A DNA stretch of 64,000 nt from Ulota crispa (Eukaryota > Streptophyta > Bryopsida > Orthotrichales > Orthotrichaceae): the NCBI GenBank assembly GCA_963920765.1, contig OY987243.1:18781419-18845418 (forward strand), written 5' to 3'. Below the pieces are notes generated by a model. The model worked only from the letters and a program-made list of their open reading frames with translations, made no database searches and was not told the origin of the DNA. A program made the translations under genes and the position numbers. Within the stretch, counting starts at the first letter, position 1; every line of letters starts with the position of its first letter. Of this stretch, positions 1-64,000 are shown piece after piece.

Positions 1-917
1 ACAAAAGTTTGCTGTGTGATGGTAGACCTGGCCAGTTCCTGCTTTAGGTTTTGGTATCAAATTTGGGCACGAAGCTATTCTTGACCTCCTAACAGAGTTT
101 TGGAATGTGATTTTGAGATTGTTTTCCTCTGACACCCCCTATTATTACATCACTGAAATGTCTTAGCTGGGAAAACTATGCCAATTCTAGTGTTGGGCAG
201 TGGCAAGAAGTGATAAAGGTGTCTGCCTCGTGATTCCCGCTGTGCAGTTCCAAGTTTTGTTATAAAAAGTTACCACAATGCAACTCTTTTTTTCTTCAAA
301 GGATTAGCCTCTTCTTTTAGAGAATGTTGTGTTGAAGTTGTCTTTATTGGGCATTGCTCTGGCTGCCCTAGTTAGGTAGCTCAAATGATTGTGGAAAGTA
401 GTCCATAACAAGCTGCGGAAAGTGATGAAGAATATACTTTTTCCACAAAAGGTGTCAGTATTTGAGTACCTACGTGTATTGTCATTGAAATAGCTAGGAT
501 TGTTGGTAACATAATGAGCAAGAAAAGCTTGGGGAAGTGATTTTCCAAGTAGAAATGAGAGAGGAGTGATTATCAAACGTAATAGGAAAACTGGGTCTTT
601 TCCCACCCTATTTTTCTTTGTTTGTCTACATGCGAGGTTTTTACCGACAGGTTTTGCAATGAGTTCCCTCATGTCTTATAATGCAGCTCTTCTTCTCCGA
701 AGGCTTCTTTCCAACTTTGGATTATGTGCCCTCTTTGAGATTATGATTCGGTAGTTACTTTAAGAAACAGAATGTTGCAGATTCTGGTCAAGTGCAGTTG
801 AGTTTCTACACACCAGAACTAAGTTTTAGAGCATGGAAGTCAATAACTAAGCGAAGAGGAATGATTTTGTGATATTAGGTTTTGATGTGTCTTCTTCGTT
901 GAGATGGAATATGGCAG
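1..917. other. Non-coding stretch upstream of first visible ACS exon
   Basis: No exon of the acetyl-CoA synthetase gene is recognisable here, although the family has a further N-terminal segment (transit-peptide region in plants) before the first visible exon. The stretch is AT-rich and its short open frames look random. It is probably the end of a long first intron, with the initiator exon outside the window. Confidence 0.5.
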
Positions 918-3900
918 TATGATGAAATGTACAAGCGATCTGTGCAAGATCCGGATGGATTCTGGGGGGACATTGCATCGACTTTTTATTGGAAAAAGAA
1001 GTGGCCTACCAGCAAAGATGGAAACTTGCACTCTGCCAATATTGATGTTCGCAAGGGGCGAGTTGCAGTTGAGGTATATTCAATTCTTCCTCAAGCAGCT
1101 ATGAATAATCCTACCAGCTTATTTTGATCGATGTACCATATCTAGGTCACCTAGCTATTAGAATTGCTGGCTCCAATAGACTTTTTATTCAAGTTGATTT
1201 TAGGGTTGAAGTTTTTCATTTTTTTATTATTCTTCCACCACCACATGCTTTTGATTTAACTTGAGAAAACAGTGTAGATGTTAACACTGCATGAGTATGA
1301 GGGATAATTGCTTCATCTTGTGAGAGAAGATGAAACATTTAATATTTTAAGCTTTGAGTTACCTTTACAACCTCCGTTATAAGCATCCATTTCTTATTTA
1401 ACCCTTGAATGTCTAAGCTGCCAAATGTGGCTCTTTTCAGATGTGCATGTCCTGCACTTTTGGACATTTTTGTACAGTAGATGCATGTTTTGGAACTTAA
1501 GGTATTACAATTGGATGTTACCGTCCGAGATGCACTGTCTGTTCTTGATTCAAGCAATTAGGGGCTTTTCCTCACAAAATCAAGTTTTGCATTTCTGACA
1601 GTGGTTTAAAGGTGGCCAAACCAACATCTGCTACAACGCCCTTGACAGACACGTGGAAGCAGGCCATGGTGATAAGGTGGCCTTCTATTGGGAAGGGAAC
1701 GACACGGGCGTGGATGCCACGTTGACTTACAAAGAAGTCCTGGAACAAGTTTGCCAGGTATGGATCCCACGTTGTCTTGAAAATCCAATTTTACTTGTAG
1801 GTTCAACTATAAAATGCATAGATTCACAACGTTTTTTAGCAGTTGTGAGATTATAACATTTAAAAATACGAGATTCCAAAGTCTAACGTCTAATTAGCTT
1901 GCATAACTTAGTAATTGGAATCTTGTACTTGAGATGAGCTCAAGATTTTGCACAAAATGAATCTGGATCCTCTTTTCTAAGGTTGTTGAGGTCATCCGAA
2001 ATGTGAACTTCGTGATTTTGTCCTAGTGGCTAAAAAACACTGCGGAATGTGCTAAAAATTCAAATTTAACTATGTGATGTTCTCATGATTTTGTAGTTAT
2101 GAAAACTTTCGGTAGAAGCGTTGCTAAGTTTTTCCACATTTTTTAACACTGCTTCTCAAGGATGTGATGTTCTTCAGACTTTAGTGATGAAATTGCTGAT
2201 ACTCTTGGTGCAGCTTGCAAATTACTTGCGGAGTCAAGGTGTGAAGAAAGGGGATGCAGTGGCCATCTACATGCCTATGCTGGCAGAGTTGCCAGTTGCT
2301 ATGCTTGCTTGTGCGCGAATTGGAGCTGTCCATTCTGTAAGCCCAATTCTTGGTCACAGGGGTTTTAATCCTCGGTTATGGGTTCTAAGCCCCTGTGCTT
2401 TTGGATTCCTTTGACGCTAGGTTCATTCAATAGCCGAAATCACTTCCTGGGAGTCTACCCAACTGGGTTGGAAGTGGTCATTGACTGAAGTTGACATGAT
2501 TTTCATTGGTGTTCATTGAGTTATCTCCTGTACATTTTGTTGCTATTTTTCCGTTATTGCATTCAAGATTTCGTCTTTCACCTCTTAAAGGACTGGGATA
2601 CTTCAAAATTCCAAAGTTGTTAAAGATGCATTATAAAATGCAATCTACAAGAATACATAACCCACAGATCATATCTACCTAGCTGGATTTAACATTGAGC
2701 TCACTAATATTGATCAGTACAATTTTGAAACAAATAATGCAAGCTTCCTTCTAAAATCAATTATGCCTTGAAAATTTAAGATTTTTACGAGTGCCTTTCT
2801 CCAGTTATGATGTTAAATTATAGTCGTGATGATTTCTTGAGATTTTTTTATCTTTACTTACTTTCTGAAGTCATATTTTGGAGGGTCATGTTTTGACCAA
2901 GAAAAGTTAGTTTATCACGTGAAACATACTTGTATTCTTTGACCTGCAAAATATTTGCAGAAAGAATAGTTGAAGATCTACATTGTACAAATCTTTAAAA
3001 ACGAAGAAAAAGAATTTAAGAAAATATGAATCTAGTTGCTGTATGCATAGTACTTGTTTTCATTCATTGTTTTCAAACTTTGGACCCTTGGTCGTTTTAA
3101 GGGATTAAAGTGCATCTGCCTTTTTATCATGAAATTTTCTCTGGTTATTGAGATTCTGCTGTTTGTGCAGGTTGTGTTTGCAGGGTTCTCTGCGGAATCG
3201 TTGTCACAGCGTATTCTTGACTGCCGTCCAAACGTCATCCTGACTAGTAGTGCAGTGAAACGTGCAGCCAAGGTCATCAATCTCAAGGACATTGTTGATG
3301 ATGCATTGCAAAGAGCAGCAGACAACGGTCATGCAGTAGGTGAGCATCTTTCAAGGCTAGAAATGAGAAAAAGTTAAAAAACAGCTAGACATGAAATCAA
3401 TTACACCTAAAGTTTGGTTATTTTCCAACTCGTGCGATTTGTTATATCTTTGTGCAGGCCGATGTTTGACATATGATAATGATTCTGCGTTGAAGAGGAA
3501 GGACACAGCATGGACAGAAGGCCGTGATATCTGGTGGCAGGTCATTTTTTTCATTCTTCGAGACGCTTGGGGTTTTGCCCAACATCTAGCAGTTTGTGAA
3601 AACTTACCCTTTTTTACTTAGATAGAATCCAAATCCAACTTTAAGATTCCCTCTATAGAGCATATATAGTCACGCCAACGCTTGTCTTTTTGGAGTACCT
3701 TCTGTTTTGAGACGAACTCAAGATTGTGCTAAAAAACTGTAAACAAACCAGACTTCATGAATTTGTCGTCACGGTCCATTTAATACTTTTCAGTTATTTC
3801 GGCACCGAACAGCCCTGTCAAGTTGGTAGCTTTTGACCCCTTTTGGATATTGCTTGCAGGACGTAGTACCGTCACATTTAAAGGAGTGCGAAGTGGAGTG

Positions 3901-4006
3901 GGTGGATGCAGAGGATACGTTGTTCTTGTTATACACCAGTGGAAGCACTGGGAAGCCTAAGGTGAAAATACTGCAACTTTTATCCAAAAGTTGCACTCTC
4001 TGCTTG

Positions 4007-4038
<32 letters not shown>

Positions 4039-7000
4039 TCAAGTTGTTAGTAAAACGACCTCCCAACCAGACCTTTTTATTCACAATGGTGTAAGGCCCA
4101 ACTAGTAAGGACCAGTTTTAGCGAGTTAAATGAAATCTTTAGCTGGAACTGGACATGATTCTTTACCTGTTAACACTCATTATCTTTTAGAATTTCTAGC
4201 TTAACCCGTTGTGAAGTTTCTAGAGCCTGGTGTTTTGTTGAAAGGCATTGGGTTTGATTTTATATTGCTATTATGGCAGGGCGTGCTGCATACAACGGGA
4301 GGGTACATGGTATATGCTGCTACAACTTTTAAATACGCGTTCAATTATCACGAAGATGACGTCTATTGGTGAGTCCTGGTTTCTGTTTCTTTCAAGGTAC
4401 TGGGGTTGACTGTGCACCACTAGTGTGTCATTTTTTTGAATTGAAGGTTACATTTCTAGTGCATGAAGGCATAAAGCTTGTGGTTGCTTTTACGCAGGTG
4501 CACAGCAGACTGTGGATGGATTACTGGCCATAGTTACTTGACGTATGGCCCTCTTCTCAACGGTGCCTCCATAGTGGTTTTTGAAGGGGTAATTGAGGCC
4601 CTCCTTGCTTCCTTACGTCGTGTCATAATCAAATAGCTTTGTCTTGATAATGGCTTTCCATTATTTTTTGTGTAAGAAAAATTTATTCGTGTCGTAGAAA
4701 ATATGGTTTTGCGTCGTGAAATGTGAGGTTTTGTGTTGTAGAAAACAGGGTTATGTGATGATCACTGAGTGTCAGTGCTGTGTGAACAGGTCCCCAACTA
4801 TCCAGACGCTGGGCGCTGCTGGGAAATAGTAGACAAGTACAAAGTGACCATCTTCTATACTGCCCCAACTGCAATTCGTTCATTGATGCGGTCAGGTGAC
4901 GAGGTATCTCCACAATTGCCCTAGTTATGTTCCAAGTTTTGGCTTAAAAATTTCTCCAGAAACAGAGGACCAAAAATATGGATATTGTAGGGTCTGATAG
5001 ACAAAAGGATGAAAAATCAAAATATAAAAAGCGTTTGTTTGGCATGTAGACAGAAGAGTATGAAACTCTAGTCAGAATACTTCCAAGGGATGAACCGCAC
5101 TCTTGAACTTTAAATAGCTATTCATTTTGCAAGGGACAAATGTGCAATGTGACTATGATACTCAAATTCGCAAGTCACTCCGCATCATGCTTGGTGAAAA
5201 GAAGATTATAGTATTTTGATGTGTAATAGAAATACCAACTTGGACAGTTTTCTAGGTATGTCGTATTGATCAATGTTTATTATCTGTTTCATGGTTTGGC
5301 AGCCTGTAAAGCGGCATTCTCGCAAGTCTTTGAGAGTGCTGGGAAGTGTGGGAGAACCAATTAATCCAAGTGCATGGAGATGGTACTATGATGTCGTTGG
5401 CAATAAACGATGTCCCGTCGTTGACACGTGGTGGCAAACTGAGACAGGGGGGTTCATGGTATGGACCAGTGTTCACAAATGTGACTAAACTTAGCAATAC
5501 TTCTACCGTTTTATTTTTTATGCTACAGAAACGTGCATAGCACAGTTTACATTTGAAATTCCAGCACGGGTTTTACTAACTTGAGCTAAATATGAAAACC
5601 ACAATCACATTTGAGAGCGCACTAGTATGGACTGTGTGCAATTTCTCATACTTTTTCAGCAATTAGCTTGAATCGTGCTGCCATGTCTTGAAGTATGTTA
5701 CAAATCTGTTTGTCATATTCCCTGTGCTATTGGTTTAATTTGCTTATATGGGACCGATGAATCTTATTCCTAACACTATGAAAATTGTGTTGTTTGTAGA
5801 TCACTCCACTACCTGGTGCTTGGAGCCTTAAACCTGGGTCTGCTACCTTACCTTTTTTTGGAGTCCAGGTACATCAAGGAAATATGTTGTTTTTCTCAGA
5901 AACAGTTCACATTCTGTTCCAAGTCCTACTAATTTCTCAAAATTCTCAAAAGCTGGTTCATTTTGAAATTTGAGGCTTATGATTTCACCCTACGTTCCAA
6001 GCCCTCAGTTCGCTTAGAAATGCAGTACATGGTATAACCTTTTGAAAATTTTGGTGCCAGGAAGGTAGGACGTAGTTCCAAGAATTGGGTTCAACCAAAA
6101 CAAAATTTGTACTTGGAAGCCAAGTCTCAAGAATCTTTTTGCATAGAATATTCAACATTTTTTGATATATTATTTTTTTCCCTTTGCAACCCAACAGAAT
6201 TAGACTTGGCGTTAAATGGAGACATGTAGAGTTTAAATATGGGACACAGTCTAAACTGCCCCCTCGCTATAACATCTGTGTCTAAGTTTGCATCTCACTC
6301 AAATTGTTGCCGCCCTAATGAAAACCATGTCATGCTCTAGTCTAAATGTCCACCCAACATGGTTGGAACTTGTCTAATGACTAGTTTGGCCGAAGTTGGA
6401 GACTCCCAAACTAAAACATGCTTGTACATGTAAGCATATCGAAAACCAAAATTGAACCTAAAACCAATACTATATACCTGTGTCATATGTTCAATACTAT
6501 GTACCTCTTGTGTATTTAGAGATCTTAAATGTAGGAGAGTAATACAATATGTTGGTGTTGGGTACATGATGTGCAGCCTGCTGTGGTGGATGAGAATGCA
6601 AAGGAACAGGCCGGGGAATGCAGTGGGTACTTGTGCATCAAGGGAGCGTGGCCTGGCATGATGCGAACTCTTCAAGGAGACCATGACCGCTATGAAACCA
6701 CGTACTTTGCTCCTTTCAAGGGCTTCTATTTCAGCGGTGATGGGTGCCGCCGGTCAGTTCCTTACATCATTTTTTGTTGTTACTCCACACAAGGCATTTT
6801 TAATATTATTTTTGAGGAAGAAAAAAAAAACCACAGCTGCCTACCATATCACATAATTGGGCTTAAACTTCAGTATCTAGTATAATTTCAGTAAAATAGG
6901 CACGTGTAATCCTACTCTATAGACCACCAAGCAGTTCAAAGTCCTGTTTTCAAAGTTCTAGGCACCTTGTGTTTATACAAATCCTAGTCATAATAGTTTT

Positions 7001-9764
7001 TGGTGTTAATAGCACTTGAGGATATGGTTTTCTGTTAAAAGCTTTGGTCATATCATGTCTACACTAATTCTTGTTTTAGAGTACTGAAAAGTCGTAACTT
7101 TCTAGAGCTCCAAGAACCTTACTGTTTACATACCCTGATCCTACTTCTTACAAATTCCAGTCCCAATCTTTGCAAATTCGAATTCCAACCCTAATTTTTC
7201 TATAAAGTTGTAGACACTTAAAATTCCCTTTCTTTTGAAGAGCTTTGACCATCTCATACCTACACCAGTCCTATTGTTTAGAGCAATTCAGAGTCCTGAT
7301 TTGCAGAGCTCTGGACAACTGAAGCTTTTGGCTTTCTCCAAAGCAAGCCAACTTAACAAATTCAAATATTTTGTGAAGCTTTTGGGGATTTTTTGTTTGT
7401 GCAGGGATAAAGATGGCTACTACTGGCTGACAGGACGGGTGGATGACGTCATTAATGTCAGGTGCGTGTGTGTTGCCCATTTTACACACTGCTCAACCTT
7501 ATTTTTCAGTACTATTTCTTTTTGCCAAATTTACAGCACAGGGTCACGTCTTTTACATACCAAATCATTTGTAAATGTGACAGTGTTCACTAACGTAGCT
7601 AACTTTAGCAAAATTCTTACCAACAAAACTGTATTGCTAAATTAAACAACATCTGAATACCACAAATATCATGTTTAATTAACGTGGCAAATATGACTTG
7701 CACAAGATCCTGGTGCTAAGGAAGTATTCCAATCTTTTGCACATCTATTAGGCCTGAATTCTCTAACTGTGAACTAGTACGTGATTGAAGAATCTCCTTC
7801 ATGACAAAACTTCTAGTTTCTCTTTGTTTTATTGACATGAATATCATTTTTAGACTTTGGACTGTCTAGGTATAGTTGAATATGGCAGAAAAGAAGTTTC
7901 AGCACACTTAGCAATGTGTTTAACTACTTGAGCTAATTATGAAAATCCCATTTGGGTTACAGTGGGCACCGCATAGGCACGGCAGAGGTTGAATCAGCGT
8001 TAGTCTCGCATCCTCAGTGTGCTGAAGCTGCAGTTGTGGGGTTTGATCACGAGGTAAGACCACCGCTTCCTCTCATTTTTATTCTCTTTCCTTCAATAAG
8101 GGCACTTTGCTCTGCCAACTACCAGAAAATGGAACCCGCATAAACATCATTTCATTGACTTGGATGTTTTGATTTGAATATTTTAAGCAAAGGTGTGTTG
8201 ATTAGGACTTGCTTGTGTTGGTTAGGATTGCTTGATTTGGGCCCATTTTCTACTGGTTCAAAATGTTTACATACTCACAAACTTTGGTGATGTTTCTCTT
8301 TTTCTTTTTTTTTTGGTTTCAGGTAAAAGGTCAAGGCATCTACGCTTTTGTCACACTTTTAGAAGACGTGGAGTACAGCAATGAGCTTCGCACTGCGCTC
8401 ATCAACTGTGTCCGATCACAGGTACTGCTTGATCTGTTGGAGTGATGACTCTAATTTATTTTATTGGTATTGCAATTCATTTCTGCTGATCGTTGGGAGA
8501 GTTTAGTTTCCATTTTCTCAATTCTGAAATGCTATCAGGTTTAAACTTTGAGCTGGAAGCTCTAATCTTATGCCTCATGTCCTGAAGCTCTCATGAGTGG
8601 AAATCATGTCCCTAATGGTCGCTTTACTCTCTGAGTTAAGGCTAACTTACAGCCCAAGACGATCCTATTCTAACCTCCCATTGGTTGACTTTCTGAAATC
8701 TCCCTCAACACCTGTACACTTGGAGGAAAAATCTCATAATGAAATTTTAAAGCTCAAATGACTAGATCTAATATGGCCTTAATATGGGCTCAACTGCAAG
8801 AATTGGGTTCACTACTAATGAATGGCCAAGGTTGTCAAATTCTATTGAAATACACTTAAATATATAAAAATTGTGGGATAATTGACATTGTAGGATAGAA
8901 TTGAAATCTCACCTGCTTTGTTCAAACTCCTTCATTCCTTCTTTTTCTAAAATTGTCAAAATTTTGTAATTTCGACCTCAATAGTTCGGCATCAACACCT
9001 TTAGGCATGAGAAAAGAAATGCTCTTGTTATACTATGATTAGAACAAGTGCTTGAAACTGCTCTTGATGTGGTATGAGCTGAAGCTTTGGTTTTGATAAC
9101 CTCAACTCTTGGTCACTGATTCCAAATGTGATTTTCATAATTACCTCAAGTGGCTAAAAGCATTGCCAAACATGCTTAAGTTTCAATTCCAACATTGTGC
9201 TAGTATTTTCACATTTATTGTAGCTATTCCTTCATTTGTAAGTGATTTGTGAACTTCAGTGTTTACACATATGATCCTTGCCTGCAATTCTTTAGTCCCA
9301 CGCTATTTTTGAGAAGTATCAAATCACTTGGATTTGGGAGGTTCTGCTCAAAGTATTAGTTCAACTCCTTGACTGGAACGTAGCAAGATTTTCTTATCCC
9401 AATATAGACACCCATGTCTATAGCAGGGCACAAATGTTTGAAAATCTAACTTTAGACTTCACTAGGTCCCTTTCAACTATTGAAACATTTATTGGTAGGT
9501 TTAGTAAAAACCTTAATTGAAGTCTTATTGGTGTTTTAATGAATGGGCGGCAATGTGTGTTGTTATGATATTTGTCAGATTGGAGCGTTTGCTGCACCTG
9601 ATGTCATCCACTGGGCTCCAGGCCTACCCAAGACCCGGAGTGGCAAAATCATGCGCAGAATTCTGAGGAAAATTGCTGGCAACCAACTGGATGAACTTGG
9701 TGATATCAGCACCTTGGCTGACACGACAGTAGTTGATCAGCTCATTAGTCTTCGTGGCAAGTAA
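918..9764 (+). CDS. ACS: Acetyl-CoA synthetase (AMP-forming), 5' end outside window
   Basis: Activates acetate to acetyl-CoA through acetyl-AMP; the plant enzyme is plastidic. Sixteen exons: 918-1073, 1602-1757, 2214-2336, 3171-3339, 3458-3540, 3860-3961, 4280-4368, 4498-4588, 4790-4903, 5303-5458, 5800-5868, 6577-6752, 7405-7461, 7963-8053, 8323-8421, 9579-9764 (TAA). They join in frame to 638 residues that match the plant ACS family almost end to end. Visible motifs are the P-loop [10 protein letters not shown] (about residues 254-263), TWWQTETGG (403-411, with the Trp that limits the acyl pocket to acetate), [10 protein letters not shown] (near 500-509) and PKTRSGK, whose lysine (about 600) is the adenylation lysine that deacetylases control. 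The initiator Met and transit peptide are missing because the first exon(s) lie upstream. No disabling change is seen, so the gene looks functional. Introns range from about 110 bp to 1.16 kb and carry repeat fragments. Confidence 0.95.
4008..4038. repeat. CCCATG hexanucleotide microsatellite in ACS intron
   Basis: About five copies of CCCATG lie in the intron just after the exon that encodes the ATP-binding P-loop. The intron continues normally to its acceptor at 4279. Confidence 0.8.
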
Positions 9765-11705
9765 TCCCCCCTTTTGCTTCATTATAGCTGAACTGCGGCT
9801 TCACTACATCCAGGACGAACACTTCATGTCTTTTTCAAAATCTTCAAGTCACCTCTCAGAGTTCTCTCTGAATAATCATCTGTTTTCCTACCTTTTTCTA
9901 CAAAGGAAAACAACAGGTATGATATTGAAACAACAGAGGTTTCAAAGCCTGGTAGATTTCCAAACAAATAATGTTTTCCTCTTTGTCTCTTATAGGCAGA
10001 AGAAAAACCTTGATTTTGCACAGTGGTTTTTAAAGCCGGGTTCTTGTCATTTTCCTCATTTTTTATATAAAAGAATGCATGCTTGCACTTTTTTGCACCG
10101 CGCTAGGTGCACAATACTTTATGATTTTCTCATCAGGAAATGCAGTTTTGAGTGATAAAACTTTGATTTTCTCCCTGAGAATTTGAAACCCTTAGTAATC
10201 TTCTAATAATATTCCCACGCACTATTTTTTTTAAACTGTTCTTAGGCGAAATTGCTGTTTGCCTACGGTCTGAGAACCTCGTGTTATGAATCCATAGGGT
10301 GTAGATGGTGAGTTGGTGTAATTGTGGATTTTGCTCTGTGGAGATAACCGTATCTTAGTTTTGATTTATTGCTTTTCACAAAGATATATGAAAAGGTGCA
10401 CGATGGTTTTTTAGGGAACAACGGTATTATTTTGCAAATTGTTAGAATTTACAGGAATTTGAAACTGGAAATGAACCCAAGGATGATGTGTTTAATTACT
10501 TCTGTACTTTTCATGTAATTATGGATGTTTTTTTGTTCATGAATAATTGTCAATCTTCTCATATTTTGCAAACAGGAATAGTTTTTAGATTATTAGTGTC
10601 AAACATGACACAAGGGTGTCCTCAATTCGGCCAAGATGAGGGTACAATAACAATATAGTGAAGGTGGGTCCAAATGTGTTTGGAGAAAATTGTCCCCAAT
10701 CCACTTGCAAAGCCAAATAGGAAGCCCATGAGCTTGGCACAAGAGTGGTTTTGGCTAGCACATGGAGTAAACTTGCAGCACCTAAAAAGTTGGTTGCTAT
10801 TTGAGTTTAACTAGCAAGTGCAAGTAATGCTTAGATAGTTCCTCCTTTTGTAATTTTTTCATCCTTCTTGCAATCACTCCTTGACTATAAGCTCCCACGT
10901 CGTTGGCAACTCTAGATCCAATCATGCAATAGGGCTTGAGACTCCTCAAGGAGGCCGCCAAGGGAATTGCACAAGTAGTAGGCCCATGTTTTGTTGTTTT
11001 TGGGTCTTTTGTCTATGCCTCAACTGAGGATGTCCTTACATTACCTCTTGGAAGGCATTGTAAATGTTACTATCTTTTCAATCTACTAATCACAAATGTG
11101 GTTAAAATTTAGAAAATAGAGATGTGGACAAAAAGATCCATTCCCCACTCAAACCCTTCACATGTAATCAATTCTTCACCAAATCTAAAACCAATTACGT
11201 AATTTTAAAGCCTCTAAAGGGGGACAACATGCATTAAAATTTGAATAGTAGACTATTCCAACTCCACACCCTTAATCCATGCCAAGTGCTATTTTGCTTT
11301 ATCAAATATGCTATATTTATCAACTTTTAATCTTCCACCAACAATGTTTTTAGCTTTTAACCACCTTTTAAAGCTTGAAATTGCCTCAATTCAAGCGAGC
11401 CTCTTGTAGATAGAAAGAGGGACACAATGTACTAAAATTTGACATGAATCAAGTTAAGAGAAGTTCTAACAAAAAACATTTGTAGAAAGCATCAAATTTT
11501 GATTAAAATGCTTTCAAAATCACTTCAAATCCATCATGAATTTAAAACCAACACATTCTCAATCTATAATTAGAAATTTCAACATATATAATTTTAAATT
11601 TCAGATTTAGTGAAGTATTGATAGCGTGGGAGGCCTGTGAGTTGGGAATGGATCTTTGTGTCCCCGTCTCTACTTCACCAAAATTTCTCTATAATATTGC
11701 AAAGT
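9765..11705. other. Intergenic, AT-rich; ACS 3' UTR at its start
   Basis: The first few hundred bases should include the ACS 3' UTR and poly(A) site, but I cannot place the cleavage site. No gene, RNA gene or clear repeat is seen in the rest. The short open frames here have no recognisable family. Confidence 0.5.
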
Positions 11706-12091
11706 TAAGGTAGAAATACCATAAACGGTTAAAATAAGCCACTTAGCCTCATAAGATATGGGGAACTTCTTGAGAAATTAAGCTCAATTTGTGCAAAAAC
11801 AAGGATAAGGAAGAATGCAAAAATAAAATAAAAAATAAAAAAATACTCAAGAATGAATATTTTATGCAATATAAATGTGGATTCTTCATTGGGACCCCAT
11901 TCTTGTTTCATAGGTGTATCTTAAACGGTTACCTCTAAAACCTTGTTCCAAAACAAGTGTGAACCAATCAAATGTGAGAAATTAGCATCTTTTCAGAATC
12001 TTTCAGAATCCTTTTCAAAACAAGCTATTGTTGGCTTCAAAACAATCTACTTCTCCTCATAGAGGTAACAGTTTATGGTATTCCTACCTTA
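11706..12091. mobile_element. MITE-like element, TA-flanked, terminal inverted repeat AGGTAG...
   Basis: The left end TAAGGTAGAAATACCATAAA is matched, inverted, by the right end, which reads back as TAAGGTAGGAATACCATAAA; about 23 of 26 positions agree. TA lies at both boundaries, as expected for a TA target duplication (Stowaway/mariner-like). The 386-bp interior has no coding capacity. The ends resemble those of the elements at 40966, 41944 and 51696 (TAAGGTAG then ACCCATAAG), so it is probably a diverged member of that family. Confidence 0.6.
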
Positions 12092-12894
12092 TGTGTATCA
12101 ATGCGTAAAAAATTGTAAATCTTGCACAATTAGTAGCAATTTAAGCCACTTGAGCTTAATTTAAAATTCATATTTGGGATCATTTCTTCGGTCACCTTCA
12201 AGTTTGTTGCCACATTCACTATATACTAGGTAGAATAATCCGAATACAATTGTGTGTATCCAAAAGTGGGTTCTAGTAAAGCTAGTTATTCATAAGAGAA
12301 CCTCAATATTCATAATAAACTTTTTATGATAAGAATATTGAAATTAAAGCAAGGATGTAAAATACCAACCAAGCAGTCTTGACCTCTTATAAAATTCGCT
12401 TCCAGCATTTGAATATCATTTTTGAACTTCACCTAGATTTAGAAGATTTTTTTCTATGTTTGACAGAAATCTGAAATTTCTTTTAGGATATGTCATTGTG
12501 TCACAAATCATATGCATGAGGTTGGGGTCTACAATTGCACTAAGTAGTAGTCATTAATAAAATTTGAAACAACTTTACTAAAAGAAACCCGTGTTTTTTA
12601 TAACAAATTTTTTTTGAATGACTAATTATTTTTGTGATAACAATGACATCAAAAATGACATCAAGATGTTAGTTTTAACATTTATTGTAACATAACTCAA
12701 GTGGATGTCCAAAAAGATTTATATTAATAAAAGAATAGCCGTCAATAAGTTAGGGTCTATCATATAATATTGTTCAATCAGTTAGGGTCGGGCATAAGTT
12801 AGGTTCAGGCATGATTAGGATCAAAAAGGTATAAATGGATAAAGTAAAATCACCTATGACTCTCTTTTATCTGCTTCACTAGATGTTAACAACA
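12092..12894. other. Intergenic, AT-rich
   Basis: I see no gene or recognisable repeat, only a few short direct repeats around GTTAGGGTC near 12750-12790. Base composition changes sharply to GC-rich at about 12895, where the SIN3 copy starts. Confidence 0.4.
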
Positions 12895-13360
12895 GGGGAA
12901 GCAAGCTGCGCGCGTCGGCAGAGTCTGCGGACGCGAATGGTGGTCAACAGTGACTGACGACGGACGATGCGCTGCTTCAGTACTTGAAGGACGTGAAGGA
13001 TAAATTTAAGGACAACAAGGAGAAGTACAACGAGTTTCTAGAGGTGATGAAGGACTTCAAGGAGCAGCGGGTGGATACTACGCTCCCTGCGGAGGAGAAA
13101 AAGCAACCGCTGGCGCAGCAGCAGCCTCAGCAGCAGCGCGCAGTGGAGTTTGATCAGGCGATCAACTATGTGAAGAAGATCGAGGCGCGCTTCCACGCCG
13201 ACAAGGACGAGCACGTGTACTAGGCATTCTTGGAGATTCTCCACATGTACCGGAAAGGGAACAAGAACATCAATGAGGTGTATCAGGAGGTGGCGTTGCT
13301 TTTTGCCAACCACAGCGATCTGTTGTAGGAGTTCACCTACTTTTTGCCCGGCCATCAGTA
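12895..13360 (+). pseudogene. Intronless SIN3-like co-repressor pseudogene (PAH1-PAH2 part)
   Basis: SIN3 proteins scaffold histone deacetylases through paired amphipathic helix (PAH) domains. The reading frame here gives the start of PAH1 (LTTDDALLQYLKDVKDKF, then NKEKYNEFLEVMKDFKEQRV) and, after a Gln-rich linker, PAH2 (VEFDQAINYVKKIEARFH, then [20 protein letters not shown]). Three in-frame stops break it: TGA at 12951-12953, TAG at 13221-13223 and TAG at 13326-13328. The second half of PAH1 is missing, so QRVDT runs straight into TLPAEEKKQ of the linker. No intron interrupts the copy, and its GC content is far above the flanks, which suggests a retrocopy of a host gene. No poly(A) tract is visible. 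Homology fades after about 13360. Confidence 0.85.
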
Positions 13361-13800
13361 TCCCATGGCAAACAAGCCCGCGCTGCAGTCGCAGCGTTTG
13401 AGCGTTCGCGCGATGGCGCGTTGGCGCAGCCGACGAGCAATGGCGGTCTTTTGGGGGTGAAGAAGGAAACGACCGTGGGGCCTCCTAGTCGCACCCGCGA
13501 GCTTGCACGTTGTGCGGTGATGGCTCGCACGGAAGTGAAGAAGGACATAGGGTGCGCCGTCGTTCTGTCATGTGTTTTGCCTATAATTCTTGCTTTGGTG
13601 ACGTCGCTGTAGGTTTTGTGTGCTTGCATGTCTGGAAATTGGTGTCTGGTTGTCGTAAAGGCTTTCGATGTGTGTTTGGTTGTTTGGATGCTCGTATGTT
13701 CACTCAGATGCTCGTTTGGTATTTACTGGACGGTAAATGTTGGATTGTGATGACAGGGACAAAAAGGAAGCAGGGGAGAGCGTCAACAACAAGTCACTAA
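13361..13800. other. GC-rich tail of the SIN3 copy and spacer
   Basis: The high GC of the SIN3 copy continues to about 13620 and then declines. No frame here matches SIN3 after PAH2. The open frames, such as the one from 13421 to 13612, are short and unsupported. It may be diverged sequence carried with the retrocopy. Confidence 0.35.
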
Positions 13801-13990
13801 CAGTTGCACCATCATTGGCAGCTGCACCATCATTGGCAGCTGCACCATCATTGGCAATTGTACTATCACTGGTAGTTGCATTATCATTAGCAATTGCATT
13901 ATCACTAGCAATTGCATTATCACTAGCAATTGTATCATCACTAGCAATTGCACTATCACTGATAGTTGCATTATCACTCGCAATTGCACC
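13801..13990. repeat. 18-bp minisatellite, about 10.5 copies
   Basis: Tandem units of the type GCAATTGCATTATCACTA run without a break, with point differences between units. The period is a multiple of three, so long frames cross it on both strands (rich in Ala/Ser/Leu or Asn/Asp). These are repeat artefacts, not genes. Confidence 0.9.
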
Positions 13991-14019
13991 ACAACTTTCT
14001 CTCGGCCAAAAGAGAGCAC

Positions 14020-14300
14020 GGGATAAGGGGCACGAGGATAAGGGGGCACACGGATAGGAGGACACGAGGATAGAGGGCATGGGGAAAAAGGGGCACGGGG
14101 ATAGAGGGGCACGGGGATAGAGGCACAGGGATAAGGGGGCATGGGGGTAGAGGGCACGGGGATAAGGGGGCATGGGGGTCGAGGGTACGGGGATAAGGGG
14201 GCATGGGGTAGAGGGTACGGGGATAAGGGGGCATGGGGGTAGAGGGCACGGGGATAAGGGGCACAAGGATCAGGGAGCACGGGGATAGGGGGTGGGGGGT
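14020..14300. repeat. G-rich minisatellite (GGGGATA / GGGGCAY type units)
   Basis: Units of about 14-17 bp built from GGGCACGGGGATAAG and GGGGGCATGGGGGTAGA alternate for about 280 bp. The + strand is strongly G-biased, with many runs of 3-6 G separated by short loops, a G-quadruplex-prone arrangement. Pro-rich frames on the - strand are by-products. Confidence 0.9.
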
Positions 14301-14333
14301 ATAAACCTGTCGGTACGACGGAGAGTATACTAG
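14301..14333. mobile_element. Helitron-like 3' terminus (hairpin plus CTAG)
   Basis: A short palindromic stem around CTGTCGGTACGACGG is followed about 10 bases later by CTAG at 14330-14333 and then T. Helitrons end in CTRR with a hairpin about 10 bp inside and insert between A and T. No matching 5' end is seen upstream. Confidence 0.4.
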
Positions 14334-14832
14334 TCCATTATAAAAAAACATGAGTTTCTTCTAGTGCTTACTCAAATTTGTCCAAGATTGATTGTGAAAT
14401 GAAAATTGATGAATTTTTCACAATGTTAGATTGTAATTTAGGTGGTTTTTGATGATCTTATGTCATACTTTTGATTTGAAGTTGTGTTTGAAAGAACGTT
14501 TTTGAGGCAAAATTTTACATTTTGCAATGAAACACACGTATTATTTGAACCATAAAGTGTTTGTTAGAGAATTAAAAAAAATAAAAAATAGACAAATGCT
14601 AAAAAACCAGCACAAGATTTTAGCAACATGTGTAGATAGATGGAAAGATCAAGTTTCAAGAGGAACGAATCTGTTTACGTTCAATAATTGTTCAAAATTT
14701 GAACACCAGATTCCTAAGGGTTAAGAATGAACAGTCAAAATACACAACACACAAATAATGCAACTTTGAGGACAAACAACTAGAGTACATTAATCATGCG
14801 TAAAGTCTGGAATCTTATCTTCTTATCTTTCT

Positions 14833-15026
14833 TCTATATCTATAAAAGAATCCCATAGATTCATTTTGGATGAAAAGTAAAGAGTTTGAGTGCAACTATG
14901 AGTTATAAGTTGCGCCTTTTACATTTTCATTATTTAACAAGTTTCACCTTTTACGTTTTTCTATTGTTGCACCTTTTACGTTTTCTATAATGATTAACCC
15001 ATTGGTACAACGGGTGAATAAACTAG
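14833..15026. mobile_element. Short non-autonomous Helitron-like element
   Basis: It starts TCTATATCTATAAAAGAATC, the TC plus ATATAAAAG form seen in many plant Helitron 5' ends. It ends in a hairpin (CCCATTGGTACAACGGGTG) and CTAG followed by T. There is no coding capacity in 194 bp. The assignment rests on termini only. Confidence 0.45.
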
Positions 15027-15415
15027 TGCATATATAAAAGAATACATCCGCATTCTAATTGGTTGAGAGAATGTTGTAGTGCAACTACCAATGACATGTT
15101 AACGTTTAGTAAAGAGACTCAATCTTATTGATTTAGAATAAAGTGTTCTGGTGTAACTTCCAATGATCTGTCATACTTTATTATTTACCACCACATGAGA
15201 AAAGGTACATGCATAAAGTGATTTACATTGAGTATTTTTAGCAAAAAATCAATAGAGGAGAGAAAGACATGCATAAAGTGGTCTACAGTGAGTCTTTTTA
15301 GTAAAGGACCGATAGGGGAGAGAAGGATACATGAGTAAAATGGTTTACATTGAAACTTTCCTTTGAATCAAGTTGTTGTCTCCGTTGTACCAACGGGTAC
15401 CTGAACTTGTTATAG
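15027..15415. mobile_element. Second Helitron-like unit abutting the first
   Basis: It begins next to the preceding CTAG with another ATATATAAAAGAATAC motif and ends with a hairpin (CCGTTGTACCAACGGGTAC), then TTATAG and T. The interior holds two diverged copies of a segment (around 15183-15250 and 15265-15340: ATGCATAAAGTG...AGTCTTTTTAG). The 3' tetranucleotide is TATAG rather than a clean CTRR, so confidence is lower. Confidence 0.35.
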
Positions 15416-15619
15416 TATAAAAACAAAACTACTTGCTCAAAGGAGATGAAAAAATAATTAAAAACATACTAATACATAAATTCCAGCAATTATCAATTTC
15501 GACCACACCAGACATGTGCATGAACAGCCAACTGCACAAGGCATGCTCGCTCTCCAAAAAAACACAAAGAATCAAATTCTATTTAAAAACTTCTTGTGGA
15601 AGATTCACATGATTTTTTT

Positions 15620-17400
15620 TTAAAGAATAAGGTAGGGAGCCAAGCTGTACACCCCAAGCAGTAAAGAAACCACGGTACAACAGAAGCTCAAGAAGGTGAA
15701 AGCTACGGCAGCTTGAGCGTGTCCACAGAACACCGTGATCTTTCCATCTCTGCAGCCATTGCCATAATCATCCAGTACTCCTTCGTGATTGATTATCATA
15801 GCCACTGCAGCACCAGCAGCTCCTGCAGCCATGAGCAAGAATGCGAATACCTGCACACAGCAACAAGCTTTTCTTACTTTAAAACAGGTGTATAATGTCC
15901 ACAAACAAGTCAGCTAATCGTCATGTAGATACTGAAAGGAAAAGGATATTAAAACTACTTAAGAACTTAATCCTGTCTTCATTACTAACCCTGTTACTAC
16001 TTTGAAACTGCATAAGAAATTCATATATAGCAATAATGAACTTGACCTTACTAGATACGGTTCATTATAATCAAAGATCTCTTATCATTTCCCAGGAATC
16101 ATACTCCTGAACATTTACATGATGAGAATGGTGTCATCTGAGTAACAATTCTAATGCGTTATTTTAAAGTGATTTGCATGTATATGATTAATTCCAAGAA
16201 TTGTAGGGTGAAGTGAGGAAGTTATATTACCAGGTCACATCCAAAAGTGACAAATATGTAGACTTTGTTGGCGGCCTTTCCAGATACCAGAAGCATGACA
16301 GTCGTGAAGATTTGCCCCAAAGCGTATAAAGCTACCAGCACGTTCACTGCCAGTAAAAAGCTGCAGACATTCCAGCAAACTACTCATTTAGAAAGACCAC
16401 ACAGTTTGTACATGCACAATGCTGCGTCTGTCCTTGATAAGCTTTCAAAGTAGACATTAATGCCAGGGATCAAAACATCTAGTAGGCTGAATTCTACGTT
16501 TCAACAAAAATAGAATACTCTCCTTCTCTAGTTTTCTAGTTCAGTAACAACACAGAATTTCTGGCCTGCGGAGGAAAATAATGTCAGAATCGAGATCAAA
16601 AAAAATTCTATCAGGAGGCTAGTACATTGAGAAACGAATAATAAATCGCTTGTGCCATACTTGTAAATAGCAGGGCGGAAATCCCGAGGTCTGAGACAGC
16701 CTATGTTGAACATTTAAATAAAATAATCCAATCTTTGGAATGAGTATTTAACCCCTAAATGCCTGAGGTACCAAATTCTGGTGGTTTTCACACTAGAATT
16801 TGGTGACTCAGGCATTTGGGGGTGAAAGCTTAGGAAGGGACGCTGTTTTTAATACAGAGTTTTGAGTTTTTTTACGAGGGACATTGTGAGTACAAGAATG
16901 TACCATTTCTACTAAAATTATTTCAGTTAGCGAAGGAAAATTAGATGCATTTGGACACACCTTTAGACTGCATTCATATTGATAATACCCCTCCTATCCT
17001 AACACCAAGTGTGAACATACCTTAACAACCTTGGGCAAAAACTTCGTCCACAAAAATCAATGATAATCCAATCACAGATCTCACCTTAACCCTAAAACTC
17101 TCAATTCACAGATGTGCTCGGTAGTTCTGACCTGTAAGAGGTGAAATTGTTATACACCGCGCCGTTTTGATCTGCAGATGCCATCAAACTGAAAGCGATG
17201 ACGCTGAGAACAAACTCCAAGATTCGCAGTCCCAAGTTAAGACCCGAGATGTGGTTGATGTTCTTCTTCACCGCTTGCAATCCCGGGCTCGGCGTTTGCG
17301 TGTAATACCCCGCCCCATTCCGACCTTGTTCCATCGACTCTGCGCTCGGCGGCATCGCCCCCGCCTCATCTGCTCTGTAATCAGACTCCCCGGAGTACAT
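15620..17400 (-). CDS. CASP-like four-helix membrane protein
   Basis: Casparian-strip-membrane-protein-like (CASPL/MARVEL-related) plasma-membrane protein, which in the family forms membrane scaffolds. Three exons on the - strand: 17400-17132 (ATG at 17400), 16360-16231, 15850-15620 (TAA). They join in phase to 209 residues, the usual family length. A 60-residue Gly/Ser/Glu-rich cytosolic N-terminus precedes four hydrophobic helices: LRILEFVLSVIAFSLMAS with the conserved Arg of helix 1, SFLLAVNVLVALYALGQIFT, CDLVFAFLLMAAGAAGAAVA with the conserved Asp of helix 3, and a final helix ending SLAPYLIL. The loop between helices 3 and 4 holds two Cys (NGCRDGKITVFCGHA) typical of the family. Intron 1 contains two small MITE relics. 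No disabling change is seen. Confidence 0.92.
16748..16826. mobile_element. TTAA/CCCCTAAA-family mini-element in CASPL intron 1
   Basis: TTAACCCCTAAATGCCTGAG at the left is mirrored by CTCAGGCATTTGGGGGTGAA at the right. The element is 79 bp and folds almost completely back on itself. The right-hand TTAA has decayed to TGAA. It belongs with the elements at 45974, 52297 and 60362. Confidence 0.7.
16927..17024. mobile_element. One-armed TTCACACT-family MITE relic in CASPL intron 1
   Basis: Read on the - strand, it starts GGTATGTTCACACTTGGTGT and continues through GGGGTATTATCAATATGAAT. It matches the complete element at 47766-47883 in sequence and order but lacks the second inverted arm. Confidence 0.65.
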
Positions 17401-18739
17401 TCTTCTCCACCAAACCCTAGCTTCTCCCTGAATTCGAGTCTTCGCTCACCAATCCTTTCAACCTACGAACCTCGCCACGATCACGAGCACGAGCGAAATC
17501 TCGGTGTCCAGCCAAGGGTGGCATGAATTCTTAACAACTCCAGGCAGCGATTGTATCACGGCAGAGCAGATCGACCGGCAAAAACCTCGGCCACAAAGGT
17601 CAAGAGCAAGCGGGCGATAAATCTCGAGAGAGGATCGATTTTGATTTGAATTAAAAACGCAATTGAGCTTCCTGCAAGGTCGGAAGTGACGGAACTCACT
17701 GTAGATCCATGAATTCACCAATAAACCCCGGGTCGGAAGACGTTAGGATATCCGGTAGACGCGCATTGTCTACAGGCGACGCAGAAACGCGGAATGGTTG
17801 AGATCACATGAAAAGAGGACTAAGGTAGTATTGATTTAGCCGTGAAATTGTTGTGAGATGTTGGTTGTAATTCTAAAACAAACATGAACGCCGATTGTAA
17901 TTCTAAATAGTTTGCGATTGTTGAATGATGAGCTCTACCAACAACAGCAACAACAACAACTGTGGAGGAGCCGTTGCTTGGAAGCTAAAGTGCCGGTGAT
18001 TCAGCAGGGACAGGCTGTCTCGGTACTTTATTATCGACCGTTGTTGTTTCGAACACCAGTTGGCGAGGATGTGTAGGATTGAAGACGAGTAAGGTTATCC
18101 ATGTCCAACAACGACGATCTCCACCGACACGGCAATACGGCACCACGGCACCACGCCCGACGGCCACGGTGAAGTGACTCCTTCATCGGGATGGATTTGG
18201 TCGGGAGATCCGTCCAACTTTGTTGCCCATTTTTACAATGTGGCAACTTATCATATGCTTTTTAATGACAGAATTCATCACACTTGTCAATGCACAGCAA
18301 GAATGTTTGTAGTTAATTTCCACTAAAAAAATTGGAATGTAGTAAGGTAAGAGGCTCATAAACTGACCATCTAAGAGCTAAAACTGAGTTTTGGGGAGGT
18401 GGAACTTCTTGGAATATTTTTTGGTAAATTTTCCTTAAAAGACAAGAGGAATTGGCATCTGTTGTTTTGTACTTCTTAGAGCAATGTGGAATTAATTATG
18501 AAATTTTGCAGTGGAAAGGTCATAGGGCTCTAAAATGGATCACTTTCTTAAATGTACGCGAACTGTACATTACTGAAAGGGCTGTGAATAAGGGCATGTA
18601 CCAGCAGAGTTCATTTGAGAAGGTGAGCGGTATTACTGCCGTAACGGAGCCTCTTACCTTACAGGAAGGAGGATACTCAAATTGAACATTGAAATTAACT
18701 TCAGACCACATCTTCTTCGAAAAAATATATTTAAAAACG
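17401..18739. other. Intergenic region containing CASPL 5' UTR and promoter
   Basis: 17401 to about 17800 is GC-richer and should hold the CASPL 5' UTR, including an AAACCCTA telo-box-like motif near 17408, which is common in plant 5' regions. A short CAA-rich tract lies at 17938-17960. Nothing else is recognised up to 18739. Confidence 0.4.
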
Positions 18740-18818
18740 TTCAAATGTCTACCTTCAGTTGAAGGTCTCAAAATTTCCTGAACACCAAAATTTAGTGCCT
18801 CAAGCATTTAGGGGTTAA
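18740..18818. mobile_element. Partial TTAA/CCCCTAAA-family element
   Basis: The right end is clear: GCATTTAGGGGTTAA preceded by CACCAAAATTTAGTGCCTCAA. Read inverted, this aligns with the start of the element at 52297. A matching left end is not evident, so the left boundary is a guess. Confidence 0.5.
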
Positions 18819-19465
18819 TGGAACGGAGTTTAGAAAATAGACGTCTCCACCCAAAAAGATGTCTGACAACAAAGAGCACATCTACACAACTGGCCATACA
18901 ACAGAACTAGGAAATAACCTCAGAACGCAAAACTCTAGAGCTGTTAAGCCTCTTCCTCAGAAGCTTCAACGCCGAAGCGAGCTCAACATATTCTCCACGA
19001 ATGCTGTCAGGGTTTGCAGAAGGGGACACCCTCTCCTCTACCTGCACCCAGAAAACTCTACCCTGTTTCTAACCTACTTGTATGCCCGTTCAAATGTTGA
19101 TGTTCCGAGTTCAATGCTTCCTAAACTGCCACCTCCTAACGGCCTCGCTGCTATCCTCGGTCCTCAAAACTCGGGTACCATATAGATACCTTCAATATAC
19201 CGGATTAACTTATATACCACCCACTGCTACCCTCCAAGGCACCTCCCCTTTCACTTCCAGATCCGATGAGAAACTAGTGATGCTTCCAGTCGGCAAAGAG
19301 AATCTCCTCTTCGGCTCCTCGCCAAAACTGTGGAAGACTAGCGTGCCTCGGCGCCGCACTCTTGCATCGGCTGTGCTCACTTTGTCCAGTATCACCGGCT
19401 TGGAACCCACCAATCTGGTTCTTTGAACCAAACATCCTGAAAACCTTCTCGCTGTCTAAAGTTTA

Positions 19466-22400
19466 TTATTTCCACAACCTCACAGTCTTATCGTGACTCG
19501 CAGATGCGACCATGCCGGTCGCCGCCGATGAAGCCAAAGCGGCGATCAGACCCTCGTGCGCTGGCACCGTCATGCTTTGCTTCTCAACCATGTTCCAAAG
19601 CTCCAGCGACTGCGCGACAGTGACACATCGTCAATGCAGGCAACCAATACCAGGAAAACAGGAAACATGCAACCGCCCGGTGCCATTCACATGGTAACCA
19701 CATCGGTCCCGTCAATGCAGAATATTTATACCCGGTGCATTTACCACTAAGTCTCAACGGAACGAGCGTCGATCAGAGCACTCGTACTAAAACACAGAAT
19801 ACACATTGTCGACCCGCATAGCGAGTCACTAAAGAAGGAGCCCACCAACCTGATAGCAACCGATGACGAGCAACGCCGGGTAGTTCGGATGGAATACACA
19901 CGAATGGAACTTGTTGCCGTTGCAACTCAGCTCATGCACGCATTCGCCTTCGGCACCGCCGGATCCCAGGTTCCAAACTCTCACTGAATCCTCACTCACG
20001 GACGCAACGAAATCCCCGGTAGCATCCCAGCACACTGAATGCACAGGTTTCGTATGTCTCTGCACAGCCATACAACAACTCCGAGTCAACAACGCGGCCC
20101 CGGAAGAATCGACTCACTACGGGAAGCTCATCACACCCACAAAACTACGGGGCAAAAACTGCGCACTCACGAGCGTGAGAAACGAAAGCCCCACGCACTC
20201 CAACAACAAGAGAAACGATCCTTCCTGGGCTGAAAAAGGGTGGTTCGAGAAATCACCGCCCCTCCATCAGCACACGAACAAGAAAAAACGGTGCTCCAAC
20301 GGCTCCGAGAGCAAATACCTGTAGGGTATGCACGCAAGTTTCGGAGTCTACGTCGAAGATGGAAACGACATTTTCTGCCGCAGCTGCAAGCAACCTTCCC
20401 TGTCGAGGTTGGAATCTCATTTGTGTCATGCCACCCTGCAAATCCAAACAGACCTGTCAAATTCACGCATTCCACTATCACACTCATCACCACGCGCATC
20501 CGCATCCTCCAACACACTTACTCATTCCTGGATGCAACTATGTCACACACCTTGAACACTCGTGTGCACACTCCTTGATTCACACTCCAGTACCGAATTT
20601 CGCTGTCGCCGTCGCATGAGCACAGAAGATCTTCCGTGTTCGGGTGGAAATCCAACGACATCACGGATGTCTGATGCCCGGTAAAAGTCCGCAACGAATA
20701 ACTAGACTGCACCAAACAGTCACACTACCCTCGTAAGACACCCAACTTCATCGTGCTCCCGGCAAGTACTGCTCAGGGGCAGCGACCGAGACAACCCACA
20801 CACCAGTCTCCGTGCCGAGAAGATCGCACGAGACCCTCAACAGCGTAACGACAGACTCCTATCAAGACCCGCCGCCCAGTACAGAAAAACCTGGAACCAC
20901 GGCCTCATCCACGAAGCTCCGACCACTCACATTGTCGGCGTCCCACACCCGGACTGTCTTGTCAAACGACGATGTTGCCAACCGCGTCGAATTTGGACTG
21001 AACCTCACGTCGGTGATCAGCAAAGAGTGTTCCTCCAGAGAGTTCTTCAGCTTCAGGGTGTCCATGTTCCACAAAGCGGCCTGGTGGAAAAAAAACAGCC
21101 ACAAAAATCAACATCACTCCCGCAGACCGTACAGTCTGCACGACGACATAAGCCCCTCTCGTCAACCTCTTTCCAACACTCATACAAGCTGCTGCCTCGA
21201 CGGACTCCAAGTTCTAACAAGCTTCCTGCCTGCAGTAGCGAAGTCACGGCCACCTCCCACGACTCACAAGCAACAGGACGCTGCTATACGCGCAACGCCT
21301 ACACAACCACACATGAACGAGGGCTCCCGCCTGCTTACCCTCTTGTCGTGACCTGCACTCGCCAACAACTTCCCGTCCGACGAAAAATGACAGCACACCA
21401 CTTTGCTTGTACTCGCTCGCAGACACGTCACTTCATTAAACGAGAATCCTGTTTCACAAGCTCCGTCTGTCAAAACCTGTAAATGACTCAGCACAAGCCC
21501 TGCTTCTTACCAGAGCACTCCCAATACACCACGCAACAGCCAAGAAAACTCCATCCTTCCCATTCAAACCGGAGAGTCGTCCACCACCGACTGACCTTTC
21601 GAAACGTCCATACTGTGACCGGCAGGACTCCTTTTGCTGCTCCCGAAAAGTGACTCGCGCGGGTCTGCTTCTTCGTGAGACAGGAATGATTCCACGTTGT
21701 CGTCCAACGACCCATCCTCACCGAAGCGATCCATGTCGGCCTGCAATTCAAAACCGCACCGCTCTTCAGATCGACGACCATATCTCAGCTGTCAGCCGCT
21801 GACATGTCTCCTTGACGGGGCCTACCGACCTCATCACAACGTCCACTATAACGTCGATGTTGCCACCAAACGGCCACTAAATACTCAACGTTGCCCAAAA
21901 TTTCATTTCCAACGCAACCATTCGAAAACCGAAACCACTCTCTATTACAGTAAGAATAAAAACGGGAAACCTTCCTGCCGCTCCCTTAGGTCCGGTAACG
22001 CTGCTTAGACGAGCCTGAGACCCGTCCAATACTGATTCATAGGAATAATTTGACGATCAAAAGCCAGGAGAAAGGCCACGAACACAAACACTTCAAGTCA
22101 GGCAGTTCTCCGATTCTAGCGCCCATCCATGCCAAATAAAGCTGCAATTTAACCCCCCCGCGAAACGCCAGCAACACGCGGACCCCAAGGGCAAATACCT
22201 CCAAACAAGGCAATCACATCAACAAAAGCTGCGACGAAAACACAAAGAAGAGCCACCTTATCCTTCCGCTCGACTCAAGACTCATAGACTAAAACGACGA
22301 AAAACTAACGGGGACCAGCTGGTTACCAGCTGGTTCGATGGTGATGCCAATGTCCCAGTTCCATCGGCACCATACATCAATTTTGAGATGCTGCTACTAT

Positions 22401-25400
22401 GTTGCAAAGCTCCAGCCATGGACATAACGTCCCCAGGTGTGTGAGTAGATGGGGTGGAGGGTGCCGAATTTGGTGAAGGACCGGCTGTGTTCGCGGTTCC
22501 TGTACTATTCGCGGGGCCTGAGGATGACGCCGGCTGCTTTCTCTTTCTTGCACTCGGGGCACCCTTTGCAGCAGCCTTTTCCCCAACCCACACACATTTT
22601 AAGGTGAGGTGGTCTTATCTTGTTTGTCTGTACGAAGCTCAAACCTGCCCTTACAACCAAACAATCCAAAGCTACTTCAACCGCGTGTACTTTCTAACTC
22701 CTCTCATCTTCAGACGGATAAGGAAGGTTCCCAGGTCACCTCTATTCATTGGAGTTCAATCGGTATTCAAACCCCATTGCAACAGGATCACCGAGGCCAC
22801 CAAAGCATCCAGGGGAACACACCCCGGACGACACTCTGAAATCCAGCTGAGGCCAAAAAAGCAAACAGTCCGGGAAAGGAAACGCGGTAACAAAATCACG
22901 CGGGGAAAAACACGAGGTCCAGCACAAGCAACGAAACAGGACGCTTTGACCCGCCTATGCAACCCAATCAGCCACGAGTCCACTCACGAAGCATGCACAA
23001 ACACCGTCTCATGAAACCCGCCAACCTCTCCACTCTGCACGCTCTCTCCACATCTATCTGAATCCCATCTCACGCACGAGGCTCGAGAGGAACGTAGCAC
23101 TATGTTCCACCATACACCTACACGCGACGTCGGATTCACACCGTGTCCTCCAAAGAACACCATCGTGCTTCATGGTACCCACGTCACTATTGCGCAATCC
23201 TCGATGCCATCTATCACAAAGGAAAGAAGGGCTTTACTCGAAGCAGAAATCAAGCAAAGTCACTTCAGCACATCAACACCATACCTTGCCGGTGCCGGTG
23301 CTGTTCGTGCTCGGACTAGGCTCCAGGCCTCCATACACAGGATCGTTTGGACGGAATGAGTTAGAAACGTCCACGTTTAGTTGGCCCACCCGATCCTGCT
23401 GCTGCAGCTGCTGCTGCTGTTGCGGAGTAGTAGGGTTCTGCTGCTGATGATTCCCAGCCTGCTGTTGTTGGTGGTGCTGCTGCTGTTGGTGCTGCTGCTG
23501 CTGAATTTGTGCGAGCTGCTTCATGTGCTTAAGACAAGCAATCAATAACACAACCAACCTCAGCATTCGTGCAAATTATATACCCTACTACCCGCCTGTT
23601 ACTATCGACACATTCAAACTCGTACATGCACAAGCACTACCAAGTCATTGGAACCATGGGCACATGGCCAAGAAGGCTCCAGCCTCAACCTTCATCATAT
23701 GCTCCGTCTGGTCTTGAGGTCCACCTCGGGGCAGAGGAGAAGCTGCTTGCATCGGAGAGCCCACGCCACCTTGCGATAAATCAGCGCTCGCATTCTGCTG
23801 CCCATCTTTCGCCTGTCCACTTCTCCCTAACAGAACTCGGAAACGCCGTGGATCCATCTCGTTCAGAAGCGGAGACCCCGAACTCGACATGTTGCCCTGT
23901 TGAGCTTGGGCTTGGATCAGCAGCTGCTGCTGCTGTTGTGGAGACAGCATGTGGAACTGTTGAAACTGGTTCGGCATTTGAATGACAGGTTTCTGTGCCG
24001 AACCTGACAGTCCTGGTCGTAGTTGATCCATACCCTGTCACCGACACACCAACACACGGTGTTAAGAGACAATCGGCATTTGCAGCAAGACGGGCCCGTC
24101 GACGGCCCGAGCTTGGCTTCCTCGGACTTCGCCGCCCAAAACACTCCACTTTCCGATCGGTGGCAGCTCTTGCCACACCATACAAAACAGGAGAAGAAAC
24201 GAGCATCAGCCCCACACCGTCCATCCGATCAATTACTTCTAGTAACATGCATAACTTTCTAGCATCTCTCGACATCTTCCGCACGCACGTGGAATGCGCT
24301 TCGAGAACATGGGTCGGTAACTCACCGTCAACGGCCATCCTTTTAGAGATCCTGGATTCACCCCTTGATTTGCACCTTGGTTCACCCCCTGATTCACACC
24401 TGGACCACGGTCACAAACCTCCACAGTCAATAGGTCGTTCAGTGAGACAAGGGAAAAGAGGGACCACATCATCAGCTGCTTCTACAAATTGCCGACACCT
24501 ACCACACGAGCTCCATGGACAAGAAAACAACCTGGACTCAACAGCGCAGGCTTCGAATGTCCAACCCCCGGTATTCCGAACATGGCTGATTCTGGAGCCG
24601 GAGACCGTTGGTTCAACACATCGTTCTTGTTATCCTACGTTACCAACAACCATATAATCAGCGACCTGCAAATCGACGACGGCACTCACACCACAAGACA
24701 TGTCTGCATGCACCCATCTCGTCCGTCTTTGGTCATCCAGGGCCATCACGTTGCAAAAAAATAACACCGCCAGATATGCCAAAGCACTCGGTGTGTACCT
24801 GCGACGATCCCGACATCTGCGATCGAGCTTGGACCTGCTGCAGAGCTGTCGTTGCATTGCCGGCGAGTAACGACCTGTTAAAAAAAAAAAACCTCTGTCA
24901 GCACCTGGGCCTCTCTCTGCCAAGGAGAACCGCAAATCTACGACAAAGCTGCTCATCGTTGCGACCACGATCACTACGCCCCATTCCAGAAACTTCCGAG
25001 ATTCCTGCTTCATCTCTGAAACTGGGAAGGTGCGCACGGCGCTCAAATTCCAAGAAAATCCAGAATCGATACCTCTGCAACCAAAAAAGTCCACCACCGT
25101 CCCGACGTCAGGAACCCAAATGCATCAATTGCAACACCCTTCAAAGCCGCGTCACGAATCGAAACCCAACCAATGAATGCAAACTCCACCTAAACACTAA
25201 CTTCGTCACATCGGCGAGGCCTCACAACAGCCTCATCGTCGCTCTGACATCGTCGACTACATACCAACAAACTACCGGTGCTAGTAATCATCTTCACTGG
25301 AACAGGAAACACAGCATCATCGCAGGAATCGTCGCTACCTTCATGGCCGTCTCCTCCAGGGCATCCCTCTGATGTGGATGCTTCAGCCGCTCCTCGTAGA

Positions 25401-28282
25401 TTTTCGTGGCCATCGCATTCGCAGTGGGCTGCCGTAACATAGCTTCTGCGCCCAAGCCATTTGCAGAGCCGTTCAGCAGATGGGTGCTTGCTTCTCTTCG
25501 TTGTTGTTGTGCATGACGCTGTTGCAAGATCTGAAGCTGCCTCTGTTGCAGCTGCTGCTGCTGCTGCTGCTGCACTTGTTGTTGCTGCTGTTGCTGGTGC
25601 TGAGCTTGCTGCTGCTGCTGTACTTGTTGTTGCTGTACCTGCTGCTGTTGAGCTTGCTGCTGCTGCGCTGCCTGCTGCTGTTGGGCTTGTTGTTGAGCCT
25701 GTTGCTGTTGAGCTTGCTGCTGCTGCTGCTGCTGGGCCTGCTGTTGCTGCTGTTGCTGCTGCTGCTGGGCCTGTTGCAGCTCACGAGCCTTCAACTGCTG
25801 TGTCTGCGCAACAGACAAGAACACCAACATTCACCCCATGTTCAAACTCGTCCTACAACGTCTACTTGCTCTCTAACAAATACAAAGATTCCGCTTCCCC
25901 GCGATACAAACATACAAGTAACACAAGACCACGGACGCGCACTCTCAGACACTGCGAGCACTGCCTTCAACGCATCCAAACCATCAACAGTCACCATCCG
26001 TAACCCCGACAGAACCCGTACCAAAAAGCATTGCCGGACGTTGTTTCCTGAACTCATTCTCGGGGTCAAATCATTGTATCATCCCTTACCATGCCTCTCC
26101 AACAATATCTCCAAACAGCCCCACACATCTCAGCGAAAAGTCAAACATACCAGGAATTTCTGACCAAAGCGTACTGTGCCAAGTAAGCACCACAGAAACC
26201 TCACCTCGATGTAAGAGGCCGCCACCTCTGAATGTTTTTCGTTCGTGCGTGCGATGAAGATATCCCAAAACACCGACCACCACTCAAATAGAAATCCTCC
26301 AGGTGCATCAATAGCTGAAAGAGGAAAAGAACAAAGGCTTGCTCATCAGAGGACTAAAACCAAACCCGAGGGGACCGTGCTTCTAAGGATGATCTAAGCA
26401 CTAGAAACTGCTAAACCAAGCTTACAGGGAAAGCCGATGCATCGGACGGCATAACATAACAGCGCTCCGCTTCAAAGTTTATGTTTCACCGGGGATCTCT
26501 ACAACTCTCCTGGAGGCCCATACGGACATTTCAGCTTCGTCACTGAAGCCGCAATCTAATGACGAGATCTTCAGTAAAGATAGGATTTTCTTACCAAGAA
26601 GCTCAAAGACAATGAAAACTCACCGACAGGGTCGGACGAAACTTTGCCCTCGTTCAAAAAGGCCTTTGCCGATGCTTGAAGATTCCTCTTTATGAGATAG
26701 TCGTATATGTACACATCAAGCCTGCAAATCAGAGCCAAAAGTTCTGCCATCACTACAGCCACTATATTTAATCACGCAAAAACAAGAGCATGTATCCCGT
26801 GAAAGGAAAACTCGATCTCCCGAAACCACCGCTGAGAAACGCTCAACGGGGGTAGAGATTTGCCACTGGCACTTCTGAACAACAAACACAAGACATTCCC
26901 ATGGCGAGGACGCTATAAGATTCGTCCTAAATAATCACAGACGCTATCACTAATCTGAGGTCGTTCCGACGGTCATAAACCCACTAGAAGGAGAAGCTCA
27001 CTCTGCATTTCGACGAACACCAAAACACGATCCTGTTTCTGCTCATTTGTCCGTACAGAGACTCCCTGAGAGAATATTTGGGTAAATTTGCCCTAAAACA
27101 CAACTTGAAGCCTTCGTAGATAGCTCAAGCGGAAATGCATCCAATTCCAGGCGACCACTCAAAACTACAGCAATTGGAAAGAATGAGAAACGGCCCGACT
27201 TCAAACTTCCAGGCCATCGGTAGCAATCAAATGCAGGAAGCTAACAACGGACGGTTTGAATTCGAGTGAAAAGGTCTAACGCCTCGTGTACCCTAAACCA
27301 GCCTCCTTTCGTCGACAAATCCTCGCATAACCCGTAATCCTTGAAACCTATCCTTACAGAAAATAATACTTGCAACCGGGAGCACGGTGAGAATGCAAGG
27401 AAGCAATCTAACGACAAAATCTCCAACTGCTATGGTTTGCCACCTTCTCCGTTACACGGTACCAACCACTACAGCTCCGATGCAATCCTTAAGTCCAAAG
27501 TATGTCGGAAAAGAACAAATAGAGCTCCAAAGAGCACAAGTACTCCAGATATTGCTGGCGGGCTGCGGTTTTGAAAACTTAGCTTCTAGGAAAACACCGT
27601 GACACAATTCGACAGTTCAGACCCCCCTAGACGCAGAACTTAGACTACTGCGCAGCCACGAAGGGGTCCTTAAAACCTAACACTCAAACTTGGTCTGTGT
27701 ACGACAAAAACCAGAAGACTAATCAAGACACACTGTTTTGCAAAATGTCGAGCATGTGTATGCCAGCTCAAAAGGAACATAAAATTCAGCACTAAAACAA
27801 ATGTCAGTCAGTAGCAAGCACTTCGACCTCTCCCAGACAGCCTGCTATACTTGCAAGAAATCGCCAGAAAAATCAGTAGCCAGTACAACCAAAACTTTGT
27901 ACTTGAATATCGAAAAAACATTTTCAAACGAAATTAGGAAACAAACCGATTATACCTCGACATTCACTCAATCACACCAAAACAACGGGTAAGAGCTAAA
28001 GCTTCTGCAATTGCACATCCAAGCGGCCAATCGCTTGAAAGTAAAACATCTACTCGAACTTCCCGACACAGTCCGCGCACGGCACTTCAGAAATCCACCG
28101 ACACTCTCCCATTTTGCCCTCTTCCGCACCAGAACCTACGGAACTCGCAGCTCAACATACAAATCGGAAACAAGTCCGCATTTTCGGAAACCTCGGCGAA
28201 CTCAAAATGCCACCACAAAATGCAAAAATTGCCAAACTTCGAAGTCTTACATCTTGTCGGCCTCCCAGTTGCTCTGCGCCAT
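19466..28282 (-). CDS. LUG: LEUNIG-type transcriptional co-repressor (LUFS, polyQ, seven WD40)
   Basis: Plant Groucho/Tup1-like co-repressor that works with SEUSS-type adaptors in the nucleus. Eighteen exons on the - strand: 28282-28251 (ATG), 26721-26624, 26314-26205, 25803-25339, 25074-24905 (uncertain), 24874-24799, 24634-24532, 24399-24326, 24034-23690, 23527-23285, 22575-22327, 21740-21596, 21448-21339, 21080-20931, 20706-20551, 20435-20319, 20059-19850, 19609-19466 (TAA). These give 998 residues in frame. The N-terminal LUFS domain holds a LisH ([20 protein letters not shown]) and [18 protein letters not shown]. Two Gln-rich blocks follow, then GRKRK-like [20 protein letters not shown], then seven WD40 repeats ending DKTVRLWK. 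The exon at 24905-25074 fits the reading frame but shows no LUG similarity. The WDDKDLVP segment before ADMDRF was not found and may be a micro-exon. The start of exon 22575-22327 could be 22563. Confidence 0.93.
23395..23520 (-). repeat. CAG/CAA tract encoding polyglutamine (second block of LEUNIG)
   Basis: On the - strand an impure CAG/CAA/CAC run encodes Gln with some His and Pro between QLAQI and DRVGQLNV. The mixture of codons and interruptions suggests an old coding tract rather than a recent pure expansion. Confidence 0.85.
25500..25790 (-). repeat. CAG/CAA tract encoding the main LEUNIG polyglutamine block
   Basis: About 290 bp of mixed CAG and CAA codons with Ala and Val interruptions, read on the - strand, lies between KARELQQ and the conserved [17 protein letters not shown] segment. 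The complementary frames give long Leu-rich or Ala-rich open frames on + that are artefacts. Length polymorphism is likely. Confidence 0.9.
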
Positions 28283-28894
28283 GGCGACGGACCGAACGAG
28301 CCACACCGATGGACGGCCCCTCCCTCCCACCCGTCGCTTCCCCTGTTCGTCTCCTTTGCTCTTCCGAGCTTTGGTGTGCTCCCAAGCTCGAGCTCCAGGG
28401 TTTGCTCGGCTACGACAGTCACGTGCAGCACCTCCAACGAATTCCGTTGATCTAGGGTGCTCTGTACTGAAGGATCGGCTTCTCTCGTCGTCGTCGTCGT
28501 CGTCACTCCGTCGCGTGGTCCTCGTGCCGGCTTGTATAGGGTTGGCGTTTATGTTCGTTTTTGGAGACCATATGAATGAGCAATTGCGGCCAAGCCAGGG
28601 CCCGTGAATCTAGGCCCGGGCCGGGTTGGATGTTGTGCTGGGTCGGGTAAGCCCCGTCACTTCGTGACATCGAGATGGCTGGAACCTAGCTTCGGGCAGG
28701 GCGTTCTCGGCCCTCCGATCTCAGCGCTCGTCCATTATCGTAGATCTCACAGGGGAACGTTCCAAGGGAACGGGGGCTCATGGACTTATGGCGATTTTGG
28801 TCAGAGCCGTGTCAGAGCCGGGCAGGGTCCAACTGGCACACGCTCCCGTCGCTCAAATTCCCGCAGGTCGGGCACAGGCAGGGTTATTTTTGTT
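28283..28894. other. LEUNIG 5' region and GC-rich spacer
   Basis: GC-rich DNA directly upstream of the LEUNIG ATG, including (CGT)n at about 28480-28503 and a GGGCCCGGGCC-type palindromic patch near 28597-28625. It should carry the LEUNIG promoter and 5' UTR. No TATA box or start site could be assigned. The frames 28604-28969 and 28780-29070 have no recognisable product and run into the next transposon. Confidence 0.45.
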
Positions 28895-29623
28895 GGGAAA
28901 ATTTTGTGGATACCCCCCAGGTTTGCAATAGTGGTAGTCACGGTTGGTGTAAGATTGAGATTTCCTTGAAGATTGAGAAATGGCTGAGCGATTGTAGGAG
29001 CCAATGGAAGCACTTCTTCATGGAAGGAGGTGTGACACCCCTTTTGTGGGTGATGGAGGATGAAGAATGAAAGAATGAAGAATGTTTTACTTAGAGGAAG
29101 GCAATACGGCCACCAATTGGAAAAGCACAAAAAGCAAGGGTCAAAAGTAGCACATGAGCAAGTAAATGGTAAGAGTTCTCACACACAAAAAAATCTCAGG
29201 CCATTTCTCCACGCTTGGGAGACGAGAATTTTTTTTTCTCAATCTTCACGGAACTGGCCTCGTGAGAGTTGCAGACAACTTGGCATGTAGGTTTTCAGTG
29301 AAGATTGAGAAAACAGAAACTCAACTGTGACTACCACTAATATTTTCATAGGTACTTGGTACCCTGCTTTTTCAGAAATATCACAAATACCCTTGGATTA
29401 AAGATTTTAGGCATTTGTTTTGTTATGCATGTCACTTCCTTCTTTCTTTGTAGACAGACTATTTTTTCTTGTTATGTGTGCACACAAAGGAAGAAGGGAA
29501 GTGGCATGCACAATAAAACAAACACCTAATTTTTTTGGTCTAAAGATATTTGTGATATTTTTGAAAAAACAGGGTTATCTATGAAAACGTTGCAAATTTC
29601 AAGGGTATCCATGAAATTTTCCC
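28895..29623. mobile_element. GGGAAAATTTC-family foldback (Mutator-like MITE), with a nested insertion
   Basis: The ends GGGAAAATTTTGTGGATACC and its inverted partner (reading back GGGAAAATTTCATGGATACC) bound the element. The flanking 9-mers are ATTTTTGTT and TTTTTTGTT (8 of 9 identical), a Mutator-sized target duplication. The interior arms carry the family's mirrored AAAGGAAGAAGGGAAGTGGC block. A second, unrelated element (28930-29338) sits inside the left arm. Confidence 0.8.
28930..29338. mobile_element. Nested TIR element, AGTGGTAGTCAC ends, 3-bp duplication
   Basis: AGTGGTAGTCACGGTTG at the left and its inverse at the right agree at 16 of 17 positions. AAT flanks both sides (28927-28929 and 29339-29341). 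Removing the element plus one AAT restores TTTGCAATATTTTCATAGG, which matches the other copies of the host element. The 409-bp interior is non-coding. Superfamily not assigned. Confidence 0.7.
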
Positions 29624-32437
29624 TTTTTTGTTCTTGTTAGGGTAGAGCAACTCACACCCCAAAAATGCACGCAAGTAAGGAAAAAATGGCTAAGAATTGG
29701 AATGAATAAACAATGTGTGCATAATCATCCAATAAATTAGCTAATATAAGTTACTTTCATCCAAAAGTTGGTAGATTTTATGTTTGCGCAAGGATGGAGT
29801 TGGCAATTTCATCCACTTTTCTACCCAAATTTCTTAGTGTACCGTTTGCCAGCACCATTTTGAGGTAAGATTTAAGCAAAAATTCACTAAAAAACTAAAC
29901 ATTAGACTTAGGTACTAACAGTTTGGGTTGTTTTGGGCTAGCCCAAGCTTGGGCCTTCCCAATTCAAAGTTGCATGTCCACCAATGAATCTTAATATGAT
30001 ATTCAATTTTAGCTCAAGTGACTAAAAATATTGCTAAAAAGCTACATTTTCTAAGTTAATACTATATGGTTCACAAATTATTTAGCTACATAGTTTTTTT
30101 GGCAGCAATCTTACAAAATTTAGCCGGTTTAAAGATCACTAGAGTCCATCTAACATTTGCAATGATAAAAAAATTATTGTCCTTTGCATTTGCATGACTA
30201 TCAAAATAATAACTTTTCAAGTATATTTTTTTGGGTATGTAATGAAATTGAAAGAGTGGTAAAAAATTAAAGTGTTGAAGGAAAACCTTTGTTAAAATCA
30301 CACATAGAATATAATTTTGTCAGTTTCAAATAAATTTACAAAATATGCATGAAACTTCAAATAAAATAAAATGAACTTGGGGGACTTATCTAATTGATCA
30401 AAGTGTAGGTATTATTAATTTACTATGATCATTTTGAGTTCAACTCAAATATTTTACTTTGTATCACTTCAAACATACAAGGTTTTGCATTAGTTTGTAA
30501 CTTCAATTTTTTTTCACATAAAGATACAGTCACAAGTGCATCCAATTTTCTAAGATTAGAGTAAAATTGCACAACCAAACTCATCTAAGCCTTTGGCAGT
30601 TTGACGTCTAGGCCTTTTATTGTTCAATTTTGCAATATAGGCCCTAAAGCCCTTTCCCTAAGCATTATTTATGTATTATATTTTTGTATTACTGTATATC
30701 CTTTTTACTTTAGTTGCAAACTTGTTTATCATAGTTTTAGCAATCCCTAGATTTAGGTTTCAGAATCAATACCTTAAAGAGCCCTTTATTAAACCTTTAA
30801 TATCTAGGCTAGTATTTTAAGTGGAAGGTTGCATTTTTTCCACTTATTTTAATTACAACTTCAATATTTTATTTTCCCTTTTCTTTGAAAGGCACTTGTT
30901 TTTGCTTTCCTTTCATAAGGAGGTTTTTTGCAATGTTTGGGGCATTTAAATTTTCAAAGTACAACATTACTTCTAATTGTCTTTTCAAGGTTTAGGATGG
31001 CTAAACTCAATCTCATGTTCATCATGTCTCACTTCTCTATCTCATGTTCATCATGTCTCACTTCTCTCATGAGCTTCAAACTAAAAACTAATAGTTTTAT
31101 TTTTCAATTTTAATTTTAAACTTTTTTTTCATCTTCAATATTTTTTTGGAAATGCTTGAAATTTTCACTTTATCCAATTATGAATGATTGAGAAGGTTTT
31201 AATGAAAAAAGTTCAAGCTAAATTGTGGAATATATCAATGTTAAAAAGGAACAAGTCATTTATATTATTCAATGAAACACATATTAAAATTACTTATTGT
31301 TGTTTTCAAAGGTGATTATAAAATCTTTTTATTATACATTTAGGAAAACTTCAAAATTTTCTATAAAACTATTAGTTAGGAAACTTAGGTTCATTAATAA
31401 TTCAATTGAATATAACTAAAATAGAAAATTAACTAAATATACTTTCTAATACATTGACTTAAATGATTTGACTTACAATTTTTTTAAATAATTCATTTTA
31501 ACCATCATTCATGCAATTTGCATTGAACTTTAATGAAAATATCTTCTTCATTTAATCATGTCATGTGAGATTGTTTAAATAGTAAATGTTTAATAATAAT
31601 AGAAAAAATTATAGTCGTATAATTGCGCAAACCTTCAAGTAAATCAAACAATTGCAAGGTTTTTGTTTTAATCGAAGGTGAACTTATTCACGTGTATTCA
31701 TTCACTTCCAATACAATACGTATTTTGTGAGTATTATGAAAGTTTAATTGAATATTTCATTTGAACAAATACATTCAAGTAAACAAAACAAAAGTCGTTT
31801 GCCTCAATATAGCTCATCATCAGAATCAATCATTGCAAAATTGAGTGCACATGACTTATTCAAATTGACTTGTTACATAAAAACCTCTTGCTTGTTTGTA
31901 TTATACAAAATCGTTTGAATCAAAGCACCTTTTTCATTTCATCAATTAATTGATGGATTCATTTTGATTTATTCATTCATGTAATCTTGAATGCTTTTAC
32001 TTACAAATGATTGTAACTATAGTGAAATGCAAAATTTGAAAAAATAACATAATTAAAAATGTTGTTACATCTTCATGTAATTTTAAAACTAGATTACTTT
32101 TAAGATTTATGTAGTGATTATTCATCTTAGACCAATTGATAAATTTCAAGCATTTTTTCAATTTTAATGGTTGGTTTTGGTTTATTTCATCTTACTTTAA
32201 ATATAATTGATATAGTTCCAAATTTGTTGAGCAATAAAACAACTTGTAACATTTTTGAAAGTTACAATGAAATTATTCAATAGTGAACAAAGTAAGATTA
32301 CATTTACAAAAAAAAAAAACATGCCTTCCTATTTTTAAATGTCATCAATTTTATACCAAAATATCTTATCCAAATTTACCAAAAATAAAGGTTATAGAAA
32401 TAATTGTCCTAACATTTTTGCAATAATTTTTGAATTT
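29624..32437. other. Very AT-rich intergenic tract with dispersed repeat fragment
   Basis: No gene is recognised. Around 30000-30130 there is a fragment of the dispersed repeat that is tandem at 50497 (AGCTCAAGTGACTAAAAATATTGCTAAAAAG, then AATCTTACAAAATTTAGCC). From 31000 to 32400 the DNA is extremely A+T-rich with homopolymer runs. A 29-bp exact tandem duplication (ATCTCATGTTCATCATGTCT...) lies at 31010-31067. Confidence 0.5.
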
Positions 32438-32743
32438 ACTAAACCCCCAAAGCTTCCCATGTATATATAAATGTAAAGAACCAGTTTCATTTTTTTTTAA
32501 TGTAATGTCTAAGAAGGTTTTCTAAGCTACCTAGGCTGCCCCACGTTCAAAAAAAATTACATATCATGCAATAACTTTTGAACCATGTAGTCAAAAGTTA
32601 TGAAAATTGTTGGACCTTGAATCTACTCCTTGGGCACATCATGTGTGAAAATATCTAAGAAAAAAATGAAAACTCCATTTGCAATTAGATGCCCTAAAAT
32701 TGCTATGTTGCTAAAAAAATGTTGTTGGGCCTTTAGGGATTAA
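32438..32743. mobile_element. Diverged half of a TTAA/CCCCTAAA-family hairpin element
   Basis: The segment follows the same order as the right arm of the element at 60362-61092: AAAGCTTCCCATGTATAT, AAAGAACCAGTTTC, CTGCCCCA, TTAGATGCCC, and a degraded end GGGCCTTTAGGGATTAA. Divergence is high, so this is an old copy. Confidence 0.55.
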
Positions 32744-32842
32744 GGATTTACCAAATCATCTACTTTTACATTCAAATGTGTCAAATAAAACTTTGGCTTT
32801 GTGGTTGGTGTACAACACGGTTAGTTTCGTTGATATCAATAA

Positions 32843-33220
32843 TTAATTATAAAGAAGAATTGTTCCTCTTGGAGTCAACAAAATTAGAAAAAAGAATCTT
32901 ATCATTCTTTCAAGAGGAATAAACTGTAGAAGGTAAACGTATTGTTCACTAAGCAACCCCAATGCCAACCCGTAGGTTTGAGGTGTGCACCAGTCATTGT
33001 TGAATCCATAATGGAGCAGTGAATGCCACTTGCACAAGCAAATCTTGCCACATGTGAGCTTTAGAGTTAGTTTGGGAGGGTTGGGATTGGGACCATTGAG
33101 CACATGTATAGGAACACATCCAAATAGTTTCAAGGGCAGTTTAGAGTTGCTAATAAGAACCCTATGAGCTTCAACTTTGCCCTTTAATATAAAATAATCT
33201 ACAATTATTACCTTGTTCAC
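32843..33220 (-). mobile_element. Ty1/Copia-like pol fossil (broken, short)
   Basis: On the - strand a short stretch resembles the region after the integrase core of Copia elements (LPLKLFGCV followed by a PKL motif). It is isolated, without LTRs or other pol domains, and clearly broken. Age looks old. The call is tentative because the similarity is short. Confidence 0.35.
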
Positions 33221-33488
33221 AAAAATTATACTCCAAGATAACTTGTTGAATAGCTAACCCTACGGATTTTTTTCCTAAATTTTTCCAAACCTTGAAGTAC
33301 CCTAAACCCTCACATGCTCGGGTATGGGTACGGTTACCTTAGTCACAAAAAGTCAAATTTTGTATCATCCTTCTCTCTTGTCCTCGTCAGGGCCTCATGT
33401 GGAAATAAGCCCCACAAATATAAAAGACGTTAGAAACATAGAAACCATCACAATCAAAAACCCATAGCGTACAATTATGCCACGATCT

Positions 33489-33713
33489 CTAACGAACCCA
33501 TTGCATTCCATGGCGTTGAATTCCTGCGACCTCACGCTCTTGAAGGGTACACATGGCCGCTCCTGTCGCGACTATAAAAATAAGAAAACCATGAATGCTA
33601 AAGGACTTGCTGGACTGTGAACTGAGAAAGTGTGCCCACTGGAGTCCCGCCGTCACTGCTTCGACCCAGCCGGCTTTGAAAGCGCCAGTGAGCCCGCGCT
33701 TCTCGCTACTCAC
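33489..33713 (-). CDS. Possible small protein exon, unknown function
   Basis: A GC-richer stretch on the - strand encodes a coherent 74-codon frame with a hydrophobic helix (SIHGFLIFIVATGAAMCTLQ) followed by EREVAGIQRHGMQWVR and a TAG stop. The first in-frame start-like codon is GTG and no ATG precedes it, so if real it is a downstream exon or an old gene fragment. It would be divergent from the coiled-coil gene starting at 34528. I do not recognise the family. Confidence 0.3.
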   Translation of the reverse strand: MSSEKRGLTGAFKAGWVEAVTAGLQWAHFLSSQSSKSFSIHGFLIFIVATGAAMCTLQEREVAGIQRHGMQWVR

Positions 33714-34394
33714 ATTCTCACTTCTTACTAGTGAATTCTATTGGCCCCGCCCAAATTCAATCGCCCCCCCGACGTCGATCCCTTCGACGAACCATTAAGC
33801 TTATCCGTCCATTCCACTAGCGGCAAAAGGCTCCCGTCTATCCCCGCTTTCCTCGTTGCACGGGCTTGAATGGTTCATCGCAGCGCCTTGACAACGGCAG
33901 AATCTCGGCATTTTTGCCCGAATTCATCAGTTTAGGGTTTTCTCGTTTAGTTTTGTTTGGATGAGTGCAATTTTTTTGGCGATGGCGCGAGATCGACGTT
34001 GCGGCAATGGCGAAGGTGGCGAAGGCCTGAGGAATATGTTCGTATGTGCCAGGAGAGCGATCTAGGGTTTGAAGTTGGATTTTCAAGTTTGGAGGGAGCG
34101 ACATTTATACCGTGGGCGTTGCTAGATTGGAATGTGAGTTGAGGATGGTGAGAGCTGTGTATTCGAGGAAGGAAACATTCCTTTGACTTGTAATCGGACA
34201 TTCGCTTCCAATGGATGGAGATATGGTGCCACACGGCATTTGGACAGTGATGTCAGGGTAGTCGGTTCTTGTTGTCGGTGCTGGGAGCGACTCTTGAGTT
34301 GGAGAGAGGGATTGTGCAATGGACGGTTGGAAACGGGATTGGTAGCGGCGATATAGTGGTTAGCATTGGGAATTGTGATGGCTACGGTGATGCG

Positions 34395-34541
34395 ATGGCC
34401 ATTATTAAGGCCTACGCAGTGCGCAAGCACGGGATCAAGGGTACTCTGCAAGTGCCATTCGTTTCACGGCCGTTGGAGAAAGTGCTGCTCGGTAACTCTC
34501 AGGAGGTCTGGACAACGTGGGAGCAGGATGGGAGCATTTGA
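34395..34541 (+). other. Upstream ORF overlapping the coiled-coil gene start
   Basis: An ATG-started 48-codon frame (MAIIKAYAVRKHGIKG...) ends with TGA at 34539-34541. It overlaps the ATG of the main gene (34528) by 14 bases in another frame. The frame stays open upstream to about 34269. If in the transcript, it would restrict initiation at the main start. Whether it is translated or conserved is unknown. Confidence 0.35.
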
Positions 34542-37500
34542 CGATACGAGGTCGGAGCCAGTCATGAACGGGGCCTCTTTTTCCAGTGAACCTGGTACTC
34601 TGGCCTTGCTATTTTCTAACGGGCAAGGGGATGATGGCTCGTTTGCGTCGCGTCAAGAGGTGTCGCTCAATCTGCGCAGCGAAAATGACGAGTCCAATGA
34701 GTACGGGTGCATTTTTTCCCCTCTTCTCACAGTGAACTTTTTCTTGTTAGTTGTAATACTCGAGTGTTGAGCACCGCGAACGATGGATCGTGATGTTGTT
34801 CATCTTTGTGGAGTATCTTGCTGCCGTTTGGAAATTTAGATATCACTGGGTATTTGTAGCACGGATTGCAGAGCTTTCTAAAATTCGAATGAAGATGTTT
34901 TTGGAGAAGTGCTTCTGGCTGCGATTGGAATTTAGCAAGACATCGTTAGCTAAGCCACGTTATCAGCTTATAATCGGTGCCGTTTTTGCATCAGAAACAT
35001 CTTTCTTGATCTTGAAACAAGTAATGGCTATTTTTTGTTCTTAATTCATACTTCAGTAAGCTATGACTGCATTGAACATGAGTGGACGGTGCTCGCTCCT
35101 AAGTAACATTAGACCAAGAGGAGACTGAGGGCCAGTACATGCGTAACAAACTCACGAGTTCTTAGTGTTTAGGCAAGGAAAGCTTTTTCTTGTTGAAATC
35201 GGTTTGAAGTGGTGAAGAGGGCAGTAATTTGCACAGAACTAACAGAGTGGGAATTTACATCAGTTGTATTTATCTTTATTACTCCAGGCTGTATGACAAG
35301 CTTGAAGAAAATGCAATGTTTAATGAGTCGGGCAATGAAGGAGCGGAAAACGAGGTTGAATCAGAGGAAGAATTGGACTCTGAGCAGGCGCATGTTGAAC
35401 AGGTAGAAGCTCGGATTAGTACTTCATATCTGCACGCAAGCCAATTACTCGAAGCAGTTAACAGAACCTTGGATGGACTTGAAGATGGCCTTGTAAAGCA
35501 TGCAGAGGTAAATTTTTGAGTGTCAATTTGACAAGGGTTGATCTACTTTTAATACTCTTCGTCGGTTTGTTAACAAACACGTATTTGTAACAATCTTCCA
35601 ATCCTTCTGTGCAGAATCTCGAAGCTTCTACTCTGTCTGAGGACTTCGTCTTTTCTGGAGTGGGTGATTCTTCTGTCACGTGTTTACTTACTCTTTGCAT
35701 CATATTCCTGCATACGTGAGATGTTTAGTTCGATTGGCAAAGCTTGGCTCTTCAGGCGGCTCTCCGTTTGCTTAGTATGAGGTCGTGAGATATTTTAGGA
35801 ATTTCAGTTTATGTTTTGGCGGAATTTTTCTTGTTGATGAAGTAATTATTATGGACTCAATCGTTCTTGGAACTGAATGTTATGAGTCAATGACATGCAG
35901 GACGTCGCTGCAGGGTTGGACCATACAGCTGGCGAAATAAGTTCACAGGTCAGGAGCTTAAGTTTTGTTTGAGATAGTCAATAGCACAATTGTGTCCTGG
36001 CTGACACCGTTACAATGTTCACCTGAACAATCTCTCGAAGGTTTCTCGTCTAAATTGTTGGGTTGAGATCCTATATAATCTTATCTGACGTATTTCTTTG
36101 TATGGAGAGACTTGTATTACCCGAAGCAGTTGTGGCCATAAAGGCTGCGTGAAGGCAGGCTGAGGACGCTTTTCTTGAGAATAATCTAATTATCGTGTTG
36201 TGCACTGAGTGCTATTTATTTGTCTCTAACCTGTATTTCCCGTTTGTATGTTTTTTAAAAATAACGTACAGAGTTAAGAAGTCCCGTCTAATTGTTGTGC
36301 TCATCCTTACGAATACAGGCACCGGAGATGGAGCAGATGCGAGAGGAGATTGAAGTCCGGGATAATCTTCTCGAAATGTTGCGGCTGGAAGCCGTCGAAG
36401 CTTCCCAGACACTAAAATCTGCTACGCAAGTAATGTCCAAAGGATGTGGAGCTCATTCATCGTATAGTAATCTTTGCATTCTTGTACATTTTGTGCTGCT
36501 GGGTTGCGGTGAATCTTTTCGCTTTGCTCTTTCCTATTATGAACTATGTCCCGAGCAATTGTTACTGGGATGAACGCTCACTCAAATAAGAACGGTGCGT
36601 CTTGCAACACAGGCCATGGTAGTAGCAAAGGGCAAGATAATCTACTTGCAGGAGCAACTGGCCACAGCATCTGGCTTTCTTCAGGAGGAGAGAGAAGCTA
36701 CTCAACGAGCTCTTGATCTCTTCTCCAATTCGTTATTGGTACGTTTTCACAAGATTTCATTCCTTGCGTATCTTTTTTCAAATAGACTGCTTCTAGTGAT
36801 GTCCAAGTTATGTAACTGTGCCCCTTGGTTTTCAATCGGCGTCACAGTTTTGCTGTTGCTACTCAGAAGTAACGCATTATCTGACTTGGGTTTATCTGTT
36901 GTCAGCACGTTCTGCGTAACTACGTTATATGCTAAAGTTGTTCTATGAATGATGGAATTGTGTTCTACTATTCTGTTCTGCGACTTGTATTTGTTGTGGA
37001 ACTTCATAACTGGAGCTATATTATATCGCCGTGTTAACAAGAGATGCTGGTTTTCTTCAAATGCACTGTATTTTACTGTATTTTCTGAGCTGATTTAAAC
37101 TTTGCCGGTATTTAGCATCTTTGAGTTGTGTATCAAATTGTGATTTGAGTCTCACTCCTACTAAATAATTCAACGTATCTTTCACTGTAGGCTCTATCAG
37201 ATGCAGAAGCACGTGTAAAAGAGCTTGAAAAGCAAGTTGAGATCGGTATGCAAGAATCGCAAATTACGGACTATTCTGCAGAGGTGGACTCGTTGGAGGT
37301 ATGTATTGTATGCCATCACTTTAGTTGTGGATATTCTTTGAATTATGTTTCAGTTTCCTTCTAGCATTCAAAGAAATGGTTTGAGGTGCACGTATATTGT
37401 GTGCAGAGCTTGTTGGACACCAAAGAGAAGCTTATTCAATCCATGCGTGATGACAATCGTCGCAATGCTGATATGCTCGGTGCTGCTGCTGAAACTCGAA

Positions 37501-40077
37501 AAGTAGAGCAAGCCCATCTTTTTCCTTCCTGGTTGATTGCTTCAAGATTCAGTTGCTCTTCCCTCTCATTGAATGTTGTTTTTCTCATTTCTTCGGGGTA
37601 GACAGTTTACTTGATGATCTGATGGTATTAGTCTCGACTAAAATGAACCACTTAGTTCAACTCGAAATGTATTATAGTCCTACGTACCCAGCTGATGTAG
37701 ATGCCTGGAGTCTAGTGCTTCCTCATACGTGAATGTAGTTCTTTAGAACCCTAATATTTTTCCTCTTTAATCGTTTTGACTGCGAGCTTGAAGGTTGACG
37801 GGGGACTTAGGACCTAGCTGACCTGAGTTTTCATGTGCAGGGTTTAGCTACTGCGGAGAAGAAAGTAGAACTTTTCACAGCCCAAATTGGAGCTTTGGAG
37901 GAGGAAGTGCGTTCAAGAGACATGCTTTTGAAAGAGGTCAGAGTTGAAATGGTTCGAAGTACAGAGGCTTTGAAGCTGGCTTCGCAAATCAAGCAGGTAC
38001 TGTACTATCCTAAAGTTCAAATCCTTTGTGTAGGTTCGAAGTCAAGTAGTTGTAATTTGTCCAGTATGTTCATAATAAGGGCCGCTTCACACTCTGGCCG
38101 ACCAAGTTGAGACGCTGTTGAGTGGCCCAACTTTGTTGAGAGGCCAAAGAAATGGGAAATATTGTGTATGAAACCTTAGTGTGAAGCTTCCAAAGGCCAA
38201 GCTCAAAGTCCAAGTTCTTAACATTTATTAGACCTTCCAAATCTAACGGCCAAGAACTTGTCGGTTTTTATTACTTTATGAAAAAAATTGACGACCTCTT
38301 AAACATAATTTGGGTCTCCATGCTTAACCCAAACTTCTTTTGAGAGGCCGTCATTTAAATGAAAGAGTGATGTCATGGAGGGTGGGGGACTTTGAACTTT
38401 GGCCTCTAATGTGAAGGGTTGGGAGGCCAATGTCTTGTTTCTTGCACTCTTGCAATTTGATTGGTGAAAATCGACGGCCTCTTGAAAGGGCCATAGTGTG
38501 AAGCGGCCCTAATTGTTCTTTTTGCACTTTCAGATTTATTCATTTGTTTTTGTTCACATTTGTACTATAATGCAGTTCTTGAACACTTGAGACGTATACA
38601 ACTTACATGGAAAGATTGGTTACCTATGTCCGCAAGGTTTAAAGATTTGTCACTGTGTCAACATCTTGGTTTCAAGTTTTCCTTACATTGTCTTGCATTT
38701 TGCAGGACTTGAATGCAAGCAGGCAGAAAGAGCTGGAGTTGAGTCAGTACCTAGATATGGAGAGAAATTTTGTCAAGGATCTTCAGCAGGAGTTGGCTGA
38801 GAATCACAGAGCTATGCGTGCTGAACAGGTGACTGGAGGTTTCTTATTGTCAGTTCTATGTATCGCAGCGTTTCACGTCGATGAATTTTGATAGCTTGGC
38901 TTACTTCTCTGTGTCTTTTTGAACGAGGTTACGAATCACACGACTTTTTGTTTCCGAAAGCGATCGATGGCAAGTTTTTTGAAGCATTCAAAGAAGTTTT
39001 TCTGAGATGAGAACTAAGTTCGCTGCGTCTTTTCCTCCTTCACCAGACATTACGACATATGGAAACGAAATTGAAGGATCTACAACTTGAGGTTGAAATG
39101 CTTCGTGGGGGATTGGGAGCACGAGATGAAGCTTTGATCCTTATGGTAGAGGAGGTTGATCGAAGCGTTGAGATTTTGGCCAATGCGACGGAAAGCCGCG
39201 AGGTTCTTTTTGGCCCTGGTGCTTTAATTGTTTTCCATCTGGTGATGTTACCTTGTTGTAGATCTGTCAGAAAGTCTTATACAGATTTGGGTTTCTAATT
39301 TTAATTGAGAAGGTGCAAATTGTAATGTTTTTGTCTCCATCTGTTGGCTTGGACGTCTTTGTAGGAGTCTTTGGCCTCTTCGATATTTAGCTTGAATTTG
39401 TTCATGTTTGGTTGTGTCCTGCATCTAGGTGTACTTTTGTCTGTGCCAAAATTGTGCAACATTTTACTTTGATTCTCAGTAATGAAATAATTCCAAAACG
39501 AGCAGGCAGTCCGACAGTTGACATCATATGTTGAAGAGTTGAGGGCTGAGCTAGCACTGAAAGATGAGACAGTTATATCATTGCGAGAGGAGCTTTCCAC
39601 TGCAGAGGCTTCGTTGCGACAGAAAAGTCTTGCGCCGAATTCTGACCCTGTTGCCAAGGCATCCAATAATGCTGCGCAACCTAAACCTAAGCCAACAGTG
39701 GAGGTATTCTTCTCTTATCTTGATGGTGCTCCACAAGTTTAGTTGAATGTGTATAACTGTTAGTGGATGGCATCTCTTGTATAGAATTTTATTACGAATC
39801 GGCTTAGCAAGGTCGCGTACATTTTTTTACCATTTCAGTGTATAAAGATTCTTGAAGATCCTTTCCGTTCATGCTGAGGTTACGTTTGCAGCTTTGCGTA
39901 TGGCTAATTCAATTTGAGATCACAACCCTTAAGGCGAGTTCCGTTTCTTTATTTGTCTTAAATCACATTTTCTGATAGAGTTGCGTATCAATGTTCTTGC
40001 AGTCACCGAAGGGAAAAAGAAAGCCAAATAGGCGAAAGCCAGGCGATTCTCCTCCTAGACCCTCTCCACAGTCTTGA
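34528..40077 (+). CDS. Coiled-coil protein of unknown function, 551 aa
   Basis: Thirteen exons join in frame: 34528-34706 (ATG), 35288-35507, 35615-35674, 35901-35948, 36319-36429, 36613-36738, 37191-37298, 37407-37502, 37841-37996, 38706-38828, 39047-39202, 39506-39703, 40003-40077 (TGA). The N-terminus is acidic and Ser/Asn-rich. From about residue 160 to 500 the protein is nearly continuous coiled coil, with heptads such as MEQMREEIEVRDNLLEMLRL, EKKVELFTAQIGALEEEVRS and VEELRAELALKDETVISLRE. It ends in a basic Lys/Arg/Pro/Ser tail (KGKRKPNRRKPGDSPPRPSP). No membrane helix or enzyme motif is seen. All introns after exon 2 are phase 0, so those exons are multiples of three. I do not recognise a named family; a scaffold or cytoskeletal role would be a guess. 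The tiny exons 3 and 4 are the least certain. Confidence 0.8.
38079..38509. mobile_element. PIF/Harbinger-like MITE in an intron (TAA duplication)
   Basis: GGGCCGCTTCACACT at the left is mirrored by AGTGTGAAGCGGCCC at the right, exactly. TAA flanks both sides (38076-38078 and 38510-38512), fitting the TWA duplications of PIF/Harbinger. The 431-bp element is non-coding and nearly fills the intron between exons 37841-37996 and 38706-38828 of the coiled-coil gene. Confidence 0.8.
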
Positions 40078-40965
40078 AGCCTGGCTACAATCGGTGGTAC
40101 GAAGCAGGAATGATTGATGTCAAGAAATTGTGAGGCTTCACATGCTGTGCTGGAAAATATCAAGCGTGAGGTGAAGTGAGCGACAAGCAACGCCCATGTT
40201 GATTGTTATTGGCAACATCCATGAATACTATCAGAAAGATGGGTGCTAATCGACACATTATTCGGCACGCTCAAGAACTCCATTATTGCTCTAGCAAATT
40301 GGGCAAGTTGGGTACTGCTTCTTGTGTTTTGCTGAAGCCATAATTGTAAGGGCCTCTGCTGTTAGGGATCCCAGCCATTAACGCCAGAGATTACTACTCA
40401 AATTGTAAATTTGTGTCCCGATTGTCGGAAGCTCCTTGAATGAGCAATTCGTGCAGGGAACTTGCATGTTACCGACGTATATTACTATGAGTATTTGTGG
40501 CAAGTTGTGTAGATCATACGCCATCCTTGTATTACTGAACTTTGCCAATCACACCTCAACACCTCCAGTGGCAGATTGCAGATAATATGACAGATGCATT
40601 AGAGTTATACTTTCAGTTTCTGAATCTTTAAATCTGACTTGCGATGACACCTCATGTTTTGATTATGGTTAGAATCTGGCACTCGCTTTCACTGTTCATG
40701 TGAAAGTTCCAACTTTGCAGTGTATCCGTAGTCTGAATTTTTTGTTGACCCTGGACTAAGGGGAGGAGGCCTTGTATACACAAAAGTTACATTTGTGGGA
40801 ATCTGAGGACGTTTTGGAGAGCCGTCACTTGAAGTATCACAGCCCCAGAGCCAGCATCTTGTCCTAGTTCGTTTTATCTAAGTTTGGTGACGCTATTGAC
40901 TGAACTAGACTGCTTGAGTTTACATTAGCTTTCTAGTCCAGATAACGAACTGTAAACTTCTACAG
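40078..40965. other. 3' region of the coiled-coil gene
   Basis: Probably 3' UTR for the first several hundred bases, then spacer. No open frame of note, RNA gene or repeat is recognised, and no poly(A) site could be fixed. Confidence 0.4.
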
Positions 40966-41568
40966 TAAGGTAGGCGCACCCATAAGCGTGGAAATAAGGG
41001 TTTTGGAGTAGGAAAAACAATTGACTAACTTTGAAAAAAATAATGTGTGTTGCACTAGAAGAAAAACAAGGATAAACGACTCCACAAATCACAACGATTA
41101 GGTCACCAAAACTGCCTTGCAACTGCACAACAATTGTACGACTAGATTATAGTTGTGCAAATGTTGTGGAGTTGTCGTGTAGTTGCAAGGCAGTTTTGGT
41201 GTCCTAGTCGTTTATCCTTGTTTTTCTTCTAGTGTTAAGAAATGGAAACCAAAAATATTGTCATCAATTTCAAGGTTCCACTTGCAAGCATTTGTTCACA
41301 AAGAATTTTCAAAGTCCAAAATCACTAAAATTGTAGGAACCATGTGTAAGAGATGCTAATCACAAGACTTGTTGGTTCTTAAATAGTGAGATGGGTACTC
41401 AAGACCTCATGCTAGTCACCCACAACCATCACTCCATCACCCATAACCATCATTCCATCACCCATAACCATCACTCAATCACCCACAACTATTTGTTTTT
41501 TTCATGAGCCCTTGCCATTGTCAGGTAACAGGCATGGGGACGCAACGCTTATGGATGCTGCTACCTTA
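40966..41568. mobile_element. TA-AGGTAG family element, host of a nested CACTA MITE
   Basis: The left end TAAGGTAGGCGCACCCATAA and the right end, read inverted as TAAGGTAGCAGCATCCATAA, form an imperfect terminal repeat with TA at both borders. The body is shared with 41944-42320 and 51696-52093 (GGTTTTGGAGTAGGAAAAAC and later AAGAGATGCTAATCACAAG). A CACTA-like element interrupts the left part, and a 21-bp tandem repeat (41428-41488, ATCACTCCATCACCCATAACC type) lies near the right. Confidence 0.75.
41053..41234. mobile_element. CACTA/EnSpm-type MITE nested in the TA-AGGTAG element
   Basis: The termini CACTAGAAGAAAAACAAGGA and its exact inverse are very close to the CACTACAAGAAAA ends of plant EnSpm elements. 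Arms of about 28 bp match perfectly and further inverted similarity runs inward, so the 182-bp element is nearly one hairpin. The uninterrupted copies at 41944 and 51696 show that the site lies in a TGTAAGTTAGGAAATGG context. Confidence 0.85.
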
Positions 41569-41943
41569 ACTGATTTTGACATACACTGAGAGATATATGT
41601 AACTGAGCTTGGTTAACTCTTAAACGCCATTTTGGGTCCTGGTTGGGTCCTGGTTGGGTCCTTACTCCAAGAATCACAGAAAGAAGTAGAAGCAAATATA
41701 GAGGTTGTGTATGCATGCATGACCAAGGAACACAAACAAACAACCCAATGCGAAAGCAAACATGGGTGGATTTGGTAATTCCAAACAGATGCATGAGACG
41801 GCTTGCATTGAGTTGAATCGAAGGATCCCTACATAGGCTTGTGGCTACCACAAGTACTAGATTATTAGAACAAAAGGCCCCTTTGGTTGGGTATGTTGTT
41901 TGACCCCCAAATGTTGGGATAGTCACTCTGACTAGCCCCTCTA

Positions 41944-42320
41944 TAAGGTAGGCACACCCATAAGCGTGGAAATAAGGGTTCTGAAGTAGGTAAAACAATT
42001 GACTAACTTTGAAAAAAATGCTGTAAGTTAGGAAATGGAAACCAAAAATATTGACATCAATTTCAAGGTTCCAATTGTAAGCATTAGTTCACAAAGACTT
42101 TTCAAAGTCCAAAATCATTGAAATTGTAGGGACCATGTGTAAGAGATGCTAAAAATAAGGCTTGCTAGTTCTTAAATAGTGAGATGGGTACTCAAAATCA
42201 TCATGGAGTCACCCACAACCATCACTTTCTCATCCATAAATATCACTTAAATACCATAACCACCCTGACTTTGTTAGTGACGCCCGTGGGGACGTCACGC
42301 CCATGAGTGCGGTTACCTTA
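41944..42320. mobile_element. TA-AGGTAG family element, second copy
   Basis: It starts TAAGGTAGGCACACCCATAA and its right end reads back TAAGGTAACCGCACTCATGG, with TA borders. The body aligns with the copy at 40966 without the CACTA insertion, giving the pre-insertion sequence. It is 377 bp and non-coding. Confidence 0.75.
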
Positions 42321-44914
42321 ATGGCTCTACGGTGGTGTGGGTGTCCACCCATTTTGATACTATATTTAGAAGTTGCTAAAGTAAATTGTGCATGCTAACC
42401 TCATGAAAATTACAAGAAGAGAAAAATGGAACCTAACACCATGTCTCTAAATCTTCTCACAATTTGGGTCACTTAAAATTATGAGTTCATTTTTTGAGGT
42501 TTATTTTTGCCTTCCACAAAGGACCATGCCTAAAAATTCAAATGAAAAATGACTTTTTTTCCATCCTATACAAAGTTCTTTTTATGACTAGGGCACAAAA
42601 ATCATCCTCTTCGGCGTTTAAGAGGTAAATGCTAAGGGTTAAGTACGTTTGAAATCAAATTCCTGCAATTGAGTGTCCTGGTGGGGCTAGGTTTTTCTCA
42701 TTGCAGAGAGATCTGAATTTCTCGAGTATGGTTAGTGTCTTTACAAGCTAGAAATAGCAAAATCCTCTATGGAGTTATTGTCGTTGTCTGCAGCAAGGCT
42801 GTTGTTTATCCTCTAAGCAAGTGCAGGGAAAAGCTGTGTTTGAGTTATGTTCGTTTGCAAACTGCATTTTGACTTACAATTCGAACCATTGTCCACATGG
42901 ACACAACTCCGAGACTGAAGGTTGGGTGTTTGATTCTTGTGACTACACTCAATTAAGCCCTTGGTGAATTGAGAAGCCTGATTGGCCAAAACAAAGGGCA
43001 TGGCTCGGACCAGCACAAAGCGACCCAATCATTTCGTCAAATTCATGTACCACAAGGGCTTGGAGTTTCTAGTTGCTTTCACTAGGATCACAAAATTGGA
43101 AAGCCTAGAAGAGCTTGCACCCAATTATAGAGTCTAGGGCCATTGTATTCGTTAACTAAGTGTTGAAACCTGCACCAAATTTCTCTCACACTTTAGTTTT
43201 TCTGTTTCTACTTAATTAGTTGATTACAAAGGCTGCAGTTTGGTGGATCGTATATGCCACTTTGGTTAAACCAAGCCTTTGTTTCACTTTACTAGTTAAT
43301 TACAGTCCACAGGTATGTGTTTAGATTTTTAGGTCCCTATTCATGCAACATGAATTTAAAAAAATGTTTATTTTATTGCAATGTGTACAACAACACTAGG
43401 ACATGAGCCTTGGAGTGCAAGCATAAGATTAGTGAGCAAAAATTATGTGAGCATAGATTCTTATTATAGAGGAAGTTTTAAGTACTTAAACTTTTTATTG
43501 CACTAGAATTTTGATGGTCTTTTGGATAACACATTTTATCTTAAGTAATCTTTTAAATCCATAACCACTTGTCCTACAATCATGGTTTGGAATTAATTTA
43601 TAATATAGAACATACAGGTTAGAATGTTTGACAACTCTATACTTTTGCTTGTTTATTTTGTTTGCTTTGGACTCTACTTTTTAAGAAAAAATGTTTAGAA
43701 TTTTATGGTGTACCACAAAAATGCTCAATATTGGATGTTGTGCTCTTCTTCTAATCCAAAAAGATTGATTTTTTAAAATCTTGTGTTTATTTTGGGAAAC
43801 AACTATAGAAATTTAACTGTTGGTAATTCATTATCTAAGTACAACACAAAAACAACCACAGTGGGTGCAATTCTGAGATTTAAAAGAAATCACACACATA
43901 TTGTAACAAGTTACACACATTAGAGGAAACATGAGCTCAAGAGAAGGCCTCCCAACCTTGACAAACTACCCTATTTATTTAGGTAGGAGAAGCATAGGTA
44001 AAGTACCTACACAAGTGTCTTTACCTTGAGTAATTTACTCAAGTGTGCCATGGTACATAACTGATGATGGAAAACAATATTATAACACGACGATGACAAA
44101 TGTAAGGACCTTTAGTGGGACACAAGAATAAACTAGGACTAGAATTCCCAATGAAACAAGGACACTCATAAAAATAAAGCATACAATATTGTAAAAAGAA
44201 AATATTCTCATGAAGTACTTATAAGCGGGTATAGGAGATTAGTCTCTTTTTATTTGAAAAAAGACATTACATTTAAATGCTTTTGACCCCTCCAACCACT
44301 TTGCATAGGGACCTTCTCTTGAGCTCATTTTTCCTCTAATGTAAGTAACTGCAAGTTTAACTCTATAAAATTACAAAAAACCAGTTCAAACACGGCTTTT
44401 AACTCTATAAAATTACAAAAAACCAGTTCAAACACGGCTTGATTACAAAAATAAAAGATACTTGCATGTTACAACCAGTAGAATATACTAGAAATGCAAG
44501 CACTTTGGAAATCACAACCTACTATTTTGGTTATAATGATTAGTGTTGCAAGAAGTAATTGTTTCATTCATTCCATGCCTAAAGTATTCAAGATTGCATA
44601 ATGAAACATTTGCAACCCCCAAAGTAAGTTTCTCAATTAAAAAATATCATTGGTCATTAAATACAATAGTAATGAATATGGAAAAATGAATAAATAACAA
44701 CAAAGAGAGAAATTACGAAGGTGAGCTCTGTATTTCCATCATACGTTTAGTGCAAATGCAAGAAATAGCGTGTGTGACGATATTTTCTGCCAATTCTTGT
44801 TAAAAGTGGCTACCTACATTAGTGTGTACAACTCTTGTTCCAAGCCCAAACAGATGTTTGTAGTGCCTGCGTGCTACTTACATATCTGCCAAGGAAGGGA
44901 TAGATTAAAATGTA
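42321..44914. other. AT-rich intergenic DNA with a 42-bp direct repeat
   Basis: No gene is recognised. At 44359-44440 a unit beginning AACTCTATAAAATTACAAAA and ending CACGGCTT is duplicated in tandem almost exactly, a recent-looking duplication. The remaining short frames have no coding signature. Confidence 0.45.
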
Positions 44915-45243
44915 GGAAAATTTTAAGGATACCCCTCAAGTTTGCCATATTTGTATATAAACCCCTGGTTTTTCAGAAATTGCACAAATACCCTTGGATC
45001 ATCATTTTCTAACATTTGTTTTTTGCATTGTTTTGCTATGCATGCTACTTCCTTCATGACCAATGTTAAAGCAAAGAATGCAATAGAGCAATAAAAAAGC
45101 AACATGCACACAAGGTAGAAAGAAGTGGCATGCACAATAGAACAAACGCAAATTATGATCCAAAGGTATATGTGCAATTTCTGAAAAACCAGGGGTATCT
45201 ATACAAGTATGGCGAACTTCAGGGGTATTCATAAAATTTTCCC
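44915..45243. mobile_element. GGGAAAATTTC-family foldback, intact-looking MITE
   Basis: It begins GGAAAATTTTAAGGATACCC and ends in the inverse AAAATTTTCCC. The flanking 9-mers TAAAATGTA and TAGAATGTA match at 8 of 9. The interior is a long imperfect hairpin through CAAATACCCTTGGAT and its mirror ATCCAAAGGTATATGTG. This copy has about one terminal unit per arm, so it shows the unexpanded form of the element in 48209-49276. Confidence 0.8.
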
Positions 45244-45973
45244 TAGAATGTATTACCCCTATGCCCTATCCATAATTTTTTTCCTAGAATGTATCACCCT
45301 ATGCCCTAGTTACCTCTACTACTATCCCAGAAGTGAGGCGTAGGCAGTTTTATCTCGGATCTGTTGAAGTGTAGAAGCTGCAAAGCTGGTGCTGCTCACT
45401 TCCCCAATCTCTCTAAAGTACCTCTGAAGTTTCGCTTAAATTTTGAGCTTTCCTACTCCAGTTTTCTACCACCGAACCGATCAAAGCGAATAACCTCCTG
45501 ATATCTGATTGTTTCTCTTTCAGCTTTCTCTTGTGTAGTAGACCTTGAACTCAAACCTAAGCTATACATCCAAGTGTATCCAGTTGTTAGCGTGCATTGC
45601 AGTCGTCGTGATCGCATTTTCTTCTCATGTCAGCTTTTTTGTGGTGTGCAAGAAACGTACACATGATGCGGGAACAGGGAACTGGTTGTGTTGGTCTCCG
45701 TGCTACTCTTGGTACTTGCCACCCATGGGGAGGGATGATTGGCTCCAAAATGAGTCTTCATGAAGTGGAAGTGCCACCCATCCACCTCTCCTGACTCTCC
45801 ACGACGAGAATTGAGTCACCGTTCTATCCCCACCGAAGTTTGCTGTTCCTCAATTAGCAGTTCTTCTTTTCTGGAGATGGGCTCGTCTTTTCTCAAGAGT
45901 ACACACTTCCATGTGAAACTGTAACGATGACTGGACTTTTAGCCCTGGTGTGTATGTAAATCTTTTCTCCGCT
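45244..45973. other. Spacer with weak exon-like texture, unassigned
   Basis: A short duplication of CCTAGAATGTAT...CCCTATGCCCTA occurs at 45241-45310. The following 400 bp are moderately GC-rich, and a 72-codon + frame (45545-45763) has a hydrophobic N-terminal helix, but no family is recognised. I cannot support a gene. Confidence 0.3.
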
Positions 45974-46212
45974 TTAACCCCTAAAGGACCGAGCGACCAT
46001 TGTACGTAGATGTACGCTATCGTATAGTGGCATTTGCTACCAACAAAAAGATTTAATTTGGGATCTTGACTAGCTCACTAGAACCGCATTTGTCTATATT
46101 CTAACTTTTGTGTTGATATCAAATGTAGTAGAGGTGTGGATGCATTCCAAATACCACTTATACAGCACTGTACATAGTATATACAATGGTCGCTCGGTCC
46201 TTTAGGGCAATA
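45974..46212. mobile_element. TTAA/CCCCTAAA-family element next to the DHQS-like 3' end
   Basis: TTAA, then CCCCTAAAGGACCGAGCGAC, opens the element, and a perfect 26-bp inverse closes it (CCATTGT...AGGG read inverted). The right TTAA has decayed. The element ends about 37 bp past the stop codon of the - strand gene, so it likely supplies 3' UTR or termination sequence. Confidence 0.75.
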
Positions 46213-46248
46213 AAAAAATACACATTTCACTGACCGGGAAAGTTTCGG

Positions 46249-49200
46249 TTACTTCTCTACCACAAACTCTTGAATCTGAATACCGGTGTGGCGTGCTTTC
46301 TCTTGCAAACTCAACAGAACTCTGTCTCCCAATTTCAAGCTTGTGACAGGAAGCGGTTTGACACCCTTCTCGCCTGAACAGATGCACTCGTTGATGCCAC
46401 TCGTTAGAGATTTGAGAGAGTTTCAGAGGCTATCATATAATCCACATCATACTCAATTCAACCCTCGTAGAAGTCATTACAGGTGCTGATGTTAGCAAGA
46501 CTTACCTCCAGAGGCAACAAGACAGACCGTTTCCGCGTTTTGTAGCAACACACTATGCTTAAGGCCGTCTTCGTCCACCTCAACAAGCAGCAAAGGCCTG
46601 GATTCGATTTTCACACGTCCCACCAAGACAGTCCGAGATCGTCCCATTGCGTCAATCACCAGTACTTGACTGCCAGTATGGAGCTCCGACAGGTATGCAG
46701 TACGGCCTCCAGCCACAGAAACGTATGCGTGCACAGGTCCCTGTTGTGAAAAACGCCTTATAGCAAGAAAGACTGAAAACAAACAAAAGCAAATGACTTG
46801 AAACTCTTCGAAAAAGCGAGAGTTTGGAAAACCTTGCCATTGGTGAGTGCCCAATTTAGAGTGAAAAGTAGAAAATCATACAGCAAAAATGAGCACTTTG
46901 ATACCCTTAATGCAGGAGAAAGTTTGACTAACTTACAGCATTCACTCGAAAAGGACGGGAGGCCACGTAGTTGCTTTCTAGGCATTCCGAGTGTACCAAG
47001 AACAGAGCTCTTGCAAAAGATCCTACCTGTACGACAGAGGCATTCTGTTATAGGTCGACTTTCATCAACTCATCGGTTAGACAATGGCAGTACTACTATT
47101 TGATCCAAATACTTTGTAAAAGGGTAGCAAAGTTTTGCGGTTTGAGAGCAGCTTACCAACAGCCCCTCTCCAGGACTCAACAGATTGCAGAGGTCAACAC
47201 AGACGCGATCTCCCATTCCAACAGACTCTACTTGAGTAACTGTTGCTTCCACCAGCGAAACTCCCATTTTCGAATCTCGCTTCTCGTTTATATATGCCTG
47301 CCATTACAACGGCGTAATTACAAAGCTTAAACAAGGGAGCCCTCAGGAGAAGAAAGATTAGATACACTATAACACATGACAAGTGGCATCACAAACTCGT
47401 GCAATCGATTGCATGAAAAATACTTGACTGCAGAATCCCAAAACTATCATAGGAACTCTTACCTTGAGAGCAAATACTTCGGAAGGATCATCGGTGTGCA
47501 GGACAACTCCATCAGTGCCCATTTCAAGGGCTTCAAGATAAGCCTGAGCATCAATTGCACTGCTCGCTGTTGCATACAGCACTGTGCTACTGCCCTGGAA
47601 AGCTGCCACCATGTTCTCAGCCGGAATAATCTACAACGCGGCAGCACAAACTGTCAGTTCAATATCCACGAAACCTATCTTCAATATTCAGAACCGCTAA
47701 TATCCTATGGCAACTGTAGCAAGTGTAACTACGACACAATCTTACAAAACAACGCTAGATATCTCTATGTTCACACTTGGTGTTAGGAGGGGTATTAGCA
47801 ATATGAATGCAGTCTAAAGGTGTGTAAATGCATCTAATTTTCCTTTGCTAATACCTCTCCTAACACCAAGTGTGAACATACCCTAATTCGATAATAAATC
47901 CGTGGTATCCAGTACGCAGGATAATTAAGATTGGTGGCAAGATTCCATTACCTGCCAATCGACTGCATTCATTACCACGACCTCAGCCTTGTCAATTAAA
48001 GCGGGAAGCAAATTAAGCTGCTCGCCAGAAGCAACTTGACCTAACACCGCCACCTGCTTATTCTCCGAATCCAAGAACTGGTCACTCTCCAGATAGAGAG
48101 GGTTGATCTTCGCGAGAGCTGCAACTCAGAATTGACAACTCGTAAGCTAAAATGTCATTGAAGAAGACCACACACTAATCCCAAACCAAACCTAAGAGAA
48201 AAAATCAAGGGAAAATTTCATGGATACCCCTGAAATTTGCAGTATTTTCACAGATACCCCTGCTTTTTCAGAAATTTCACAAAGACCCTTGGACCAAAAT
48301 TTTCAGGCGATTGTTTTGTTGTGCATGCCACTTCCCTTCTTCCTTTGTGCGCACGCATAACAAGAAAGATATAGTGTGCGCACAAAGGGAGAAGGAAAGT
48401 GGCATGCACAACAAAACAAACGCCTCAAAATTTTGGTCCAAGGGTACTTGTGAAATTTCTGAAAAAGCAGGGGTATCTATGAAAATATGGCAAACTTCAG
48501 GGGTGTCTAAAAAAATACTGCAAACTTCAGGGGTATCTATGAAAATACTGCAAACTTCAGGGGTATCTATGAAAATACTGCAAACTTCAGGGGTATCCAT
48601 GAAAAATACTGCAAACTTCAGGGGTATCCATGAAAATACTGCAAACTCCAGGGGTATCTATGAAAATACTGCAAACTTCAGGGGTATCTATGAAAATACT
48701 GCAAACTTCAGGGGTATCTATGAAAATACTGCAAACTTCAGGGGTATCTATGAAAATACTGCAAACTTCAGGGGTATCTATGAAAATACTGCAAACTTCA
48801 GGGGCATCTATGAAAATACTGCAAACTTCAGGGGTACCTATGAAAATACTGCAAACTTCAGGGGTATCTATGAAAATACTGCAAACTTCAAGGGTATCTA
48901 TGAAAATACTGCAAACTTCAGGGGTATCTATGAAAAATACTGCAAACTTCAGGGGTATCCATGAAAAATACTGCAAACTTCAGGGGTATCTATGAAAATA
49001 CTGCAAACTTCAGGGGCATCTATGAAAATACTGCAAACTTCAAGGGTATCTATGAAAATACTGCAAACTTCAAGGGTATCTATGAAAATACTGCAAACTT
49101 CAGGGGCATCTATGAAAATACTGCAAACTTCAAGGGTATCTATGAAAATACTGCAAACTTCAGGGGTATCTATGAAAAATACTGCAAACTTCAGGGGTAT

Positions 49201-49757
49201 CTATGAAAATACTGCAAACTTCAGGGGTATCCATGAAAAATATTGCAAACTTCAGGGGTATCCGTGAAATTTTCCCAAAAATCAATTGGCGACCCTTGCA
49301 GCCGTACTCAATTATGCAAAACAGGCTCGGTTATTTACACCGTGCAATAGCTGTGGAGATACAATTCCCCAATGATTATGGAAGACATTTCTACGACAAC
49401 CATGAATTGAAAATCTGTGAGGTTGGAGCACCTACATGTCCAATCTTTGGCAAGGTCCTTGGTCTCCGGTGTGAAGATGAACGTGGACCAACCGCCTTCC
49501 ACCGAAGCCGTCATCACATCCCTGCTCTTGGTCCATACCCACACGGTCTTTGCACTCGTTCCTGCCCGAGCACAAATTCTTGCCAACGCTCTTGAGCTGG
49601 TCGTTCTGGCAGAGAATGAGCTGCTGCGGCCAATGCTGAAGCTCGGGCGCACCAGCACTCCTGCAATTACCAGCAAAGTTGTCAGCAGTGAAAATATTTT
49701 GGATGAAGTGGCCTTAGTTTCTTTTCGAACCAAAAAATGGTTGAGTAGCAAGGATGG
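46249..49757 (-). CDS. 3-dehydroquinate synthase II-like (AroB'-type) plastid protein
   Basis: Homologue of the archaeal/plant DHQ synthase II family, whose archaeal members make dehydroquinate by an alternative route. The function of the plant copies is not established, because plants also have a standard DHQ synthase. Seven exons on -: 49757-49436, 48118-47952, 47630-47463, 47297-47157, 47026-46937, 46740-46506, 46373-46249 (TAA). They join to about 415 residues matching the plant family throughout: [79 protein letters not shown], and the C-terminus [12 protein letters not shown]. The Ser/Arg-rich N-terminus looks like a transit peptide, but the first exon has no ATG in frame. Either an upstream initiator exon exists or the start differs, so the 5' boundary is uncertain. 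Intron 1 is mostly a transposon. Confidence 0.88.
47766..47883. mobile_element. TTCACACT-family MITE in intron 2 of the DHQS-like gene
   Basis: TATGTTCACACTTGGTGTTA is mirrored by TAACACCAAGTGTGAACATA, and the arms stay complementary for about 35 bp (GGAGGGGTATTAGCAA against TTGCTAATACCTCTCC). The element is 118 bp and non-coding. It has the same sequence as the relic at 16927-17024. Confidence 0.8.
48209..49276. mobile_element. GGGAAAATTTC-family foldback with expanded arm, in intron 1
   Basis: The termini GGGAAAATTTCATGGATACC and the inverse ending GAAATTTTCCC are flanked by identical 9-bp direct repeats AAAAATCAA (48200-48208 and 49277-49285). Long terminal inverted repeats and a 9-bp duplication point to a Mutator-like non-autonomous element. 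The central hairpin (48300-48425) contains mirrored CTTCCCTTCTTCCTTTGTGC. The right arm is enlarged by a 30-bp minisatellite made from the terminal repeat itself. The element fills about 1.07 of the 1.32 kb of the intron. Confidence 0.88.
48470..49260. repeat. 30-bp minisatellite, 26 copies, derived from a transposon terminus
   Basis: Twenty-six head-to-tail units of the form TGAAAATACTGCAAACTTCA plus GGGGTATCTA, mostly 30 bp and some 31 bp, with few substitutions (GGGGCATC, AAGGGTATC variants). Each unit equals the sequence that occurs once near the end of the sister elements. High unit identity implies recent expansion. Long frames crossing it on both strands are repeat artefacts. Confidence 0.95.
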
Positions 49758-50267
49758 CTATATGTTTTTTTACAGATGTAAAGTTGGATGCTTTCAACCT
49801 TTCATAATGGTTTTGTGAAAAATTAAAATATCGCATCAGTATCCTAAAAATCGTCCTAAAAATCGTGCTCCTACTGACCTACTTCCTAACCCATGTATAA
49901 AAGCTGGCTACATATTTTACATTTTTTCAAAAAATACTATAGAACGATTAACCACTCCAATTTTGGTGTTAGCAAAAAAGCGATAATTAGCACAAAATAA
50001 CTTCATTGGCTGTCAGTAGCCCATTCTAGGGCACCATGAAGTCCCAAACCCTAATTTTCTTGTTTCTAGTCTGAATCCCAAAAGCTGATTCACAACTCGA
50101 TTTTCAAGAACGAACAGAAATTGGAAGCGTATTGGCTTCACATTTGCTCAAGAGCTACTCAAAATGAGCTGTTGGAGCTGTGAAATCGAGCAACGGAAGA
50201 ATCCAAAACTAGTCAGAGCTTTGCTTGAACGAGCAATGGCTAAAGGCTGCGGCTTTGCACTTACCGA

Positions 50268-50501
50268 ATGCTGTTGCAGAGGAGGTGGTCCGTATTGCGG
50301 GATGCATTGCGGCCTCGCTTTCTCTATCGCGGTTCTCCTCACAATGTGATACTCATGTGGCAACTCCTTCAGATTTATGACTTCCTCGAGAATGCTCCGG
50401 TGGTGATGAAGACGGCGCAACAAGTGCGTGAGAAACGAATGGCGTCAGTCCAGGCACCCGCGGTGAGAGTGCCGAGGATCAGCATTCAGTCGGCGAAGTA
50501 A
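50268..50501 (+). CDS. Possible 77-aa basic protein, unknown function
   Basis: An ATG-started frame encodes MLLQRRWSVLRDALRPRFLY, resembling a mitochondrial presequence, then a hydrophobic/acidic middle (MWQLLQIYDFLENAPVVM) and a basic end. The stop codon TAA lies exactly where the 168-bp tandem repeat begins (AAGTAAGCACC), so the 3' end may have been altered by the repeat, or the GTAAGC there could be a splice donor. An overlapping ATG frame at 50164-50349 is an alternative. AAACCCTAA lies about 220 bp upstream. Not recognised as any family. Confidence 0.35.
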   Translation: MLLQRRWSVLRDALRPRFLYRGSPHNVILMWQLLQIYDFLENAPVVMKTAQQVREKRMASVQAPAVRVPRISIQSAK

Positions 50502-51400
50502 GCACCAGTGATCCCAATTGTGCTTATTACTTTTAGCACAGGTGGCTAAAAACTCTGCGAAAAGTTAAAATTGTCAAATTTAAGACTGAAAAGTTTACAT
50601 GTTTTTTTAGCTGCATGAAAATTTTGTTAGTAATCCTGCAAAATTTAGCCAGTTTCAAGAACGCTGATAAGCACCACAGATCCCAATTGTCATTATCACC
50701 ATTAGCACAAGTGCCTAAACATTCTTGCTAAAAAGTTAAAATTTTCAAATTTAACACTGGAAAGTTTACATATTCTTCTAGCTGCATGAAAATTTTGTTA
50801 GCAATCCTGCAGAATTTAGCCAATTCAAGAACGATGGTAAGCACTAGTGGTCGCAATTGTGATTATTGCTTTTAGCACAAGTGGCTAAAAACTCTGCTAA
50901 AAAGCTAAAACTCTCAAATTTAACATTGAAAAATTTACATATTTTTTTTAGGGAAAATTTCATGGATACCTAAGAAGTTTGCAATAATTTCATAGATACC
51001 CAGGCTTTTCCAGAAATTTCACAAATACCCTTGGATCATAATTCTCAGGAGTTTTTTTTTGTTGTGCATGTCACTTTCCTTCTCTTTTTGTGCACACACT
51101 ACTTCTTTCTTGTTACGCATGCGCATAAGGAAGAAAGAAAATGGCATGTACAACAAAAAAAAAGCACTTGAAAATTTTGGTCCAAAGGTATTTGTGAAAT
51201 TTCTGAAAAAGCAAGGGTATCTATGAAATTATTGTTAACTTCATGCATGGGTATCCATGAAATTTCCCCTTTTTTAGCTGCATGAAAATTTTGTTAGCAA
51301 TCTTGCAAAATGCCAATTTCAAGAATGCTAGTAAGCACCAGTGATCCCAATTGTGATTATCATAAGCAAAGTAAATAGCTAAAAACATAACCTACTTTGT
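50497..51400. repeat. 168-bp tandem repeat, three units plus a fragment
   Basis: Units start with GTAAGCACCAGTGATCCCAA at about 50497, 50665, 50832 and 51330. Each contains AGCACAAGTGGCTAAAAACT, a TTTACAT...TTAGCTGCATGAAAA block and ends AATTTAGCCAGTTTCAAGAA. The third unit is split by the MITE at 50951. Related single fragments occur near 1980-2070, 5470-5620, 7880-7950, 9120-9200 and 30000-30130, so this is a dispersed repeat that became tandem here. Confidence 0.85.
50951..51269. mobile_element. GGGAAAATTTC-family foldback inserted in the tandem repeat
   Basis: It starts GGGAAAATTTCATGGATACC and ends with the inverse GAAATTTCCCC. It interrupts the third 168-bp unit at its poly-T. The two preceding units show the unoccupied site (TTTACAT...TTTTAGCTGCATG), and T-rich duplicated sequence ending TTTTTTAG lies on both sides. 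The interior hairpin matches the other copies. Confidence 0.82.
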
Positions 51401-51695
51401 CAATATTTCAAATTCAAACATGGTCATAGTCACTTTCTTGATATTTTGTGTAGGTTTTAACCCCTACACGCCCAAGGTTGTTTTGCTTATTTTTGGGAGT
51501 AAGTTTTGAAGTTTCTCAATTATCTTTGTAAGATCATCTTTAAAAATCAAAACAAAATTGTAGATGTAGGGGTCTTGAACTTCAAGGCTTTTAGATGGTG
51601 CTACCAAATGAATCTTAGAAAAGGTCATGCAGGTTTTAAGATAGTCTATATGTGATTGAAGGTGGATGAGTATGGAATTTTTTGGTTTTTTTAGC

Positions 51696-52093
51696 TAAGG
51701 TAAACACACCCATAAGTGTGGAAATAAGGGTTTTGGAGTAGGAAAAACAATTAACTAACTTTGAAAAAATACTGTAAGTTAGGAAATGGAAACCAAAAAT
51801 ATTGGCATCAATTTCAAGTTTCCAACTACAAGCATCTGTTCACAAAGATTTTTCAAAGTCCAAAATCACTGAAATTGTAGGAACCATGTGTAAGAGATGC
51901 TAATCACAAGGCTTGTTGGTTCTTAAATAGTGAGATGGGTACTCAAAACCTCATGCTAGTCACTCACAACCATCACTTCATCACCCATAACCATCACTCA
52001 TTCACCCACAACCATTTGTTTTTTTATTGATTAGCCCTGCCACTGTCAAGTGACGGGCATGGGGACGCAATGCTTATGGATGCTGCTAGCTTA
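51696..52093. mobile_element. TA-AGGTAG family element, third copy
   Basis: TAAGGTAAACACACCCATAA at the left, and a right end reading back TAAGCTAGCAGCATCCATAA, with TA borders. The body aligns with 40966 and 41944, including AAGAGATGCTAATCACAAGG. It is 398 bp and non-coding. A lone TTAACCCCTACACGCCC motif at 51457 may be another decayed TTAA-family end. Confidence 0.75.
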
Positions 52094-52296
52094 CCCAAAA
52101 TTTCTAATGCAAACATGGCAATTGTTGTGTACAAAAATGGGAAACAATCACTTATGATGGTTTATTGTTTGTTGTTATTACCTCAAAACTAATGACTACC
52201 CTTCCAAATTCATGACCATAATTTCATAAATGAACATGCAATGCAATTTTCTAAGTTTAATGGTCATCCAATAAATACAAAATTTGCCCTTCTTCT

Positions 52297-52366
52297 TAAC
52301 CCCTAAATGCCAAAGGCACAATTTTGGTGTTTTTAACACTGATATCCGTGGGTATTTAGGGGTTAA
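52297..52366. mobile_element. TTAA/CCCCTAAA-family mini-element with both TTAA sites
   Basis: TTAACCCCTAAATGCC and GGTATTTAGGGGTTAA bound a 70-bp element. Both flanking TTAA copies are intact, the best example of the duplication in this window. It aligns with the relic at 18740. Confidence 0.8.
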
Positions 52367-52466
52367 GGGTTCCTAAACATGGTTTAATGCGGTGGATTTA
52401 ATAAAAAGTATGGTGAATTTTGGGATTCCCAAAAAAGTGTTGTTCTCATATTAAAAACACACCTTA

Positions 52467-53872
52467 AGGTGCGTTCACACTAGGTCTTACACCAAGAGAA
52501 AGAGTAGTGTTAGGGCAACATAGAAGGTGATGTGTTCACACTCACTTGTAGATTTAGTGCCAAACCTACATGGAGGGAACTTGGAGGGAACTTTGAGGGC
52601 GGTGTTTGATCTGAATGTGGCGTATTAACTTTGGGAATGTTGGGAACTTTGAGCTTTTACATAAATGCAAAATCTTACAAAAATGATCATTTCCGACTTA
52701 TTCATGCAGTCTTTTGTAATGGCCTTGATTGGCAAGAGCTACCAAAGACCGGTGTCTTTTTGACAAGAATTCCTTCTTCACTATTGATGACTTCATAAAA
52801 CTGCTTCATTTTGCTATGTTAGGTGAGGTCTCCCTTGCACTTTCCAATCATTTGTTGTTTTTGCATTGCACAAGCATTGTATTAAACATAGTCGCATTGG
52901 TTGAGATTGTTGATGTTCATGTATTTCAACGCTCAGATTTTATTTAGTACGGTAGGATTTTTATTTATTTATTACACAATGGTTGTCAAAGATGGAGAAC
53001 CACATGCGTGCGTTTTTTTTCAATGCTCCTACTTGCCCTTTTGCAATGCTAATAGACAATGTGTTAGTAATTTTTGAGTTCTTGAGCATTAAGATTTCAT
53101 ATTGATTCTTGTTTTTGTTGTGCATTCTAAAATCCAATAGAAACAGTGCACCCTCAAAACACAAACCCACATAACCAAACATTTAGAAGGTAAGAAACCA
53201 AAACCTCCTCAAGCGCGGAAACCCTTGTGCAACTAAAACTGATGAAAAATCCAAACAACAAAGCTCTCTTCAAAATTGCACTCACAAAAAGGGATGGACC
53301 AAGACAAAACCTATCTCCCGGAGGTACACATGTTAGGAGGCACACATGTTAGGTCACCAATCAGCAACCTCATACACAAAATTTGAAACACAACTCCCAC
53401 AAACAAAAATTGATCATTCACTTCACCTCCACACACGTTTGGCACCCTTCTACCAATTATCAACATCACAACTTGATCTCAAACAAGCGCCACCACAACA
53501 ACACGCTAAACAATCTACGAACAAATTCGTGCGCTCTCGTGCGGTCTCACAGAGCAACACAGCAGCAGTAGGAGCGGAAATTGGAATAGTCAAGCCTTGC
53601 AAAAAAAAAAGGATCGCCCACAGAAACTGGAAATCCCAGCAACCGGACAGGCAAGAAACTTCTGTGTGAACACCATGAAGATATTGCGATAATTACGAGT
53701 CGTGGGGAGACTTATAAAACCCTATGTAAACACGTCTTTCCGGCTTGTCACCGGCTTGTCACCCCTCAACGAAATACCAAGCCTCGTGTCACCAGGCGGT
53801 GTGAAATGGTCCCTATTTCAGTTATTACGTGCTTCCAACGCTTTTTCCCTTAGACCCAGTGTGAACCTACCT
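52467..53872. mobile_element. 1.4-kb PIF/Harbinger-like TIR element, no transposase seen
   Basis: The left end AGGTGCGTTCACACTAGGTC and the right end, read inverted as AGGTAGGTTCACACTGGGTC, differ at few positions. TTA lies at both borders (52464-52466 and 53873-53875). The ends share TTCACACT with the MITEs at 38079, 47766 and 16927. The interior has only short frames and I recognise no transposase, so it is non-autonomous and may carry captured sequence. Confidence 0.75.
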
Positions 53873-53875
53873 TTA

Positions 53876-54703
53876 GTTTTTGCCAGCTATCGAATGCTCT
53901 AGAGTTGAACCGTTATGTTCAAGAACAGTACATAATAAAAACATAGTCGCACATATGTAAGAGTGGTTTCCCTTAGTATCCAAAAAAGTTGCCAGAGAGG
54001 CACAAAAAACTATTTGCACAAGTAACAGTATTCCATCCATACTCAACGAGTACTCTCGGAAAAAACATCAAACGGGATCCCCAAATGGTGCCAGGACGAA
54101 CGCCCGCAGATTGTAAAAACGAGATCAATGCTGAACAAGGAATTCAAATCGCAGATTTACCAGACGTGGCATCGACCGCAAGGTTACATGTACTCAACAA
54201 AACGTCGTCTTATTGCACATACCAAAAACCGGATATTACTTTACGAGAAATCGCCCGCTTTGGCTAAGGAGTGAATGAACGCAGTAAATGCAATATATTC
54301 TATATACCGATTAAGAAGATTTATGGACCTATTTGAATAGAATAATACTGTACGTTGAAGATAGCAAAGACTCCCTTTGATATTTCAAATAGCTTTAGTC
54401 CTGCAGACGTCTCATCATTTCACTTTGAAACGAATCCAGTTAACATACCTAATTCCCAACTCAAGCATGCAATCGCAAAATCATACAAGAAGGCGAAGAG
54501 TTGAATGAAATTTGGGTCAATTAAATGACCAACACCGTCTGCTATACAAACATGAAGACAAATGAAACGGATTTACTGTCAACGTGCATCACATTGACAA
54601 TGTGAAGCTTTACTCTAAACTGTTAGAAAAGTCATGTTCTTTCTTACAACCTGCAAAACTGAAGAACTTTCTAGTCTTAACGTTCTCCAAAATAAAAGCT
54701 ATC
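53876..54703. other. Spacer and LEA 3' UTR
   Basis: Lies downstream of the - strand LEA gene, so the part next to 54704 is its 3' UTR. No other gene, repeat or RNA is recognised. The frame at 53989-54267 has no supporting feature. Confidence 0.45.
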
Positions 54704-57700
54704 TTATCTGGCTGCATAATCGGCAACTTGTCCAGCAGTAGCGCGCCTCGTCTCGGAGGTGAATTCAGGCTCCTGAGTCTGGAATGAGCCAGCTGACGCT
54801 CTGTCGCTAGCAACACCGGCGGTGTCAGCCGCTTTCCTCATAGCAGCCTCAAGTGCACTATTCCCATCATTACCAGCTCTGTTTGCTTCTTCACGAGCAG
54901 CATCAGCAGCATCCTGCGAGGAATGCTGGATGCTCTCCAGTACTCCGGCAGCCTTCTGCCTCAATCCACCCCAGGAAAGGCCGGCACTATGAACAGTTTC
55001 ATCATGAATCTCTGCAGCACCCTTTCGTGCATCCTCCGCAGCCTTATCCATAGATTCCTGGACTTTATCACTGACAGGAGTCTTGGATCCCGTGGGGTCG
55101 AATGGTGAAGATGCAGCTGATGTGTTATGAACCGACGCGCCTGCTAAACTCTCGGAAACAACATTCCTATCTTGAACTGTGTCAAAGGTATCAGCCGTCT
55201 CGTTGGCAAAGCTCTCCAGCATCTGGGACGCCTTCAGCTTCCATCCTGTAACAGGCTCATGGTACTCTGCAGCCTGTGGCTTATCGTGAGTAGTATCCCA
55301 CGGAGCTGAAGCCTCGTGCGCACCGACCTTGTTGGTTCCCACGGTACTCTCTGACAAACTCGCCCGGTCAGCTGAGTCATTGAACGTATCTGCAGTTTCG
55401 TTTTGTGCGCTTCCCAAAACCTGCGAAGCTTTCTGCTTCAAGTCACTCCAATTCACGAGATCATGACCGCTCTGATGATCTGCATGACTCTTGTCCTTCG
55501 TTGCGTCCCAGGTTGATCCAGAGCGATCAACATTGCGAGATGTCACCCCTGCTGTACTCTCAGAAAGCGCACTTCTGTCTTGCGTTTCGCCAAACGTATC
55601 AGCTGTCTCGTTTTGTGTGCTGCTCAAAAACTGGGAAGCCTTCTGTTTCGCACCACCGTCTCCAACATCGGCAGGCTTAGTGTCTTGGTGGCCCCCAAGA
55701 AGCTGCGATGCCTTCTGCTTCAGACCATCGAAGCTCAAGAACGGTCCCCTTTTGTCCTCGGTGGTTGCTTTGTCCTGAACGGCATCGGCGGTGTCACGAG
55801 CTTGATCCTTGGTGGAATCCCAGCTGGAACCAACCTTGTTCTTAGCATCGTCAACGCTCTTTGAGGCATCGCTCTTGGTGGAATCCCAGCTAGAACCGAC
55901 CTTGTTCTTTGCATCCTCGACGCTCTTTGAGGTATCCCTCTTGGTGGACTCCCAGGAGGAGCTAAGCTTGTTTTCGGCATCCTGGGCAGTGTCAGAAACG
56001 TTCTTCTTGGTAGCATCCCATGTGGATGCGGCCTGATCCCCAGCTTCACCCGCCTTCTTCTGGGTTTGGTCAACTGTTTCATTCGTCTTGTGCTCTGCAG
56101 TGCCCAGAATGTTCGATGCTTTCTGCTTCATCTGCTCCCAAGCCGAAGCTGTGGACCCAGTAACATCATGTGAACGATCTCTAGCAGCATCACTAACTTC
56201 GTCCCTCGCTGCAGTAGCTTTGCTTCCCGCAGTATCAGCGGTCTCTGAAGCCTTCTGTTTCGTAGCGTCCCACGTCTGGCCAACACTGTCCTTGGTTTCG
56301 TCCTTCTTCTGACTCGCCACTCCTGTGAGTTCACTAGTTTTCTGCTTCGTAGCATCCCAAGTCTGTCCAATGCTCTGCTTCGTCGCATCCCATGTGGAAC
56401 CAGTTCTATCCACTGCCTCGTCTTTAGTATCTGTCGCAGCATCAGTGACCTCACCAGCTTTCTGCTTCGTAGCGCCCCATGTCTGAGCAGCATTGTCCTT
56501 TGTTGCGTTCCAAGTAGAGCCAGCTCTATCCTTCGATTCTTCTTTAGTATCGTATGCTGCATCCGTAGCCTCACCAGCTTTCTGCTTTGCAGCATCCCAC
56601 GTCTGACCAGCGTTGTCTTTGACTTCGTCCTTCTTGTTTTGAGTCACACCAAGGATATTACTAGCTTTCTGCTTGGTAGCGTCCCAAGTCTGAGCGGATT
56701 TTTCCTTGGTAGTCTCCCAGGTAGATCCAGCTTTATTCTTGGTGTCCTCCGTCATATCACGCGCTGCGCCAGAAGCCTCGTCAGCTTTCCGTGCGGATGC
56801 GTCCCATGCTTGACCAGCGCTGTCTTTGGTTTGCTCCTTTTTATCTTGAGCTGCACCCGTGAGTTCACCGACCTTCTGCTTCGTTGCATCCCAAACTCCA
56901 GTCGCGCGATCCTTAGCAGCGCCTGTGTAATCATCAACAACTCCCTTTGCACCCTCGACAGTCTCTCCGGTCTTCCGTGAGGCTGTGTTGGCTGTATCGG
57001 TACTAGATTCGGTGATTGATTTTGAGGCCTGATCAAGATTTCTCTTTGCTTCTTCAATGTAATCGTAGGTCTTATCACTTGTGGCACCATACCTGAATTA
57101 CAGTCAACAACAATTACATCAGAATTGATGTAACAAAAAATCACAGCGAGAAACACCTGCCGATTTACATCGATGGTTACTTTCTTCACCAAGTAGTTTG
57201 CACTTGGGAATGTGAGTTCCTGTTAAAATTTATCATTCATCAGCATGAGGAGTTTACATCGTACACCTTCGGGCTCAAAACATTTAAAATACTATCATCG
57301 CTTGTCAATTGCCTGCCCTTCTCTACAAGACAAAGTAAAGAAAGCTGACATAATAGCAAGAGGCAATGACTCCATCCCGGTAGCAATATCGTTCATTGCT
57401 CTTCTGATACTATAATTAAGAGAAAGATTACCGGACAACAACTTCTTCGGGCTTTTGCGAACGAATGATATTCCACTTGTTGAGAGAAGTACTAACACAA
57501 GAGCCACATCAACGACCTCTAAATCAACTGCGAAAACTAATTGAACCAATAACCTTTCCCACAGCATACTCAACCTTTCCTAATGACACCACCGCATTGA
57601 AATAGGTGAATTATAAGAAAACTCGAATGTGTGCACAACTTGATATGTAGGAATCATCCGATCGGATGTGAACAATGCACATAACATGACATCTGAGAAT

Positions 57701-59139
57701 ATGCAATTATCGAGTGCGCCATTTAAGAGGATTACGTGTATTTCTTACGAATACTCTTTTCATGATCTCATAGAAATCATATTTCGGATATTCTGTATGC
57801 AAACTCCGTTGAGCATGCATGAAACATTGGCGAAAACTTTTACCTCTCTTGAGAACCGCTCTGCACATCTCGAGCTGTTCTTCCGACAGCATCCGAAGCT
57901 TGGTTTTTCGTATCTGTTGCAGCATCTTTCGTCCGCTGAGTGGCATCAGCTGCGCGATTGTACTGATCTCCAGCAGTGTCCTTCGTGCGCTGAGTGGCGT
58001 CTCCCACATAGCCAGCTGCCTGATTGTACGTATCCGCAGCGGAGCCCTTTACATTCTCAGCAGTTTCATTCACCGACTGCTTAGACTTATCATACTGGCC
58101 CACTGCACCATCTTTCAGACCAGTAAGCTTATCCTTCGCAGCCCCTGCGTACTGCGAAACGGTATCCTGCATCACGAGATCATTCACAAAATGTCAGCAT
58201 CCAATTTTCAGAGCTCAAAGTAGACATCTTATTCGCCCAGGGTACATATTATAGCATGTCTTCATACAATCAGCTTAGTATATCATCCGTGTAAACTAAC
58301 TCAAAATCATTACGAAATAAGGCTCAAGGATCATATTCTCTTCTCTAGTGAAATTACAGCATATTTAAAATGTAACACTGTCTTTGCTCTAAACCCCGAC
58401 GACCCAAAGATTCATGGTTTAAAGATAACCTATAATATTAACGAAATTTGTATGATCTTATTCATATCACCAACATCAGTGAAGATACTTCGATCAAACA
58501 AAAAACATGTTCATATGCAACCTACTCACAGCTACGCAAATAAACTTTAGAATAAAGAACTTGCAAACACAACAACAATAAAAGAAAAGAAGCAAAACGA
58601 AAGGCCAGATTTCAGAATCTTGATCTTTCCAGGCCTGAACCACGCATCAACGCGTAAAGTATATATGACTAGGTCAACAATAACCATTCATCACAGACTT
58701 TTTCGATTATAGTAGAATGGTAAGCATAAAATAATAAAACTCGGAAGAAGCTTACAACGACGGAGTTCTTGGTCCGGGCAGTGGTGTCAACGACATCATC
58801 TTTAGCAGCAGCAGCCGAGTTCACAGCATCATTTTTAGCAGCAGTAGCAGAGTTCACAGTATCATTTTTAGTAGCAGTAGCAGAGTTCACAGCATCATCT
58901 TTGGCCGCCACAGCAGTATCCGCAATCTGTCCGCTTTTCTGCTTCGTATATTCTTTGGTGGATTCGTATCGATCCTCGGCACCCTTGAGCATAGACAGCC
59001 CCTCCTGCTGCGCGGCGCCTTTATATTCCTGAGCAGCCTCCTTGGCAGCCGCTGTGCCTTTCCGCCCACTCTCTCGGGCTTCATCTCTCAAACGGATAGA
59101 CTCCTCCCGAAGCTCAGATTGGTTCTTCGATGTCGCCAT
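54704..59139 (-). CDS. Large group-3 (LEA_4-type) late embryogenesis abundant protein, 1031 aa
   Basis: Hydrophilic desiccation-tolerance protein, disordered in solution and helical on drying. Three exons on -: 59139-58756 (ATG at 59139), 58166-57844, 57092-54704 (TAA). Phases agree (0 and 2). The whole protein is built from Ala/Lys/Glu/Asp/Thr-rich amphipathic repeats. Early ones are of the KDDAVNSATAAKN type, later ones centre on TWDATKQKA followed by a spacer such as GQTWDATKQKASE. I count about 16 Trp-centred units. The C-terminal third alternates KQKASQ(V/F/M)L blocks with NETADTF...QDRS segments, suggesting a second longer repeat. There is no signal peptide, membrane helix or Cys pair, so a cytosolic or organelle-peripheral protein is likely. 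It is much longer than typical LEA proteins (150-450 residues), presumably by internal duplication. The - strand codon repeats create long meaningless frames on +. Confidence 0.93.
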
Positions 59140-60361
59140 AGCCAATAACAAACTCAAACCCTCAACGCTCCGAACTTCTCAACCCTGACTTCAATATTAT
59201 CAAAAGCTAAACCGCCTTCTGGTATGCGCAAAATCTACAAAAAGTGGCCTTTGCTGGATGCACACGCAAACCTCGAATGACTGTGCCCTGATAAATGGCA
59301 ACGACCCCCTTCAAACCCTTGTTGTGCAAGCCTGTGGGCCTTTCGACTGTTAAAAGCAATGAAGACTGAAAGGATGAGAAGCGGTGAAGGTTACAGAAGG
59401 AAGCCGAGAGGTTGGGACGCACCATGGCCAGCAGTGTGCCATCTGTTACCAGCTTGCCTTGTTTTTATGACACGTGTTACGCTGCCACTTGTTGGTCGAT
59501 GAGGTGGACCTGCTAATCTGAGGGCCCGGCGCAACTGCCTGACACCTCACGATGCATGGGATAAACATTAAAATTACAGATTTGGACTAAAGCTTACATG
59601 GAGCAGTGTTTGGATAGGATTGAGGGCTTGCGGCTCACCCCACTTGGAATACCCACCTTCACAGCATCTCCACCGGTTCAGACTCGCTCAAAGTTTTCTA
59701 TCTGGTTTGGCTAGGCCTGAAGGCTCCCAATCTCTATCCATGCTTTTTGAAAAGGTGGCCTAACACTCCAAGACACCCCATAAATAAGCAGTTGATCACT
59801 TATCTAAGGAAGTAAAGGATAAAGCTCACTAAAGTTAGGGTGAATAGTGCATGAATAGTGGTTTGAAGAGTGGCTTGCTAGACTCGCCAAATGAGAGAGT
59901 TTGAGCATGACCTGAGAGGGGCCTGGCTACTTTTCATCCACAATGAGCGAGTGAGAGCCAACGGTGGAAATGCTCTCACAATATTAACCAACCATGATTC
60001 AAACTTGGGTCTATAGTATTGAGCCCTGTTACTTGCCAAAATGAATTTGGCCAGTTCAGAACCTTAGACTAACCAAGTTATAGTGAATTTGGTTCACTCT
60101 TGATTTTGACATACAAGATTCACGTTTTCCAGTAATTTATCAAAAAAGATAAAATGTAGTGGAGTTTAGTGTATCCATGTGAAGATTGATATATGACAAC
60201 AAATTTTGGTATATGCCAAGGCAGGATTGAGGTTCAACAATTTCAACTGTGTGTTCAAATCAAGTTATTGTTAATAATGAAACCGTGCTAAAGGTCTCAT
60301 GCTCGCTTGCACAGTCCGCAGTCCAAAATCCTTCGTTTGCTTGTAGCTAATATGAAGGCTT
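59140..60361. other. LEA promoter region and spacer
   Basis: Upstream of the divergent-facing LEA start. 59140-59470 should hold the 5' UTR and promoter; ACACGTGTTACGC at about 59468 contains an ACGTG core that fits ABA-response elements. From 59570 on there is a repeat-like GC-neutral stretch without a recognisable gene. Confidence 0.45.
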
Positions 60362-61092
60362 TGAACCCCTAAAGGACTAACTATCCGTTTAGGGGACAAA
60401 TGGGATTTTGGGCATGTACCTATGGTTAAATTGCTTTGGGCAATTTTTTGAAACTTTTATGGAAGATGGGGAATTCAAAGATCTATGTGGGCATCTAATT
60501 TTTTCTTCATTCTGAAGTAAAAAATGAATTTCTGAATTTTTTTGGAGTTGGGGCAATCCGGGCAGCCCAAAAACTCCTTTATAATTTACATTTTTTAAAA
60601 ATAAAAATATAAAATTGGTTCTTTGAGTTTACATATACATGGGAAGCTTTGAATCACTCATTTCCAATAAATGAGATGAAAGTTATGAGGACTTTTAGTT
60701 AACTAGTAGATATGGTAGATATGGTTCCATATCTACCAGTTAACTAAAAGTCCTCATAACCTTCATCTCATTTATTGGAAATGAGTGATTCAAAGCTTCC
60801 CATGTATATGTAAACTCAAAGAACCAATTTCAGATTTTTATTTAAAATATATATAAAATTTAAAAACTTTTAGGGCTGCCCGGACTGCCCCATCTCCAAA
60901 AAAATCAGAAATTGATTCTTTACTTCTTCAAAAAATGTGAGAATGAAAAAAAAAATTAGATGGGCACACAGATCTTTGAATTCCCCATCTTCCATAAAAG
61001 TTTCAAAAAATCAAATAAAGTAATTTAGCCATAGGTACATGCCCGAAATCCCATTTGTCCCCCAAAAGGACAGTTAGTCCTTTAGGGGTTAA
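60362..61092. mobile_element. 731-bp near-perfect hairpin of the TTAA/CCCCTAAA family
   Basis: The left end GAACCCCTAAAGGACTAACT is mirrored by the right end, read inverted as TTAACCCCTAAAGGACTAAC. Complementarity continues through nearly the whole length: GCATGTACCTATGGTTAAAT, ATGGAAGATGGGGAATTCAA, AAAGCTTTGAATCACTCATT blocks reappear inverted. The arms are about 350 bp around a short centre near 60716-60735 (GGTAGATATGGTTCCATATC). A transcript would fold into long double-stranded RNA. No coding capacity. Confidence 0.88.
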
Positions 61093-61639
61093 GGCTTGAG
61101 CCTTTTTTTCAAGTTAAAGTCACTAATAACTGCCACTTCTAGGGGAATGAGTAGAAAAGTAGGAAATTAAAAATATATATATTCTAGCTGTAGGATCTTG
61201 CTCTAGACTGCTAGAGGAACTTGTGGGAAAAAATAAAGTCAACTTAGATGGAGAGGAGTGAGATATTTACATTTAAAGTGCAAATTTTTTTTCCCTACTG
61301 CCCAGAAATTTCAGAAGTCTTTAACCACTATTATATCAAAAAATAACTCTACGCAAAGTTGAGGTTTATTTTTCCCATTTAGGAGATCAAGTTAGTTATA
61401 TGTGCGAGGATTTTCAAATCAATTGGAACTATACAACACATGGGGAAAAAATAGTAAGTAAAAAGAAGTAAAGAATGAGTCAAAATACTAAATTGTTAAG
61501 AATTTAATTACTGAAATGAAAAATGAAAATCTCAATGGTTGTAAGGTTGTGATAAACAATCTACTTCTTTTGGTTTAGTTTTTTTTTCCAAAATAACGAA
61601 AATTGAGTAAAGTAAAGGACTTCAAAGTTTCTTTTAAAG
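61093..61639. other. AT-rich spacer between hairpin elements
   Basis: Homopolymer-rich DNA with no gene, repeat end or RNA that I can recognise. Confidence 0.4.
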
Positions 61640-62014
61640 TAGAGAATCCCTAACTACTTGCAAACAAAAACTCCTCATAACTTTCATCTCATTAATTGAA
61701 ATTGAATGATTCAAAGCTACTCACGTACAAAAAAATCTAAAGAACCAATTTCAAAAAACAAAATTCAAAAAATATAATTTTTAAAGAAATTTTTGGGATG
61801 CCTAGACGGGCAGTCCTCCCCAAATTTTCATAAAATCATGCATAATTTCTTCATCAAATGTCAAAATGAAGAAAAAATTAGATGTCCACTTAGATCTTTG
61901 AATTCCCCACCTATAATAAAAGTTTCAAAAAATTGCACAAAATAGTTTGACCATAGGTACATGCCTGAAATCCATTTGTCCCCCAAACAGATAAACAGTC
62001 CTTTAGGGGTTTAA
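61640..62014. mobile_element. Single right arm of the 731-bp hairpin family
   Basis: The segment follows the right arm of 60362-61092 in order: CTCATAACTTTCATCTCATT, GAATGATTCAAAGCTAC, GGCAGTCCTCCCCAA, TTAGATGTCC...CTTTGAATTCCCC, CATAGGTACATGCC, and the end GTCCTTTAGGGGTTTAA. The left arm is missing. Divergence from the complete copy is moderate. Confidence 0.75.
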
Positions 62015-63700
62015 AGTAAAATTCTTGTATAGATATTAGTAGAGCTGAATTTCGTACAATATTTCAATTGCTTTATTTTTCCACATGAACATGTAGATCA
62101 ACTAAACTGAATATTATGTTTAGATAGCCCCACACTAATTTCTTGATATTTTACAATATATCATCATCAATTTTTGTAATAAACAATATTTAAAAGACCT
62201 AGCATCAACAACAAAGTTGCAAAAAACAAAACTAATGACATTCAAGTTGTAAATCATGTGAAATCCAAACACCTAAAACGTTGCATGTGCCAACACGAGA
62301 CCAAGTGATGAATCATGAAGCAACTTTCAAGGGTAAGACAACCTAAATGCAGTATTCAGTGTACTTTCCATTGCACTAACCAGAAGTTCTCCTGGATACT
62401 GACGTGGTGGTTTGTGACCCAATTCTGATTTTCACAAATACGTACCCATGTGTTGAAACTCCAAAGTAATAACTCTGGTAACTTCAGAATTTGTTTCTAT
62501 GAATGTCTTTGGTAAAAGATTCGATAACTTGAGCCACACTCTGTGAAAAGCACAAATGGGAACCTCTGTGGGGGGGAGGTCAGGAGGTGGGCAATGGAGC
62601 ATGTCCATTTTGGAGAACGTGGAAAGGGATGGAGCAGGATCCGGTGACATGGACATCGCCGGGAATCAGGCGAAAAGCTGCGGTCTAGTGTCCCACCATT
62701 TGGACACGACATCTGGCAAAACGCAGTCAGAGCTGACGAACATCTTGGAGGACATGTGCCACCATTCTAGATTTTGAGAAAATGCACAGAGACCGTGGTG
62801 CAGACACCTGTGCGATGTAGTGGTGGGCCAAGAAATTCGAATCTTTGAGAACATTCCAACATACACTGGAATCCGCATACATCTGAACCCTAATTACTTC
62901 CACGCTACAATTCACCACGAGTTCTATGCTGTCCAAGCATATGAGATTGCAATCGATTGACACCACCTCTTGTCGTAAAACAATCGCTGACACCGAAATT
63001 GCAAAGATTTCTCGCCGCATAACGTAAGGTAGAAGCACCCAAATGCGACATTAGTTGTTTAGTGACATCTAAAATTAAACCTAAATGTAAGCACTCTTGC
63101 ACTTAAATAAGACATATATGCATTTAAATTAGAAACGCAAGTTGATATAAGGGAACATAAATGGTGTAGGTGGCGGTTTATGATTGGGTGTGACATGGTC
63201 TTTCTATTGTCATGACATAATCTTTTTGTTTTTGCTTTTTCAAGGGTCTAGTGTTCACAATAGGTCAATCTAGGGAGTTACCTTCAACAATTCATAATTT
63301 GTTCATACAATCTCAAAAATTTCTAAAAAAGAAATGTTTGAGTTTGTACCCATTTCCTAACAAGCCCATGCCATTACATTCTCAAAAAACCCTCCAAATT
63401 ACCACATCTAAGGTAAGTGTTGCATTTGGGTGCTTCTATCTTAGTCTACTCAAATTTTGTTTGCTCATTTGAACCGCTTGGGTAGGTTTGTGAAAACCGT
63501 GCATAGAGCTTCTATAATTGTTTTTAAGTAAGTTATGAATATATGTCATACTAAATTAGTGAAAATGCGTTTTCAATCATAATTTGAGTATTTGAATATG
63601 GAATGGGTGTTGGCACGCTTTAAGGGCCTTATTGAAACACTCTTAGCTTTGTAGTGGTTGCCTTTTGGACTCATGTGCTCCATTTACAAGCCACCTTTGA
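62015..63700. other. AT-rich intergenic DNA, nothing recognised
   Basis: A modestly GC-richer patch at 62540-62760 has overlapping short frames on both strands with no recognisable product. No RNA gene or repeat terminus was identified. Confidence 0.4.
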
Positions 63701-63719
63701 ACGATGAATTTTACCAACT

Positions 63720-64000
63720 ATGATCTACAAAAAAAAATCCATTTTGCCAAGCTACCTTGATTTTGCTCCTTTGACTACTCTCTTGAAAGGAAAGTCAAAC
63801 TTGATTGTTTGGAACGGTGATTATGATTTGAGTTTTTTTGCTTTAAAAACAGCTTTAACGCAAGTGCCTATCTTAATTATCATTGATCCATTGAAAGAAA
63901 ATATACTTTTATGAACTGACGCTAGTGATATAGCAATTGGCATTATTTTAATGCAAAATAACAAAGTGATTGCGTTTGAGTTTAGAAAATTAAATGATGC
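63720..64000 (+). mobile_element. Ty3/Gypsy-like pol fossil at window edge (broken)
   Basis: The + strand shows the segment of Ty3/Gypsy pol where the reverse transcriptase thumb passes into RNase H. Recognisable signatures include PLTTLLKGKS and the FFALKTALTQVPIL segment, followed by RNase H-start similarity up to the window edge. It is broken, with at least one interruption, and runs off the window, so LTRs and the remaining domains cannot be judged. It looks moderately old. Confidence 0.75.

Follow-up and report, generated by a model that had tools for sequence, protein, structure and literature searches.

An intron of a DHQ synthase II gene of Ulota crispa holds a short non-autonomous transposable element, most likely a MITE of the MULE/foldback type, and the repeats built into its right arm very probably multiplied to 26 units after it had inserted there. 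The locus lies in the window, the whole stretch of 64,000 nucleotides that was analysed, and positions given without a contig name refer to it. The host intron and the parts of the element are as follows.

48119-49435, minus strand: host intron of the DHQ synthase II gene, 1,317 bp, GTAGGT...TTGCAG; the joined exons match PF01959
48200-48208, unstranded: left target-site duplication, AAAAATCAA, identical to 49277-49285, in the 9-bp register common to the family
48209-49276, unstranded: whole non-autonomous element, most likely of Mutator-like/foldback type, 1,068 bp, with terminal GGGAAAATTTCATGGATACCC and a perfect 9-bp target-site duplication
48209-48291, minus strand: unexpanded left arm, with a terminal partial unit, one full unit and an inner degenerate unit (3 motif matches)
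48292-48438, unstranded: palindromic core, common to sister copies, from identity to these and from the hairpin fold
48439-48467, plus strand: inner degenerate 29-bp unit of the right arm, CAAGGGTACTTGTGAAATTTCTGAAAAAG, like the unit in ordinary sisters
48468-49252, plus strand: 26 full units in tandem, each 30 or 31 bp long, from repeat finding and motif split
49253-49276, plus strand: terminal partial unit, the true end of the element, matching the family terminus
49277-49285, unstranded: right target-site duplication, AAAAATCAA, a perfect 9-bp copy of the left one

Run on the window, Tandem Repeats Finder reports an array at 48468-49269 (period 30, 26.6 copies, 94% matches, score 1412), which division by motif resolves into 26 full units, 21 of 30 bp and five of 31 bp. 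The array closes with the terminal partial unit, whose last bases, ...GTGAAATTTTCCC, end at 49276; together the two occupy 48468-49276, and with the inner unit included the expanded right arm spans 48439-49276. An array described in an earlier note on this DNA is thereby confirmed, as 26 full units plus a partial one, with coordinates that agree within a few bases. With at most 3 mismatches allowed, the window contains 37 occurrences of the motif CAGGGGTATCTATGAAA, where shuffled sequence predicts 0.12; within the element the motif is found 28 times in the right arm (end units counted) versus 3 times in the left. Measured against their own consensus, units 3-25 show 12 differences over 690 sites (1.7%, not counting the additional A of the 31-bp units). 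The innermost array unit has TATGGC where units 2-25, and also the left arm, have TACTGC. A higher-order block structure seemed suggestive by eye and was ruled out, since 2,956 of 5,000 shuffles reached the observed count of multi-unit blocks; block-wise exchange is thus without direct support. Rfam gave no matches at gathering scores across the window.

The sequence GGGAAAATTTCATGGATACCC begins at 48209 without a mismatch and recurs inverted, with one mismatch, up to 49276. Together with the flanking copies of AAAAATCAA, these inverted ends place the array inside a transposable element, where it sits between the inner unit and the terminus, both of which are intact. The left arm and core show 90-93% identity to 39 sister copies and lie 4.5% from the majority sequence of 16 sisters, several of which are in the opposite orientation, so that their own distance from that sequence is inflated. 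The segment 48209-48525 (317 nt) has a folding energy of -218.9 kcal/mol, whereas 100 shuffles average -74.4 (z = -30), and it can accordingly be modelled as a near-perfect hairpin, as in foldback elements. Three sister elements lie in the window.

28895-29623, unstranded: sister element, 729 bp, left arm interrupted; target-site duplication matching at 8/9 positions
44914-45243, unstranded: sister element with arms of 3 and 2 units; target-site duplication 3/9 at the drawn ends, rising to 8/9 if one end is moved by one base
50951-51269, unstranded: sister element with 3 units per arm; target-site duplication 6/9 at the drawn ends, rising to 8/9 if both ends are moved by one base

The 30-bp unit that had been noticed earlier at the ends of these three sisters was found there, at 1-3 units per arm. 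The last of them is inserted within a 169-bp tandem repeat.

The family extends far beyond the window. The genome searched comprises 274.8 Mb in 157 contigs; in it, 39 other copies were found among the 40 scored of 3,755 first-look candidates, and the 31-base terminus, when as many as 2 mismatches were allowed, was matched at 5,378 places (2,673 + 2,705), against 0 for the control. We assembled 51 distinct loci, namely the four window elements, 17 ordinary sisters and 30 loci that a search with a two-unit tandem pattern had picked out. The starting set had 72 loci; L070-L072 were excluded from it, as were 22 that overlapped others (the window's own and second matches), leaving 47 besides the four. 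Target-site duplications were scored in the 41 of these 51 loci in which both ends had at most 3 mismatches. Across exactly nine positions the two flanks agree at a per-base rate of 0.78-0.90, which falls to 0.10 and 0.02 just outside them. The match is complete (9/9) in 17 of the 41 copies, at least 8/9 in 26 and limited to six positions or fewer in 10, while 0.37% of 1,640 mismatched control pairs reach at least 8/9. The target sites are 86% A+T.

Sixteen ordinary copies measure 309-316 bp, and the family is short, non-coding and high in copy number, as MITEs are. It also has the terminal inverted repeats (TIRs) of the MULE superfamily, a 9-bp target-site duplication like those of that superfamily (8-10, mostly 9, bp) and, as in foldback elements, long TIRs that form a stem-loop and hold direct repeats in variable number. 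Since the 9-bp duplication is clear across the 41 copies, we place the family provisionally among the Mutator-like elements, and from duplication length and TIRs the window copy is most likely a non-autonomous, foldback-type member. Matches to MULE transposase domains do occur in the genome (54 to PF10551 and 15 to PF03108), but none was linked to the ends of this family. On contig C1, none of the four PF10551 matches had an exact 31-base terminus within 10 kb, among 100 of the 5,378 places listed. One locus on that contig, L070, has opposed termini 3.8 kb apart and was considered as an autonomous partner; it was rejected, as it encloses ABC-transporter coding pieces (PF00664, PF00005) and further family ends, and a transposase domain was absent from the six frames searched.

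The array is not a lone unit turned into a tandem. In an ordinary arm the degenerate motif typically occurs three times, spaced 29-30 bp apart: as an inner degenerate unit that ends ATTTCTGAAAAAG, as one full unit and as a terminal partial one. The 30-bp period is therefore already present in such arms, and the array is an expansion of built-in subterminal repeats. In a few ordinary arms, only two units pass the motif threshold. Across the 51 loci, the longest motif run is 2 in two loci, 3 in 25, 4 in 14 and 5 in six, with runs of 7, 8, 10 and 28 (the window) at one locus each; these counts include inner and terminal units that pass the threshold, and 30 of the 51 loci were chosen for holding a tandem. 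Wherever the run reaches at least 4 units (24 loci), the opposite arm has at most 3 or is missing, as in L044, and both arms expanded to at least 4 units each were found in 0 of the 24. Such one-sidedness is what rare independent events predict, so that no mechanism is read from it. Units are closer within a locus than between loci (distance 0.090 versus 0.130; 0 of 1,000 label shuffles as low), although for only 65 of the 103 units at expanded loci do the nearest neighbours include one from the same locus. Variants are shared locally, for example AAACTATTGC in L047 and ATTACAAA in L053. One-arm runs that each carry local variants indicate independent expansions: sister copies have expanded many times, independently, and have usually gained one to a few units. 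Two adjacent full units (up to 3 mismatches in 60 bases) were found at 33 distinct loci, the window included (31 plus two more), and ordinary arm ends (up to 3 mismatches in 54 bases) number 2,115. Very roughly, the ratio is 1.6%, a lower bound because more divergent arrays escape those patterns.

An array unlinked to the element, the observation named beforehand as speaking against an origin from a transposon end, did not emerge from the genome-wide search of tandem loci: the element core adjoins the array in 28 of the 30 other tandem loci examined. L044 retains the inner TIR unit and, of the core, a stump only a few bases long. At L027, tandem and core are about 0.5 kb apart, with foreign-looking sequence between; two further units in the same orientation sit nearer the core, and the array stops mid-unit, without a terminus. 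On first motif counts, no other array seemed to come near that of the window in length. A search with 11 array units, in which 40 of 1,702 candidates were scored, found a longer one on contig C10 (3243755-3246329; at most about 2.6 kb long and 76-82% identical to the query), along with comparable or smaller arrays on C3 (4999100-4999748) and C9 (3525248-3525616). The event in the window is accordingly neither singular nor the largest, with expansions at many loci and a longer, more divergent array on C10. Among the matches listed, none falls between 3243924 and 3244391 on C10, where the array may be interrupted.

Opposite-strand unit matches lie within 0.6 kb of the arrays on C9, C1 (15455675), C7 (11010736) and C2 (7066753), which is what a second arm would give; among the matches listed, there was none near the C10 array or that at C3 4999100. 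Read at its edges, the C10 array starts on its inner side with a recognisable inner unit, ATTTCTGAAAAAA, followed by a unit with a foreign insertion of about 400 bp, and on its outer side it stops mid-unit against unrelated sequence, with no terminus. The largest array found thus keeps a trace of the TIR on one side and has lost its other end.

Could a separate 30-bp minisatellite have come first, the element inserting beside it or capturing it? The right arm does hold far more units than the left, the L027 array is not directly beside its core and the C10 array has no terminus on its outer side. We nevertheless give this origin hardly any credence, for the window array lies between inner unit and terminus and inside the target-site duplication, unexpanded sisters carry its unit as their own subterminal repeat, and the core stands beside the array at all but two of the 30 other tandem loci examined, with its stump at L044 and same-arm units next to it at L027. 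It is also improbable, though less so, that the array arrived ready-made, in an element one of whose arms had been expanded before it inserted. Both ends and both copies of the target-site duplication lie outside the array, and the time of expansion therefore does not follow from the insertion. Against a ready-made array, no locus other than the window's has a tandem within 1 mismatch of its two-unit type, and hence no daughter copy of the array was found; the other expanded loci, moreover, have local variants of their own. The divergence of the array (1.7%), compared with that of left arm and core (4.5%), is consistent with expansion or homogenisation after insertion, an age ratio that is rough because homogenisation would lower array divergence too. 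Growth of the array, or at least its homogenisation, after insertion is the simplest reading.

The difference between the innermost unit and units 2-25 raises the possibility that the founder unit was copied from the left arm within a hairpin and then amplified. TACTGC is common to the array and the left arm and is found in only 1 of 32 arms of 16 sisters; 19 of these 32 arms have TATGGC, like the innermost array unit. Arms of one element are also closer to each other (distance 0.051) than are those of different elements (0.072; 0/2,000 shuffles) in a comparison that covered 16 of the 17 ordinary sisters, L007 being omitted for want of a clean end pair, and the predicted hairpin is near-perfect. 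Yet array and left-arm units differ at two other sites, the array unit is one transition away from the genome-wide TATTGC type, and shared arm variants may be inherited from a common source copy. Nor was any locus found with both arms expanded, although rare independent events predict that too. On balance we consider copying between the arms possible but unlikely. A role in the host gene, for example in splicing or chromatin, for which the array would have been kept, is more doubtful still, and strongly so. The array variant yields TTTGCAG, present in 24 copies on the sense strand of the intron and resembling the true acceptor TTGCAG; however, the family numbers thousands of copies, of which this element is one, and many other loci have produced tandems that lack the TACTGC variant.

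We propose a course of events in which expansion within the inserted element is central. A short non-autonomous transposon, most likely of Mutator-like/foldback type, entered the DHQ synthase II intron, making the 9-bp duplication that now flanks it, and its normal arm brought along subterminal repeats at 29-30 bp spacing; this much the sequences show. The middle full unit of the right arm would then have been multiplied to 26, in the position seen today between the intact inner unit and terminus, and this presumably occurred after insertion, via replication slippage or unequal exchange of in-register repeats. The array is probably a passive by-product in its host gene. The built-in repeats may be transposase-binding sites, as has been proposed for Galileo and foldback elements. 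A separate paper on Galileo (PMC3688188) reportedly deals with binding sites. An origin of the array from a transposon end, as the expanded TIR arm of an element with a 9-bp target-site duplication, is well supported; "satellite birth", the term first applied to it, is overstated. Satellite DNA forms long homogeneous arrays, of kb to Mb, at many or heterochromatic sites, and one 0.8-kb array at one locus is a minisatellite.

Among plants, SoFT, FARE and Tnr8 are foldback elements whose TIRs contain repeated motifs, and in this structure the present family resembles them. These elements are cited in the report on Tm1, a Mutator/Foldback family of root-knot nematodes with composite TIRs that hold a varying number of an approximately 14 bp motif (PMC3169594). 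Tm1 resembles our family in its MITE-like members and its target-site duplications of mostly 9 bp, and differs in motif and host and in that some members encode a putative transposase. In Tetris of Drosophila virilis, likewise a non-autonomous foldback element with TIR repeats amplified into arrays, the number of internal TIR repeats varies between alleles, and the satellite TIR-220 forms long arrays, some without an adjoining TIR domain in the assembly (PMC4079207). Tetris is an animal element with a repeat of about 220 bp and kb-size arrays near heterochromatin, whereas here the unit is 30 bp, the loci are dispersed and the duplication is 9 bp. Galileo of Drosophila can carry unequal numbers of tandem repeats in the two TIRs of one copy, and the repeats were proposed to be secondary transposase-binding sites; it belongs to the P superfamily, however, with 7-bp flanking duplications and repeats of about 210 bp in two or three copies (PMC3573991). 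BrickBuilt of Porphyromonas gingivalis also holds a short-unit minisatellite within a MITE, but it is bacterial, and its 23-bp repeat makes up the central body, flanked by leader and tail, and does not represent an expanded arm (PMC4596501). MITEs and TIRs are listed among the sources of tandem repeats in a review (PMC9659126).

Foldback TIRs with variable internal repeats, and independent change in one TIR, are thus already known from Tetris, Tm1 and Galileo, and a satellite from Tetris. What is new is the family, its 30-bp unit and the size range within one genome, in comparison with the open-licence literature; the family may have been published elsewhere. We suggest, with a confidence just short of even, that one MULE-like MITE family here presents a graded series from TIR repeat to freed array, passing from 3-unit arms through independent one-sided runs of 4-10 and the young 26-unit array, its terminus intact, to arrays without a terminus (L027 and the older C10 array). 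If true, this would be a natural experiment on how often transposase-binding repeats seed tandem arrays. The results suggest that the family's subterminal repeats are a recurrent source of minisatellites, and with thousands of copies in one genome the early growth of tandem arrays could be counted, not inferred from a single case. As far as the window by itself is concerned, this reading gives an ordinary account of one intron and one array.

The host intron would measure 240 bp if the element and one copy of the target-site duplication were taken away, so that the element fills most of it. When six minus-strand pieces were scanned singly, three, all downstream, matched PF01959 (DHQ synthase II), and the pieces flanking the intron had no match when scanned alone; joined with their neighbours, they match profile positions 1-153 of PF01959 over residues 52-200 (E 1.4e-29). 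The gene and the intron coordinates given in the earlier note hold. Its numbering of this intron as the first would change, as splice signals and reading frame predict a further 5' coding exon of 43 bp at 50307-50265, by which ab initio model the array would lie in intron 2.

On the sense strand of the DHQ synthase II gene (the - strand), the acceptor-like sequence TTTGCAG occurs 24 times in the array of 30-bp units in the intron at 49435-48119, where the TACTGC variant of the array gives rise to it. Long open frames are also retained on this strand across the 30-bp units (48468-49252). The following intron of the gene holds a second inverted-repeat element, the end of which is partly repeated at ~17006-17019. 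This element and three further repeat features of the window are as follows.

47766-47880: short inverted-repeat element with arms TATGTTCACACTTGGTGTTAGGAGGGGTATTAGCAA, unrelated to the element bearing the array
50499-50943 and 51270-51320: 169-bp tandem repeat, 2.6 copies, on both sides of the sister element 50951-51269
13794-14292: two adjoining minisatellites with periods of 18/54 bp and of 16/31/46/61/92 bp (GGGCACGGGGATA type)
54704-57097, - strand: 797-codon open frame built from repeated TWDATKQKA-like units

The 169-bp repeat resumes once the sister element has ended, which indicates that this copy was inserted into the repeat, and its uninterrupted target site is visible in another 169-bp unit. 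Elsewhere in the genome, at L070 (C1:24288100-24292000), an ABC transporter gene (PF00664, PF00005) has several ends of the family lying between its coding segments; the family is therefore also present in the introns of other genes.

The long array on contig C10 is broken by a ~400-bp insertion of a different inverted-repeat type (about 49-455 of L071, C10:3243300-3243850). At L027, where the array is displaced from the element core, it is adjoined at ~1380-1490 by a short GTGCCCCTATTTGTAAT-type tandem of a different element that terminates in TTTCCCC.

Within the window, two - strand frames are open across the minisatellites at 13794-14292. For the 797-codon frame, the Pfam search returned Apolipoprotein alone, under the cut-off (57.7 vs 90 bits); the frame is reminiscent of group 3 LEA proteins.
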